From: Capsaspora owczarzaki ATCC 30864
Lineage: Eukaryota > Opisthokonta > Filasterea
Direction: 5' to 3'
Assembly: GCF_000151315.2 (NCBI RefSeq)
Contig: NW_011887293.1
Location: forward strand, 1,681,208 to 1,745,207
DNA: 64,000 nucleotides
Positions 1-64,000 of the stretch are shown one piece after another. Within the stretch, counting starts at the first letter, position 1, and the number at the start of each line of letters is the position of its first letter. Below the pieces are notes generated by a model. It was not told the origin of the DNA. It saw nothing but the letters and a program-made list of their open reading frames with translations, and searched no databases. A program made the position numbers and the translations under genes.

Positions 1-682
1 TGAGCGTCAGGTTGGACGGTTTGGCACCGCGACCAGTCGACGAGGCAGGCTCGGCCGCTGGCTGGGGCTGTTTGGTCTGCGCGGATGGCGGAGTTTCCAC
101 CAAGACCGACGCGCGCTTTGGCGCGGTGGGCGGTGGGACTTTGGCGGTGGCAGCAGGAGCAGAAGTAGTAGGAGTAGCAGCAGGAGCAGCAGCAGGAGCA
201 GCGGCAGCGGCGGCAGTAGCAGCGGCAGCGGTCGCAGCAACCGGTGGCTCGGGAAGTGACGCGGCGGTCGGAGCGACAGACGGCTGGCGTCCGTGCGCAA
301 TAAGAATGGCCGAGACGGTCTTGCCGTCCTTCAGGTCCTGGTAGAATGTACCCAGCGCGTCAGCATGGGAGGCTTGGACAAAGTTGAAGCCGACGGTGGC
401 GCCGTTGGCATCGCGCCAGGTGACAAAGCAGTCCGACGCCTTCTTCATGCTCATGTCCTCGGCAATCTTGCAGTCGACAATGACCTTGTCGCCATCGGCC
501 TGCGCGACCAGGCGCAGGTACGCTTCGGTCGCTGCGGTTGCTGGCTCTTCCATGACGCCAATGTAGCACAGGCTGTCCGACGCGGGCTGCCACACCAGTC
601 CGCCGCCGACATTCGACAGGATGTTGACCTGCGCCAGCTCTCTACAACAAGCAAGATCCAAGTTAGAAGGAAGCGGTGCCAT
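1..682 (-). CDS. EVH1/WH1-domain protein, 3' part beyond window
   Basis: The minus-strand frame is open from about 682 to the window edge, so the C-terminus is missing. The first ~115 residues resemble an EVH1 (Ena/VASP homology 1) domain: the stretch CFVTWRDANGATVGFNF aligns with the TFHQWRDARQVYGLNF core of Ena/VASP proteins, preceded by strands resembling the family's N-terminal sheet. An Ala/Pro/Thr-rich low-complexity linker follows. EVH1 domains bind proline-rich ligands and commonly link to actin regulation. The start is uncertain. An ATG at 682 is in frame, but a branch-point-like CTAAC and a TTGTAG acceptor end at 642, so the first coding exon may lie upstream, with the exon here starting at 641 or 637. 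Which EVH1 subfamily it belongs to cannot be told without the missing end. Confidence 0.55.
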   Translation of the reverse strand, partial: MAPLPSNLDLACCRELAQVNILSNVGGGLVWQPASDSLCYIGVMEEPATAATEAYLRLVAQADGDKVIVDCKIAEDMSMKKASDCFVTWRDANGATVGFNFVQASHADALGTFYQDLKDGKTVSAILIAHGRQPSVAPTAASLPEPPVAATAAAATAAAAAAPAAAPAATPTTSAPAATAKVPPPTAPKRASVLVETPPSAQTKQPQPAAEPASSTGRGAKPSNLTL

Positions 683-1584
683 CGCTTGGTGATGATGATG
701 ATGTTGTTGTTGTTTGTTATGAGTGAGTTTTGTGTTTTATCGCTTCCGACTGGCTTCTCCAACCTCGCAGTCAGTCATTCAGTCAGTCTGTCTGAAGTGT
801 GTCTGTCTCTCTGTCTGAAGTGTGACTGTTGTTGGAGTGACGGCAGCGACAACAAAGATGCAAAAAAAGAAGCAAATCGTTCGGCTGTTTGAAAAATAAA
901 TAAAAAATAAATAAAAAATAAATAAAAATAAATAAAAATATAAAAACCGCATTGGAAGATAGTGGCGGTTCGACTCATCACTCAGTCACTCAGACCAGTC
1001 ACTCAGTCATTCAGTTAGTCATTCAGTTTATCGTTCAGTTAGTCGTTCGGCCGGGGGGGGGTCGCTCTGCTGCAAGGTGGGGACGGGCGATTTGGCCAAA
1101 CAAAGAAAGGGGTTTGTTGGAGTTTCAAATTCTGCGTTTTGGTAGCGTTGTTGGTCGATTTGTTAGCAAGTTTAGTAGCGACAAACCTGAATAAAAACAC
1201 GTCCGCCATAGGAAAAAAAAAAGATGAAAACAAAAAGACTGAGTTTTGAGATTTTTTTATTGCGTTTGTGATCACTGTGATCGAGAGGACCAAACAGTCA
1301 AATCCGTCCAATCCAACCTGTAAAATTTCACACCAAATCGAACCATTCACACGAGATGAGCGAGCAAATTTCCAGGAATTGGCCGCTTTGGCAAAACTGT
1401 TGTCTGAGGTCGCCATCGATCCATCAGCGAGTCGCTGCTTGACCAATCCACCATCCAATAATTCCCACAACTGCCTCACCACTTGGACTTCTGGAGAGTC
1501 TCAGTATTTTGACCAGCCAATTTCCATTCTTCCCATTTTGGATTCGTGCAGTTCTCAAATTTCATTCATTCCCATCCAAATTCA
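683..1584. other. Divergent intergenic region with simple repeats
   Basis: This ~900-base stretch separates the starts of the EVH1 gene (-) and the IDH gene (+), so it probably carries both promoters and 5' UTRs. It holds an A/T-rich AAATAAAT-type repeat near 893-944 and degenerate CAGTCA/CAGTTA repeats near 971-1048. No convincing extra exon was found on either strand, although a short first exon of the EVH1 gene could be hidden here. Confidence 0.5.
893..944. repeat. AAATAAAT-type simple repeat
   Basis: Repeated blocks of aaataaat/aaaataaat run without interruption in the divergent region upstream of both flanking genes. They were read directly from the sequence and have no evident function. 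Confidence 0.8.
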
Positions 1585-4074
1585 ATGCTGTCGGCCACTT
1601 TGTCTGCACGCACTCTGCTGCCTTCGCTGCTGCCCGCGCTCTCCGCGGCGCCCGCCATGTCCTGTAACGCATTGCACATACCTTCCCATGCACTCTTCCG
1701 TCGCTCTCCGCGCTTTACGCAATCGCTGAAACCCCACGTATTCCAAGCCATTGATGGAAAGATTGTTGATTTTGAAAATGTTTTGTTTACTTCCGACTGT
1801 TCCGGCGTTATAGATTCCGCCTCTGCCAAGCGCATCAAGGTCGACAAGCCTGTCGTCGAGCTTGACGGTGACGAAATGACCCGCGTCATCTGGGAAAACA
1901 TCCGCGAGAAGGTAACCAAACGGCGAGCAAAAAAACGACCAACCCTCCATGAATTACAATCAAAATCACATAAAATTTGCGCTTTGTGGATGATTTTGAA
2001 CTGTTTTTTTGTAATCACGAATTTTGAAATCAAGAGCGGGTTTGTGCGTATGAGTGTGGAGTGAGTCTGTATGAGTGTGTGAGTGTGAGTGAGTGGAGCG
2101 TTGCGTTTTTGAGTGTGAACGCATGGTCTATTGAAATTGTTCGCTCGTTTGTGGCCAGCTGGTTGACTGGCTGGCTGGCTGATCATTGTGCACTGACCTC
2201 GCTGTGTGCTGCATTGTTGCTTGTTGGATGACTTGCTTTTGGGTTGGCTTGGGTTGGCTTGCGTTGCGTTGGGGACTGAACGTTGCTTCTTTGCATCATT
2301 ACAGCTGATCAAGCCCTACCTCGACATCCCGATCGAGTACTACGACCTCGGCCTGCCCCACCGCGACCAGACGAACGATCAGGTCACGATCGACGCCGCC
2401 AACGCCATCCTCAAGCACAACGTCGGCATCAAGTGCGCCACCATCACTCCCGACGAGGCCCGTGTCAAAGGCAAGCCAAGAAAGCCCAAGCCAATTCTCT
2501 CCCAATGCAACTGCCACTCAGCCACATGGAAAACCTGACAAAAAGTTCCCCAAAAACGACGCACTCTCGATCATTTTGCAATGCCCATTGACTTGTGACT
2601 GTCTGCTTGCTCTGTAGAGTTCAAGCTCAAGAAGATGTGGAAGTCGCCCAACGGCACCATCCGCAACATTCTCGGCGGCACGGTCTTCCGCGAGCCCATC
2701 ATCTGCCCGAACATCCCGCGCCTCGTGCCGAGCTGGACCAAGCCGATCATTATTGGTCGTCACGCGTTCGGTGACCAGGTGAGAGCCGAGAGAACGCAAG
2801 GGAGGAAGCAAAAGGGGGGCGCGGAGAGATAAGATGGAAGCGTGCGCGTTTTGCTGTGACCCCTTCAACGCACAACCCCTCACCATCACCGTCACCATCA
2901 CCACCAACATGGTCGAACATGTCTAATTTTTCTCGTTTCATTTTGTTGTGCCTGGCTTTGGGTCCACCGCAGTACAAGGCGACCGATTTCGTCGTCAACC
3001 AGCCCGGCAAGCTCGAGATGGTCTTCACTGAGGCGAACGGCAAGGTCACCAAGCACCACGTCTTTGACTTTAAGGCTCCTGGTGTTGCCATGGGCATGTA
3101 CAACACTGACGAGTCCATCACTGGCTTTGCGCGCTCGTGCTTCCAAGTTGCGCTCAACAAGAAGTGGCCGCTCTACCTCAGCACCAAGAACACCATCCTC
3201 AAGCAGTACGATGGTCGTTTCAAGGACATTTTTGAGGAGATTTATCAAAAGTAACCGGAAACAAAGTCCAGCCGTTGCTGTTGCTGTTGCTGCTTCTTTG
3301 TGGCGTCTCGTCTCACTTGTCTACCTCTGCCATCCAACTTAGGGAGTTCAAGGCGCAGTTCGACGCCGCCAAGATCTGGTATGAGCACCGTCTGATTGAT
3401 GACATGGTTGCTTTCTGCCTCAAGTCGGATGGCGCGTTCGTCTGGGCTGCCAAGAACTACGACGGCGATGTGCAGTCCGACACGCTTGCCCAAGGCTACG
3501 GCTCCCTTGGTCTGATGACTTCGGTGCTTGTCTGCCCTGACGGCAAGACCATTGAAGCTGAGGCTGCTCACGGCACGGTGACGCGCCACTTCCGCATGCA
3601 CCAGCAGGTTAGGGGCGCAGAAATGTTGCTACCCCGTGTCTCATGGCGAGGCGTCGATACTGGGAGGGTTTCTAACATTCTGCAATTTGCTTGGTTTCCC
3701 CCCCCCCCTTCAGGGCAAGCCCACCTCCACCAACCCGATTGCTTCCATCTTTGCTTGGACCCGCGGCCTCGAGCATCGCGCCAAGCTCGACAACAACCCT
3801 GCTCTCGCCGGGTTTGCTCAACGTCTCGAAAACGAGTGCGTTGAAATGGTCAAGGCGGGTGCCATGACCAAGGATTTGGCTGGTTGCATTTACGGATTGA
3901 ACAGGTGAGTTTGTTTTGAATTGTGCTGCGATTCCTGGAAATGACTTTGATGTGGTTTCCATCCAAACCAACTCATCCGTTTTCCGCTGCAGTGTTCAAC
4001 CCAACCAGTACCTCCTGACGGAAGACTTCCTTGCCCAGCTCAAGACGCGCATGGACAAGCATTTCAAGCACTAA
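1585..4074 (+). CDS. IDH2: Mitochondrial NADP-dependent isocitrate dehydrogenase
   Basis: This enzyme oxidatively decarboxylates isocitrate to 2-oxoglutarate, making NADPH. Eight exons give 439 aa: 1585-1663, 1814-1911, 2305-2470, 2618-2778, 2973-3250, 3343-3607, 3714-3904 and 3993-4074. Family landmarks are continuous: [73 protein letters not shown] and [16 protein letters not shown]. The N-terminus (about 30 residues, Ser/Ala/Leu-rich with Arg and no acidic residues) looks like a mitochondrial presequence. Intron 1 (1664-1813) is 150 bases with no in-frame stop, so it could be retained. Intron 3 has a GC donor (AAAG|GCAAGC) that is needed to restore the family sequence DEARVKEFKLKK. The length is close to animal IDH2 (about 450 aa). 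Confidence is high for the enzyme and good for the exon map. Confidence 0.95.
2471..2617 (+). other. GC-AG intron in IDH gene
   Basis: The donor reads AAAG|GCAAGC and the acceptor TCTGTAG|AG. Joining 2470 to 2618 gives the conserved IDH sequence through EFKLKKMW. The nearest GT alternative would delete conserved residues. This is a recognised minor class of U2-type intron. Confidence 0.8.
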
Positions 4075-4242
4075 AAAAAAAACCATTGTTCGTTGCTTTT
4101 GTGTGCAGAAAGGACCGAGTTCATCATCTCCTTTCTCTTTTTTGTTGGTGGTGACTGTTTCATTTGTTCAGTGTTGCACAGAAATAGATCAAAACCCCAC
4201 AATTTGAAAATACATTCATTGGTTGTGTGCTTTCTTCGTGCT

Positions 4243-5072
4243 CTACAATTCATCGCGTTCCGAAGATGGCATTTGAACTTTGTCTCCCTGACGCGGCATC
4301 TGATGGGAGCCTACAAATACTTGCTCTTGCCGTGGTGCCGCGTGCGGCTTGCGCGTCTTGGAGCACTCATCGACCGTGTAATTGTCACAGTCTGCCTTGT
4401 TGGCCGCGTACTCGGGAAATGCGCTAAAACCTTGCTTGCCAATCGCAATACGCGCGCATCGGATGCTTTGCGACGCAATCATCAAGTCATTGCAGGCGAC
4501 TTGACACTCTGTGCGAGTCAATCACGACACGTTCGTTCGTTCAGCAGCGAGGATTGCGAAGCATCCCCCAAATTTTCTCCTACACCAAAAACCGCCATCA
4601 TCGCACAAAACAAAAAAACCATCAACTGCAGTTTCTGTGTCTTCCTTACGATTGCCAGGAGTGTCGACGGGTATGACATCTCGAACATTGTTGCCGGTGG
4701 ATGCGCCAAACTGAGTGCTGCACCACTGGGACTCGGCCATTCCGAACAGTCCCCAGCGCGTCTGCGGGCCCTTCGATCGGTCTTGCAGCGACGGGTCGAA
4801 TCCAGATGCGTGTTGTGCAATGCACTGCGTGTGGGGTGGATTGGGGGGGGTGAGAGGGTCTGAGGTGAGTCAGATTCTCGACGACCGATTGATCCCACTC
4901 ACTCGTATGCAACGTTTACCGTGAGTTTTGCAATGTCCTTTGCGGAGAAGGTGCCAATGTTGTGCAAGTGAGCGACCACTGCGCACTTGGACAGCGCGAA
5001 CGCCGGTCGAGCGACCAGCAGCGCAATGCAGCCGACCAGCAGCAGTAAACTTGAAGCAGACTTTCGCACCAT
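4243..5072 (-). CDS. Secreted C-type-lysozyme-like protein with ER-retrieval C-terminus, catalytic residues replaced
   Basis: Three exons (5072-4920, 4824-4650, 4508-4243) encode 197 aa. An N-terminal signal peptide (MVRKSASSLLLLVGCIALLV) is followed by a domain with all eight cysteines of C-type lysozyme/alpha-lactalbumin (GH22). Spacing from the second to the third Cys is exactly 33, as in hen lysozyme. GLFGMAESQWC aligns with GILQINSRWWC, and NQCQVAC with the CxxxC of the family. With this ungapped alignment, lysozyme Glu35 is Ala and Asp52 is Arg, so muramidase activity is unlikely. After the last Cys a ~40-residue polar tail ends in SSERDEL, an RDEL/KDEL-type ER-retrieval signal. The inferred role is a lumenal binding or chaperone-like protein rather than an enzyme. 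Exon 1 is spliced at ACG|GTAAAC; the other nearby GT shifts the frame. Confidence 0.8.
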
Positions 5073-5320
5073 TCCAAGCAACGACGACTGACCCCCCTTT
5101 TGCCCTTTTGTGCGACTGTTGAACAAATCACAACAGAGATGGTGAGAAGAGACATCTATTTCCAAATCCAAAGCATGAGCGGCAGCTTCAAAATCAAAAA
5201 GCTTCAACATCACAATTTGCAGCAAAACAAAAAAAATCTCAAAAAAATCAAAACTCAGTTCTCCTTTTTTTTTTTTTTTTTTTTTTTCTTTTTTTTTTTT
5301 TTTAATTTTTGGATTTATTG
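5073..5320. promoter_or_regulatory. Short divergent promoter region with poly-T tracts
   Basis: Only 248 bases separate the divergent start codons of the lysozyme-like gene (-) and the RasGAP-VPS9 gene (+), so both promoters must lie here or in 5' introns. The + side holds near-continuous T runs (5263-5303) immediately before the ATG. No TATA box was recognised. Confidence 0.4.
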
Positions 5321-9328
<4,008 letters not shown>

Positions 9329-9781
9329 ATGTATCCTTTTCGTTGCGCCAATCTTTTTTTTTTCTCTCTCTCTCTCTCTCTCTTTTGATTTTTGCATGTT
9401 TCAATGCCAATCATCTGTGCTGGGCACGGAGGGGTTTGCGGTGTTTGGGTGTGTGTCTGTGTGCGTGTATGTGTACTGTTTGTGAATTCATTGATGGTCT
9501 TTGTGCATTGGTGATTGCATGTGAAGAGGAAGATTTGTGTTGAACAATCTGGTTTTTTTTTTTTCTCCCTTTTGCTTTCTCCCGTATCGATTGACAGCAA
9601 ACAACATTCAAATGTCAGAGACAATGATTCGCTTTATTGAGCTGAACAAGCATCCCAATTTGGACTCTCAGTCTCCAGCTCAGTCTCCCTTTTCCAGTTT
9701 GCTTTCGTTTCACATTTTGTGTGCGAATCCAGCAGTCGCCCCCAGCACTCCAACTCTCGCCGCGCAGTGTCGCCTGTTTTG
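9329..9781. other. Intergenic stretch between two + strand genes
   Basis: This 453-base gap lies between the RasGAP-VPS9 stop and the inferred senataxin start. It has a CT tract at 9362-9382, a GT-rich stretch near 9447-9480 and a T run near 9552. A short open frame starting at an ATG at 9612 leads nowhere recognisable. It probably holds the 3' UTR and the promoter of the helicase gene. Confidence 0.4.
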
Positions 9782-12700
9782 ATGACACCAAGCCTTCCCT
9801 CTCCAAAGGAGGTCTTCCGTCTCGCCCCAGACCAACACCGCGCCTTTGTACAACTAGTGCGGACCCCATTGTTTTTCGTTCTGAGCTTTTCGAGCCTGAA
9901 ACCGCGACTCACAAACGTGCCTTGCTTTGCCTCTCTGCTTGTGCCACGTTCGAATTGCTGCGGTGTTGTTCTGATTGTTGCTGCTGCTGTTTGCTGTTGT
10001 TGCTTGCAGTGGACGGAGACCTTGGTCAACAGCGGCAACCATCTCCTTTGCGATGCGCGCCAGGGCTCGCTGGGCGCTGCACTGCTCGTCTCGCTCTTCT
10101 CTGAACGTAAGCGCCGCCTGTTGTTTGCTGCATGAGGCAGAAGTCCTCTGTGGGCTTGATTCGTTTGCCCTTGTGTCATGCGCTGCTGCTGGCCCCGCCT
10201 GGCTTGCTGTGGTGTGCAGCTGGAGACGAAAGGTGGAGGAGGCTGGAGAATTGGCGCGCTTTTGCTGTCCGCTTTGCTGTGTATTTGCTGTGCATTTGGC
10301 TGTGTATTTGGCTATGGCTGCATTTAGCTGTGCATTTGGCTGTGCATTTAGCTGTGCATTTGGCTGTGCATTTAGCTGTTTTGGCTGCTGCATGTGGCTG
10401 CTGCATGTGGCTGCTGCATTTGGCTGTGCGAACCATTTTTGGTCTAGTCTGCTTGTTTTTCTTGGTTTCTTGTTTTCATGATTGTCAATGCTTGTTTCCC
10501 CACAGACGACGTGAAGCCGAACGCAAATTTCGCAGAGTCCGAGTCCTCGTTCCTTCAGACGCTTTGCATTCAACTCAGCGTCTGCATTGGATGTGTCAAG
10601 CGTATGTATGAATCCGTAACGGATAGCGCACTGGTAGGTTTGCTAGACTCTTCGTCTGCGATAGCAAGTAATCGCGAGGCCTTTCGAGCGCATGCGGCGC
10701 ATGTTCGCCACCAGCTCGCCTGTTTTGCCGAATATCGCCTTCCACGCGCCTTGCTGTCGGCGGCTCGTCCACATCGCACGAGTCAACCAATTCGCCCTCA
10801 CTTTGCAGAGTTCCAGCACATTGATCGCCGCCGTCCCACTCGAACTGCCCGGGCGTTGCCCTTTCACAAGCTGGGCGATGAGTGGACCCATTTTCTGGTC
10901 CGTCCCGAGGATCAGCACTTGTCTGCTTCCGTTCGACTGGTGAACAGCGTTGTGACTCCAGTTTTTGAGCTTCTTTGGTGTCCAAGCCTGCTCGAGAGCC
11001 AGCAGTTGGTCGCGGCACTGCAGGACACGTTTCTGCGATTTGAAGGGTTGTCCGCCAGCAGGACGAATGCTGCTCGGACTCTCTGGTCGCAGATGTTTAC
11101 AAGAATTGAACGTGCTCGCCGAATCCGGCAGGGCATCCTTTCCTCTGCCAGCCTCATGCGGCAGACGAGCGTCGTCAAAACCGAGCACGCGCCTCCTGCA
11201 GCAGCGTCCCTAGAAATCCCGCCTGCGCTTACCGCCTCCGATTCTTGCATTGTCATTGATGATGATGATGATGATGACGACGACGAAGATCCAGAGGCGG
11301 ATGAACTGTTGAGCCAAGCAATCGAAGCCGAAAGCATTCGTAAACGTCAGCAATATTTCGACAGCCTTGACAGTGAAGACGCAAGTTTTGAGCCTGCCAG
11401 TAAGACCAAGGATGAGGAAATGGAGGACAATGAGGACCTTGAGGAAATCAAGGAAATCGAGGAAATTCCTTTAAACACTCGCTCAGGACTGGTACCCTGT
11501 CTTGCACGGCACTTTATTGTCAGTGTTTCCATGCTTCAGACACAGTTTGGCAACGCACCTTGCTCTGCGATCGCAGAGCTTTTGGCGCTCTTCAAACCCG
11601 CCTTGTCCTCGTCGTCCTCTTCTTCCTCTGGTCTGTCCGTCGCAACATGGAAAGATGTCGCTGAAGGCGCTACAACAACCACCACTTCTAGCACTCACCT
11701 CCAGTGGTCGCCGAGGCAATTCGAGTCCTTTGACGCATTTGCGCAATGTTTCCAAGCAATGCTGGCATGTCGTGGTCCGTTTTCAAGCAAGGAGGACCAG
11801 CTGTCGGGTCTCGGAGCCTGGATTCGCCAGAATTACGCTGCTGCTGCTGCTGCTGCTTCGACCGGTCTGGCCGCGCGTGTGGCCGAGCCAGATAGCGATT
11901 TCGAAGGGTGTCCGGTCTCGCTCTATTTCGCTGACACGGTCGAGAACTTGCTGGACCGAGCGTCCGGACTGGTGCACTTGATCCCGATTGACCCGTTGCC
12001 TTGCTGGTCAACCATGCTCGTTTTGCTGAACGACCTCGATGCAAACACGATGCACTGGGCTTTCAGTCACGGCTTCGATCGCCTGTACCACGTTATCGTC
12101 GGAAGGCTAATCACGGGTGCGCAATCTCGCTCCGAGTTGCTCGTACTTTGCCAGTGCTTGACTGCCTGTCTTGGTCCGCTGGGCTGGCAGCCTGACCCTG
12201 CCGACCCTACGTTGGCTGAGACCCTATTCGACGCCATCAAGACTAACGAGTTCATGGTCGATATCGCATCGGGTCCAGACCCGCCAACTGATGTGGGTCT
12301 CTACTTTGAGTGGAGTCTTCCTCTGCTCTCGGCTCTCGTTCCGCACATTGAAGCGTGCCCGACAGTGTTTCGCCGAGCGCTCGAATGGTTCCTCGTTGAA
12401 CTGCCTCGTCAAAGTCAACATCTGAGAGATCGCCTCCGCGCATCTTTGTCCCTCGGCTTCAACCTTCTCGTACGGTTATGCAAAGCGGCTCCAACTGCCG
12501 CTGTTGCCGATGCAAACTCTACTGCGCAGCGCTTCATTCTGTTGGATACGGCCAGTACCTGGGTGCCTCCCGTCAAAAAACTTGTGATGAAGCGAAATCA
12601 GTTTGCATTCCAGTGTACCCAGAAATTGCTAGAGGCTGATGTGGACTGGCTTGAGCGTAGCCTGTTCACGGTGTCAACTGCACAGCGGCGATCCAAGGAG

Positions 12701-15700
12701 CTGCGCGTTGTGATTTTCGATAAGCTGACCAAGGATGCGCAGGCTTTTGAATTTCTCAAGCCGTTCTGGGAGTCGCTCGTTGTCATGGACAATTACACGA
12801 CACCTGCTGACAAGTCGCCACCAATCTCGCGTCTCAACAAGCTCCTTTGCACCCAGATTCTGCGGGTTCTGCAGGCGGTTTTAGAAGTGAAACAAAATCT
12901 CCAGGCCGAAGCTGCAGCGCAACATCACAGCCCGCAAACGTCCCTCGACCTTTGCGCTCGCATTGAGGAAGTCGAGTCGTCATTTCTCGACCTGGCTGCC
13001 GGATGGCTTGATGTGCTTGGCGAGACAACTCGCTGGGCCGACACGGACGTTTTCTTTCACTGCCAGTTGATCGCCTATCTGGCCGCCAACTACTCCTGGC
13101 ACGATAAGGTGGGTTTGGCAATCAAGCAACTTGTGGGAAGCTGTCTGGAGCATCAAGATATCTCAAGCGCTCCTGTCTTGCTGGACAACACGGACGAGCG
13201 ACTTCCACGCAAACCCACACCCGTCCATGAGCACGCTATGGAAATGATTGCAGGAGTGCAACTCCAACACATCAACCGGGCTGTGTTTTTGGCGTGCTGC
13301 AAGGCACCCGTCGTTGTCGATTTATTGGTCGCGACCGTCCTTGGAGGACTGGCGCGATATTCGACCGATTGCGAGAAGGTGAATCGACGGACCAAGCAAT
13401 CAGCAGAGAGCAAGCAAAAGTCGCTCGACAAGTTGCGCGTCATTCGCACGCATCTGATCGACTTTCTGTTCTTGCTGGTTTCCCTCGCGCGCGATTTTCG
13501 AGCCGATCTTCCATCTCAAGTCTTGGATACACTCGAGCAGACTTTTGTCAAGGTGTTTGACGAGCCCGAGCAAAATAACCTTGTGCGGCTTGTGCCCGCC
13601 ATGGCGGCCAAGTATCCTGAGCAAGCAAGACGTGCTGGTTGCGAGTTCAACCCCGAGTTGGATGATGATGTGACCGACATGGAAGTCGATGGTGAGAGTG
13701 GAAGTGATGCGGAGCAATCTTCCGATGCCGAGCAAACGTCAGCCGAGCATCAGTCTGAGCATAAACCTCGTCACGACGACGCTCTCGACGACGACCAGCC
13801 AGATCTTGAGCCAAACAACGACGATGCCCACGAAGCGCCAGCAGATCTTGAGCCAAAGCACGATGCCCAGGAAGCGCCCGAAAAACTGGGTGAAGCCGAC
13901 CAAATGCTCGCGGATGGCCAACTAGAGGAGACGACTATGGCCATGGAGGTGGGTCACCAAGAGAAAGCCGCTTCCCCTCCGCTTTTTTCGTCAGTCTTTG
14001 ATGAGGAAACGCAAGAATTCGAAGACCCAGTCCCGTTCGTGACGAGCAAAGTCCAGCATGCTCCGACTGAAGGTATAACTCCCATGAACATCCAGCCACC
14101 AGTCTCTGCCGCCCCCTTACCTCGACGCGTCACATCATTACGGAATCGGCAGTTTGTGCTGAAAGAAGACGTCGATGATGATGATGAGAGTAGCGATGAC
14201 GATTTGCGCTTTCCGGACACAAGCACGCTGCTTCTTGCCGCCGCAACTGGTGCGGCCACTCGAACGCAGCAACAGATTTCTGGTTCCAGTGTGGTCTCTG
14301 AGGAAGAAGATGCTCATCGTGTCGGACAAGTTGTTTCATCGTCTCTTCAACATCCGAGACCGACTGTTTTCCCAACTGCCGAGCATACGCTTGCAAAAGC
14401 CCCCGCCTCGACTGCAGCCTTCAGCACGCTCCCGAAACCGACGACAGCACAAGCTGCACTGCCCGTCAAGCCGGTACTATTGTCCCAGGGAAGACCTTTT
14501 GCACCTCAACCGCCGCGGCCACGCTCAACAGAGCCTTCAGCTTCTTCTGCTGACACCTCCAGCAATAGTCGTGCCTCGCCAACCCGACCACACGCACACA
14601 AGCTGTTACTCCCTCGAAAAACTGCACTTGTTCGCAACAACTTGCAAGCGAATCGTGCGGCTGTCATTTCCGAAGAAGAACAGGCAGCCATTCGAAACAA
14701 GGACGTGGTGGATCAGTATCAACCGGCTGCTGCGACAAGCACCGGATTGGATCCAAAGTTCCTGGTCTCCTATGGTAAGCGACCTGCTGGACTCAGTCGA
14801 CCCGCCTCGCGAGCTTCGCCTGAACCTCGATACAGTGCCGACATTGTGCAACAACAGCAACCGCCTGTGGTGGTGGCAGCTCGATTCATACCGCTTCGCC
14901 AGCGACTGTTGTCGTGGACCCCTCTGGCTCTGTTTCGGGGCGAGATTGCCGAATTGATTGACGCCGTGAACCAGAATGCTCCGCTTCCGGAGCAGATGCT
15001 CGTGAACTCGTCGCCTGCTGGCCAGATTTCTCGCAAATGCGAAGGCAGCCGCGTCCCAAACGTCATCACCAGTTGGGAGCAGTACGTTGCCCTGTTCGAG
15101 CCCCGCTTCCTGCTTGAATGCATTCACAATCTGGGTGAGGTCTTGGTGATGAACTCGCCTGCAGCAGCTCAACCAAAGGATGCCAGCAAGCCGCTCGTAT
15201 TGGGCGAGAACTGCCTCTCGCGTCAGGTGACGCGATTCGGCGATGTTTCGGATGAGCAGGCTTCGCTCTGCCGTGTCAAGCTGCGTTCAGATCAAGCCAA
15301 CCTTTTCGAACAGTTTTTCCTCGGAGACTTTCACATCTTGGGACTGCCCAAACAAACGAACAATGGCAAGACAGGCTTCGACCCGGACGAGGCACTTCTT
15401 TGTCAAGTGGTGTCGCGGAAGGCAGATTGGTTGGAGATCGAGGTCAACCCCTCGCACCCTGCTGCGCGCAAAGTATTCATGAACGCTTCTACGCTTCACT
15501 TGTTCAATTTGGGTTCCAATCCCACCATGAATCGGCAGCATGAAGCCCTGAGCACGATGCAACACTCGGACTTTGCCAAGTTTATTTTCAACCCAAAATT
15601 ACTTTTCGACATCATCAAGCTGGCACGCTCCAAGCCCAGCATGGACAGCATCACGTATCTCAAAACCAACAAGGAGCTCAACGACTCGCAGTTCGAAGCC

Positions 15701-18638
15701 GTCAAGCTGGCCATGTCCTTATCCCACGGTCTGTGCTTTTGGCAAGGTCCCCCTGGGACGGGCAAGTATGTCGACTCCCACAGAGTGTTGTGCTTCATAT
15801 GTGATAGAGCGGAGAGGAGTTTTAGTGCCTCTGTCGATGAGGGCCGATTGCTCACCTTGTATTTTTGTTTTTTTTTTTTTTGTTTTTTTGGTGTTTTTTT
15901 TTTTTTTGGTGTGTGTGTGTTTTGTTTTGCTTTGTTTTGTCTTGTCTTGTCTTGTCGGTTTTTTGCACACCTTACCTTCCCCCCACCTCCCAACTCTACA
16001 TAGGACGAAAACCATTCTGGCATTGTTGGGCGCCGTCGTCCGCAAAAGTATCACAGATGCGCAACATCGGCTTGTTCCAAACGAAAAGTCACCAGAACTG
16101 ACCCGACGAAAGCGAATCCTGGTGTGCGCTCCCTCCAACACTGCCGTCGATGAAATCATTTCACGCTGCGAGGCCGAGCTTTTGTCGGTGGGTGACCTCG
16201 ACTTGTCAAAGCTTCCCATCGGGTTTGATCCCAGCCAAATCGTGACAATCACGCAAGGCCAACATCGCTATCGCCCAGTTGTGGTGCGTTTTGGCCAGTC
16301 CGATCATCCGACCAGCTTGGAGCGCCGGTTGGCAAAACGCATCGGCAACGACGCGATCAGCGTTCGAGACCGCAACGCCCTCAAAACCGAAATCTTTATG
16401 AGTGCCGACATTATTGCCTGCACTCTTGTTTCGAGTGGTCTTGAAACATTGAGCACTCAGGTGGCAGAGTCCACTCAGAGGCTCAAGGAGCAGCTTGCGA
16501 GTCGCGGCGGCGGTTCAATTGTGACCAATCAGCCGTTCTTTGACATGCTCATCATTGATGAAGCTTCGCAATGCATTGAGCTCGAGTCTCTCATTCCGTT
16601 CCGAACCCGCCCACGAGTTGCGGTGTTGGTAGGTGATCCCATGCAATTGCCGGCCACGGTGACCTCGATGGAGGCTCGGCAGTCCGGACTTTCGCGATCG
16701 TTGTTTGAACGCGTCGCACAGGCTGTCACGTCGGCCCCAGACCGAGCAGCTGCCGATAGTCCTATTCGACTGCTGTCTACGCAGTATCGTATGGCTCCGC
16801 AAATCGCCAAATTCCCGAATCGGGAATTCTACGAGGGCCGGCTCACCAATTTTTACCCGGATGATCATTTCCGCCTGCCATGCCACGAACAGCTCCAGTT
16901 TCGACCGTTTGTCTTCTACAACGTTCATGAAGGCAAGGAGAAACAGGATAAAAGCAAGATCAATTGGGAAGAGGTCGACACAGTGAGTCGAGTTTTGCAA
17001 AAACTCCATACCAAGTACCCCGAGATGTTTGAAGGCACCCAACCTGTGTCCATCGGCGTGCTTTCTCCCTATTCGGATCAAGTGGGTTTGATTCGCAAGA
17101 AAATCGATCAAAAATTGCCCCACATGCAAAAGTTTATCGAGGTGGACACGGTTGACGCCTTCCAAGGACGGGAAAAAGACATTGTTCTGTTTTCGTGTGT
17201 TTTTACAGACCGGATTGGCTTTCTGGCCGACACGCGAAGGATGAACGTGGCGTTGACGCGTGCGCGAAAGTGTCTGTTTGTCATCGGTCGAGCGGAATCG
17301 CTGATGAATGGATCGGAACCAAGCTGGAGACATCTCGTTCGGTACGCGATCGACAAGGAAGTGATGTGCGATTCCCACGGCATCCCATCGGTCGACAAGT
17401 TCCGCAAAACTAGCTCTGGTCACTCTTCCCACTCTGATCGATCGAGTGTCGGGCGCCATCATCGTCATGACAGCGAGAACCGCAGGGCGGAAGCTCAATC
17501 CACTCACGCGTTGCCGGCCCCGACTGGCACCAAGAGCGCGGCTGAAAGCGCAGCAGTACATCCTGGTCACCGTTCAAAGTCACCGCATACCCACTCAGGG
17601 TTGCAAAATCCTCACCAAGCGCCGAGCATGGCGGCGTGTCCGAAACCTGGAGGGTACGTCGCGTTTCTGCGCCAGAATCCTCCAAAATCCGATGTAACTC
17701 CTGCCGATGCTGCCTTGGCGGTGAATGTCAGCAAAGCTGCGGCCCCAAGCAGCGCGTTGGTGACTCAAGAAATATTCAGCGCAGCTCAGCTGCCCGCATC
17801 GCTTCAGACAGCAAAGCGAAGCTGGGAGAACTTTGAACCTCCAACAGATCCCCGCAAGCGGCCTCGCATGGAACCCTCCGGCGCGCAAATCGAACCCAGC
17901 CGTGCAGCTTTGGTCGCCGCCGCCGCCGCCGCCGCCGCCCCGACTCCGATTGATCTGCCCTTGACCTTGGGTCCAGTCTTGCACCCGTTTGATCTGCCGC
18001 TCCAGCTGCCAGGGGCGTCTTCGCTTCAAAGACATGCGCCAGTCCAACTTCCTCCGCAGCCACCCAAGACTTCCGAAGTTCTCGCACGACACAAACAACA
18101 GCAGCAGGGCATCGACCATTCGAAACGGCAGACAGCTCGGCCCTCCATGACCGCGCAGCCCGCCCCCGTGCCGAGAGGAGAATCGACGTCTGTTTCGCCT
18201 TCCTCCTTTGTGCCTACGCCAGACCAGAGGCGATCAATGGAGCTCGCGCGAGACATACAGCTTGCTGGCTCTTCTCGCTCAGAGTCGACGCATCATGCTT
18301 CCAATGCTACCAGCTCCAGGGGATCTTTTTCTGCTCATTCCAAGCCGTCCAGTCACTCGGATGGGTCGGGCCTGCGACGTGAGCTCGCAAAGTCCAGGCC
18401 AGGTCAGACGCCATTGCTTCTACCTCCAAAGCCTGCCGCAGCTCGTCCGAGCAATAACGCCAGTCACGCGATGAGCGGCAGTCAGCATCACCATCGATCG
18501 TATTCTTCGTCCTCGGCTTCTTCCAATGCCAATGGCAACCGGTTTCTTCCCTCTTACTCCCCTTACTCGTCGTCCGCTCCTGTCGTTCGGCGTTCCGGGC
18601 ACGACTCCCCTGAAAGGCGGACTGACAACCGACGCTAG
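9782..18638 (+). CDS. SETX: Senataxin/Sen1-type superfamily 1 RNA-DNA helicase
   Basis: Four exons (9782-9856, 10010-10106, 10506-15765, 16004-18638) give 2,688 aa. The N-terminal ~1,500 residues are helical and senataxin-like, with an Asp run near residue 308 and a long disordered acidic region around 1,070-1,450. The helicase core (about 1,650-2,260) has Walker A GPPGTGKTK split by the last intron, Walker B LIIDEASQCIELESLIPF, VLVGDPMQLPAT, QYRMAPQIAKFPN, VDTVDAFQGREKDIVLFS and RRMNVALTRARKCLFVIG, the Upf1-like SF1B set typical of Sen1/senataxin. A basic, Ser/Pro-rich tail of ~400 residues follows. The family unwinds R-loops and aids transcription termination in the nucleus. The core assignment is firm; the two small 5' exons rest on frame and splice signals only. 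Confidence 0.9.
10281..10425 (+). repeat. Minisatellite in senataxin intron 2
   Basis: Tandem units of about 12 bases (variants of gctgtgcatttg / gctgtgcattta), ending in ctgctgcatgtgg units, fill much of the intron before exon 3 of the helicase gene. They were read directly from the sequence. Confidence 0.8.
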
Positions 18639-18787
18639 CGACTGTTGAGCAATAGTCGCCACGCAGAAAGGAAACCCCTTCCTCCCTTTTGGGGTCAACA
18701 GTTCCAAACAAAAAACAAAAAAAAAAAACCTTCGCATTCTTAACCAAAACCTCACTTGTACTGTTATTATTTGTATTTCTACTTGAC

Positions 18788-18793
18788 AATAAA
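18788..18793 (+). promoter_or_regulatory. Possible polyadenylation signal of senataxin gene
   Basis: An AATAAA hexamer lies 150 bases after the helicase stop, and only 25 bases beyond the end of the convergent PH-domain gene on the other strand. The two 3' UTRs probably overlap. Confidence 0.4.
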
Positions 18794-18817
18794 CCCAAGA
18801 CTAACATCAGTAAATAA

Positions 18818-20799
18818 TCATCGCAGCGTCGACGCGGTTGCAATTAAACTCTCCGCCTGTTGGTTTGAAAGCGAAACCACAGCACCGTGAAGAAGTGAGA
18901 TGACCAATACACTGAGGTTGCAAAAATAGAACAACAGCACATCTCATACCTGCCCGATCAAATCATTCTCGTCAGCAATTGCTCGACCCGTTTCTTCGCG
19001 GAGAATCTGCAGGTGACATAAGGTGACAGATAAGCACGGTTCATCTTCGATAGCAAACCAACCAACAAGGAACCAAAACGCAAGCCGCTTAGCACTCACA
19101 TTGATCCAGTCATGCATATCCTGACTCGACTTTGCAACTAGTTGCCACACGCGAGGTGCAGTCACAATCTCAAAGCAGTGGTCTTTCCCCTTGATCTGAC
19201 CTGCCTGAATGATAGAGTCTGCTAATGTAACGTGGCCCAGCGGCTTTTTGTCGCCCAATTTCTGCGAGATGGCATCACAGACGAAGGGGAGTGAGTGAAC
19301 GCTCTCAATCGACAAACAAAAACGCAAAAGGAAAGGAATAGCACCGACAACGACAAGGAACAACAACAAGAACAACGACTTCAAACCTTATAGTATGCAA
19401 GGCGCGCATCTCCCGCCATAACAAACCAGCGAAGTTTCCAGGAAGACTTGTTATTGTAGCCGCGTTTGAGAAGATAGCCTGCGTGTCGCCCATCTTCGTC
19501 AACCACGAGCCCTCCGGTGGAGGCGAGCTGCTCGGATGTTTCTTCAAGCTGCTCTCGCGTGAGCGAACGTTCGCGTTGTCGCCAATTAAAGGAGGTCGGC
19601 AGGGACGATGAAAGCGAGTCTTGCGGCGATGCTATCGAAGATACTGGTGTAAAGAACGCTGACGACGCCGGTACGGATGCAGGCAGCGTTGAGCTGGACG
19701 AGCTTGAGCTTTCTTCGTGCTGTTGGAGCTGCATCAGCCCAGCGCGTGCTGAAATGGGCACTGGAGTCGAGGTCACGCCGCCTTGCACGGCAAGCGCGGA
19801 ACCGGTCGTGGCAATGGATGCACTTGGAACACCCTGTGGAAGGACTGTCCACCCTAGTGTTGGGGACGGCGAAAACGCCGCTGTTGCTGTTGAGGGCGGT
19901 GAGGTTGCCAAAAGCGTTGTAGAGGGACTGGTCTTGCGTTGAAGGAACTCGGGCGTCGTCATTGCATCGAACGGAGATGCCGGGAGTGTTGGCGATTTTG
20001 CCAACAGGCGCATCTGGTGGTTGTTGGGGTTGTCCGTGCCACTATTCGCGGTTAGCTGAATCGCTTGAACTTTGGCTCGTGCAGCCTGGATGTCAGCCTC
20101 GATCTCGTCCGACTGGAACACGCTTGCCAGCCGCGCCGTGCTTGCAGCATTAGTAGAATTAGTATTAGTATTACTAGCAGTCGTCGTGAAATCAATCGGA
20201 GGACTGGACATGATGGATAAACTTGGCGACTGTGGAATTGAGGATTGCTGCATCGACTGCTGAACGCGGTCTGCAAAGGCAATGTGGAGCATTCCCGTTG
20301 CCAGGCTCGTGTCTGACGCATCGCTGTTGATCGACCCGTGCAGCAGACCGCGCATGTCGGGACTGGCGCCCGGGCTGGTCAGCGCGACGATGCCATTGCC
20401 ACTGCCGAAGGGCGAGTGCACAAAGTCCATTGGGCTCGGACGGTGCGCATTTCGACCTCCTCCTCCTCCTCCTCCTCCTCCTCCTCCGCCGATACTACCA
20501 TCGCGAGTGCCAGCACCTGCAATGTCCAGTGGTCGTGATGCAGCGAAGGGCGGCGGCGGCGTTGCCCTCGACGTCACGTTGTCTGCGTCGTTTTGGAACT
20601 CCCCGTCCCAGCTGCGGTCGATGTAGCTCACAGTGTTGGTACTGCCATTGCTACCACTACTGCTGCTACTACTGCTACTGCTACTGCTACTGCTGTTGTT
20701 GCTGCTATCGATGCTTGGGCTGTTGCCGCCCCGTTGCTGGGACGCGGCCAGTTGGCGCATCTTGGCGAGCGCGGGAGAGTCGCGCTGCTGGGCAGACAT
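18818..20799 (-). CDS. Low-complexity protein with C-terminal PH domain
   Basis: Four exons (20799-19387, 19261-19100, 19006-18950, 18856-18818) give 556 aa. The first ~440 residues are disordered: a 17-Ser run, a 12-Gly run and Ser/Thr/Pro-rich text. A pleckstrin-homology domain then runs from about residue 447 to 545: HAGYLLKRGYNNKSSWKLRW, DARLAYYKKLGDKKPLGHVTL, DHCFEIVTAPRVWQLVAKS and the closing helix with the invariant Trp in QDMHDWIN. PH domains bind phosphoinositides or proteins at membranes. The exon sum is a multiple of three and the splice sites are canonical. No second domain was recognised, so the family cannot be named. The start is the ATG at 20799 (MSAQQRDSPALAKMRQL); a longer upstream extension in frame is less likely. 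Its 3' end converges on the helicase gene 180 bases away. Confidence 0.82.
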
Positions 20800-21143
20800 T
20801 GAAACCGAAATAAGACTGCGCAGAGTTCGAATAGAACACCGGCTGCTGCAGATTAGATGATGGTTGGCGAGAGAGCAGCAGCAATGGACGAACGCGATGG
20901 AAGTGGGAATCACAGGTTGAGCGAGGAATCGAATTCAGCAAAAAGCGCGGAAAGCGGATGTGGGAAAAAAAAAAAGCGATGATGAGTCATGCAACGGCGA
21001 CGCATTTGGAGCGATTGTGTCTGAGTCGTTGTAGATGGGTGATTTGGTGTGGTGTGATGTTGAGTATGTGTAGAATCAATTGTGCATGTGAAACACGAAA
21101 AAAAAAAAATACAAAAAAAAATACAAAAACCCAAAAAAAAATA
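20800..21143. other. Intergenic region upstream of the PH-domain gene
   Basis: These 344 bases lie between the start of the PH-domain gene and the 3' end of the tRNA gene. They probably contain the PH gene promoter and 5' UTR, and include several A runs (20968-20979, 21100-21140). No gene was seen. Confidence 0.4.
21133..21141 (-). terminator. RNA polymerase III T-run terminator of tRNA-Trp
   Basis: Nine consecutive T residues on the minus strand begin three bases after the tRNA discriminator base, the usual Pol III stop signal. Confidence 0.75.
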
Positions 21144-21216
21144 TGGGAGAAGAGCGATTCGAACGCCCAGCCGTCAGATCTGGAGTCTGCTGCTCTACCA
21201 TTGGAGCTATTCCCCC
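21144..21216 (-). tRNA. tRNA-Trp (anticodon CCA)
   Basis: A 73-base cloverleaf can be folded by hand on the minus strand. It has a 7-bp acceptor stem (GGGGGAA with TTCTCCC, one G-U), T8/A9, a D arm GCTC-CAATGGTA-GAGC, an anticodon loop CTCCAGA giving CCA, a variable loop of 5, a T arm GGGCG-TTCGAAT-CGCTC and discriminator A73. The first anticodon-stem pair (27-43) is a G-A mismatch. The CCA tail is not encoded, as expected for a eukaryotic nuclear gene, and there is no intron. A T run follows within three bases of the 3' end, as an RNA polymerase III terminator. Confidence 0.9.
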
Positions 21217-22139
21217 ACTTCGTTGAAGGACTTCCTGGGCAAATTCCTTTCGTTTCTCTGCAGACGAGGTGTGTTGCAACGATTTATGAACATGACCTTG
21301 GAGGAGTGTGCTGCGAGTTCCACCAATCAAGAAGTGCTCTAAAATGAGTTTGGTGTCCAAAAGACTCGCTAAATTGTGGCGGGTGCAGCCAATCTCACTC
21401 CAAATCGCATGGCGCGGTGGTCTTGAGCGCGCTGGACGCTTCAGAGGTCTTCATTTATCGAGACAAAACATGTTTCGTGATGCTCAGTACTTTGCGGCTT
21501 GGGTCTTGGAGGTATCGGCCCGGTAACCTCGTTGAATGATCCAACGCTGCTTTCAAGACTCGGCGATTGATGAATTTGTTCAGATGTGTATGCAATTGGA
21601 GTTGTAACTCTGTAATCAAACACCAAAAATGCTACATTCAACAACAAACCAATACAACATATGTTTACACAACACACTGCACCAAAAACCGGAGTTGTGC
21701 GCGCCGCGACGCTCGGAATCAAGCGGACCAAACATGTGTTCGCCAAACACTCTGCATCTTTGGCTTGACAATCGTAGTGCAACTCTCAGATCTCATGCAA
21801 TCGTGGAATATACGAATTATTACACAACTTTGAGCAGGAGGAGTGGGCAGCGCGTTCACCTGTTTTCTTGAGCGCGCGAGCAAAGTTGGTACTTTGACTT
21901 GACAATTGCTGACTGAAAGCAGGAACCGATTTTGCTCTTTCCGCCACTTTTATTTATTTATTTTTATTTGCAGCGCTCTCTTCATGATTGATTGTTGTTG
22001 AGGGAAACCATCGCTCCAACAAACCACTCTCGCTTCTTGTAACATAAACAGCTCATCTCGATCAGTCTTGTTGTTTTTGTATTTCTTGTACGTTTGTCGA
22101 CCTCGTTCTCTGATTCTCAGTCACTCCGTGTGTGTGTGT

Positions 22140-22201
<62 letters not shown>

Positions 22202-22609
22202 CTTCCTTGACTTGCTGCAGTGAACTCGCGCTCACACTCTCAGTGCATTCGAGCTGTTGTGTTGTGAGCTGAGTGGGTTTGTTTCTTGGTTTTTTTGTCT
22301 TGTAAAGTCGGAGCCTCACAGAGTTCTTCGACGCCGGGGCCCACATACACACATCACAAGTGAAGCCATGTTGCACAAGACGCTTGCAAGTGTCGGGTTG
22401 TGAAGCGGGTTGAACGACACACCACGAGTGAGCGACAGAGAGCGACATAGCAGCGCCTTTTCCCCCTGATCTCCCTCATCCCCTAACCCTTCCTCCTTGC
22501 CCTGCTATATCACTATCTTACTGTCTCACTGTTGACTTTGTCTGGCCTTGCGATCTGCTGCTTGTCTTGTTGTATGGACATTTGCTCGTCAAACAGGAAA
22601 CAATTCATC
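21217..22609. other. Long intergenic region and likely 5' UTR of importin-alpha gene
   Basis: This is the longest gene-poor stretch in the first half of the window (about 1.4 kb). It contains a GT tract followed by a CT tract (22130-22197) and otherwise mixed sequence. Short open frames on both strands have no recognisable similarity. An intron in the 5' UTR is possible: acaaacag precedes the start codon by 14 bases. Confidence 0.4.
22130..22197 (+). repeat. GT/CT microsatellite upstream of importin-alpha gene
   Basis: A short (GT)n run passes directly into about 54 bases of (CT)n. It was read directly from the sequence. Confidence 0.9.
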
Positions 22610-24030
22610 ATGTCTGCTTCTTCACCACCGACGCAGGGCCAGGCCAACTCTTCTCAGACGGAAAACCGCCAGCAATCTGACAACGTCATGCTGGCCGACT
22701 ACGCCAAGAAGGTGACCGACGTGAATTCTTTGGAGGAGATCGAAGAGAATATGAACCAGCTTCCTCAGCTTGTGAGCGGCATGCTGAGTGACGATCCAAG
22801 CGTGCAGTTCGACTGCACGATCAAAGTGCGCAAGATTCTTTCCAAGAAGCCACCGCCGCTCGAGGCGGTCGTCGCCATCGAAAACGGTGCCGTGATTCCC
22901 ACTTTGGTCGCCTTCCTCGACCGCGCCGAGAACCCCATCTTGCAGTTTGAGGCCTGCTGGGCTCTGACTAACATTGCAGTTGGTGCCAGCGAGTTTGTAG
23001 ACCGCATAGTTCAGCATGGCGCCATTCCGCGTCTCGTGGCTCTGGTCAGCAACCGGGATGCGAATATCGCCGAGCAAGCTGTCTGGGCGCTTGGCAACAT
23101 TGCTGCCGATTCCCTACAGCTGCGCGACCTCGTCCTCAATGCCGGAGTCGCGGCTCCCCTCTTCGCCCTCATTCGCCATAGTTGCCAGACAGCGGTGGCG
23201 AGCACCGCCGTCTGGGCCCTGTCCAACCTCTGCCGCAAAATGCCTCCGCCACGCCTCGAGCTGCTTCCTGGCGTAGTCGAGCTCTTGCTGATCCTGCTCT
23301 ACGTTCGGGACGAGCAGACTCTGTCCGACACGTGCTATACGTTGTTCTTCCTGGCCGACTCTGTCAACCAGTTCCTGCGCACTGGCTTCGCCGAACGCGT
23401 CGTGCAGCTGCTTCTCTTTCAAAACTCTGCCGTTGTTCTGCCTGCCCTGCGCCTCATTGGCCAGATTTTGGCGGGTGACAACCAGGTCACGCAGCTTGTC
23501 CTTGACACCAACGTCCTCGTACATCTCCCTGCTCTCCTGCAGGGCAATCACGAAGACATTCAGGCGTACGCGTGCTTGGCCATCTCCAACATTACTGCCG
23601 GCACTACCGAGCAAATTGAGGCTGTTTTCGCTGCCAATCTTGTTCCGCTCATCCTCAACCTTCTACGCAATGGCGCCCCCAAGACGCGCAAGGAAGCCGC
23701 ATGGGCGCTAGCCAATGCATGCGCTGGCGGCTCCGTCACGCAACTTGACCAGCTCATTGAAGCTGGTGTGTTTTTGCCGTTGTGCGACATGCTCTCGTGC
23801 ACGAGCGCCAACCTGGTTCGCACGATTCTCATTGCCGTCAACAGGATGCTGTCCGTCCCCGCCGCCGCAGTCTCCCGTGACTTGCTGACTCAGTTGAAGG
23901 CGAACAACTACCACATTGCCGTCACAGGATTGACGCGTCATTCCACAGACGGTGTCTCCGAGATGGCCACTCAGCTGGCGCGTCTTCATTTGAAGAACAA
24001 CACCCGGTCGAATCTCCTGCTCCGCCCCAA
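22610..24030 (+). CDS. Importin-alpha-like ARM-repeat protein lacking an IBB domain
   Basis: An uninterrupted frame from ATG 22610 encodes about 470 residues of Armadillo repeats in the importin-alpha pattern: FEACWALTNIAVGASEFVD, EQAVWALGNIAADSLQLRD, ASTAVWALSNLCRKMPPP, AYACLAISNITAGTTEQIEA and RKEAAWALANACAGGS. These carry the Trp and Asn positions that line the nuclear-localisation-signal groove. The N-terminus (MSASSPPTQGQANSSQTENR) is not basic. The importin-beta-binding domain that normally opens this family is absent, and no upstream exon supplying it was found. The C-terminal boundary is unresolved: the frame passes the last ARM helix near 23990 and stays open through 24238 into the next gene's first exon, with no stop. 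The end given is approximate. It may act as a divergent or regulatory importin-alpha. Confidence 0.8.
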
Positions 24031-24238
24031 CCGCAATAGCCTAGTAGCTTGGTGGTTCTACACAACGCGCTTTTTGTCGTCCTGGTGGTCCTGCGCTTTT
24101 GGTTTTGATGCTCAGTGTTCAATCTCAGCCAACCCAGTGCAGCATCCCCATCCCAAAGTGCCCAAAGTGCCCAATCTGCACAGTGGCGCACAATTCAGTC
24201 CCATTTTTTTTTTTGATTTTTTTTTCCCAAAACAAAGC

Positions 24239-26834
24239 ATGAGCTACAAGTCCGTCTCGGGCGTCGTCATGGACGGCATGGAGAAGCGTCGCGAGCCATC
24301 CAAGCACTACGTAACGACCTTCTTCTCTCTTTCTCCGCAAATGCACCAACACATACCCCCCCAACCCTTCCATCCACTAGTCCATCGATCAATCCAAAAG
24401 GACCATTGCAAGGCAAAATCACCGTTTTTTTTATTTTTTATTGTATTTTTTATTTTTGATTTTGTGCAACGTATCGCTCTCTCCTCACTCTCGCTCTCCT
24501 CACTCTCGCTGCTCCTCGCTGCTCCTCGCTGTTCTTGCGTTGCCTCAGCCCGAGACGCATCATTCAACTTTGAGTGTTTCGCCCAACCGACCACAACCTC
24601 GTTGTTCTCGTTATTATTGTATTTTTTATTTTTATTTTTGATCTTTTTTTTTTTTTTTTTTTTTTTCGATTTTGTGGCTTTTCTATGACGCTTTTGCCGC
24701 TCCCCCCTCCAATGTCCCTCACGCCATCCCAGTGCGCGCGGAGACCAGCGACAGGCACCACTTGGACCACAGCGCACACTCATCAGCACGCCATCCGCGG
24801 TGGTCGGGAATGTTCGCTGTCTGGACGACGACGGAGTGAGTGCAAAAAGTCGTACTTCAACCGCAGCGAGGTCGGCAGAGCACAGCGGGAGGTCCATTGC
24901 GTGCTTTGTGTGTGTGTGTGTGTGGGGGGGTATGTCATTTGGTATCGATGAGGCACGCCCGTTGAGATTGGGCGCGATGGAGCGATCAGGCGAAGCAATG
25001 CACAATGGTCGCTTTGGTCATTGCACGACGACCATTACACATCCATCCATCGTGATCATCAATCACGATCATCATCCGAATACGAATCGCTCAAAACTAC
25101 AACAAAGAGCCATAGCCACGATCGACGACAATCTGATTCCGCAGATCGAATCACTTGTAACTTGTCAATCACTCACCAAATCGCGTCCTCCTTCCCCCCC
25201 TTCCCCTCTACTTTCCCCGTCCGAAACCCCCACAGATCTATGTCATCAAGGCCAAGTACACGGACGGAACAGAACAAACGCTCTTCCGTCGGTACAACCA
25301 GTTTTTCGACTTTCAAACAACACTGCTGGACATGTTCCCCGAGGAAGGCGGGATTACGGGCAACCGCACCATCCCGTTCCTTCCTGGCAAGAAGCTGTTT
25401 GGCCGAAGTCACGTTCGAGACGTTGCCATGAAGCGCGTGCAGCCCCTGGCCGCGTACATGGAGGCACTACTACACCTGCCACCAAAGATCTCGGACTGCG
25501 AGTTGCTGCGCGCATTCTTCCACCCGCTAGAGTCTGACCTGAACCCGCCATCGGCCGTCGGCGTGAAGCGTGACAACTCGGAAGCGCTCGAAAAGCAGCG
25601 CAAGACTGCCAAGGCCATGGTCAATTTCGACGTGTCCAGTCCGATGCAGCTCGAGCAGTTCCGCGCCGTCTCGTCGTACAAGGCCACCAACAAGACTGAA
25701 ATGACCCTCGAGGAGGACGTCGTGTACGACGTGATCGAGAAGGACGACAACGGCTGGTGGTTTGTTTCCAAGGGTCCAGTACAAGGCTGGGCTCCGGCGA
25801 CCTTCCTCGAGCCCGTGCAAATTGCTGCCGCCATCCCAGCAGTTTCGGAGCCCGCACCCAAGCTTGCGCCGTTGCCCGCACCAATCCAAGCGGTCACACG
25901 CAAGCAAGAAACTGCCATCGACATTGTCAAGAAGGTGGTCCCGATCGAAAAGGCCAAAGCCGCCATCAACCAGTACGCCAACACGAGCAACGGCAGCAGC
26001 AGCAGCAGCAGCAGTAGCGGCGGCGGCAAGCAGTACGCCGATCCCGCCGAAAAAGTGTACGACAGCGGCAAAGACTGGTATGTCGCCACGGAGGACTTTG
26101 CTGGCGAGAACGACGAGGAGATTTCCTTCTCCAAGGGCGACGTGGTCGAGGTGTTGGATAAGGATCCGAACGGCTGGTGGTTTGTTGCGCTCGAGGGCGA
26201 GGAGGGCTGGGCTCCTTCTACCTACCTCAAGCCCAAGTCCAAGTCCGCTAGCGGCGCAAAGGGCGCCTCCAAGTCGGGCACAAGCACACCACAATACTCG
26301 AATCTGCCAAACACAACAGCCACACCTGTCGTTAAAGTTCCCGCCTCCGCCAAAGGCACCACCGACACATACTCCAATCCCATTGCGAACGGCACCAACT
26401 CCAATGTTGTCGGCATCTCCTCTGCGGCGGCCGCAGCAGCAGCCAAACTGACCCCGGCCGGTGCCGCCACCCCGAAGCCAGCAGCTGCTGCCGCCGCACC
26501 GAAGCCAGCAGTTGCCGCCGCACCGAAGCCAGCAGCAGCTGCCGCACCGAAGCCTGCTGTCGTTCCCAAGCCAGCAGTCGCCGCTGCACCCAAGCCTGCT
26601 GCAGCAGCAGCACCCCCCAAACCTGCCGGAGCTGTTGCGCCCAAACCTGCCGGAGCTGTTGCTCCAAAGCCCGCGGGTGCGATTGCACCCAAGCCCGCAG
26701 CCGCTGCCAGTTCTGGTTATGCCACGCCTGGCGCTGCAGCTGGCGGCCTGAGACCGACCGCAGCACCAAAGCCATCAGTGGCTGTCCGACCGGGTGGTGT
26801 TGCTGGCCTTCGACCAACCGGAGCACCCAAATAG
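24239..26834 (+). CDS. p47phox/TKS-like adaptor: PX domain, two SH3 domains, Ala/Pro/Lys tail
   Basis: Two exons (24239-24310, 25236-26834) give 556 aa. The N-terminal PX domain starts MSYKSVSGVVMDGMEKRREP and continues after the intron with IYVIKAKYTDGTEQTLFRRY and IPFLPGKKLFGRS, closely following the p47phox layout of an N-terminal PX with a basic phosphoinositide pocket. Two SH3 domains follow, at about 166-222 (RAVSSYKATNKTEMTLEED, DNGWWFVSKGPVQGWAPATF) and 303-358 (YVATEDFAGENDEEISFSKG, NGWWFVALEGEEGWAPSTYL). The last ~150 residues are repeats of PKPAAAA type. In animals this architecture organises NADPH oxidases or podosomes. No autoinhibitory region was identified. The 925-base intron is long for this genome. 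Exon 1 is in frame with the importin-alpha gene upstream. Confidence 0.85.
24311..25235 (+). other. Long intron of the p47phox-like gene
   Basis: This 925-base intron has donor CACTAC|GTAACG and acceptor CCCACAG|ATCTATG. It is T-rich at 24425-24450 and 24600-24667, with a GT run near 24907. No additional exon was recognised; PX-domain sequence is continuous across the junction. Confidence 0.7.
26460..26720 (+). repeat. Coding tandem repeats of Ala/Pro/Lys in the p47phox-like tail
   Basis: Degenerate 12-24-base units encode repeated PKPAAAA, PKPAV and PKPAGA blocks. This histone-H1-like composition is probably disordered and may bind acidic partners. Confidence 0.85.
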
Positions 26835-27137
26835 CGATGCGGCTACTTGTGGTCTCGTCCGCCCGCCCACCCCCTGAATTCCACAAACATGTTCAACATG
26901 TTGCCTTGTTTTGTCGTGGTTCCAGCTGGATAGGAATTTTTTTTTACCCAATCGAGTGTAACCAGAGTGCTGTTGCTGGGCGACACTACTCATTACATTT
27001 GAATTCTCCGTTCCATTGTATTGTACTCATGTTGGTTTTGTCTCGTTCTATTGTTTTTTCCCTTTCCTTTCCCCGTTGTGTGGTTGCTAGTGTACACATT
27101 CATTACTTTTTTTTGCACAACACTTCTATTATTATTC
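26835..27137. other. Convergent intergenic region
   Basis: These 303 bases separate the stops of the p47phox-like gene (+) and the unrecognised membrane-protein gene (-), and hold both 3' UTRs. There is a T run near 26939 and no gene. Confidence 0.5.
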
Positions 27138-30093
27138 TTAATCGAGCTCCAAGTCCTGAGGGCTCTGCGGTCGCTGACGAGGAGTGAGCGACGGACCATA
27201 ATGGCGAATGATTGCTAGAGCCGGCGAGTCGGGTGGGTTTGAGCGATTCGATGGCAAGGAACGAGGATCAGCTTCGGAGACTTGGAGTGCGTGCTCGGCT
27301 GCAGGAGCGACTGCTACCACATCCGACTCAAGCACCGAGGCTGTCTCGTTGTGTGACGTAGCATCATTGTCATTCCGCGGCGCTGCGTTCGATTCTGGGA
27401 GTTCATTAGTAGTGCCGCTATTCGCGCTGACGGCTCCATTGTCGATAGAAGGTGCTTCAACTGCAACATCCGCAACCACTGCAGCATGAACAAGAATGGC
27501 AGGGTCTCGGACAAGCACTTCCAATGGGTTGACGTGAGCCTGTGGCTGATTCCGACGCTCCATTTCAACCCGTGCGCGTTGACGGCGTTCTGCATCCTCC
27601 AGATTGGTCGGTGCCGACCCGTCAAACAATTGGGAGAAAAACCGGGACAGCGGACGCAACGTGATAAAGTAGAACGTTGGCATGGCCGGGATGACTTGAA
27701 TAACAGACGCGCCTCGAGGAGCCAGGATGCCCCGGACACGAGTGCTCGTGCGTGCCAATTGCGCAAGCAAGTACCCGCCAAAGAGATACAGCACAAAGCC
27801 CAGTAAGAGCACGTTGAAGGATGCGAGCAAGTTGTGGAAGAACATGTTGCTGATCAACGACCGCGGCGAACCCAGCCCACCCAACATGCAGGTGGTCGTC
27901 GAAACGGCGAGGGTGGACACAAGCAATCCGCTGTCCCTAGTTTCGGCGACGGTGACCGAGATGACTTGCGCAGGAAGCTGTTTGCGTTGTGACTGGCTGG
28001 AATGGAGCAAGAGTTGAACGTAGGTGGCAAGATCTGCAAGCGAGACGTCGCTGACGGCCACTGCGCAAGCAGTCTGCCTTCCCATTGTCGCGAGAGAGAC
28101 TGGCATTTCGGCCAGCCTTTGCAAATCGCCGCCAGACGACGCAAGATACGCCTGGCAAGTGTCCAGCTTGTTCGTTGGCTGTTTCTTGTCATTCCATGCA
28201 ACGAACGACAGGTTTGCGGACACGTCGCAGCCTTGACACAGCAATGAGAATTGTTCCAGCGCATCCGCATCACGCGAAAGGGATCGGGTCAAAACGTCAA
28301 CCAGAATTTCATCTGGAGACATTGCTCTACCACGCGAGGCGGCATTCGCTGAGTACTCTGGCAGATCGGGCACAACAAGGGTCCAGGCGGGCAATGAAGC
28401 TAGCAGCGTGGATAGAGGTGCATGGATCTGGACTGCAATTTCGACCTTGTGACCAAACTCAACGGACGTCACGAATGGGGCCGAATCGACAGGGAGGAAT
28501 GCTGTGAGCGGCGAAACTTCCAGGCGATAGGCGGCCGAGAAGGCGACAAACGTTGCAGTGTGCACCAGCCTTGCGCCGGCTGACCATGCGAGCGACGACA
28601 TGACATATCGCGACAATAGCGGCGCGGACTCTGGCTGAACTAACACGGGTAGTCGCCTGGAGCTGTGTGGCCTGCTGTTTGCCAAAGCTTGTTCGTCGCT
28701 CTCGCTTCCTTGGTTTCGGCGGGAGTCGGCAACAGGAGATGGCCAAGCCACCTCTGTGCGGCAAAACTTGAAACTCGGCAAAGCGTGACAAATCAAGCGG
28801 CGCAATGAAGGCTTGCCAGTCTCAACGGCTGCCTCATGGCGCTCAGCCTCACGGGCGAGCACATCGCTGAAAGTAACGTTTGTTTCGTGGTTGATTTCTG
28901 CGAGCCGGTAGAACGAGTTTTCCACAGAGGTTCGCTCAAATCGAGGAAACTGGCGTCTGAGCGCGGGGGTCGACAAAGCTCCAACGAGTGTTGCCTCCGA
29001 GCGCTTCATCATGCAGTTGAAGCAAACGCCAGACGGCTCAACGTGCACGCGATCGGGTGATGAAGGTGTCAGGACGGGAACGGCGGCTGCGACGCGTTCG
29101 TTCAACTGCCAATACTGTAGCTGCGCTGTTCCAGATGCCAAATCGTCCGAACTCGCTTTCCTGCCAAGAAGGAAGCAAGGAAGCAGTCACCAACACCGAA
29201 CAAACAACATCAGTCAAAGACAAGGAAAAAAAAAGAAAGAAAAAAAGGTCAGCTGTGTGTGCAGCTGTGTGTGCGGGTCTCTTACCACTGGAACTGCTGC
29301 AGTCCAGCTGCATTCGAGCGGTTGTTGGGGAATGGCGGAACACGCAGCACAATATCAATATCGAGCGCGTCATCTGCGTTGCGGAAAATGCCTGGCTCTG
29401 GCTCAAAGCGACCCGATTGAAACGCTCGTCTGCCCCAGACAAGACAAAGTTGAGGTGAATAAACTCCACAACAATTCCACCCATCAACGTCAGGATAGGA
29501 TTGACTACTTGCCTCCGGACATGCTGCATGAGCATGACTCCGTGGGGTGCGGTTGGAAAGTAAAATCGGAGACGCGGTTCGCGCCGAGTTGCATCTGCAA
29601 TGGGGTTGCAAAGCTGGACCGATCCGCGTGCAGCTCGAACGGGAGAAGCTTCCTCGGTATCCTCGCTATTGCTTGACGGTCCTTCTTCTGAGCTTGCTGC
29701 TGCCGGTGGTGGTGGCGGTGGCGGTAGATGACTCGTTGACGCAGAGTTCGAGGTGGAAGCAGATTCAGCATCTGCAGAGAAGCCAGCTGGCGTCTTCAGG
29801 CTGGCAACTCGACCAGGCATATCGTCATCATTGATGCTCGTGCCAGCAGGAACAGTCTTGGCTGCGACAGATCGGTCTGGCGGCGCAAGTCCCAATTCTC
29901 GCTGCAGCAGCTGAGCACCCCGCGCGTGCGCACTGGTACTACTCGGCGGAGGTCCGCTATCATGAGCCCTGCAATGCACGCCTTCATCGTTGATGATGCA
30001 CGCTGCACGCCTCAGCACGTCATTGGCAGGCGGCGTGACGAGCAGCATGGCCGCAACCAGCACCGACGCTGCGACTCGTGCACCAATCCACAT
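27138..30093 (-). CDS. Unrecognised two-membrane-segment protein
   Basis: Three exons (30093-29513, 29429-29286, 29160-27138) give 915 aa with a consistent frame. The N-terminus has a signal-anchor-like segment (residues 1-26: MWIGARVAASVLVAAMLLVT, then PPANDV). It is followed by a Ser/Pro-rich stretch and a ~450-residue region of mixed composition with many cysteines (for example CFNCMMKR, CHALPSFKFCR, LCQGCDVSANLS). A strong transmembrane helix lies near residues 680-705 (FNVLLLGFVLYLFGGYLLAQ), and an Arg/Ala-rich ~200-residue tail is probably cytosolic. This suggests a lumenal or extracellular domain between two membrane anchors, with both ends on the same side. Intron 1 uses a GC donor (CGGAG|GCAAGT). 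PIG-S was compared from memory because of the topology but the sequences do not match. No function is proposed. Confidence 0.7.
29430..29512 (-). other. GC-AG intron in the membrane-protein gene
   Basis: The donor reads CGGAG|GCAAGT, a near-perfect GC-type consensus, and the acceptor TGGGGCAG|ACGAGC. Removing 83 bases switches to the frame that continues RAFQSGRFEPEPGIFRNADD and joins the next exon correctly. Reading through would force an out-of-frame junction downstream. Confidence 0.7.
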
Positions 30094-30422
30094 TAGACGA
30101 CTAAGCTCAACGGGCAAGAGGCCAAGACAATACGGAAGGCGATGAGTGCCTCAATGTAACAATGCGATGAAAATTGTTACCGTACCTTTTCCTCCAATCT
30201 CAGAGCAAAAGAAGGAAGGAAGGAAGGAAACCGAAGTGGCCTCAATGGCGGGACGGTGCGATCAATCTTGTCACCATCCTCCAATGAATCATCCAACAAT
30301 CCAACCTTACAACTGACCTTCCAACAACAACAATGTTGAAAAAGAGTTCTTCATTCAAAATCCATACAAACTCATAAAATAAAAAAAAAAAAACCAAAAA
30401 TTCAATCTTATTTTTTTTTGCA
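30094..30422. promoter_or_regulatory. Divergent region between membrane-protein gene and MCU
   Basis: These 329 bases lie between two divergent start codons (30093 - and 30423 +) and include GAAGGAAG repeats near 30210-30230 and A/T runs at 30380-30418. They presumably hold both promoters. No core motif was identified. Confidence 0.4.
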
Positions 30423-32187
30423 ATGGTTTTCGCTGCAGGATCATTGACGCGCTTGTCGCAGATCGTGCTGCGCGCGCCCGTTTCCGCCGCTGCTCCTGTA
30501 ACGCCATCGCTCTTTGCTGTGCTCTCGTTCGCCCCCCCCCCCTGCCCTCCCCCTCCCATTGATCGACTTGGGTGAGGGTTGTTGCTTTGCTCACAACGAG
30601 ATTTTTTTTTTTTTTTTTTCCAGACCGTTCGTCGTTTCGCCTCGTTCGTTCCTGTTGCCGCTTCCGCTGACTCTGGTACGCATGCTACACTCTGCCACCC
30701 TACATCCAGCTTGCTCCTCTCTCTCTCTCTCTCTCGTCTCCTGCGTTTGTTGCTTTGAACGAAACTCAAACAAAAAGTCACCAAAACAAGGACGAAGATT
30801 TTTTTTTTTTTTTTTTTTTTTGGTTTTCCTTTCTCTTCTTCTTCTTCCACTTCCGAATGTGGGGGAGGGGGGATGAGCACAGCCAAACCAACGCTGTCTC
30901 TCCTGCCATCTGTCCTTTATGGTCACTTTGTCTGCGTCGTCGTCTCGTTCTTCAGTCGATCCAAAAAAGATCTGCGAATGAACGAACTGTTTTTTTTTGT
31001 CTTTTCTTTCTTTTTTACAAAATTTGCCTTTTTTTTTTTTTTTTTTTTTTTGATTTTCGTTCAATTCTTTGCCAATTTCACGTCAATCATTTTTGCTCGT
31101 GTCTTGCTTGAAATGCTAACGTTGGACTTTGCAAACAAAAACTTCCATCTCTCCTTTTTTTTTTTTTTGCTCGCAGCGAACAAGGTCTCGGTCGTCAACG
31201 GCATCCCAATGCTACGACTTGCGATCGGCGCCCACCCCGTCACGGCTTTCACGCTTGTGCCCGGCACTACGATCGGCTCGCTCGCCAAAAATATCGCTGA
31301 TGAGCTTGGCGCAAAAGATCCGATACAGGTTGCGCTTGCGGACGGAACTCCGTTCTCCAGCTCGTCGGATGTCCGCATTCTCACAAAGACCCCGTTCAAG
31401 GTGGTTTCTGGCCAACGCCAGGCTGATATCAGCGTTTCGGAGGCAACAACAGCTGGTACGCGACCTGGTACTCTTTTTTTGTTTTCATATCCCATCTGGC
31501 ACCCCCCCCCAATGTTTTTTGGTCGCTGATTTGTATTCGTATTTTGTGTGTTTTGATTTTTGCTTTTGGTTTTTGTGCACAGCTGCCCTCCATTCAGACA
31601 AGCTCAACCCCGAACTCGCGTCTGCAATCAAGCGCATGCAACACGTGCTTGATGTTGACAAGGAGATTGAGGACAAAAAGTGAGTTTCTTTTTTGTCGAA
31701 AGTCGTGTCTTCCTCAGCCAAACACCGCGTTCTTCTCACTTTCTTGCCCTTGCGCATTTGCAGGATTGAACTCGCGACGACGATCGGAAACATCTCTTCC
31801 GAGCTTGCGCCGCTGCAAAAGGTCAAGGACGAGCTCGATGTGAAGGCTGCCGCTCACACCAACCGCTTGGCATGGTTTGGTCTTGCCGCCATGTCGTTCC
31901 AGTTTGGCGTGCTCGCCCAGTTGACGTGGTTTGAGTATTCCTGGGATATTGTCGAACCCATCACCTACTTTGTGACATACTCGGCTGTCATTGGCGCGTA
32001 CGCGTACTACGTGCTGACCAAGTCGAATTACGAGTTCACTGGCGTCCAGGAGCGCAAGTGGCTCCAGTTCTTGCATTCCCAGGGACCAAAGCGAGGCCTT
32101 GATATTCAGCGCTACAATCACCTGCGAGACTCACTCGCTGCCGCCGAGGCCAAGCTCGCTCAGCTGAAGACTATTCATTCCGATTAA
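30423..32187 (+). CDS. MCU: Mitochondrial calcium uniporter pore subunit
   Basis: Five exons (30423-30497, 30624-30675, 31177-31455, 31583-31679, 31764-32187) give 308 aa. The first two exons encode an Arg/Ala/Ser presequence (QIVLRAPVSAAAP, TVRRFASFVPVAAS). An N-terminal MCU domain follows, then a coiled-coil (SAIKRMQHVLDVDKEIEDKK), two transmembrane helices and the second coiled-coil. The signature pore loop is present as WDIVEPITYF (Asp and Glu of the DxxE selectivity filter, about residues 228-233), preceded by FGVLAQLTWFEYS as in animal MCU. The product conducts Ca2+ across the inner mitochondrial membrane. Two GT donors 12 bases apart close exon 3 (31455 and 31467), both in phase, so an isoform with four extra residues is possible. 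Confidence 0.95.
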
Positions 32188-32612
32188 TTGCGGTTTTTTA
32201 CGCTCGTTTCCGTCCCCCCCCCTTCATCCCCTGTTTGATTTGTGTGATTTAACTTTTTGCCACATCATTTTTCACCTGCTCGCTTGAAAAATCAGCGCCC
32301 TGTTTTTCCAAGTAAACTAGGAAATTTTGGTGGTACTCTTTCCTCCATCATTGCAACAAGTGACGAGTTATTGTGTCACAAGAAGCAACATCTTCCACCA
32401 TGCCAAGTACTAGAGCACGATGAGACAGGAAGGGTGCGAGATAAGCCAGGCGGAAGGCAGCGAGGTATGGCATTCCTGACTGACTCCGAACTCAAAGTTA
32501 GCGAAAATCAACATTGCATGAGCTCGAGGTTTGAAAAAAAAAAAAAAAGACGAAATGGATGGCGCTTTTGCATTTGAATGGAACCAAAAAAATTCACATG
32601 CCACAGCGACTT
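32188..32612. other. Convergent intergenic region
   Basis: These 425 bases lie between the MCU stop and the stop of the glycine C-acetyltransferase gene on the other strand. They contain 3' UTRs and a 14-base A run near 32534. No gene was seen. Confidence 0.5.
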
Positions 32613-34744
32613 TTAAGCAATGACCTTCAGCGAGCGACCAACTTCGATGAAAGCATCCACAGCGCGGTCAAGCTGCTCGCGGGTGTGGGAAGCCGAGATT
32701 TGAACGCGAATACGAGCTTTGCCTGGATGTCACGAACAACAACACATCAATCGTCAGAGGTTTTGTGCAAAAGCTTTCAAAAGAACGACGCGTGAGATTG
32801 TGCACACTCACCCTTGGGGACGACGGGGAAGCTGAAGCCAATAACGTAAATGCCCTTCTTGAGCATGGCGTCAGCAAATTCAGAGGCGAGCCGAGCATCG
32901 CCAAGCCAAACGGGGCAGATGGGATGGTGCTTATCACCCTACAGCGCGCAGCCAGCAAAAAGGACATGAGAAGGGTTCCAAAAGGTGGTGTGAGTGCATC
33001 ACGAATACTTAACACAGAGAAAGAGGAGAAAAAAAATTGCCAATGTCTAGCGTACAAGAATCGTGAAGCCAGCCTTCGTCATGCGCTCGCGGAAGTGAGT
33101 CGTGTTTGAGGCGACAGTCTGGCAGAGCGACGTATCGCGCTGGAGAATGTCAAACGCCTTGCTCGAGGCACCAACGACAGCGGGGGCGAGCGTGTTCGAG
33201 AAAAGGTACGGGCGCGCGCGCTGACGAAGCAGGTCAATCACAGCCTGCGGACCGGTGGTGTAGCCGCCAGAAGCGCCACCCATGGCCTTGCCGAGGGTCG
33301 AGTTGATGATGTCGACACGGCCGACGACATTCAAGAACTCTTCCGTACCGCTGTATGACCAAACACAAAAAAAAATAAATATTAAAAAGTTTGAAACAAA
33401 AAAAAAAAAAACAAAAAAAAGAGGATTGAGCGGACAGCAAACGAGACCAGCCACGCCCTCAAAGCCCGTTTGTACTCACCGGCCCGTCTTGCCAAAGAAG
33501 CCTGTAGCATGGCACTCGTCGATGAACACCAGCGCGTTGTACTTTTCAGCAAGATCACAAATCTCCTTGAGCGGAGCGACGTTGCCATCCATGCTGAAGA
33601 CACCGTCAGTGACAATCATGCGCATGCGCGCGTTCTTGCTGGCCTCGAGTTGAGCAGTCAAGTCTGTGGACGGGCGTGATGTGGGTGTGCGTTTTTTTTT
33701 TTTGTTTTTTTTTTTTTTTTTTTGGATTCCAAGGCAGGAAGTCAGTTCATGTTACCCACTTTGTCTCTCGCACGTTAAGCTGTAAATCACACTCACCTGC
33801 AATGTCGCGATGCTTGTACTTGTACTTTTGCGCCTTGCAGAGACGGATGCCGTCAATGATGGAGGCATGGTTGAGTTCGTCGCTGATGACGGCGTCCTCG
33901 GCTGTGAGCAGCGTTTCGAAAATGCCTGCGTTGGCATCAAAGCAGCTGGGGAACAGAATGGCATCTTCACGACCGTGGAAGGCGGCGATCTTCTTTTCGA
34001 GATCCTTGTGAATGTCCTGCAGAAAAGAGTCAAGTGTATATGTTCGGTCAGTTTCGGACTGGACGCTCACCTCCAAACGGTTTGCATCATCACCAAAGAA
34101 GCTTTTGAGAAGCGTTGCTCGTGTTCGACGAGCAGTGGTCATTGCTTCAAGTGCGTCGTCGTCGTTACCTGCGTGCCGCAAATGAAGCGGACCGAGCTGA
34201 GGCCAGCGCCGTGAGTGACGAGCGCCTCCTTGGCAGCATCGACGACCTGACAAATCATCCATTCAAACAATCAAAGCAGTCACAAGCAAACCGAGAGTGA
34301 GCTTTTGGTTTTTTTGCTTTGGGAACGAAGCCAAGCGATCACGAATGGAACAAGGAAGTGCAGCTTGGCAAAGGCCTTGAACTCGCTCGTATGCGTCTGC
34401 CTGTGCAAATTGCATATGATGATGATGATGATGATGATGATGAAGATGAGCGTCTGCGTCGTTACCTCGGGGTGGTTTGCAAGGCCAAGGTAGTTGTTTG
34501 CGCAAAAGTTGAGGACGGGCTGCGAGCCGGACGAAGCGACCGTGATGAGGGCGGACTGCGGCGAGGTGATCACTCGCTCGGCCTTGAAGGTGCCAGCGGC
34601 GCGGATCTCGGCCAGCTGTGCGTTGGCAATGTCGGTGAGCTTGTTGCGCGCGGCGGAGGTCGAGTACGCACTCGCAGGCGCAGAAGCAAGCAGGCGACCG
34701 AGCACTGTGTGAATCCCATAAAGCAGCATGGCACAGCACAGCAT
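32613..34744 (-). CDS. GCAT: Glycine C-acetyltransferase (2-amino-3-ketobutyrate CoA ligase), mitochondrial
   Basis: Seven exons (34744-34466, 34246-34169, 34016-33797, 33663-33480, 33350-33056, 32938-32812, 32722-32613) give 430 aa. This PLP enzyme converts 2-amino-3-ketobutyrate and CoA to glycine and acetyl-CoA in threonine breakdown. Family landmarks: [103 protein letters not shown] (PLP lysine, about residue 275), [17 protein letters not shown] and [19 protein letters not shown]. The N-terminus ([19 protein letters not shown]) looks like a mitochondrial presequence. A second in-frame ATG at 34729 could also be the start. Length and sequence are typical of the family. Confidence 0.95.
34413..34445. 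repeat. GAT trinucleotide repeat in intron
   Basis: About ten GAT units lie in intron 1 of the glycine C-acetyltransferase gene. They were read directly. Confidence 0.9.
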
Positions 34745-35148
34745 TGAGCACGTATGTAGGTTGTTGGATCAACATTCAATCATGAGCAAACAAAGAAGAG
34801 ATGGAGCAAAAGGATGGAGCAAAGGGTAGAGCGAGAGGGGATAAGGGGGATAAGGGATCATATAAGGGATCCTATGAAGCGACGTACTGGTCAAACGAGA
34901 GGAAGCAGAGGATGCCATTTGTTGGGAGAGAAAAAAACAAGGAGTGCAAGAATATTAATAAGGCTACAACAATTCAAAAAGCAAGACCTCTACTCTATTT
35001 CATGGGGGTGTGCTGTAGGAGCTAATAGTGATTTATTGCGCGACATTGCGCCACACTTTTTGCAACGTGGGTCGAATGCCTCACAAAACTCACAAAAGTG
35101 AGCTGAGCTGCACGGAGCGAGCTTTTGGAGGAAAACCATTGGAAGAAT
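34745..35148. other. Intergenic region between two minus-strand genes
   Basis: These 404 bases hold the upstream region of the glycine C-acetyltransferase gene and the 3' UTR of the ankyrin gene. A short cluster of GGATAAGGG/GGATCA-like repeats lies at 34838-34880. No gene was recognised. Confidence 0.45.
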
Positions 35149-36600
35149 TTAACTACTGGACGAACGCGGTTGCGATACTTGAGCGGCAGATTGTGGTTGT
35201 CGTTGCTGAGGTACGGATTGCGACTGCTGCTGCTGCTGCTGCCGCTGAGCTTGCTGCTGAGATTGTTGCTGACTTTGCTGGTGGGCACTACGAATACGCG
35301 CCACGTCGGCCACGGCAGTATTCAGTCGGTCGAGGTCGTCTTGTTTCAGCCACTTTGCCGCATGCGCCACATCAGCTCCTGCCAGGATGAGAACGCGCGC
35401 AACAGAGCTGTGCTGTCGAACGATGGCGTAGAAAAGAGCCGCGTGGTCGGAGGTCGTGGTGATGAGATTCACGTCCGCCTTCGCCTTGATGAGATCCACC
35501 ACGATTCTCTCTTGCCCCCGTTGACTGGCAGCCATGAGTGCCGTCCACCCGCCATGCGATCGCGCGTTGATATCGGCACCACCGGCAAGCAGCGCGCGCA
35601 CGGCAAACAGCTGGCCTTCCGCCGCGGCACGCATCAGAGGCGTGTTTCCGGAAGAGTCCTTCACATCGGGCCGCACGCCGTGCTTCAGTAGGTTTGATAT
35701 GACGGCATCGTGTCCAAAAGCGGCTGCTTGAAAGATGCACGCTGTGCCATCGGGCGATACGTAATTCGGATTGGCGCCCGCCTGCAGCAGCGCCGCCACG
35801 GCATCAGCGTGGCCTTCTTTGCACGCCGTGAGCAGCGCCGTCCATCCGCGGTTGTTGGGCTGGTCCACTCGGGCCCCGCGACTGGCCAGCACGGGAATGA
35901 GATGTGCATGACCATTCCGTGCAGCACCAAACAAGGCATTGACACCAGTGCGGGTCGTCAGGTGCACGTCGGCGCCGGCGTCCAGCAAGATTTGGACAAT
36001 GCCAGTATATCCGTTCGACGCCGCGCTAATCAGCGCAGTGAATCCGTCCTTGTTCTGGGCGTTGAGCATTGTGTCGCGCACTTGTCGCATGCGCAGTAAC
36101 CGCTGCACGTTGAGCTCGTCGTTCTTGGTCGCAGCCATGTAGAGCGGCGTCAGCGGCGCAAGCTCAGTCGTCACCGCAGCGCCACGCAACGAGCGGCCCG
36201 GCCCAGCAGTCGTATCGCGCGAAGCGGTGCTTGCACTCGTGAATGACCGGCTCGCTTGGGAGTGGACTTGGGATTGGACTCGGGCGGGAGCATGAGGCGA
36301 GGTCGGAAACCACTGCTGAACGGTGCACAGAGCGCGGCCACTCGCAAGTCCGCCACCAACACGAGCTGACAGAGCATGCAAGGAGGATGAGGAGGGGCGA
36401 CTCCGAGGACTGGCGGGTGGTGGGTGGTCGGCGGCGACGAGGCTGGCAAGGCGGCGCTGTTGTGCTCCAGTGCACGCTCCAGCAGCAAGAGCAGCAGCAG
36501 CAGCAGGAGGAGGAGACTGCTCCAGCCGCAGGTGGAGAGCAGCAGCAGTGCGCTCAAGCCGAGGCAGCGATCGCGATCGCACTGCGAGTGAGGCGAGCAT
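35149..36600 (-). CDS. Ankyrin-repeat protein with presequence-like N-terminus
   Basis: A single exon of 483 aa. The N-terminus (MLASLAVRSRSLPRLERTAA) is Arg-rich with few acidic residues, resembling a mitochondrial presequence, and is followed by a low-complexity Ala/Ser/Pro stretch to about 140. Seven to eight ankyrin repeats then run from about 155 to 420, with repeat cores such as DGFTALISAASNGYTGIVQI, RGWTALLTACKEGHADAVAA, SGNTPLMRAAAEGQLFAVRA and GGWTALMAASQRGQERIVVD. The tail is Gln/Ser-rich. Ankyrin repeats bind protein partners. No enzymatic domain was seen. It lies directly downstream of a longer ankyrin protein of similar plan on the same strand, suggesting an old tandem duplication. 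Confidence 0.9.
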   Translation of the reverse strand: MLASLAVRSRSLPRLERTAAALHLRLEQSPPPAAAAALAAGACTGAQQRRLASLVAADHPPPASPRSRPSSSSLHALSARVGGGLASGRALCTVQQWFPTSPHAPARVQSQVHSQASRSFTSASTASRDTTAGPGRSLRGAAVTTELAPLTPLYMAATKNDELNVQRLLRMRQVRDTMLNAQNKDGFTALISAASNGYTGIVQILLDAGADVHLTTRTGVNALFGAARNGHAHLIPVLASRGARVDQPNNRGWTALLTACKEGHADAVAALLQAGANPNYVSPDGTACIFQAAAFGHDAVISNLLKHGVRPDVKDSSGNTPLMRAAAEGQLFAVRALLAGGADINARSHGGWTALMAASQRGQERIVVDLIKAKADVNLITTTSDHAALFYAIVRQHSSVARVLILAGADVAHAAKWLKQDDLDRLNTAVADVARIRSAHQQSQQQSQQQAQRQQQQQQSQSVPQQRQPQSAAQVSQPRSSSS

Positions 36601-36836
36601 TATAAGAAAAAAAAAAAGCAAGACTGCTCAGACAGCTCAGACAAGACCCCAAAAAGCAACGAAATAAACAAATAAGTACAGTGGATGGCTGCTGGGTCTA
36701 GACACAAAAAATCGAGTGAGAGAGACAATTGGCTTTGACTGCAACTGAATTACAGTGTATTGGAACCAATAAGTAATAGCGTGGAAAAAGCGAGAAGAGA
36801 GACGGCGGTCGATGAAGGAGCAACACGCGACCAGAC

Positions 36837-39644
36837 TCAGTGGCCTGCAAACTCATCAACAGCAAAGACAGGAGTGCCGTCTGGCTGAACGGCAGCCGCG
36901 CCGGCGGCTTTGCGCTCGCGTTCATCAATCGCACGGAGCAGGCCGCGGCGAACAACGCTGTCGGATGCAGTGTCAAAGACTGTACGCCCTTGATTGTTGG
37001 TAAGTGTAGGACTGGCGCCTGCAGCAATCAATTGCGCGCAAACTGAGGTGTGAGCATTGCTCGCCGCGTGCATGAGAGGTGTCCAACCCTCGGCGTCCGC
37101 AAGGTCCATGTCGGCGCCAGCTTGAATCAGCCGCTCGACGACCGCTTCATGGCCTTCGCTGGATGCAACACAGAGCATCGACATGCCCGATGCTTGGCTT
37201 GTCGTGTTGGGATCCGCGCCAGCGCTCATGAGCTCGGCAGCAATGTCGGCAAACTTGTTAATCACGGCGCTCAACAGGGGTGTGGTGCTCTCCGAGTCAT
37301 CCATGCCCGTGTTGAGAATGCGCACGAGCTCTTGTTCGTTCGACAGTCCTGCAGCCAAAAGAAGGCGAATCGCTTCGAGATGCCCGGCTTCGGCTGCGTA
37401 GGTGAAGGCGCTGCCGCCCGTCGCATCATACGCGTTCCACTTTGCGCCTGCTTCGAGGAGCGAGCGAGTAATGGCCGCGTCGCCGATGCTGGCAGCAGCC
37501 ATCAGGGGTGTCCACCCGTCCTTGTTACGCTCATTAATATTGGCTGCCGAGGCGACCAGCAAATCCACCACAGCAGCATGCCCGTTCGCCACCGCATGGA
37601 GCAGGGGTGACCAGCCGTCCTTGTCCCGCAGCGACGTGGACGCACCCGATTCCAGCAGCGCCCTTACGATTGCTGCATGGCCGCGACTCGCCGCGCTCGT
37701 CAAGGGAACCCACCCATCCTTGTTGCTGATGCCCGAGCGCGCATTCGCGCGTAATAGCAGGCGAACGATAGAGTGCATGCCACCGTCAGCGGCATAGTTT
37801 AGAGCGGTCGCACCAGATGCGTCGCGGACATTCGGCTTGGCGTTGGCTTTCAACAGCAGCCGCACAATCTGTTCGTTGTTGAGGTTGACGGCACGGATGA
37901 GCGGCGTCCAGCCGTCTGGGCCGTCTGCCAAATTCACACACTCGGGGTGCTCGGCAATACACTGCTCGACGAGTGGAAGGTGGCTCGCAATGATGGCTGC
38001 TGGGAGCCGGGTGGAATTGCCGTCAAGAGCGGGGGAAGCTGGCGATGCGGTTGCGGTGACAGTTGGCACAAGCGGCGGCGTAGAAGTAGCCGGAGCCACA
38101 TGCGAAAGCGGAGAGGAGGAGGAGGAAGAGACAGAAACAGCAACAGCAGCAGCATCAGCAGCAACAGAGGGCGAAGGATCAACCGGAGTCGACGGGGCAC
38201 GCAAATCGATTGTGGAGGCTTGATGTTCGCCAGAAGGCTGGACGAGTGTCGAGCGCAGATTGGCAAAGATAAGGCGACATCGCTCATCCAACGCCAGTGC
38301 TTCAGCCGTTTGACCTGACGTTGCTGTTGTCAACGAGGTATTGGCCAAACCAGACTCCAACAAGAGTTTGACAACTGCCGAGTGTCCCCGGGATGAGGCG
38401 TGCATGAGCGCAGTCCAGCCGGCCTGGTCTTGAGCATCGACATTCGCATTCGCATTGAGAAGGGCTTGTACTAGCCACACTCGACCACGAGCGGCAGCGT
38501 CCATCAGAACAGTTTGACCATCGCTGGTGGCAGCATTGGGATTGGCGTTGGCCGCCAGCAGTGCCAAGACTACATCCACCTGATCTACGCTGACAGCATA
38601 CGTGAGAGGGGTGGCGCGTGTCTGCTTGTTGGTGGCCTCAGTGTTGGCGCGAGCCGAGAGTAGCGCGCAAACAACCTTCCAAGAGCCTTTGGATGCTGCA
38701 TAGCTCAATGCCGTGTCGCCATGCGCAGTTGGAGTATCTGGATTGGCCTGTGCAGCGAGCAACACATTAACGATGGCCGGATCACCCGACGCTGCAGCAT
38801 GGACGATCGGTGGTGCGAGGCTGCTTGGGTCGAGGGTATTCACAAAATCGACCGGGCGGGGCGCGCCTGAAGCAAGAGTTCGCGCTTGCCGTAGTCGACT
38901 CAAGGTTGCAGCAATAGCCAGCTCTGAACTCGCGGCAGCGAGTGGCGGAATCTGGCGTGGATTGGACGACGAGGAGGACGACGCGGAGGATGGATTCAAG
39001 GTCAACGCGGATGCTGCGTGCCCGCTCGCCTGCGCTAATATTGGCGAAAGTTTGCTCTCCGTCGTGGATTCTTGAACTTGCTTCTTGGATTCTTGTTGTG
39101 CTTGTTGTGCTTGTTGTGCTTGCTGTGCTTGTTGAGGTTTTGAGCTGGCCTTGTCCGACTTGCTTCCCTTCGCGCTTGGTCCCAGCTGCAATGGCTTTGC
39201 TGCAACACTTGTTTGCGCTCCGGATCCAGATGACTGTGATGATGATGGCAATCCCCTTGGTGGTGATGGTGGGTTGGTGTTCGACACGCGGTTGGCTGGC
39301 TTTGCATTTGCATTGAGGCGGTCGTCCGTCCATGTTCGCACTCGCTTCAGCATGGATGACCCAGCGCCAGCACCGGCCCCAGACCCAGATCCAGGCTCAG
39401 ATCCAGATCCAGCTCCAGCTCGAGAGTCAGATGCTGCAGCTGCAATGGTGGTCGCTGCAGATACGTCTCGCGCGGGAGTCTTGCGGTCGAGGTTTGGCTT
39501 GAGCCGTGTTCCAGGCCGCCGTGCATCAGCAGCAGCAGCACCAGTAGTAGTAATCTTAGTAGCAGTCTTAGTCGTAGGAATGGCTGACGCGTGAGCGAGG
39601 CGGACGAGCGGCCGTCGCAGATTCGCTGCTGCCATGCTCAGCAT
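36837..39644 (-). CDS. Large ankyrin-repeat protein with presequence-like N-terminus
   Basis: A single exon of 935 aa. The N-terminus (MLSMAAANLRRPLVRLAHAS) is basic and Ala/Leu-rich, presequence-like. Residues 25-240 are low complexity, with repeats of QQA near 180 and SGSG runs. A first ankyrin block (about 265-440) contains HGDTALSYAASKGSWKVVCA and AGWTALMHASSRGHSAVVKL. After a Ser/Pro linker, a second block (about 540-900) has many repeats including DGWTPLIRAVNLNNEQIVRL, DGWVPLTSAASRGHAAIVRA, DGWSPLLHAVANGHAAVVDL and EGWTPLMHAASNAHTSVCAQ. Only 236 bases separate it from the smaller ankyrin gene downstream on the same strand. The partner and process are unknown; mitochondrial location is inferred from the N-terminus only. 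Confidence 0.9.
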   Translation of the reverse strand: MLSMAAANLRRPLVRLAHASAIPTTKTATKITTTGAAAADARRPGTRLKPNLDRKTPARDVSAATTIAAAASDSRAGAGSGSEPGSGSGAGAGAGSSMLKRVRTWTDDRLNANAKPANRVSNTNPPSPPRGLPSSSQSSGSGAQTSVAAKPLQLGPSAKGSKSDKASSKPQQAQQAQQAQQAQQESKKQVQESTTESKLSPILAQASGHAASALTLNPSSASSSSSSNPRQIPPLAAASSELAIAATLSRLRQARTLASGAPRPVDFVNTLDPSSLAPPIVHAAASGDPAIVNVLLAAQANPDTPTAHGDTALSYAASKGSWKVVCALLSARANTEATNKQTRATPLTYAVSVDQVDVVLALLAANANPNAATSDGQTVLMDAAARGRVWLVQALLNANANVDAQDQAGWTALMHASSRGHSAVVKLLLESGLANTSLTTATSGQTAEALALDERCRLIFANLRSTLVQPSGEHQASTIDLRAPSTPVDPSPSVAADAAAVAVSVSSSSSSPLSHVAPATSTPPLVPTVTATASPASPALDGNSTRLPAAIIASHLPLVEQCIAEHPECVNLADGPDGWTPLIRAVNLNNEQIVRLLLKANAKPNVRDASGATALNYAADGGMHSIVRLLLRANARSGISNKDGWVPLTSAASRGHAAIVRALLESGASTSLRDKDGWSPLLHAVANGHAAVVDLLVASAANINERNKDGWTPLMAAASIGDAAITRSLLEAGAKWNAYDATGGSAFTYAAEAGHLEAIRLLLAAGLSNEQELVRILNTGMDDSESTTPLLSAVINKFADIAAELMSAGADPNTTSQASGMSMLCVASSEGHEAVVERLIQAGADMDLADAEGWTPLMHAASNAHTSVCAQLIAAGASPTLTNNQGRTVFDTASDSVVRRGLLRAIDERERKAAGAAAVQPDGTPVFAVDEFAGH

Positions 39645-39969
39645 CGTGTTTGGCGATGAGAGTGAATTGGAATAGACTGGTCAAAGGCAAGGAAAGATCG
39701 AAGGAATGGTGCACATTGATCTATTCATATGGAAAATGCAGTACAAAGCGCTCGATGGGCTGGGTGGAATTACAAGGGGACTTGGCAACCTACAGTATTC
39801 CGCAACGTTGGCGCATTGGCAGGGGAGCTGCGTTGCTGCAGCTAGTTTGCAGCGAAAGAGAGAGAAACACCTCTAATATACTAACGTAAAATTTACAATT
39901 TGATGCAACAAAAGCATGCGAGAAAACACGGCTCAAAGGGGCAGTCGCAGCTGCTGGCCATTGCTTGAT
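39645..39969. other. Intergenic region between minus-strand genes
   Basis: These 325 bases lie between the start of the large ankyrin gene and the stop of the Ser/Pro/Gln-rich gene. Nothing beyond likely promoter and 3' UTR was seen. Confidence 0.4.
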
Positions 39970-42321
39970 CTACATCACCTCGAGGCTGGGAACGCGGCCT
40001 TTGGGGCCCATGCCACTGCCGGGCGAACCAACCTGGGAATTACTGGAGCCATTTTTAGGGTAAGAAGTGCTGGGAGCTGAGACAATGCGAAGCTGGCCTA
40101 GCACCTCGGGAGGAAAGTATGCGAGCTGGGCAATGTTCCCTTCACTGAGCGCCGCCATGGCAGCGGCAAGCATGGGGGTCATGAGCTTGTACGGCAAGCC
40201 TTCATCATCCACGTCGGGGGTGCGTTGAAGCGTTGCCGCTCCGGCAGTTGGCTGTGAAGGCGAGCCAGGAAAGCTGATAAAGTCGTTCATCATGTAATGC
40301 GCCGACGAGGGCGTGACGGGCGAGCTGACTCCCGATAGAGTGCTGAAACTCGAGGAGGTTGCGACGCTCGACAGGGTGCTGAAGCTCGAAGAGGTTGCAA
40401 CACTGGATCCCGACGAAGCACCGGCAGCCGCAGCTGCTGCAGCAGCAGTAATGGAAGCAGTTGGGTGGTGTGGCGGTGTGTGTGGCGGACGTGGCAGCCC
40501 ATGAATGCTGGACGGTCGGGGTCGCAACGCTTGGACACGATTTCGCGATTGCTGGGTTGCAGAATCACGGTTGAGATTGCCTGTCGAGTCAGGTGCAACA
40601 AACGAGTGTCTTGTAAGAGAGGTGCTGCTTGATCCAGCGCTGGTAGTCGAGCTCGTGGTACTGGAATCTCGAGACACCTCGAACAGCGGCGGATGCTGCT
40701 GCTGCTGTCGCCTGCTGCTGTTGGTTGTCGTTTCGTCCTGACGATGTATCCGTCGTTCGCGCGCAGGTTGGCTTGTAGCGTACGGACTTGCGTCTGGCAA
40801 TTGACGCCGAGCCTCGTACGCTTGGAGCATCGAGTACAGCTCATCCACCGTCGAGTACTCGAACAGTTCGGCCTCCACCAAGCTCGCTGGCCTGCTATTC
40901 TGCGAGCTTGCTTGTCCTGTTGATTCGAGCACTGTTTCTTGGCCATCCACCGTGACAACCATTGACCTTGGTCGCCTGATGTGGGACGGAGGGGCATATG
41001 CAGACGCCGAGTGGCGATTCATGGTCGAGAACAACGGCGCGGAGCTGGTTTTTAGCGGCGAAGCAGTTTGCTGCAAGGTCGAATCGACAGACGTGCTTGA
41101 TTTTGGTGGTGGAAACTGCCTCTGCTGAGATGGCTGAGATTGGTGGGAATGCTGAGGCTGCTGTTGTGAAGATACCGGTGGCTGTTCAGACACGTGTGCA
41201 TGAACTGGGCGAAACAGCGGCGAAGCGGCCAGATTCGACACCGACGACGACGACGATGATTGCCTTTTCGGCTGTTGCTGCGGCTGGTTGGACGCAGCGC
41301 TTTTGGATGGACTTGACTGCTGTGTAGAAGCAGACACGACAGGAGAGAATGCCGTTGGATGCACGAGCCGGTTGGGCGGGGTGCCTCGGAGCTGAGCGAA
41401 TGCTTGTTGCTGCTCAAATTGGCGTGCTTGCTTCCCAACCAGCAGCGAATACCTGCGCTGTCCGTTCGGAGTTGGAACCAGCACCGCCGTAGACGATGCA
41501 GACGACGGCAGCAATGGCACTGACGACCCCGACGCCTCAACCGCAGGCGACGAGGACTGCTCTGTAATCAGCTCGAGCGGCTGGGACTGGCGGTGTTGTG
41601 GAGCAAATTCCAAACTGAGATTGGCGGAATTTCGCTGCAGCGGGCCTCGCGCACTTCCAACGCGCTGCAATTGCCGGTGAGAGGACCCGCTTTGGCTCTG
41701 CTCGGCAGTGAACTTGCGGAGGTTGCTGCTCTTGCTGCTCGAAGGAGGCTCGTCGGCAGGCGCAGAGGAGGTCTGAGTGTGGTGCTGCTGCGAGGAGTGG
41801 TGACGGGACGAGACCGCAGGAAAAGTCGAATTTGGAAGCGAGTGGTTTGCACTCTTGCTCGAATTCGGTGGGTTCGACAGCTGCGGCTGACGGCCACTGC
41901 TACTACTGGTACTGGCACTGGTACTGGCACTGGTACTGGTACTGGAGGAGGCAGGTGCAGTGGTCGCTGTACGGCTGCTGCTGGCTGCTGGTGGAAGAGG
42001 AGGAGCGAGATTGAAAGAATGGGTTGAAACGCGCGATGACTCGACACCCGAATGATTCACGTCCGTCGACGACGACACCGCAGTGGTGGTGGTGGTAGTT
42101 GGCAACGGTGCGGATGGAAGCGAGGATGGATTCTTCGAGCTTGTAATGGAGGTAGTATTGAAATTGTTGGTGGTGGGATCCAACACTAGAAGTGACTGGC
42201 GAGTGAGCGGATGGAGTGGTTCCAGTTCTGGTAATTCCAACGCCCAGTCGCAGCCCGATTTGGGCGACATGGCGGTCAATCCGGACGACGGCGACGATGC
42301 AGGCACCGGTGACGAAGGCAT
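39970..42321 (-). CDS. Ser/Pro/Gln-rich protein without recognised domain
   Basis: A single exon of 783 aa with no stop over 2.35 kb. The composition is dominated by Ser, Thr, Pro and Gln. Short ordered-looking islands occur at the N-terminus (GCDWALELPELEPLHPLTRQ), in the middle (RRPRSMVVTVDGQETVLEST then ASLVEAELFEYSTVDELYSM) and near the C-terminus (DDEGLPYKLMTPMLAAAMAA, then PPEVLGQLRI). A 36-base tandem duplication encodes two copies of SVATSSSFSTLS. Many Ser-Pro and Arg-x-x-Ser sites suggest phospho-regulation, but that is only composition. No known family was recognised. It is probably a disordered scaffold or regulator. The ATG at 42321 (MPSSPVPASSPSSG) is the first in frame. Confidence 0.75.
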   Translation of the reverse strand: MPSSPVPASSPSSGLTAMSPKSGCDWALELPELEPLHPLTRQSLLVLDPTTNNFNTTSITSSKNPSSLPSAPLPTTTTTTAVSSSTDVNHSGVESSRVSTHSFNLAPPLPPAASSSRTATTAPASSSTSTSASTSASTSSSSGRQPQLSNPPNSSKSANHSLPNSTFPAVSSRHHSSQQHHTQTSSAPADEPPSSSKSSNLRKFTAEQSQSGSSHRQLQRVGSARGPLQRNSANLSLEFAPQHRQSQPLELITEQSSSPAVEASGSSVPLLPSSASSTAVLVPTPNGQRRYSLLVGKQARQFEQQQAFAQLRGTPPNRLVHPTAFSPVVSASTQQSSPSKSAASNQPQQQPKRQSSSSSSVSNLAASPLFRPVHAHVSEQPPVSSQQQPQHSHQSQPSQQRQFPPPKSSTSVDSTLQQTASPLKTSSAPLFSTMNRHSASAYAPPSHIRRPRSMVVTVDGQETVLESTGQASSQNSRPASLVEAELFEYSTVDELYSMLQAYEARRQLPDASPYATSQPARERRIHRQDETTTNSSRRQQQQHPPLFEVSRDSSTTSSTTSAGSSSTSLTRHSFVAPDSTGNLNRDSATQQSRNRVQALRPRPSSIHGLPRPPHTPPHHPTASITAAAAAAAAGASSGSSVATSSSFSTLSSVATSSSFSTLSGVSSPVTPSSAHYMMNDFISFPGSPSQPTAGAATLQRTPDVDDEGLPYKLMTPMLAAAMAALSEGNIAQLAYFPPEVLGQLRIVSAPSTSYPKNGSSNSQVGSPGSGMGPKGRVPSLEVM
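40334..40405 (-). repeat. 36-base coding tandem duplication
   Basis: Two diverged 36-base units in frame encode SVATSSSFSTLS twice. They differ at about six positions, so this is not a recent copy. Confidence 0.85.
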
Positions 42322-43429
42322 TGAAGCAGCGCGTGGGTTTTTGATTGAGGAAGAAGAAGATGAAAAAGAATAAGAATAAGAATTAACAAAAAAAAAAGAA
42401 AAAAAAAAAAAGGTTCGGTCTTGTCAACAGAGAAATCGGAATTGGCTTTTCTGAGGTGGCGAGCAAAAGGTAGAAACAGTCAGGGCTGAAACCAGTGATA
42501 CATACAGTACAAAGGTGCGTGTGTACGAGATGGAAGAGGGGGTTTGAGAGGCAAGCAACGACGCGACGAAAGGAAAATCGGAGGAAGAGGAAATGAACGC
42601 AAAGAACCATCAACGACGACGGAACCAACCGAAAAGCGAGCCCCCGCAAAAGCAAAAAAGAATAATCACAAAGGTAGATGAGTTTGACAAGTTATCACTG
42701 TGTAGGTTTTGAAGTACCTGGTTTCGATTGCTTTTTGTGAATCGGCAACAAGAAGAGTGAGTTTGGGAAAATGGCTTACCTGTTTTCGTTTTGTTTTTTC
42801 TGAAGATCGGGGCAGCACGCCACTCTTGCTAAGAAATCAAAGAAACAAAAAACAAAGATTAGAGCGTGGAAGGGAAAAGGTAAACACACGAAACGCCTAC
42901 CAGTAACACGGCTTGAGTGGGAAAATTAAAATTTAAACCAAGAACCAAAAGTTGGATTCAAGCAGCGTTCTTCTTTGCAGACTTCCTTCTTGTTGTTGTT
43001 ATTGTTATTGTTATTGTTGTCTGAGCCAAATCAGATCATGTGCTCGACTTGACAGGATTTGTTGCCTATCCACAGCTTGCGAGCTATCCTTGCGCTCGAG
43101 TGTTCCGATCTTGAGCGAGCGAAATCCCGCCATCTGTTCAGCCGTGTGGTCTTTACAGGGAGTACGAGCATTCAGCGTCACTCAAGTACTTCAGCCACAA
43201 GACGCGTAAGTTGAGGAGGGAGTTTTGTGCTTTCAAACGGGGGAGGGAGGGAAGGAAAGGGAAGTGGCGGACGGTGATGAGCGAGCATGGAATAAAACTT
43301 CACATGGATTGTATTGCCACACACACACACCACACACACACACACAAAAACCCAAACAAAATACAACAGTCAAGTGCCAGAGACAACTCGCCACCTGGGA
43401 TGCCAGGCCAGTTTTGAAAAAAGCAAAAA
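42322..43429. other. Intergenic region of 1.1 kb
   Basis: The region lies upstream of the Ser/Pro/Gln-rich gene and downstream of the proteasome gene, both on the minus strand. It has a ttgttattgttattg repeat near 42990-43018, CA/CACAC runs near 43320-43345 and A runs. No open frame resembled a protein, and no RNA gene was recognised. Confidence 0.45.
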
Positions 43430-44734
43430 TTAAGCATTCACCACCGACAAGTAATCCTTAATTTCAGCCATCGAGAGAACGCGGTAGCCCTTCTGGTCTG
43501 CAATGCCAATTTCAATGTTGTGCTCCGTCATTTGACCCTCGAATCCCTCCTTGAGGGTGAGAATGGCCGTGTGGATTGCGTCTTCCAACTCGATCGTTTC
43601 AGTGTACCGCTTTTCCAAAAAGGTGCGGGCGTTAAGCATGTTCTTGCCAATGGCAGAAGCCTTCCAGGCCCAGTATGAGCCGGAGGGATCAACTTGATAG
43701 AGGGAAGGGCCCTTGACACTGTCGTAGCCGGCAACAAGCAGCGAGACGCCGAATGGTCGGACACCTCCGCTTTGTGTGTACTCTTGCATGACGGATGCAA
43801 CCTCACGCACGAGTTGTGATGTCGGCATGCTTTCGCCATATGTGGTATAATACTGCTGGGCAATCTTGCGTGCCTGGCGAAAGTCAAAGAGATTTGTTGG
43901 AGTGAGCGATAGTTTTTTTTTTCCCCAGTCAAAGCAGTTCAAGCTGTCCGGGGGAGGATCCAAATTGATCAAGAGTGTGGATCCAGGCCCAATTCATATT
44001 CACATTCCCCCCAACGACGATGCACAAGCTCCAACTGAAGCCAAACCGTTGCGAAACTGGTTGACACTTCCCGCCCCGCCCCGCTTCGTCAACACACAGA
44101 CCTGCACCAACCACAACAGCTTTTTCGAGGGTCTCACCTTGCGCAACAAGACGCGAGAATCTGGACCCATTCCGCTGTAGACAAAGCCAACCTTGTCGTT
44201 GATGCTCGAGACCTTTTGCAAGGACGACTCGTCAATGAGGGCCGTGGGCAGCTTCTTCTCGGTGGCAATAACGACGCCGTTCACCGCTGTTGCAACAAAC
44301 AACAAGACAGCGACATCGGTCAAGATGAGTGCAACGACGATTGAGAGAAGTGAAGGACGGGCAAGGATCGCGCTCGACCGACTCTCTCACCCGCCAGTCA
44401 GTCAGCCAGCCAACCAGCCAACCAACTCCAAAACGCATCCCATCACAAACTCAACCCAAGTCAGAGCGATTGAGATGAGCTTGAGCAGGTTCAACAAAAG
44501 AGAGAGAGAGAGAGAGAAAAAAAGTCGCGAAACTTCGTTCTCGATCTCCCGTTGAATCAGCGAATGCGACGAACGCCTGCGTTGCAACGACAGCAACGTC
44601 CAAAGGCAGCTTGCTTTTGTCAAATCAGATGAACGAGAACGAGGACAGCGCAGTGAAACCCCGTGCCCAACGCACAAACAGGGCAGCCGTTCATGAAAAA
44701 TACAAATACAATACAATGAAAGTTTCGCGATCTC

Positions 44735-44771
<37 letters not shown>

Positions 44772-44962
44772 GAACTGCATTACAAAAAACGCCAAACCCC
44801 GAAACCACCAGCTGCAGCTTGCGTTTCGAGTGCGGGCTTGGGGTTACCTTTGATGCCGACAGAAGTAGTGCCGCCTTGGACTGCGTTCAGGGCGTATTCG
44901 ATCTGGACGAGCTTGCCAGACGGGCTGAACGTTGTCAATGAGAAACCATAGCGTTCTGACAT
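43430..44962 (-). CDS. PSMA2: 20S proteasome subunit alpha type 2
   Basis: Three exons (44962-44848, 44286-44138, 43873-43430) give 235 aa, the family length. The N-terminal proteasome alpha signature is present ([20 protein letters not shown]). Diagnostic alpha-2 segments follow: [59 protein letters not shown] and [20 protein letters not shown]. It is an outer-ring structural subunit of the 20S core in cytosol and nucleus. Splice sites are canonical and the coding length is a multiple of three. Confidence 0.96.
44734..44768. repeat. Poly-T tract in proteasome intron 1
   Basis: About 30 consecutive T on the + strand (A on the coding strand) lie inside the first intron of the PSMA2 gene. Read directly. 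Confidence 0.9.
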
Positions 44963-45502
44963 TGTGCGCTTTCAGAGAAAAAGAGACTGAGACATTTCTC
45001 TTTTTTTAGAAAAGAGAAGAGGTAACAAAGAAGTCAAAGTAGTAATCATGAACAGAAGAACGCGATGTTGGACAAGTGCTGCAAGGTAACGAGNNNNNNN
45101 NNNNNNNNNNNNNNNNNNNNNNNNNNNNNNNNNNNNNNNNNNNNNNNNNNNNNNNNNNNNNNNNNNNNNNNNNNNNNNNNNNNNNNNNNNNNNGATTGTT
45201 GGAACAAAGTTGCTTGCCAAGGTCATCGAGCCCTGCCTGCAGTTTTTCAACACGAAGTTGTCTCCAACCCCCGGGCCGACACGCAACTTTTCCATTCCAA
45301 AAAAGGGAAGAAATACTTAAACTACTAGGTAAATTCTATTGGGGAAATCCACCACAAAAAGCCAAACCAATTTACAACCTCCTACAAAACCTCAACCATT
45401 GGTGTCAAACAGGGAGCTTTTTTTTTAATCATCATCGGTCGTCAAAATCGGGAAACGGGCGGGCGTCGTCGTCGTCGTCGTCCCTCATCCGTCATCATCA
45501 AA
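44963..45502. other. Intergenic region interrupted by assembly gap
   Basis: This is the region between the proteasome start and the topoisomerase stop. It holds the 100-base N run and, on its right, ~140 bases with some open frame on the minus strand but no recognisable protein. The true distance between the genes is unknown. Confidence 0.5.
45094..45193. other. Assembly gap of 100 N
   Basis: Exactly 100 unknown bases, a conventional scaffold-gap size, so the real gap length is probably not known. Confidence 0.99.
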
Positions 45503-48500
45503 TCACATACTTTTTTCGAGACAACAGGTCGACGCGCTCGGGACGCAGGTGCAGGCGCTGGTGCTGGGGCTCAGCATCAAGTCGTCAAATTCCTCATCCT
45601 CGTCGCTCTCGACGGCCTTCTTTTTGCTGGCCGGCTTTGGTGCAGGTGCAGCCTTTGGCTTGGGTGCAGCAGCAGGCTTGATGGTAGCAATGGTCGAGGT
45701 GGCCTTGGCGATTGGCGCGGCAGCTGCAGGCTTGGCCTTTGGCGCTGCCTTTTTGGGAGCAGCGGCCGGCTTCTTGGCCTTCTTCTTGCTTGCGCCGTCA
45801 TCGTCATCGCTGGCATCCCAGTTGTCCGCATCGTCGTCTTCGTCGTTGTCGTCACTGATGGCGTCAAAGGCATCGTCGTCATCGTCGCTTTCCACAGCCT
45901 TCTTGCGGTTGGTCTGTGCAGATTTGGCAGCTGCTGGCTTGACAACCCGCTTGCTGGCCGGTGCTGCATCTTCGCCATCACTGCCAATGATCAAAGAATC
46001 GTCGTCGTCGTCGTGCGCATCATCATCCTGGTCCATGATGGCATAGTTCTTGGGAGCGACAGCGCGGCGAGGCTTGGCAATGACACGCGCAGGGGGCGAC
46101 ATTGGCGCATCCGCCTCTTCGTCTCCGCTCGCATCGTCGTCGTCATCAGAGTCAACCAACTTGCGAGCAGTCTTGGGCTTGGGCTTGGTCGCAGCTGCTG
46201 CAGTGCGAGCCTTCTTCTTGGCGGGCGAGGCGCCCTCAATCGCAGTCGTGCTCGCTGGCTTTGCGGGGCTATGAGCGCGCACCACACCAGGTTTGCTGCC
46301 GCCCAGCGAAGCTGACGAGGCCAACACAGCAGAAGCTCCTGCGGGTTTGGCGGCTCCAAAGCTCATCGCGAGGCGCGCAGCCAGCGGCACAAAGTTGTCG
46401 TCCTCCAGAGCGCTGATGCCAGTCTTGGCGCTGGTGGTGACACTGCTGCTTGTGGCCAAGCTGGATGCTGTTGCGCTGCTTGACTTTGGCACCGAGACCT
46501 TGGGGGCAGCCGGGGCGGCGGACTTGATCACGACGCTGGCCTCCTTGACTGCGGCGGTTGCCTTCTTCACAATGGCCGACGAAGCAGCGGCAGACGAAGA
46601 AGCAGACGAAGCAGCAGCCTTGGGAGCAGGCTTCTTCTTGGGTGCACCATCAAAATCGTCATCGTCAAAGTCCATCGCGTCGTCCTCGTCATCATCGTCC
46701 GAGTCGCCAGAGAACTTCTTCTTGGCAGGACCCTTGCCCTTGCCGGCAGCTGGCTTGCGGATGGCGCCAGAGCCCTTCTTGGCCTTCTTCAAAGTGGCAA
46801 GGTTGTTTTCCTGATCGAGGGCAGCCTGCTCCTCAACGCGAATGAGCTCGGCCTCGAAGGCATCCAAGTCTTCCGACCACAGGGTGAGCGTCGACTTCTC
46901 CAAGAGGACCTTGAGCTCCTCTTCCTTGACGCTGCGCTCGCCCAAGAGCTGCTGGACCTTCTCGAGCGTCAGGCTCCACAAGGGCATCGTGAGCAAGTAG
47001 TCGTAGCCGTTGGTGTGGACAATGTCGTCGCTGTCGTTGTCGGCAGTCTCGTCAGCGCCGCCGTTGTCGTCAGCGTCGATGGCACCGGCAATCTTGATCT
47101 TCTTGGTCGACGTGGAGAAGGCAGTGTAGCCGCGCGTCTTCAGGTCGCGCATCAGATCGGCGCGCTTGCGGTTGCTAATCACCAGGTCGCCCTTGATGAC
47201 AGCTTGAATGAAACGCACCTTGTTGTCAAGACGCGTCCACTCCTCGGTCAGACGCTCGACCAGCCACGACTTGCGCTTTTGGTAGTACTTGAGGCGCAGA
47301 TCGTAAAAGTCTCGCAAAATCGCTTGAGGCGAGTCGTACTTTTTAATGCGGCCCTCTGCGTCGAAAAACACCATGTTGGCCGTCGAGATGGTCGAGTCAA
47401 TCTTGAACTTTTTGGCAAGGCCCATCGCCTCAGCCGCCGCCATGTTCTCCTCGGACAGGGTCACAGTAAAGTGGACGGAGGTGTCGGTGTGGTTTTCCCT
47501 AAAGTCCTTGATGAACCCAGGAGTCTTGTCCTTCTCGTTGGGCTCCATGAGCTTCTCGAGCTCTTCCTTGTAGCTCTGCGTCCACACGCCGATCGGCAGC
47601 TCGGTGATTTCGAGCGTGGTCGCTGACAGCTTGGTGATGCGGCCGCAGACGCGGAAGCGATCCGCCTTGCCAAGAGGCTCGATGGTGCCGGTGAAACCGT
47701 TGTAGTACGGGCACATTGGCTCAGGATCCTGGCCAGCCATCATGAGACGAATGTTGGCCACCACGTCCCGCGGCGAAAAGTTGGGCACCGACGAGCTCCA
47801 GCCCGTGCCAATGCCCTCGCAGCCGTTGATCAGCGACAGCGGCAGAATGGGCATGTACCACTCGGGTTCAATGCGTTGGCCGTCCTCGTCCAGGTAGTTG
47901 AGCAGCGAATCGTCATTTGCAGGGAAGATCAAGCGCGTCAGCGTGGCGAGCTTGGTGAAAATGTAACGAGCCGATGCAGCGTCCTTGCCTCCTTGCAGAC
48001 GAGTGCCAAACTGGCCAAGAGGGAGGAGCAGGTTGATGTTGTTGCTGCCAGTGTAGTTCTGAGCCATGTTGACAATCGTGCCAGCAAGCGAGACTTCGCC
48101 GTGGTGGTAGGCAGAGTGCTCGGCAACATATCCAGCCAGCTGGGCAACCTTAATTTCGTCCTTCAGGTTGCGCTTGAAGCAGGCAAACAAGACCTTGCGC
48201 TGGGACGGCTTGAAACCGTCGACCACAGACGGAATGGAGCGCACGTTGTCGGCCATCGAGAAGAGAATGAGCTCCTTGTTGATAAACTCAGAGTACGTGA
48301 TTGCTTCGGTCTGGTGATCAAGGAAGGTGCCTGCACGGAACTGGCGCAGCCATTCCTTGCGGTCGTCAGCGCGCTTCTTGGAGAAGGCCAAGTCGATCGC
48401 CTGGCCGTCGTCCTCGCCCGACCATGTGAACGGAATCTGGTGCACGTCCATGTTGCTAAAGTACTCTTTGGCCTCTTGGCTGGTCGAGGTACCGAGACCT

Positions 48501-50815
48501 TTGTAGTACTTGATGGTCCAGCCTTTGCACGCACGGCCATCGTCCTCTTCGCGCCACTGCTGGTACTGCGGTACGGTGAAGAAGGTGAGCACCTGCTTGC
48601 CCTTGGTCGCCTTCACGATTGGGGTGATGAACTCGACCAAAAAGCCAGAGACAGTCAGCAGCGACGGCCAGAAATGATGCAGAAAGTTGATGAGCAGGCC
48701 CTTGATGTGGCTGCCGTCGCTGTCTTGATCCGTCATGATCATGAGGCGGCCATATCGCAGACCTTCCACCGAAGTGTACTTTTTGTTGAACTGCAGACCG
48801 AGAATCTTGATGACGTGCTCAATTTCCTGGTTCTCGCGAATCTGATGGTGCGCAGCATCGCGGACGTTCAGCAGCTTGCCGCGCAGAGGGAAGACACCAT
48901 AGTAATCGCGGCCGACCAAGCCCAGACCACTGACGGCGAGTGCCTTGGCGGAATCACCTTCGGTCAGGATGAGCGTGCACTGAGCAGAGTTGCGACCACC
49001 AGCCTCGTTCGCGTCGTCCAGCTTGGCAATGCCAGAGATCTTGGAGCTCTTGCGGCCCGAGATTTTGTCAAGCTCCTTGCGCAGCTTTTCATTGTTCTTG
49101 TCCAAGATGGCCTGGACGATGCCCGTGGACAGCAGAGCCTTGTTAAACTTGTCGGAGAAGGTGCACTCGGAGCCAAACTCCTTGACCGACAAGGACAGCT
49201 CTTCCTTGCTCTGCGACTTGAAGGTTGGGTCGTCGATGAGGGCGTTGACAAAGATCGAAATGTTGTTCTTGATCTGGGGCTTTTTGATCTCGTTGCCCTT
49301 GGGCTGCTTGAGTGCCTTGGAGATGGTCGGGTAGATGAGCTCCAGGACGTGGTTGACGTGCGTGCCGCCAGTGTACGTGTTGATGCCGTTGACAAACGAG
49401 ACCTGCTGGTGGCCATCGGGGGCGACGGTGACGCACACTTCCCAGCGGTCGGACACGCGCTCGTGCGCAATCGAGTTCAGCGGGGCGTCGGGGAGGTAGA
49501 GCTTGACATAATCGACAAAGCTGCGAATGGGGATGAGGTTGTCGTTCAGGTAGACCTTGAGGCCACGCATGCAGCCAGCAATGTCGTACACGCGACGGCG
49601 GAAGAGACCGACAATGTCGTCGTCCAGGTAGTCCATCTTGAAGCGCGACAGATCGGGCTTGAAGGTGATTTTCGTAAAGTCGCCCTTGCTGCCGCCTTCG
49701 GACGGTGAGATGATTGCCTGGCCCGATTGGCTCATGTTCTTGGTAAAGACCTGCTTGAAGCGCTGCTTGGTCTCGTGGTCTTGCGTTTCCACAACAAACT
49801 CGGTCGAGAAAATGTTGGCGAGCTTGGCACCATAACCGTTGCGGCCACCCGTGGTCTTCTTCTTGTTGGTTGTGTAGTTGTCCGACGTGAGCAGGTGGCT
49901 GAAAATGAGGGTCGGAACCCAGACATTTTCCTTGGTGTGCATGCGGATCGGGATGCCCTTGCCATCGTTCCAGACGGAAATGGTGTTGTCGGCCTGGTTG
50001 ATGTCCACCCTGATGGTGGTCATGCTGCTGTCACGCTGCTTGTTGTCGGAAGCGTTGACGAGCAACTCGTCGAAAATCTTGAACAGGCCAGGGACGAACG
50101 AGACGTCGCGGTTTTCAAATTTGCCCTCCTCGTTGCAAACCCACAGGTTTTTCGTCTCGGTCGCAACACCGCCAATGTACGTGTCCGGACGAAGCAGAAT
50201 CTGATCGCGCAGCTCGAGCTTGAGGTACGTCTCCTCGACAGTCAGCTTCTTGGCCGGGCCAGCGGCATTAGCCGAGCTTGCGTCACCCAGCGGCGCAGCG
50301 GCCTTCTTGGTGGGGATGGTTGCCTTCTTAACGGCGGTGGTCTTCAACTGTAACAAGCCGAGACAAAGAAAAATGAGCAACAGGCCAATGTGTGAGACGA
50401 AAACAGTTGCGATTCGAAAAACACAAAAAATTGGTTTGACAGTTTGTGTTGTTGGCTGGTGAAGTGTGCGAGTCTCACAAACCCGGAGGTCTCTTCACTC
50501 TGTTGCCGTGGGTTGTATGGAGTGTAGAGCGTGTCTCACGTTCATCAATGATTTGCTCCTCACGCAAAGCATGCTCAAAAACCAAACAGCCATTTGAAAC
50601 TGTTTTGGTGGATTTGTTTTTTGGCGCCAAATTTTGTTTCAATTTTGAATCAACCAAACAAGAAAACCGTTTGGAACCAAACACCGGATGCTTCTCGCGT
50701 CGCCGCCAGTCCTTCCGCCTCCCCCCCGCAGTATTCAACAAGTTGTAGGGAGCGAGAAGAAAAGAAAACATACCTGGTTCTCGTTTTCCCAGTCGCCATC
50801 GAAAAAGTCAGTCAT
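45503..50815 (-). CDS. TOP2: DNA topoisomerase II
   Basis: Two exons: 50815-50774 (MTDFFDGDWENENQ) and 50347-45503, giving about 1,628 aa. It passes one DNA duplex through a double-strand break in another, using ATP. Domains in order: GHKL ATPase (VNASDNKQRDSSMTTIRVDI, GGRNGYGAKLANIFSTEFVV), transducer, TOPRIM with LTEGDSAKALAVSGLG (about residue 475) and DQDSDGSHIKGLLINFLHHF, and the cleavage domain with catalytic Tyr in KDAASARYIFTKLATLTRLI (about 810). The C-terminal ~450 residues are Lys/Ala/Asp-rich with repeated acidic runs (SDDDDDA-type) and basic patches, likely nuclear localisation and chromatin contact. It is transcribed divergently from the ankyrin gene at 51416. Confidence 0.96.
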
Positions 50816-51415
50816 GGTTGTTGAAAATGAAAGGAAGGACGAAGTGTTTCAAAAAAAGGGTCAAGAACAAAAACTGTTTGATGTGTTGGTCGTGCGCCGT
50901 GTCGTGGTAGTCTCGACCGAGTGCAGCAAGGAAATGGAAGAAGAGAAGAGCAGAAAAGCAAAGCACAAAGGAAAGTGAGGAGAGAGAGAGAGAGAGAGAG
51001 GGAGGGGGGCCTTGTGAGCAAAAGGAGCTTTGAAAGCGATAAAAAGCGAGGGAAAAAAAAAAAAAACGCGCGAAAGCGAGCGTTCAAAGAAAAGTGAGAA
51101 AACAAAAGAGTGAATTGGATGCTGTTACAAATACGGAATTAAATGAAGCAATAATGTACATCTACAGAGCATCAATGATGGTGCGAAACACGGAGCTGAA
51201 CTGCCGAATGGCGGGGTGAGTGAGTAGATCAATCATCATCATTTGGTCGCGCTCGACTGAGTGGCCACTGGTTCATGAGGGAAAGCGACCGGGCAACATC
51301 ACTTGGAAGCAATACGAATCCCTCATCACGCAATTTGTACAAGACCCCCTCGAAGACCAGTCTACTTTGCAGTCTGAGTGTGTGGGTTGGCTCAGAAGTG
51401 CAACAAGGACCGCGA
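50816..51415. promoter_or_regulatory. Divergent region between topoisomerase II and ankyrin genes
   Basis: About 600 bases lie between divergent start codons, with a GA run (50981-51002) and an A run near 51055. An in-frame upstream ATG at 51275 could extend the ankyrin protein by 47 residues. Core promoter elements were not identified. Confidence 0.4.
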
Positions 51416-52669
51416 ATGGCAACCGTCAATGATGCTGCGTCCGCTGCTGGATCTCGTCCTCTGCCGGCTCACGAGAATGCCTCTGATGCGACCGATGCCG
51501 ATGAGGCAGGGCTGCTGGAGCCGGACGCCCACGTCGACGGCGAAAATGAGAGCGGCGACGAGAGTGGTGATGACACGCAGCAGCAGCAGCAGCAGCTCAA
51601 CGAGCGTCTCCGCCAAGCCATCGCCGGGAACAATGTGGACGAAATACACGCATTGATGCAAGCAGGAGCCATCTTGCCGGAGGATTCGCCCGCGGACGAC
51701 CCCGCAAGCCCGTTCAATTGCATGGTCCGCGAGGTGCTGGCACGCGTTACGCTCGCCACCTTCCAACTCATCCTCTCCATGCCGCCACAAGCATCGGAAA
51801 TGGCATCCCTAGGGAGCTCTGTTGCTGGATTAACATTGACCGGGAGCCTCGAGGGAGCAAGTGACGGTCGAGTGCCAGTCCGAAAATCGCTGGCTCCACG
51901 AAGACTCTTCCCCGATATCGAGATGGCATCGATTGCTGTGAGACGAGGGCCGGAATTCCTAAGGATACTCATCGCACAGGCGCCGGAGCAGATGGCGCGG
52001 TTGGTCGCTTGTGTCGATTCGTCCAACGAGCTGCTCATCTTCCGAACACGCGACGCCGAGGTCATCGACTTGTTAGGACAGCTGGGTGCGGACATGAACG
52101 ACACGAACAGCTGGGGCTTGACTCCGCTCTACCAGGCATGCAACTCGCGGAATGCGGATTTGGTTCGGGCGTTGCTCAAGCACGGAGCCAATCCAAACAT
52201 TGGCAGCGCGTTGCCTCGGTTTTCGGCCTATCCCGTGCATGCTGCCGCCGGAACCTTCAACGCGGGCGTTCTACAGCTCTTGCACGATGCTGGAGCTGAT
52301 TTCAACATTGGCAGCATTCTCGGATTCACGCCAGTGTTCTCGTGCGTGGCCGAGATTTCCGCCGAAACGTCGTCTGCGGAGGTGCTCAACACGTTGCAAG
52401 TGCTGCACCGGCTCGGGTGCAACCTGAATCACATCAACTCCTTCAACGAAAATGCCATCAACACCCTAGCCGGTCTGCACGCTCCGACCGTCATTTTGGA
52501 CAGCTTGCTTCAGTTCGGACTCGACCCGACGCTTGTGAGCAGCGAGACCAACATGTCGCCGCTACATGCGGCGTGCGCTACGGGCGACGTTGAGCTTGTT
52601 CGGGCGCTGCTCGCGCATGGCATATCTCCTGACTCGCTCGTGAACAAGCCCGATCTTCAGGTGTACTGA
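51416..52669 (+). CDS. Ankyrin-repeat protein
   Basis: A single exon of 417 aa from ATG 51416 (MATVNDAASAAGSRPLPAHE); an earlier in-frame ATG at 51275 would add 47 residues. The acidic N-terminus with a Gln run (DDTQQQQQQLNERLRQAIAG) is followed by divergent ankyrin repeats, clearest at WGLTPLYQACNSRNADLVRA (about residue 230) and MSPLHAACATGDVELVRALL near the C-terminus. No other domain was seen. The coding sequence may not end here: LQ is followed by GTGTAC, a weak donor, but the TGA at 52667-52669 and the next gene 160 bases on argue for a stop. Confidence 0.82.
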   Translation: MATVNDAASAAGSRPLPAHENASDATDADEAGLLEPDAHVDGENESGDESGDDTQQQQQQLNERLRQAIAGNNVDEIHALMQAGAILPEDSPADDPASPFNCMVREVLARVTLATFQLILSMPPQASEMASLGSSVAGLTLTGSLEGASDGRVPVRKSLAPRRLFPDIEMASIAVRRGPEFLRILIAQAPEQMARLVACVDSSNELLIFRTRDAEVIDLLGQLGADMNDTNSWGLTPLYQACNSRNADLVRALLKHGANPNIGSALPRFSAYPVHAAAGTFNAGVLQLLHDAGADFNIGSILGFTPVFSCVAEISAETSSAEVLNTLQVLHRLGCNLNHINSFNENAINTLAGLHAPTVILDSLLQFGLDPTLVSSETNMSPLHAACATGDVELVRALLAHGISPDSLVNKPDLQVY

Positions 52670-52829
52670 AACTTTGACGTCGATTGATGTCATTTTGTAT
52701 TCACTTACCCCCCCAACCCATTTACCCCTCGTGTTATTATACTGTACATGTATTTCTGATCCTTGTTTCAATTCGCACAAATTCGCTTCTGAGCTCACTG
52801 CTTCATTTTTTGTTTTGCTTTTTGTCGTC

Positions 52830-55114
<2,285 letters not shown>

Positions 55115-55786
55115 GCCCTGCTGCATTTTCCATCGCTAACGCCAGATTACACCACCACCAATGAGAACCTTCTCTACTTGTTACCTAAAACGGGGTCGGT
55201 ATTTCTCTCTTGTGTCGAGCATGTGGCCGATTGAGCGTCAGCGAGCAGCAGGGCGGTCGTTTTTTTAGTTCTTTCGCTTTTTTTTTTCTATGTGTTTTTT
55301 CCCTTCTTGTCTTGCCGATATGGTCGCGTCTACTTTTTCTTCGTGGTTTGTGCTTTTTATCTTTTATTTGGTTTACTCTCTGAGCTTTTGAAAACATGGC
55401 GAGTGCATTTTTGCACTTGCGTTATGACGATTCCGCTACTTTAAAACCCTTTTGCGTGCCATGTTGCACCGAGTGGCGTTGAATCTGATGATGTGTTGAT
55501 GAAATTCAGTCTTGCTGTTTGCTATGTGTGTTCGTGTTGACTTGGTGAAACAAACAAAAAAATTATCACCAAGAATTCACATCAAAAAGTAGTTTTTTTG
55601 TTTGTGCCATTGTTTCAATCTCCGTGCCAGCAGCAGCCTTTCACCGCTTCCCAACTGATGCGACTTTTCGTTCGCGTGCTTTTTTGTATTTCTGGAGGAT
55701 TCTTGAACATCGACGCTATAAGTTTGCAAAGAGGCAAAAACAACAAAACTTCAAAACGTGTTATTATGTTGTACAAATCCCTCGCT
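55115..55786. other. 3' UTR of thioredoxin reductase and convergent spacer
   Basis: These 672 bases lie between the thioredoxin reductase stop and the calpain stop on the other strand. They hold the SECIS candidate at 55424-55489. T-rich runs occur at 55258-55290. No protein-coding frame was recognised. Confidence 0.6.
55424..55489 (+). promoter_or_regulatory. SECIS element candidate
   Basis: By hand, an AUGA (55424-55427) faces UGAU (55486-55489), giving the UGAN/NGAU non-Watson-Crick quartet. Directly above it is an 11-bp helix (GAUUC with GAAUC, then CGCUAC with GUGGCG, one G-U) with a two-base bulge. Unpaired AAAA at 55443 sits in the apical region, and a small GUGC/GCAC hairpin suggests a type 2 form. 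The AA is about 14-15 bases past the quartet, slightly longer than usual. It lies in the 3' UTR of the thioredoxin reductase. Confidence 0.65.
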
Positions 55787-58700
55787 CTAGAACGGATCAA
55801 TAGTCACGGTCGCATTGGGAGACATGGTCACATCCAGTATGAACTTGGAGGCTAAAGGATCAAAGGTAGATGGAACGAGCAGATACGCGCCAGGGTCGAG
55901 CTTGACACGACCCAGAACCACGCCACAGCGCGGATTAACGTAATCGCCCGTATGTGCTTTGGCTGAAGCGAGAAACCGTGGTCGGACCCCAGGAGACGCC
56001 GACGATGCAGAGGGAGAGATGGCAAAGATGCCGATATTGAGGGCGGGCGGGAGAGCCCCTCCAGTGTTTCCCGGGAGCCGCAGTCGAACGGACATTTCAC
56101 ACGGTGTGTTGCCTGACACCCAGATGCGATACATTGGATTCTGATCGTAGTGGCCAGAGTTTTCGCTACCGACGGCCGAGCTGCCTGCAATCCACTCTCC
56201 TTGCACCTCGCGATAGTTGCCGCCTTCGCCAACCTCGGCCAGGGGCGCTAGCTGAACCGGAGTGATGGATTCCACCGTCAAGAAGAATTGCGAAATGCGG
56301 CCAGGCTCAAAGGTAGCCGGAACGATAATGTAAGACCCAGGCGCGAGGCTTTTGACTTCCAAATAGCAAAAGCCATGGCGGAACTTTGGCGCAGAAGCAA
56401 TCATGTTGGTGCCGTGGGTTGTGTCAACGCGCTCAGTGCCATCGGGGCCAACAGCTGCTCGATACAGGGCAATGCCGGCAGGATAGCTCTTGGGAGCCAT
56501 CAACTTCAGGAGCAGGGAAGACTGAGGTTGGGCGACCTGCATCGAGAATTGCGGGTTTTTAAAGTACGAAGAATAATTGCCGCAGCCTCCAGCATTGGCT
56601 TGCGTCCAGTTTCCAATTAACTTGACGATCAGACGCCCAAGGTGGGGTTTGTTGAAAAAAAGAAAAGAAAAGGCAAGCAAGTCAGTGACAAGCGGCACAA
56701 ACGAGCCTTATCAACCAAGAAAACAGCCGTTGCTAAAGCTCACCTTTTGTTGGTAATGATACAGCTTGCCAACAGACAATAGAGAAAATGGAGCAGAGGC
56801 ATACACCTTCAAAGTGTAGTTAATGGCATTGGTCTTGTACTGAGCGAGCACGAGCGTGTAAGTGTGCTTGCCCGCAGGAACGGTCAGCTTGGCAAGGACA
56901 TGAGGGCTATTGATTTTGATGCCTTCGATTATTGCGTTGTCTGGATAATAAATACGGCCTCCATCACTCTCGAAAATGTGGCTTGTGATAAAGTCCTGGT
57001 TGTCGGCAAAGTCTGCCTTATCGACAACGTGCTTGGACAAGAGCACCCAGACGACCGACTTTGCTGAAGGTGAATTTACTTCAAGGCGATACTGCGGGTT
57101 GAACTCGAGGTTGTACAGGTCTTTGACGGGACCCGAGGAAGGCCACGCTCTGGCAAACAACAAAAAATCATGTCAGTACGAAAGGAAACAACAAACACGA
57201 CACGGACTCTCAAAGTTAGGCTGGCTTACGAGTGAATGGTATACCGCCGCTGCAGCAACTGGGGATCCCAGTTCAAATACATGACGTCGAAAAACCGGCA
57301 AACAGACTCCCAGTTGATCCAAAACACGCCGTTATCAGATTGCCTGGCTGCATTGCGGTCGAATCGAAGCTCAGCCAGCAGGGCTGGAGTCCAATTCGTG
57401 TCATCGAGCTCCGAAAAGGCACCCTATAAGAGCAACATCAGCAGACTACCAGTGAAAAAACAAACGTGACGAAAAGTGCAAAAAGTGAACGAGGGGACGA
57501 CAGCCTTCCTCACCTTCCAGCGCCTGTGATTCCAGGGGTTTTGAACAAGCAGCAGCTTGTACCCTTGCGCATATCGAACGTCCAGAATGGCATAGGCATG
57601 GGATGGAACCAAGCCTGTCCGCTCCTCCTCTGCTGCCGAAAGAGCACCGGTCGACATGGTCATCAGCACATCGCCAGTCCGCAGGCCATTGGTCATACGG
57701 GAAAACTGCACATCGGGCTTGAACTCTGAGGCCTTCATGTTGATACGCTGTAGGGAGCCAGAGAGCCAGATGGCAAGAGGCAAGCAGCAACAACAAGAGA
57801 GAGAGAGAGAGACACAGAGAGAGAGAGAAGTCAAGATCGGCGTCACGCTTGATCAACTTTGATATCTACAACACCACCTCCTAATCAAACCCCTCTCGTG
57901 TTCTACTTACCTCGGGAATCCAGCCCGTGAGCGCAAACATGTCGATATTGGAGTTGGAGCCGGGAAAGTCATACCCGCCCATCACCTTCATGTAGGCCTT
58001 TTCAATAATGCTCACCCAAAGCTCGTTTGGGTTGTTTGAAAAGCTACACAAGGGCTTGGCATCCCGACCAAACGGGAGAAAGTCATCCACAACCACCTTG
58101 CGGGCAACGCCGTTGATGAGGAGTCGAACGGCGTACTTGCCATTGGCGTTGAACACTGGTCGGCCCCGCGCGTCTTGGGGATGGATGCATCGCGTAATGA
58201 CCTTTTTCTGGAACTTGCGCTCGTACTCGGAGCAAATAGCCAGCGACGCCACAAACGAGCAGTCCGACACGACTGTTTGACGAATCGAGTAGGCCGAGAC
58301 GGATTCAATCATGACAGGCGACTGTGACATGCTCGACGCTCGCTTCCACGACACGAATGATTCGCTTTGTTTTGCCGAGAGGACGAGAGGGCCGTCCGGG
58401 TCTCTGCGTACGAGTTCAGGTCGTAGGAGAGGAACAAAAAAAAAAAAAAACAAAAAAAAAAAGGACACAGGTGTTTGTGTTTTTTGGCAAAGTCGCGAAA
58501 CATGCGGTAGAAGCGCCAGTGCCCCACAAAAAGTCAACACAAACAAACAAACAAATATCACACCAATAAATCGTCAGATTTCAGTTTCAGGACCACCGTT
58601 GGGGGTGGTGGTGGTGGTGAGAAGACGCAAGCTGAGCCTTACACAAACTCGGTCAGGCGATAATAGTTTTCACGCGCATCGGCGTCCGTCCACGGCGGAA

Positions 58701-59522
58701 ATACCTTGCCATTAATGTACGACGTGCTTCGAAGCACCTCAATCTCCTCCGCGGTCAGTCCGACGGCGGCTGCCGGGTTGGTGCCTGGCTTTTCGAGACC
58801 AGCAGCAGCAGCAGCAGCAACAGAACCGCCACTGCTGTTGGGTGACCGCCGACCCACGACAGCAGCGCCCGCCGCTGGCACGCCCACAGACTGAGCATGA
58901 TGTGTTGGTTGCACGACGGGTGCCAGCAAGTCCTCGTCACGCTCGCCTGCCGCTGCGTCATCGTCGATCGACGAGGCGTGCGACGCGCCCATTTCCTCAC
59001 TGGGACCAGCGCCTGCGTCGTCGACTCCGACCGCATTGCCGCTCGCTCTCCCTGCCGCAGTCGTGCTATAGACAGCGCCTCCTCCTGGAACGGGTCGTAC
59101 TGGGCTCCTCGCGGGACCGGAGCCAGAGCCAGAGCCAGACGCCAAGCCCGACCAGCTGGAACCGCGCTGCTGTTGCTGTTGTTGCCGGCGGACCAACGCA
59201 GCCAGCGCTTCGGCGCGGTCGGCGTACTCCTTGACCTTCTGGCGCACAGCCTGCACTCGTTGGGGATCTACGTCGCGCTTGGTATCGAGCAGCATGGCCT
59301 CTATGACAATTGTGTGCGTGTGTGTGTGTGGTGTAAATTGGGAGGGAGGGGAGTCAGTTTTTCAAATTTGGTGCTTCTCGAGAGAGTTAGCAAGTAGAAG
59401 AAGCATGTCGGCTTGGTACCTGCAGCGTCAATGTACAGGCGCTGGGCCTCCTCAAGCTGGCCAGCCGTGTCGCTGCGGACGGCCATGAGCGCGGCGGCAT
59501 ACCCAGCCGCATAGAGCGACAT
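55787..59522 (-). CDS. CAPN7: Calpain-7/PalB-like cysteine protease with MIT domain and extra C2-like repeat
   Basis: Seven exons (59522-59420, 59300-58643, 58403-57911, 57747-57514, 57423-57230, 57149-56744, 56620-55787) give 973 aa. An N-terminal MIT domain (about 1-75; AQRLYIDAAEAMLLDTKRDV) would bind ESCRT-III tails. A Ser/Ala-rich linker leads to LTAEEIEVLRSTSYINGKVF, shared with CAPN7. The protease core has Cys in RQTVVSDCSFVASLAICSEY, His in LVPSHAYAILDVRY and Asn in LLVQNPWNHRRWK. The active triad is therefore intact. C2-like domains follow (DNGVFWINWESVCRFFDVMY onward; NAGGCGNYSSYFKNPQFSMQ). About 135 residues beyond the usual CAPN7 end form a further C2-like unit (QNPMYRIWVSGNTPCEMSVR), as in fungal PalB/Rim13 proteins. 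Only one MIT is visible where human CAPN7 has two. Confidence 0.92.
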
Positions 59523-59806
59523 TGCCAATCAGGAGAAAAAAACAAAGAAAAAGAAAAAGAAAAAGCCAAGAAATGGCACAAAAATAGAAAGCAAAGACAG
59601 AGAAAAAAAAAAAAAAAAAGACTGAAAAAAGGAAACGATGGAGCGATAGTAATAAAAGATGCTGCACATGCTTATTGTGGGCCGCAAATGCGAGGAAATG
59701 TTGTGAGATTTGAAACACTTTCAGAAATTTTGATTTGTCAACTCGACCACAGCTAAAACCTTTGGGTAGGAGCATTTCGCTTTGATGGATTTATTTGAAT
59801 CAGCTG

Positions 59807-60040
59807 CTACAACAACGAGTTCAAGTTGAGTGCATTCGAGACGTGATGGAGGACCTCCACCACATTCTCCGCCGCTGAATCGTGTTTGCGAGAACTCCAG
59901 CGTTTGGCGGCAATTTTCTTCAGCTCACCAACTTCACCCAGCTTGACAGGGTCGCCATCTTTCTCCAGCGAGCGCGGATTTGCAAGCTCGAGACCGTCCG
60001 CAACCATCTCTGCCATCATGTTGATGGCGGACTCTGTCAA
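59807..60040 (-). pseudogene. Orphan C-terminal coding fragment
   Basis: A 78-codon open stretch, rich in charged residues with good codon texture: LTESAINMMAEMVADGLELA, then SLEKDGDPVKLGEVGELKKI, ending in LHHVSNALNLNSLL before TAG. It has no plausible start. The only upstream option is an acceptor-like CTCGTCCAG, but no upstream exon was found before the MOB1 gene. The family is not recognised. It may be a real last exon of an unplaced gene or a relic. Confidence 0.3.
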
Positions 60041-60044
60041 GCCA

Positions 60045-60235
60045 AGCTGGACGAGTGCTGTTCAATACTCGTGTGCTACGAAGCGACTCTCGTCGATTCG
60101 GCGATTGAGCTTCTGACAGAGAGCACTCCTATCATGCACGACATGCGCGAGGGCTGGGAGGTTCGAGTTCTGCCCACCAAGTATTGTGACGATGTGGTCT
60201 ACGAGTCCCTTTATGTCGGATATGTCGAGCGATAA
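60045..60235 (+). pseudogene. Orphan C-terminal coding fragment
   Basis: About 62 codons with strong coding texture on the + strand: KLDECCSILVCYEATLVDSA, IMHDMREGWEVRVLPTKYCD and VYESLYVGYVER before TAA. There is no start, and any upstream exon would have to overlap the calpain gene. The family is not recognised. It sits back to back with the minus-strand fragment, both pointing outward from about 60,042. Confidence 0.3.
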
Positions 60236-60784
60236 TCTTTGAATGTGTGTGCGCCATTTTCAACGGTCTGCGTGAAATGCACCAAATCCACATCAACGAA
60301 TACAGAATAACGAATACCGTATGACTCCAGCCAATATCGAGCAGTTATGACGATTAAGCAATTTTTTGAGGTAAAAACAAGCAAACAAAACAAACAAGGA
60401 AGAAAACAAAAAAAATTCGCTCCAGGACAACAAACAGCAGCAGCAGTAACACATCCAACAAGGAACAAGTACAGCCGTGGCAATTCCATAAAATCAAATG
60501 GAACAGGATGACAATCCAGCAGTGTAAGAACACAAAGTCAAGAAGTACAATAAAAGAAACGAGCGACCGTATTTGTCCGAAAGAGCGAAAAGAGCGGAAA
60601 CAAGGTAAAGAAAATGGACGGCTAAGACGAAGAAGAGGAGGATGGACAAAGCGGGAAAAAAAAAAAAGGGTAACTGACAAAATAATACACGAGAAGTAAC
60701 GAGCGAGGAACACCCCACCCCCCGAAAAAGGGTTGGGATGTTCGGAATATTTTTGGTGCTTTTTCATTGTGATGGCGTTCGCTG

Positions 60785-61767
60785 TTACTCCTTGTTGGTG
60801 AGCTGAGAGATGAGCTCGGCGAGGGGAGCCAGCTCCTTCTTTTCAATCAGGTTGAACTCTTGCACAAAGAAGATAAAGTGCTTGAACGAGGTGTTGAGAT
60901 GTGCCTCCTCGCCGAGGGACACGATCTTGTTAAAGTGCGAGTGGTAGATGTGAGCGTACACTCGGAAGAGGCGCTTGAGAATGTTCTTGGCCGTTGCCTG
61001 GAAGGACTTTGGGAATGGCACACCTGCGCAAGAAAAGGTGCGGACAAAGTGAAAATGAGATTGTGCTGAACCAGGACTGACGGCACACAAATCAAAAAAA
61101 AGGGGGAGGAGGAGGAGAGCATCGTACCAATTTTGGACGGGAAAATAGTCTCGTCGTCCAGTTGTCCTTGAACCCAGGTCATCAAAAAGTCAATGTATTC
61201 AGGTGCGCTGCACTTGATGGGCTTCTTGACATTCTGGCCATCTGCCCAATGGTACTCGTATCTGAATGAGGGAGGAAGGTATGAGAGGTTAGCATGAACG
61301 TTGGCGGGTCAACCAAACCAACAAACAAACAAAAAGTCAGACTTGAACATACTTTGGCCCTGCGGACATGACGGGGCATTCCTCAGCGGTGCAAAACTCG
61401 GTGATTGTGCCATAGAGCATGTTGATTTGGTTGAAAAAGTCGACAGCTGTAACAGTAAGACCAAGCAGAAAAACAAGCAGAAAAAAAAAGAGCAGAAAAA
61501 CAAGCAGAAAAACAAGCAACAATGAGCCACACCGCTCAAGCCACACAACGACCAGCGCTATGCAGTGTCAATCCCCTGTTCGACTTCCTACGTACTATTG
61601 ACAGCGACCCACTCGTTCAGATCCTCGCCCTCAGGAAGCGTCACTGCCAGCCGCAGGTTGCCCGAGCCAAGAGTTGCCTCTGCATACTTTTTCAGCTGGT
61701 ATTGCTTGGTGCCTTCTGGGATGTTTCGCTTTGGCTTGAAGGTTTTTGAACCCTTGGTGCTGCGCAT
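60785..61767 (-). CDS. MOB1: MOB1 kinase activator
   Basis: Four exons (61767-61596, 61446-61353, 61261-61128, 61023-60785) give 212 aa; animal MOB1 is 216. It is a co-activator of NDR/LATS kinases in the Hippo and mitotic-exit pathways. The sequence follows the family throughout: [80 protein letters not shown] (zinc Cys), [40 protein letters not shown] and [14 protein letters not shown] (zinc His). The start is taken at [13 protein letters not shown]. The human protein begins MSFLFSSRSSKTFKPK, so a tiny upstream exon joined at GCGCAG|CACCAAG is possible but was not located. Confidence 0.94.
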
Positions 61768-63607
61768 TGCAAAATCAGACGAAAGCAGAGACAAAGCAGA
61801 GAAACAAAGTGAGTAAAACAAATGAATCTGCAACTGCACGAAAAGCAGTGGACTGCATTGTGAGCGCAGTAAAGGGCCTGTGGGTCGACGGCGAGTATCG
61901 ACATGTTTCCTATTGATGAGGTGTCGCTGATTGGTGGTGGTGGTGGTGGTCCTCGCTAACAATAACAAGCAACAACAAGCCTGCTGCCACACTCAAACTG
62001 TTTTTTTTTTTTTTTTTTTTTTTCGGTGTTTCTGTTGCTATTCGTTTTGTCTCGATGGGAACTGAATCTGCAATCTCCTTCGTGCGCTACTCTCCAAAAG
62101 GACCGCACGGCAAACACTGTCTCTGGACTGTTTCTTCCCAGTCCCCGGACCGCGCTGCACCCTTCGAAGACAAAGTTCAAAAATCACAAAATAAAAAATA
62201 ATAATAATAATAAATAATCGTAAAAAATAAAAATAAAAAATTCCTTTTTTTTTTTTTGGGCCTGTGCTCTCTCGCTCTCACGCGATGCCCAGCGACATGG
62301 AGCCAATCTGCGCGTGCGGCGGGGGTTCAACGCGCAGACACACATGCTCGCCGAGATCCCCTTGCTGTTCTTCCGCAAGTGGCGTTGAACGTGCGCGGCA
62401 CCGAGCGACGAGGATGCCTCAGAAATAGTAGGCTGACAGTGGCTACACAAGCAGCAAGCAAGCAGCCGCACAGGCAAACAAGCGAGCTCCTCCGACTGAC
62501 GACAGGGTGGTCTCAGGCAGAGATGCACAGGTTGCATGGTCGACCACCCGCATCTCAATGCACACAAGTCCAACCCCTGCTTGTTTTCTCCCTTATTCCC
62601 CTTTCCTTCAGCAAGAGCGGGATTCGCCTCTCGTTGCCTTCCTTCCATTCAGTCCGTCTCCAAACGCCGTTTTCAGCTGGCACTTCTCCTTCCACTCCCA
62701 TCTCAGTCAGTCCTAACCCTAACCCCTCCCGCTCCCCCAATCGCCCAACCCTACCCTCTGTCACTCGTAATCACAAACAACAAAACGCTGGTTGTTCAGA
62801 TCCGTTGCCTATTTTTTTTATTTCTGTTTTTTTTTTTTTATTGTTGTGGAGTTTTTTTTTTTTTTTTTTTTTTTTTCGATTTCGTCACATCGTCGGCATG
62901 GCGTAGGGGTTTCGCATCGCGCAGCCAGCCAAGAACCAAACCCCTGTGCTCCTTTTGCTTGCTTTGCATCTGCTTTGAAGTTGCTGGGGGAGAGAGGCGC
63001 AGTTTCCCCACATCAATGGTAGACCAGCAGAAACAAAGCGCCAAAGACAGACCGCAAAACGACCGCAAAAACACTCAAAAAAAAAAAAAAACACGAGGAG
63101 AAAAAAAAAAAAAGAAAAAGAAAAAGAAAAAGAGCTGGTAGATCCATTGCGTGTTGGATCGCTCTGATGCGCCCGAGCAGGTGTGGCTGAGCAGGGGCAA
63201 GCAAGTCGAGACGTGTCTCCAATGTGGGACGATGTCGGGATGCGCGGCGACGGGCAGCGACGCAGCAGAAGCAGAGCAAAAAAAAAAAGCAAAAAAAGCA
63301 CAAAAAAAAACCTTACAAAATCCACGACATTTTTTTATTATAATAATAATAATAAAAAAATATAAAATCGAAACAAAAGACTGACTAAAATATAAAGCAA
63401 AGAAACCAAAAAAAAAAAACAAAATAGTGAACAAAAAGGCAACTCGATTTCATTGTTTGATGCATTATTTTAGGATTTTTTTTTTCAACGCTTCATATTT
63501 TTCAGTCACCTTTTTTTTTTTTTTTTTTTTTTTTGTTTTTTTCGATCTTTACACAAGTTTTTTTTGGCATTCTGGATCTAGATTTCTGCAGGAGGGGTGT
63601 TTTCGGA
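61768..63607. other. Gene-poor region of 1.8 kb, rich in homopolymers
   Basis: This is the longest stretch without a recognised gene, lying between the MOB1 start (-) and the erlin start (+). It contains long T runs (62000-62023, 62848-62876, 63511-63534), A runs (63077-63120, 63280-63310), a short telomere-like motif and GC-richer islands at 62270-62560, 62880-63060 and 63130-63280. No open frame resembled a protein. The islands did not match tRNA, U1 or U6 from memory, but an unrecognised noncoding RNA is possible. Confidence 0.5.
62712..62726 (+). repeat. Short telomere-like CCCTAA motif
   Basis: The sequence cctaaccctaacccc contains two adjacent CCTAAC units of the TTAGGG-type telomere repeat, isolated in a gene-poor region. 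It is far too short to be a telomere. Confidence 0.6.
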
Positions 63608-64000
63608 ATGAGTTTCGCGAGTACACTTATTGGGCTGCTTGCAATCGCAATCATGCTGATCAACGCATCCATCCATCGCGTGGAAGAAGGTCGGCGTCGC
63701 TCGAGCGTTGTTAGGATTGAGAGATGATTTGGGATGAACAAAATCCCACATCCACACAGAACTGACAACGCTGACATTGACTCGCTCGTCACTATTGCAT
63801 TGTGTGCGCAAATTTCCAATCATTCATTCATTCATTACAAAAAAATCCAGGCCATGTTGGCATCTACAAGCGAGTAAGCGGCGGTTTTTGAGCTGCCAGC
63901 TCAGCATGCTGGCAGATTGAACGATTGAACTGACGTTCGTTTGTCATCAACTGCGTTCACGACAGGGCGGCGCGTTGCTCAAGGAGACCACTGCGCCAGG
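63608..64000 (+). CDS. ERLIN: Erlin-like SPFH/prohibitin-family protein, 5' part
   Basis: Exons 63608-63689, 63851-63873 and 63966 onward; the gene runs off the window. The N-terminus MSFASTLIGLLAIAIMLINA is a membrane anchor, followed by [27 protein letters not shown], which matches the start of erlin (KIEEGHIGVYYRGGALL). Erlins form ER-membrane rings that recruit ubiquitin ligase to activated IP3 receptors and regulate sterol sensing. The second exon is only 23 bases. Junctions are phase-consistent. Since only ~47 residues are present, another SPFH member cannot be fully excluded. Confidence 0.8.

Follow-up and report, generated by a model that had tools for sequence, protein, structure and literature searches.

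A divergent C-type lysozyme of Capsaspora owczarzaki with both catalytic acids replaced and a putative ER-retrieval tail

In the genome of Capsaspora owczarzaki, described as a unicellular holozoan living in Biomphalaria snails (PMC12422584), a three-exon gene encodes a 197 aa protein that by its sequence is a member of the C-type lysozyme family. In an alignment with hen lysozyme the catalytic Glu35 is replaced by alanine (Ala57) and the catalytic Asp52 by arginine (Arg74), and the protein ends in RDEL. It is probably a divergent pseudoenzyme of the GH22c type, predicted to be non-hydrolytic and to be located in the lumen of the ER. A sequence-only reading of this DNA had already proposed homology to C-type lysozymes, replacement of both catalytic acids and residence in the ER. 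The homology was borne out by family and shuffle searches and the replacements by the alignment, while the proposed ER residence is now backed by the RDEL tail together with two proteins encoded in the same genome, a KDEL receptor and a homologue of ERp44 that also ends in RDEL.

The gene is located on the minus strand at 5072-4243 of the window, which is the whole stretch of 64,000 nucleotides that was analyzed (GC near 0.53), and is divided into three exons by two GT-AG introns. Exon 1 (4920..5072) harbors the ATG, the signal-peptide-like residues 1-26 and the first lysozyme cysteine, C30, and its open frame ends with Thr51 next to a GTAAAC donor. Intron 1 (4825..4919; 95 nt, GTAAAC...GCAG, phase 0) lies immediately ahead of C52, which corresponds to hen C30. 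Exon 2 (4650..4824) contains C52, the segment CIAQHASGF with Ala57 at the Glu35 position, the segment TRWGLFGMAESQWC with Arg74 at the Asp52 position, and C86. It is followed by intron 2 (4509..4649; 141 nt, GTAAGG...ACAG, phase 1) and by exon 3 (4243..4508), which encodes C111, C115, C127, C150 and C158, the sequon NYT at residue 152, which is the only N-glycosylation sequon of the protein, and a 39-residue tail. The tail ends in RDEL, encoded by CGC GAT GAA TTG at 4246..4257 on the minus strand, directly 5' of the stop codon TAG.

In all three exons the chosen frame had the best codon usage of the six possible frames, judged against four long, unverified open frames within the window, and in exon 3 the margin was small (+0.014 per codon compared with -0.126 for the next frame). 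An alternative end of exon 1 located 18 nt further downstream, which would add the residues VNVAYE, was rejected: its donor is not GT, and the best match to a lysozyme structure worsened from E 4.3e-8 to 5.1e-5. By eye, no splice option that removes the tail was seen across the last 39 residues. The first 26 residues are basic and then form a strongly hydrophobic core, with AFA before the proposed cleavage site (judged by eye and by hydropathy), and hydropathy revealed no comparably hydrophobic second stretch in the rest of the protein. One of the nine cysteines, C15, lies within the signal peptide, and the other eight (C30, C52, C86, C111, C115, C127, C150 and C158) are in the mature part. 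Thus the three exons and 197 residues that the sequence-only reading had given were recovered, and a signal-peptide-like start, the eight lysozyme cysteines with a spacer of 33 residues separating the second from the third, the motif GLFGMAESQWC and the C-terminal SSERDEL on which it had relied are all present in the translation. On its 2.67-Mb contig the gene is embedded between an isocitrate dehydrogenase gene on one side and a RasGAP/VPS9 gene on the other, which makes a stray contaminant unlikely. A published targeting arm of C. owczarzaki coWts (100 nt; PMC10959527) aligned to contig C1 of this genome at 100 of 100 positions, in keeping with the species name, whereas a coYki arm of 90 nt (PMC9170242) found no match, which counts against the name and might be due to a gap or to an absent small scaffold. 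At 6541-6745 of the window a long CT repeat was noticed by eye, directly followed by a stretch of about 40 bases that occurs twice in tandem (GGCTCCGACCCGCTGTTCATAG...); this doubling near the RasGAP/VPS9 gene could be due either to tandem duplication or to an artefact of the assembly.

Assignment to the C-type lysozyme family was based on several searches. Residues 27-151 matched the Pfam family of C-type lysozymes and alpha-lactalbumins, PF00062, with an E-value of 3.5e-11 and 43.9 bits (cut-off 27), and for the 197 aa protein no other Pfam family was obtained at E up to 10 and no family in the prokaryote library NCBIfam. A search of the PDB at E up to 10 yielded 107 distinct sequences, the best 60 of which are lysozymes, alpha-lactalbumins and SPACA3, with 'Lys-rich lysozyme 2' (3cb7) as top match. 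When scored with a profile of six animal sequences, the real protein reached 55.4 bits and the best of 2,000 shuffled versions, in which every cysteine was kept in place, 9.3 bits (the program reported 1,913 of these versions), so that the match exceeds a mere cysteine pattern. One of the six profile sequences, the lysozyme C chain 6t6c, itself shows Ala at the Glu35 position, which may add slightly to the 55.4 bits. The eight mature cysteines are arranged in lysozyme order, and in the automatic alignment with hen lysozyme seven of them matched, C150 being placed three residues off the column of hen C115. Identity to five aligned animal sequences ranged from 21 to 33%, the highest value coming from a 6ukc fragment of 88 residues. 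The automatic annotation of public databases has probably already assigned the gene to PF00062.

The C terminus argues for retention in the ER. For the KDEL receptor, KD values of 2.71 µM for RDEL and 1.94 µM for KDEL and retention of RDEL cargo in cells are reported in PMC8248988. A KDEL receptor (PF00810) is encoded in the Capsaspora genome by two exons (99.6 and 91.1 bits), in which the segments RYLDL, YLESVAI.PQL and YRALYL.NW are visible. Further, on contig C7 an open frame of the thioredoxin family encodes a homologue of ERp44 that ends in LLRDEL; it matched the ERp44 structure 2r2j with an E-value of 1.6e-81 and with its CRFS site aligned, and its RY.LLRD end also aligned with 2r2j, a match that is weak by itself (7.2 bits). 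RDEL thus appears to be in use in this genome. Other ER-type tails in the genome are KGEL and DHEL in PDI-like frames and HDEF in an HSP70 frame, which we take to be BiP. This variety counts somewhat against the preferred reading, as the preference of the receptor would not be deducible from the tails. With a signal-peptide-like start, an [HKR]DEL end, a KDEL receptor and RDEL elsewhere in the genome, the features expected of a soluble ER resident were found in the sequence, and the protein is very probably ER-resident. Lysozymes are normally secreted, and cargo with such tails is not always fully retrieved, so the protein might instead be secreted or lysosomal and serve in defence or digestion, with an RDEL that arose by chance or merely slows secretion. 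We regard this as improbable, since an [HKR]DEL end is expected by chance at a rate of about 3.8e-5 (residue frequencies in five long frames of the window), RDEL recurs on the ERp44 homologue encoded in this genome, and the catalytic acids are gone.

The origin of the gene was addressed with a phylogeny of eight rows. The end branch of Capsaspora amounted to 4.95 changes per site and had no supported place, one of the five inner branches was well supported, and the program warned that the long branches of Capsaspora and of a Pigmentibacter sequence meet. The suggestion in the sequence-only reading of an early or repurposed branch therefore obtained no supported place in the tree, and with such a long branch the gene may have been inherited vertically, with losses afterwards, or acquired long ago from an animal. 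A tentative scenario is that the C-type lysozyme fold arose before the animals and that unicellular holozoans already used it for a non-hydrolytic protein in the ER lumen, with animal lysozyme C, alpha-lactalbumin and SPACA3 as later members of the family. If true, this family would have had, early in its history, a perhaps conserved branch of pseudoenzymes whose task in the ER concerned folding or glycans.

Searches of the Capsaspora genome with PF00062 at E 0.001 and E 10 revealed no paralogues, and the same search overlooked even the gene described here, in which the domain is distributed across three exons; it also matched none of 14 control genomes, and is thus weak. No paralogue was found with a fly lysozyme fragment, a search of limited sensitivity. 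With the 197 aa protein as query, the search recovered the three exons of the gene and, beyond these, a single weak match (E 0.06); the latter was rejected as a paralogue, as it is antisense to a frame that was read as a phospholipase C gene. At E 0.01 no match was detected in this genome to i-type lysozyme (PF05497; 0 of 14 control genomes matched, no positive control) or to GH25 (PF01183; 3 of 14 control genomes matched). As an observation apart, T-box matches, apparently representing three genes within about 35 kb, are located on contig C9 (400151-434694, genome G000), with another on C15.

The very long end branch and the failure to find a paralogue, in searches of limited sensitivity, would also suit a pseudogene, that is, a decaying copy of a once active lysozyme. 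Such decay is very unlikely for a gene that has 197 open codons over three exons with clean splice sites, retains all eight structural cysteines, shows coding-like codon usage in each exon (narrowly in exon 3) and ends in a functional-looking tail.

Relatives of the protein were also searched for outside Capsaspora. In genome_contigs none was confirmed among 58 pattern stretches, nor among 7 with a bacterial query; in viral_contigs 0 of 32 were confirmed, and phages gave no match at E 0.1. Among plasmids one record was matched by the Capsaspora protein at E 0.1, that of Pigmentibacter (E 8e-3, 25.5% identity). This hypothetical protein, encoded on the Pigmentibacter ruber plasmid AP029160.1 (L023 2479-3267), scores above the cut-offs of Lys (PF00062), SLT_3, SLT and M23, and a neighbouring frame has a weak, below-cut-off match to TrbI. 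By sequence it seems to link the C-type lysozymes to the bacterial transglycosylases. The ES motif is retained, but of the lysozyme cysteines only about half are present, with none at the C1, C3, C5 and C7 sites, and there is no WC motif. Hen lysozyme itself, at E up to 0.01, matched 23 records from plasmids, mostly annotated as lytic transglycosylases. A match to PF00062 alone therefore does not define a lysozyme as being of the animal type. The sequence-only reading had placed the protein outside animals; this holds for the host, a unicellular holozoan, and needs the qualifier that the Pigmentibacter plasmid protein passes the PF00062 cut-off as well.

C-type lysozymes are related to SLT domains, and the Pigmentibacter protein, which matches both families, is the sole plasmid record found with the Capsaspora protein, so one could suppose that the genome acquired a bacterial transglycosylase domain of the SLT/VirB1 type rather than holding a C-type lysozyme; the warning about meeting long branches points in the same direction. 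We consider such an acquisition highly unlikely, as the Capsaspora protein matches PF00062 alone and has all eight lysozyme cysteines, half of which, like the WC motif, are missing from the bacterial protein, and as no relative was confirmed in genome_contigs, viral_contigs or phages. The eight cysteines support assignment of the Capsaspora sequence to the animal type.

Apart from Glu35 and Asp52, several cleft residues differ from hen lysozyme (N46S, Q57G, N59A, W62Q, D101K and W108F), whereas W63 is kept. Gly54 and Gln57 are described as residues of the GH22c hairpin motif (PMC2976769); in the Capsaspora protein Gly54 is retained (Gly76) and Gln57 is replaced (Gly79). Consequently, Glu35, Asp52 and the full Gly54/Gln57 motif expected of an enzyme of EC 3.2.1.17 are absent. 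With both acids and further cleft residues changed, ordinary lysozyme chemistry is not expected, and the protein is almost certainly non-catalytic. That hydrolysis was taken over by other acidic residues of the cleft, such as Asp61 or Glu82, is hardly credible: the lysozyme superfamily tolerates varied positions of the second acid, and Bdellovibrio DslA uses another one, but according to the same source the acid of the ES motif, the first of the two, is invariable (PMC7511926), whereas in the Capsaspora protein this acid is Ala, the residues beside Ala57 are Gln, His, Ser and Gly, and cleft contacts are changed. Replacement of W108 and other cleft residues also makes sugar binding in the usual groove doubtful, which weakens the idea of a lectin-like partner role.

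For a non-hydrolytic protein of the ER lumen the following course can be proposed, largely from established biology. The signal-peptide-like start would direct the protein into the ER, where the four lysozyme disulfides would form and Asn152 may receive an N-glycan. Protein that leaks to the Golgi would be brought back by the KDEL receptor. The least certain step is the function itself, for which a non-hydrolytic binding or scaffold partner in the ER lumen is conceivable, most likely during maturation of secreted or surface glycoproteins. Alpha-lactalbumin acts as partner of a galactosyltransferase, and SPACA3/SLLP1 binds without cutting. By analogy, the Capsaspora protein might hold a glycan-related factor in the manner of these two proteins, and any particular partner role of this kind is put forward as a possibility that we rate as rather doubtful. 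A published method disrupts Capsaspora genes (PMC9170242).

Two recent publications touch on the distribution of lysozymes around the origin of animals. In a passage of PMC12855814 (2026), early-branching animals are stated to have no homologues of lysozyme subfamilies besides the g-type, with the exception of a report of an i-type in sponge. PMC11576321 (2024) mentions, with reference to a manuscript in preparation, that Capsaspora, Monosiga, two Pigoraptor species and Ministeria possess 'unclassified' lysozyme genes, which belong to neither the i- nor the c-type; the Capsaspora lysozyme meant there may or may not be the gene at 5072-4243. A Capsaspora gene that scores above the PF00062 cut-off and has all eight cysteines bears on both statements. 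It makes the age of the C-type lysozyme family testable and suggests that, outside animals, an animal-type lysozyme fold served a use other than killing bacteria. Among the open-access papers listed by literature searches, none was seen to name an inactive lysozyme domain that carries an ER-retrieval tail.

Compared with GH22c lysozymes such as hen lysozyme and 3cb7, the Capsaspora protein has in common the domain, the order of the eight cysteines, the 33 residues between the second and the third cysteine, and the segments TCIA.H.S, G.F, WC and QG..A, and 23 of 121 residues aligned with hen lysozyme are identical. It differs by 13 extra residues before C4, a shorter C-terminal loop, the 39-residue tail with RDEL and the change of both catalytic acids and several cleft residues. 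Accordingly, 24 residues separate C3 and C4 compared with 11 in the hen sequence, and later spacings are 11 compared with 13, 22 compared with 20 and 7 compared with 11.

Closer in the state of their active site are known members without activity. The SPACA3/SLLP1 proteins of mammals mostly have Thr or Ala in place of Glu35, the latter in cattle, buffalo and other species, and Asn in place of Asp52; human SLLP1 is inactive, and sites 63 and 108 are described as the least tolerant to change in the SPACA3 family (PMC5104373). Phe at site 108 thus places the Capsaspora protein further from sugar binding than SPACA3. Both are C-type lysozymes in which the two catalytic residues are replaced. Unlike the Capsaspora protein, SPACA3/SLLP1 is an animal sperm protein with Asn52 and is not known to have an ER-retrieval tail. 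Alpha-lactalbumin, which is among the PDB matches, resembles the Capsaspora protein as a non-hydrolytic PF00062 protein of the secretory pathway. It is a mammalian, calcium-binding, secreted protein that is not known to carry RDEL. When five sites of its calcium loop were checked, only D117 (site 82) was found to fit in the Capsaspora protein. ERp44 has a secretory start and an RDEL end as well, but a thioredoxin fold, so that the retrieval signal is the sole common feature. Dead C-type lysozymes are therefore already known from alpha-lactalbumin and SPACA3/SLLP1, and what is new here is the unicellular holozoan host and the ER-retrieval tail.
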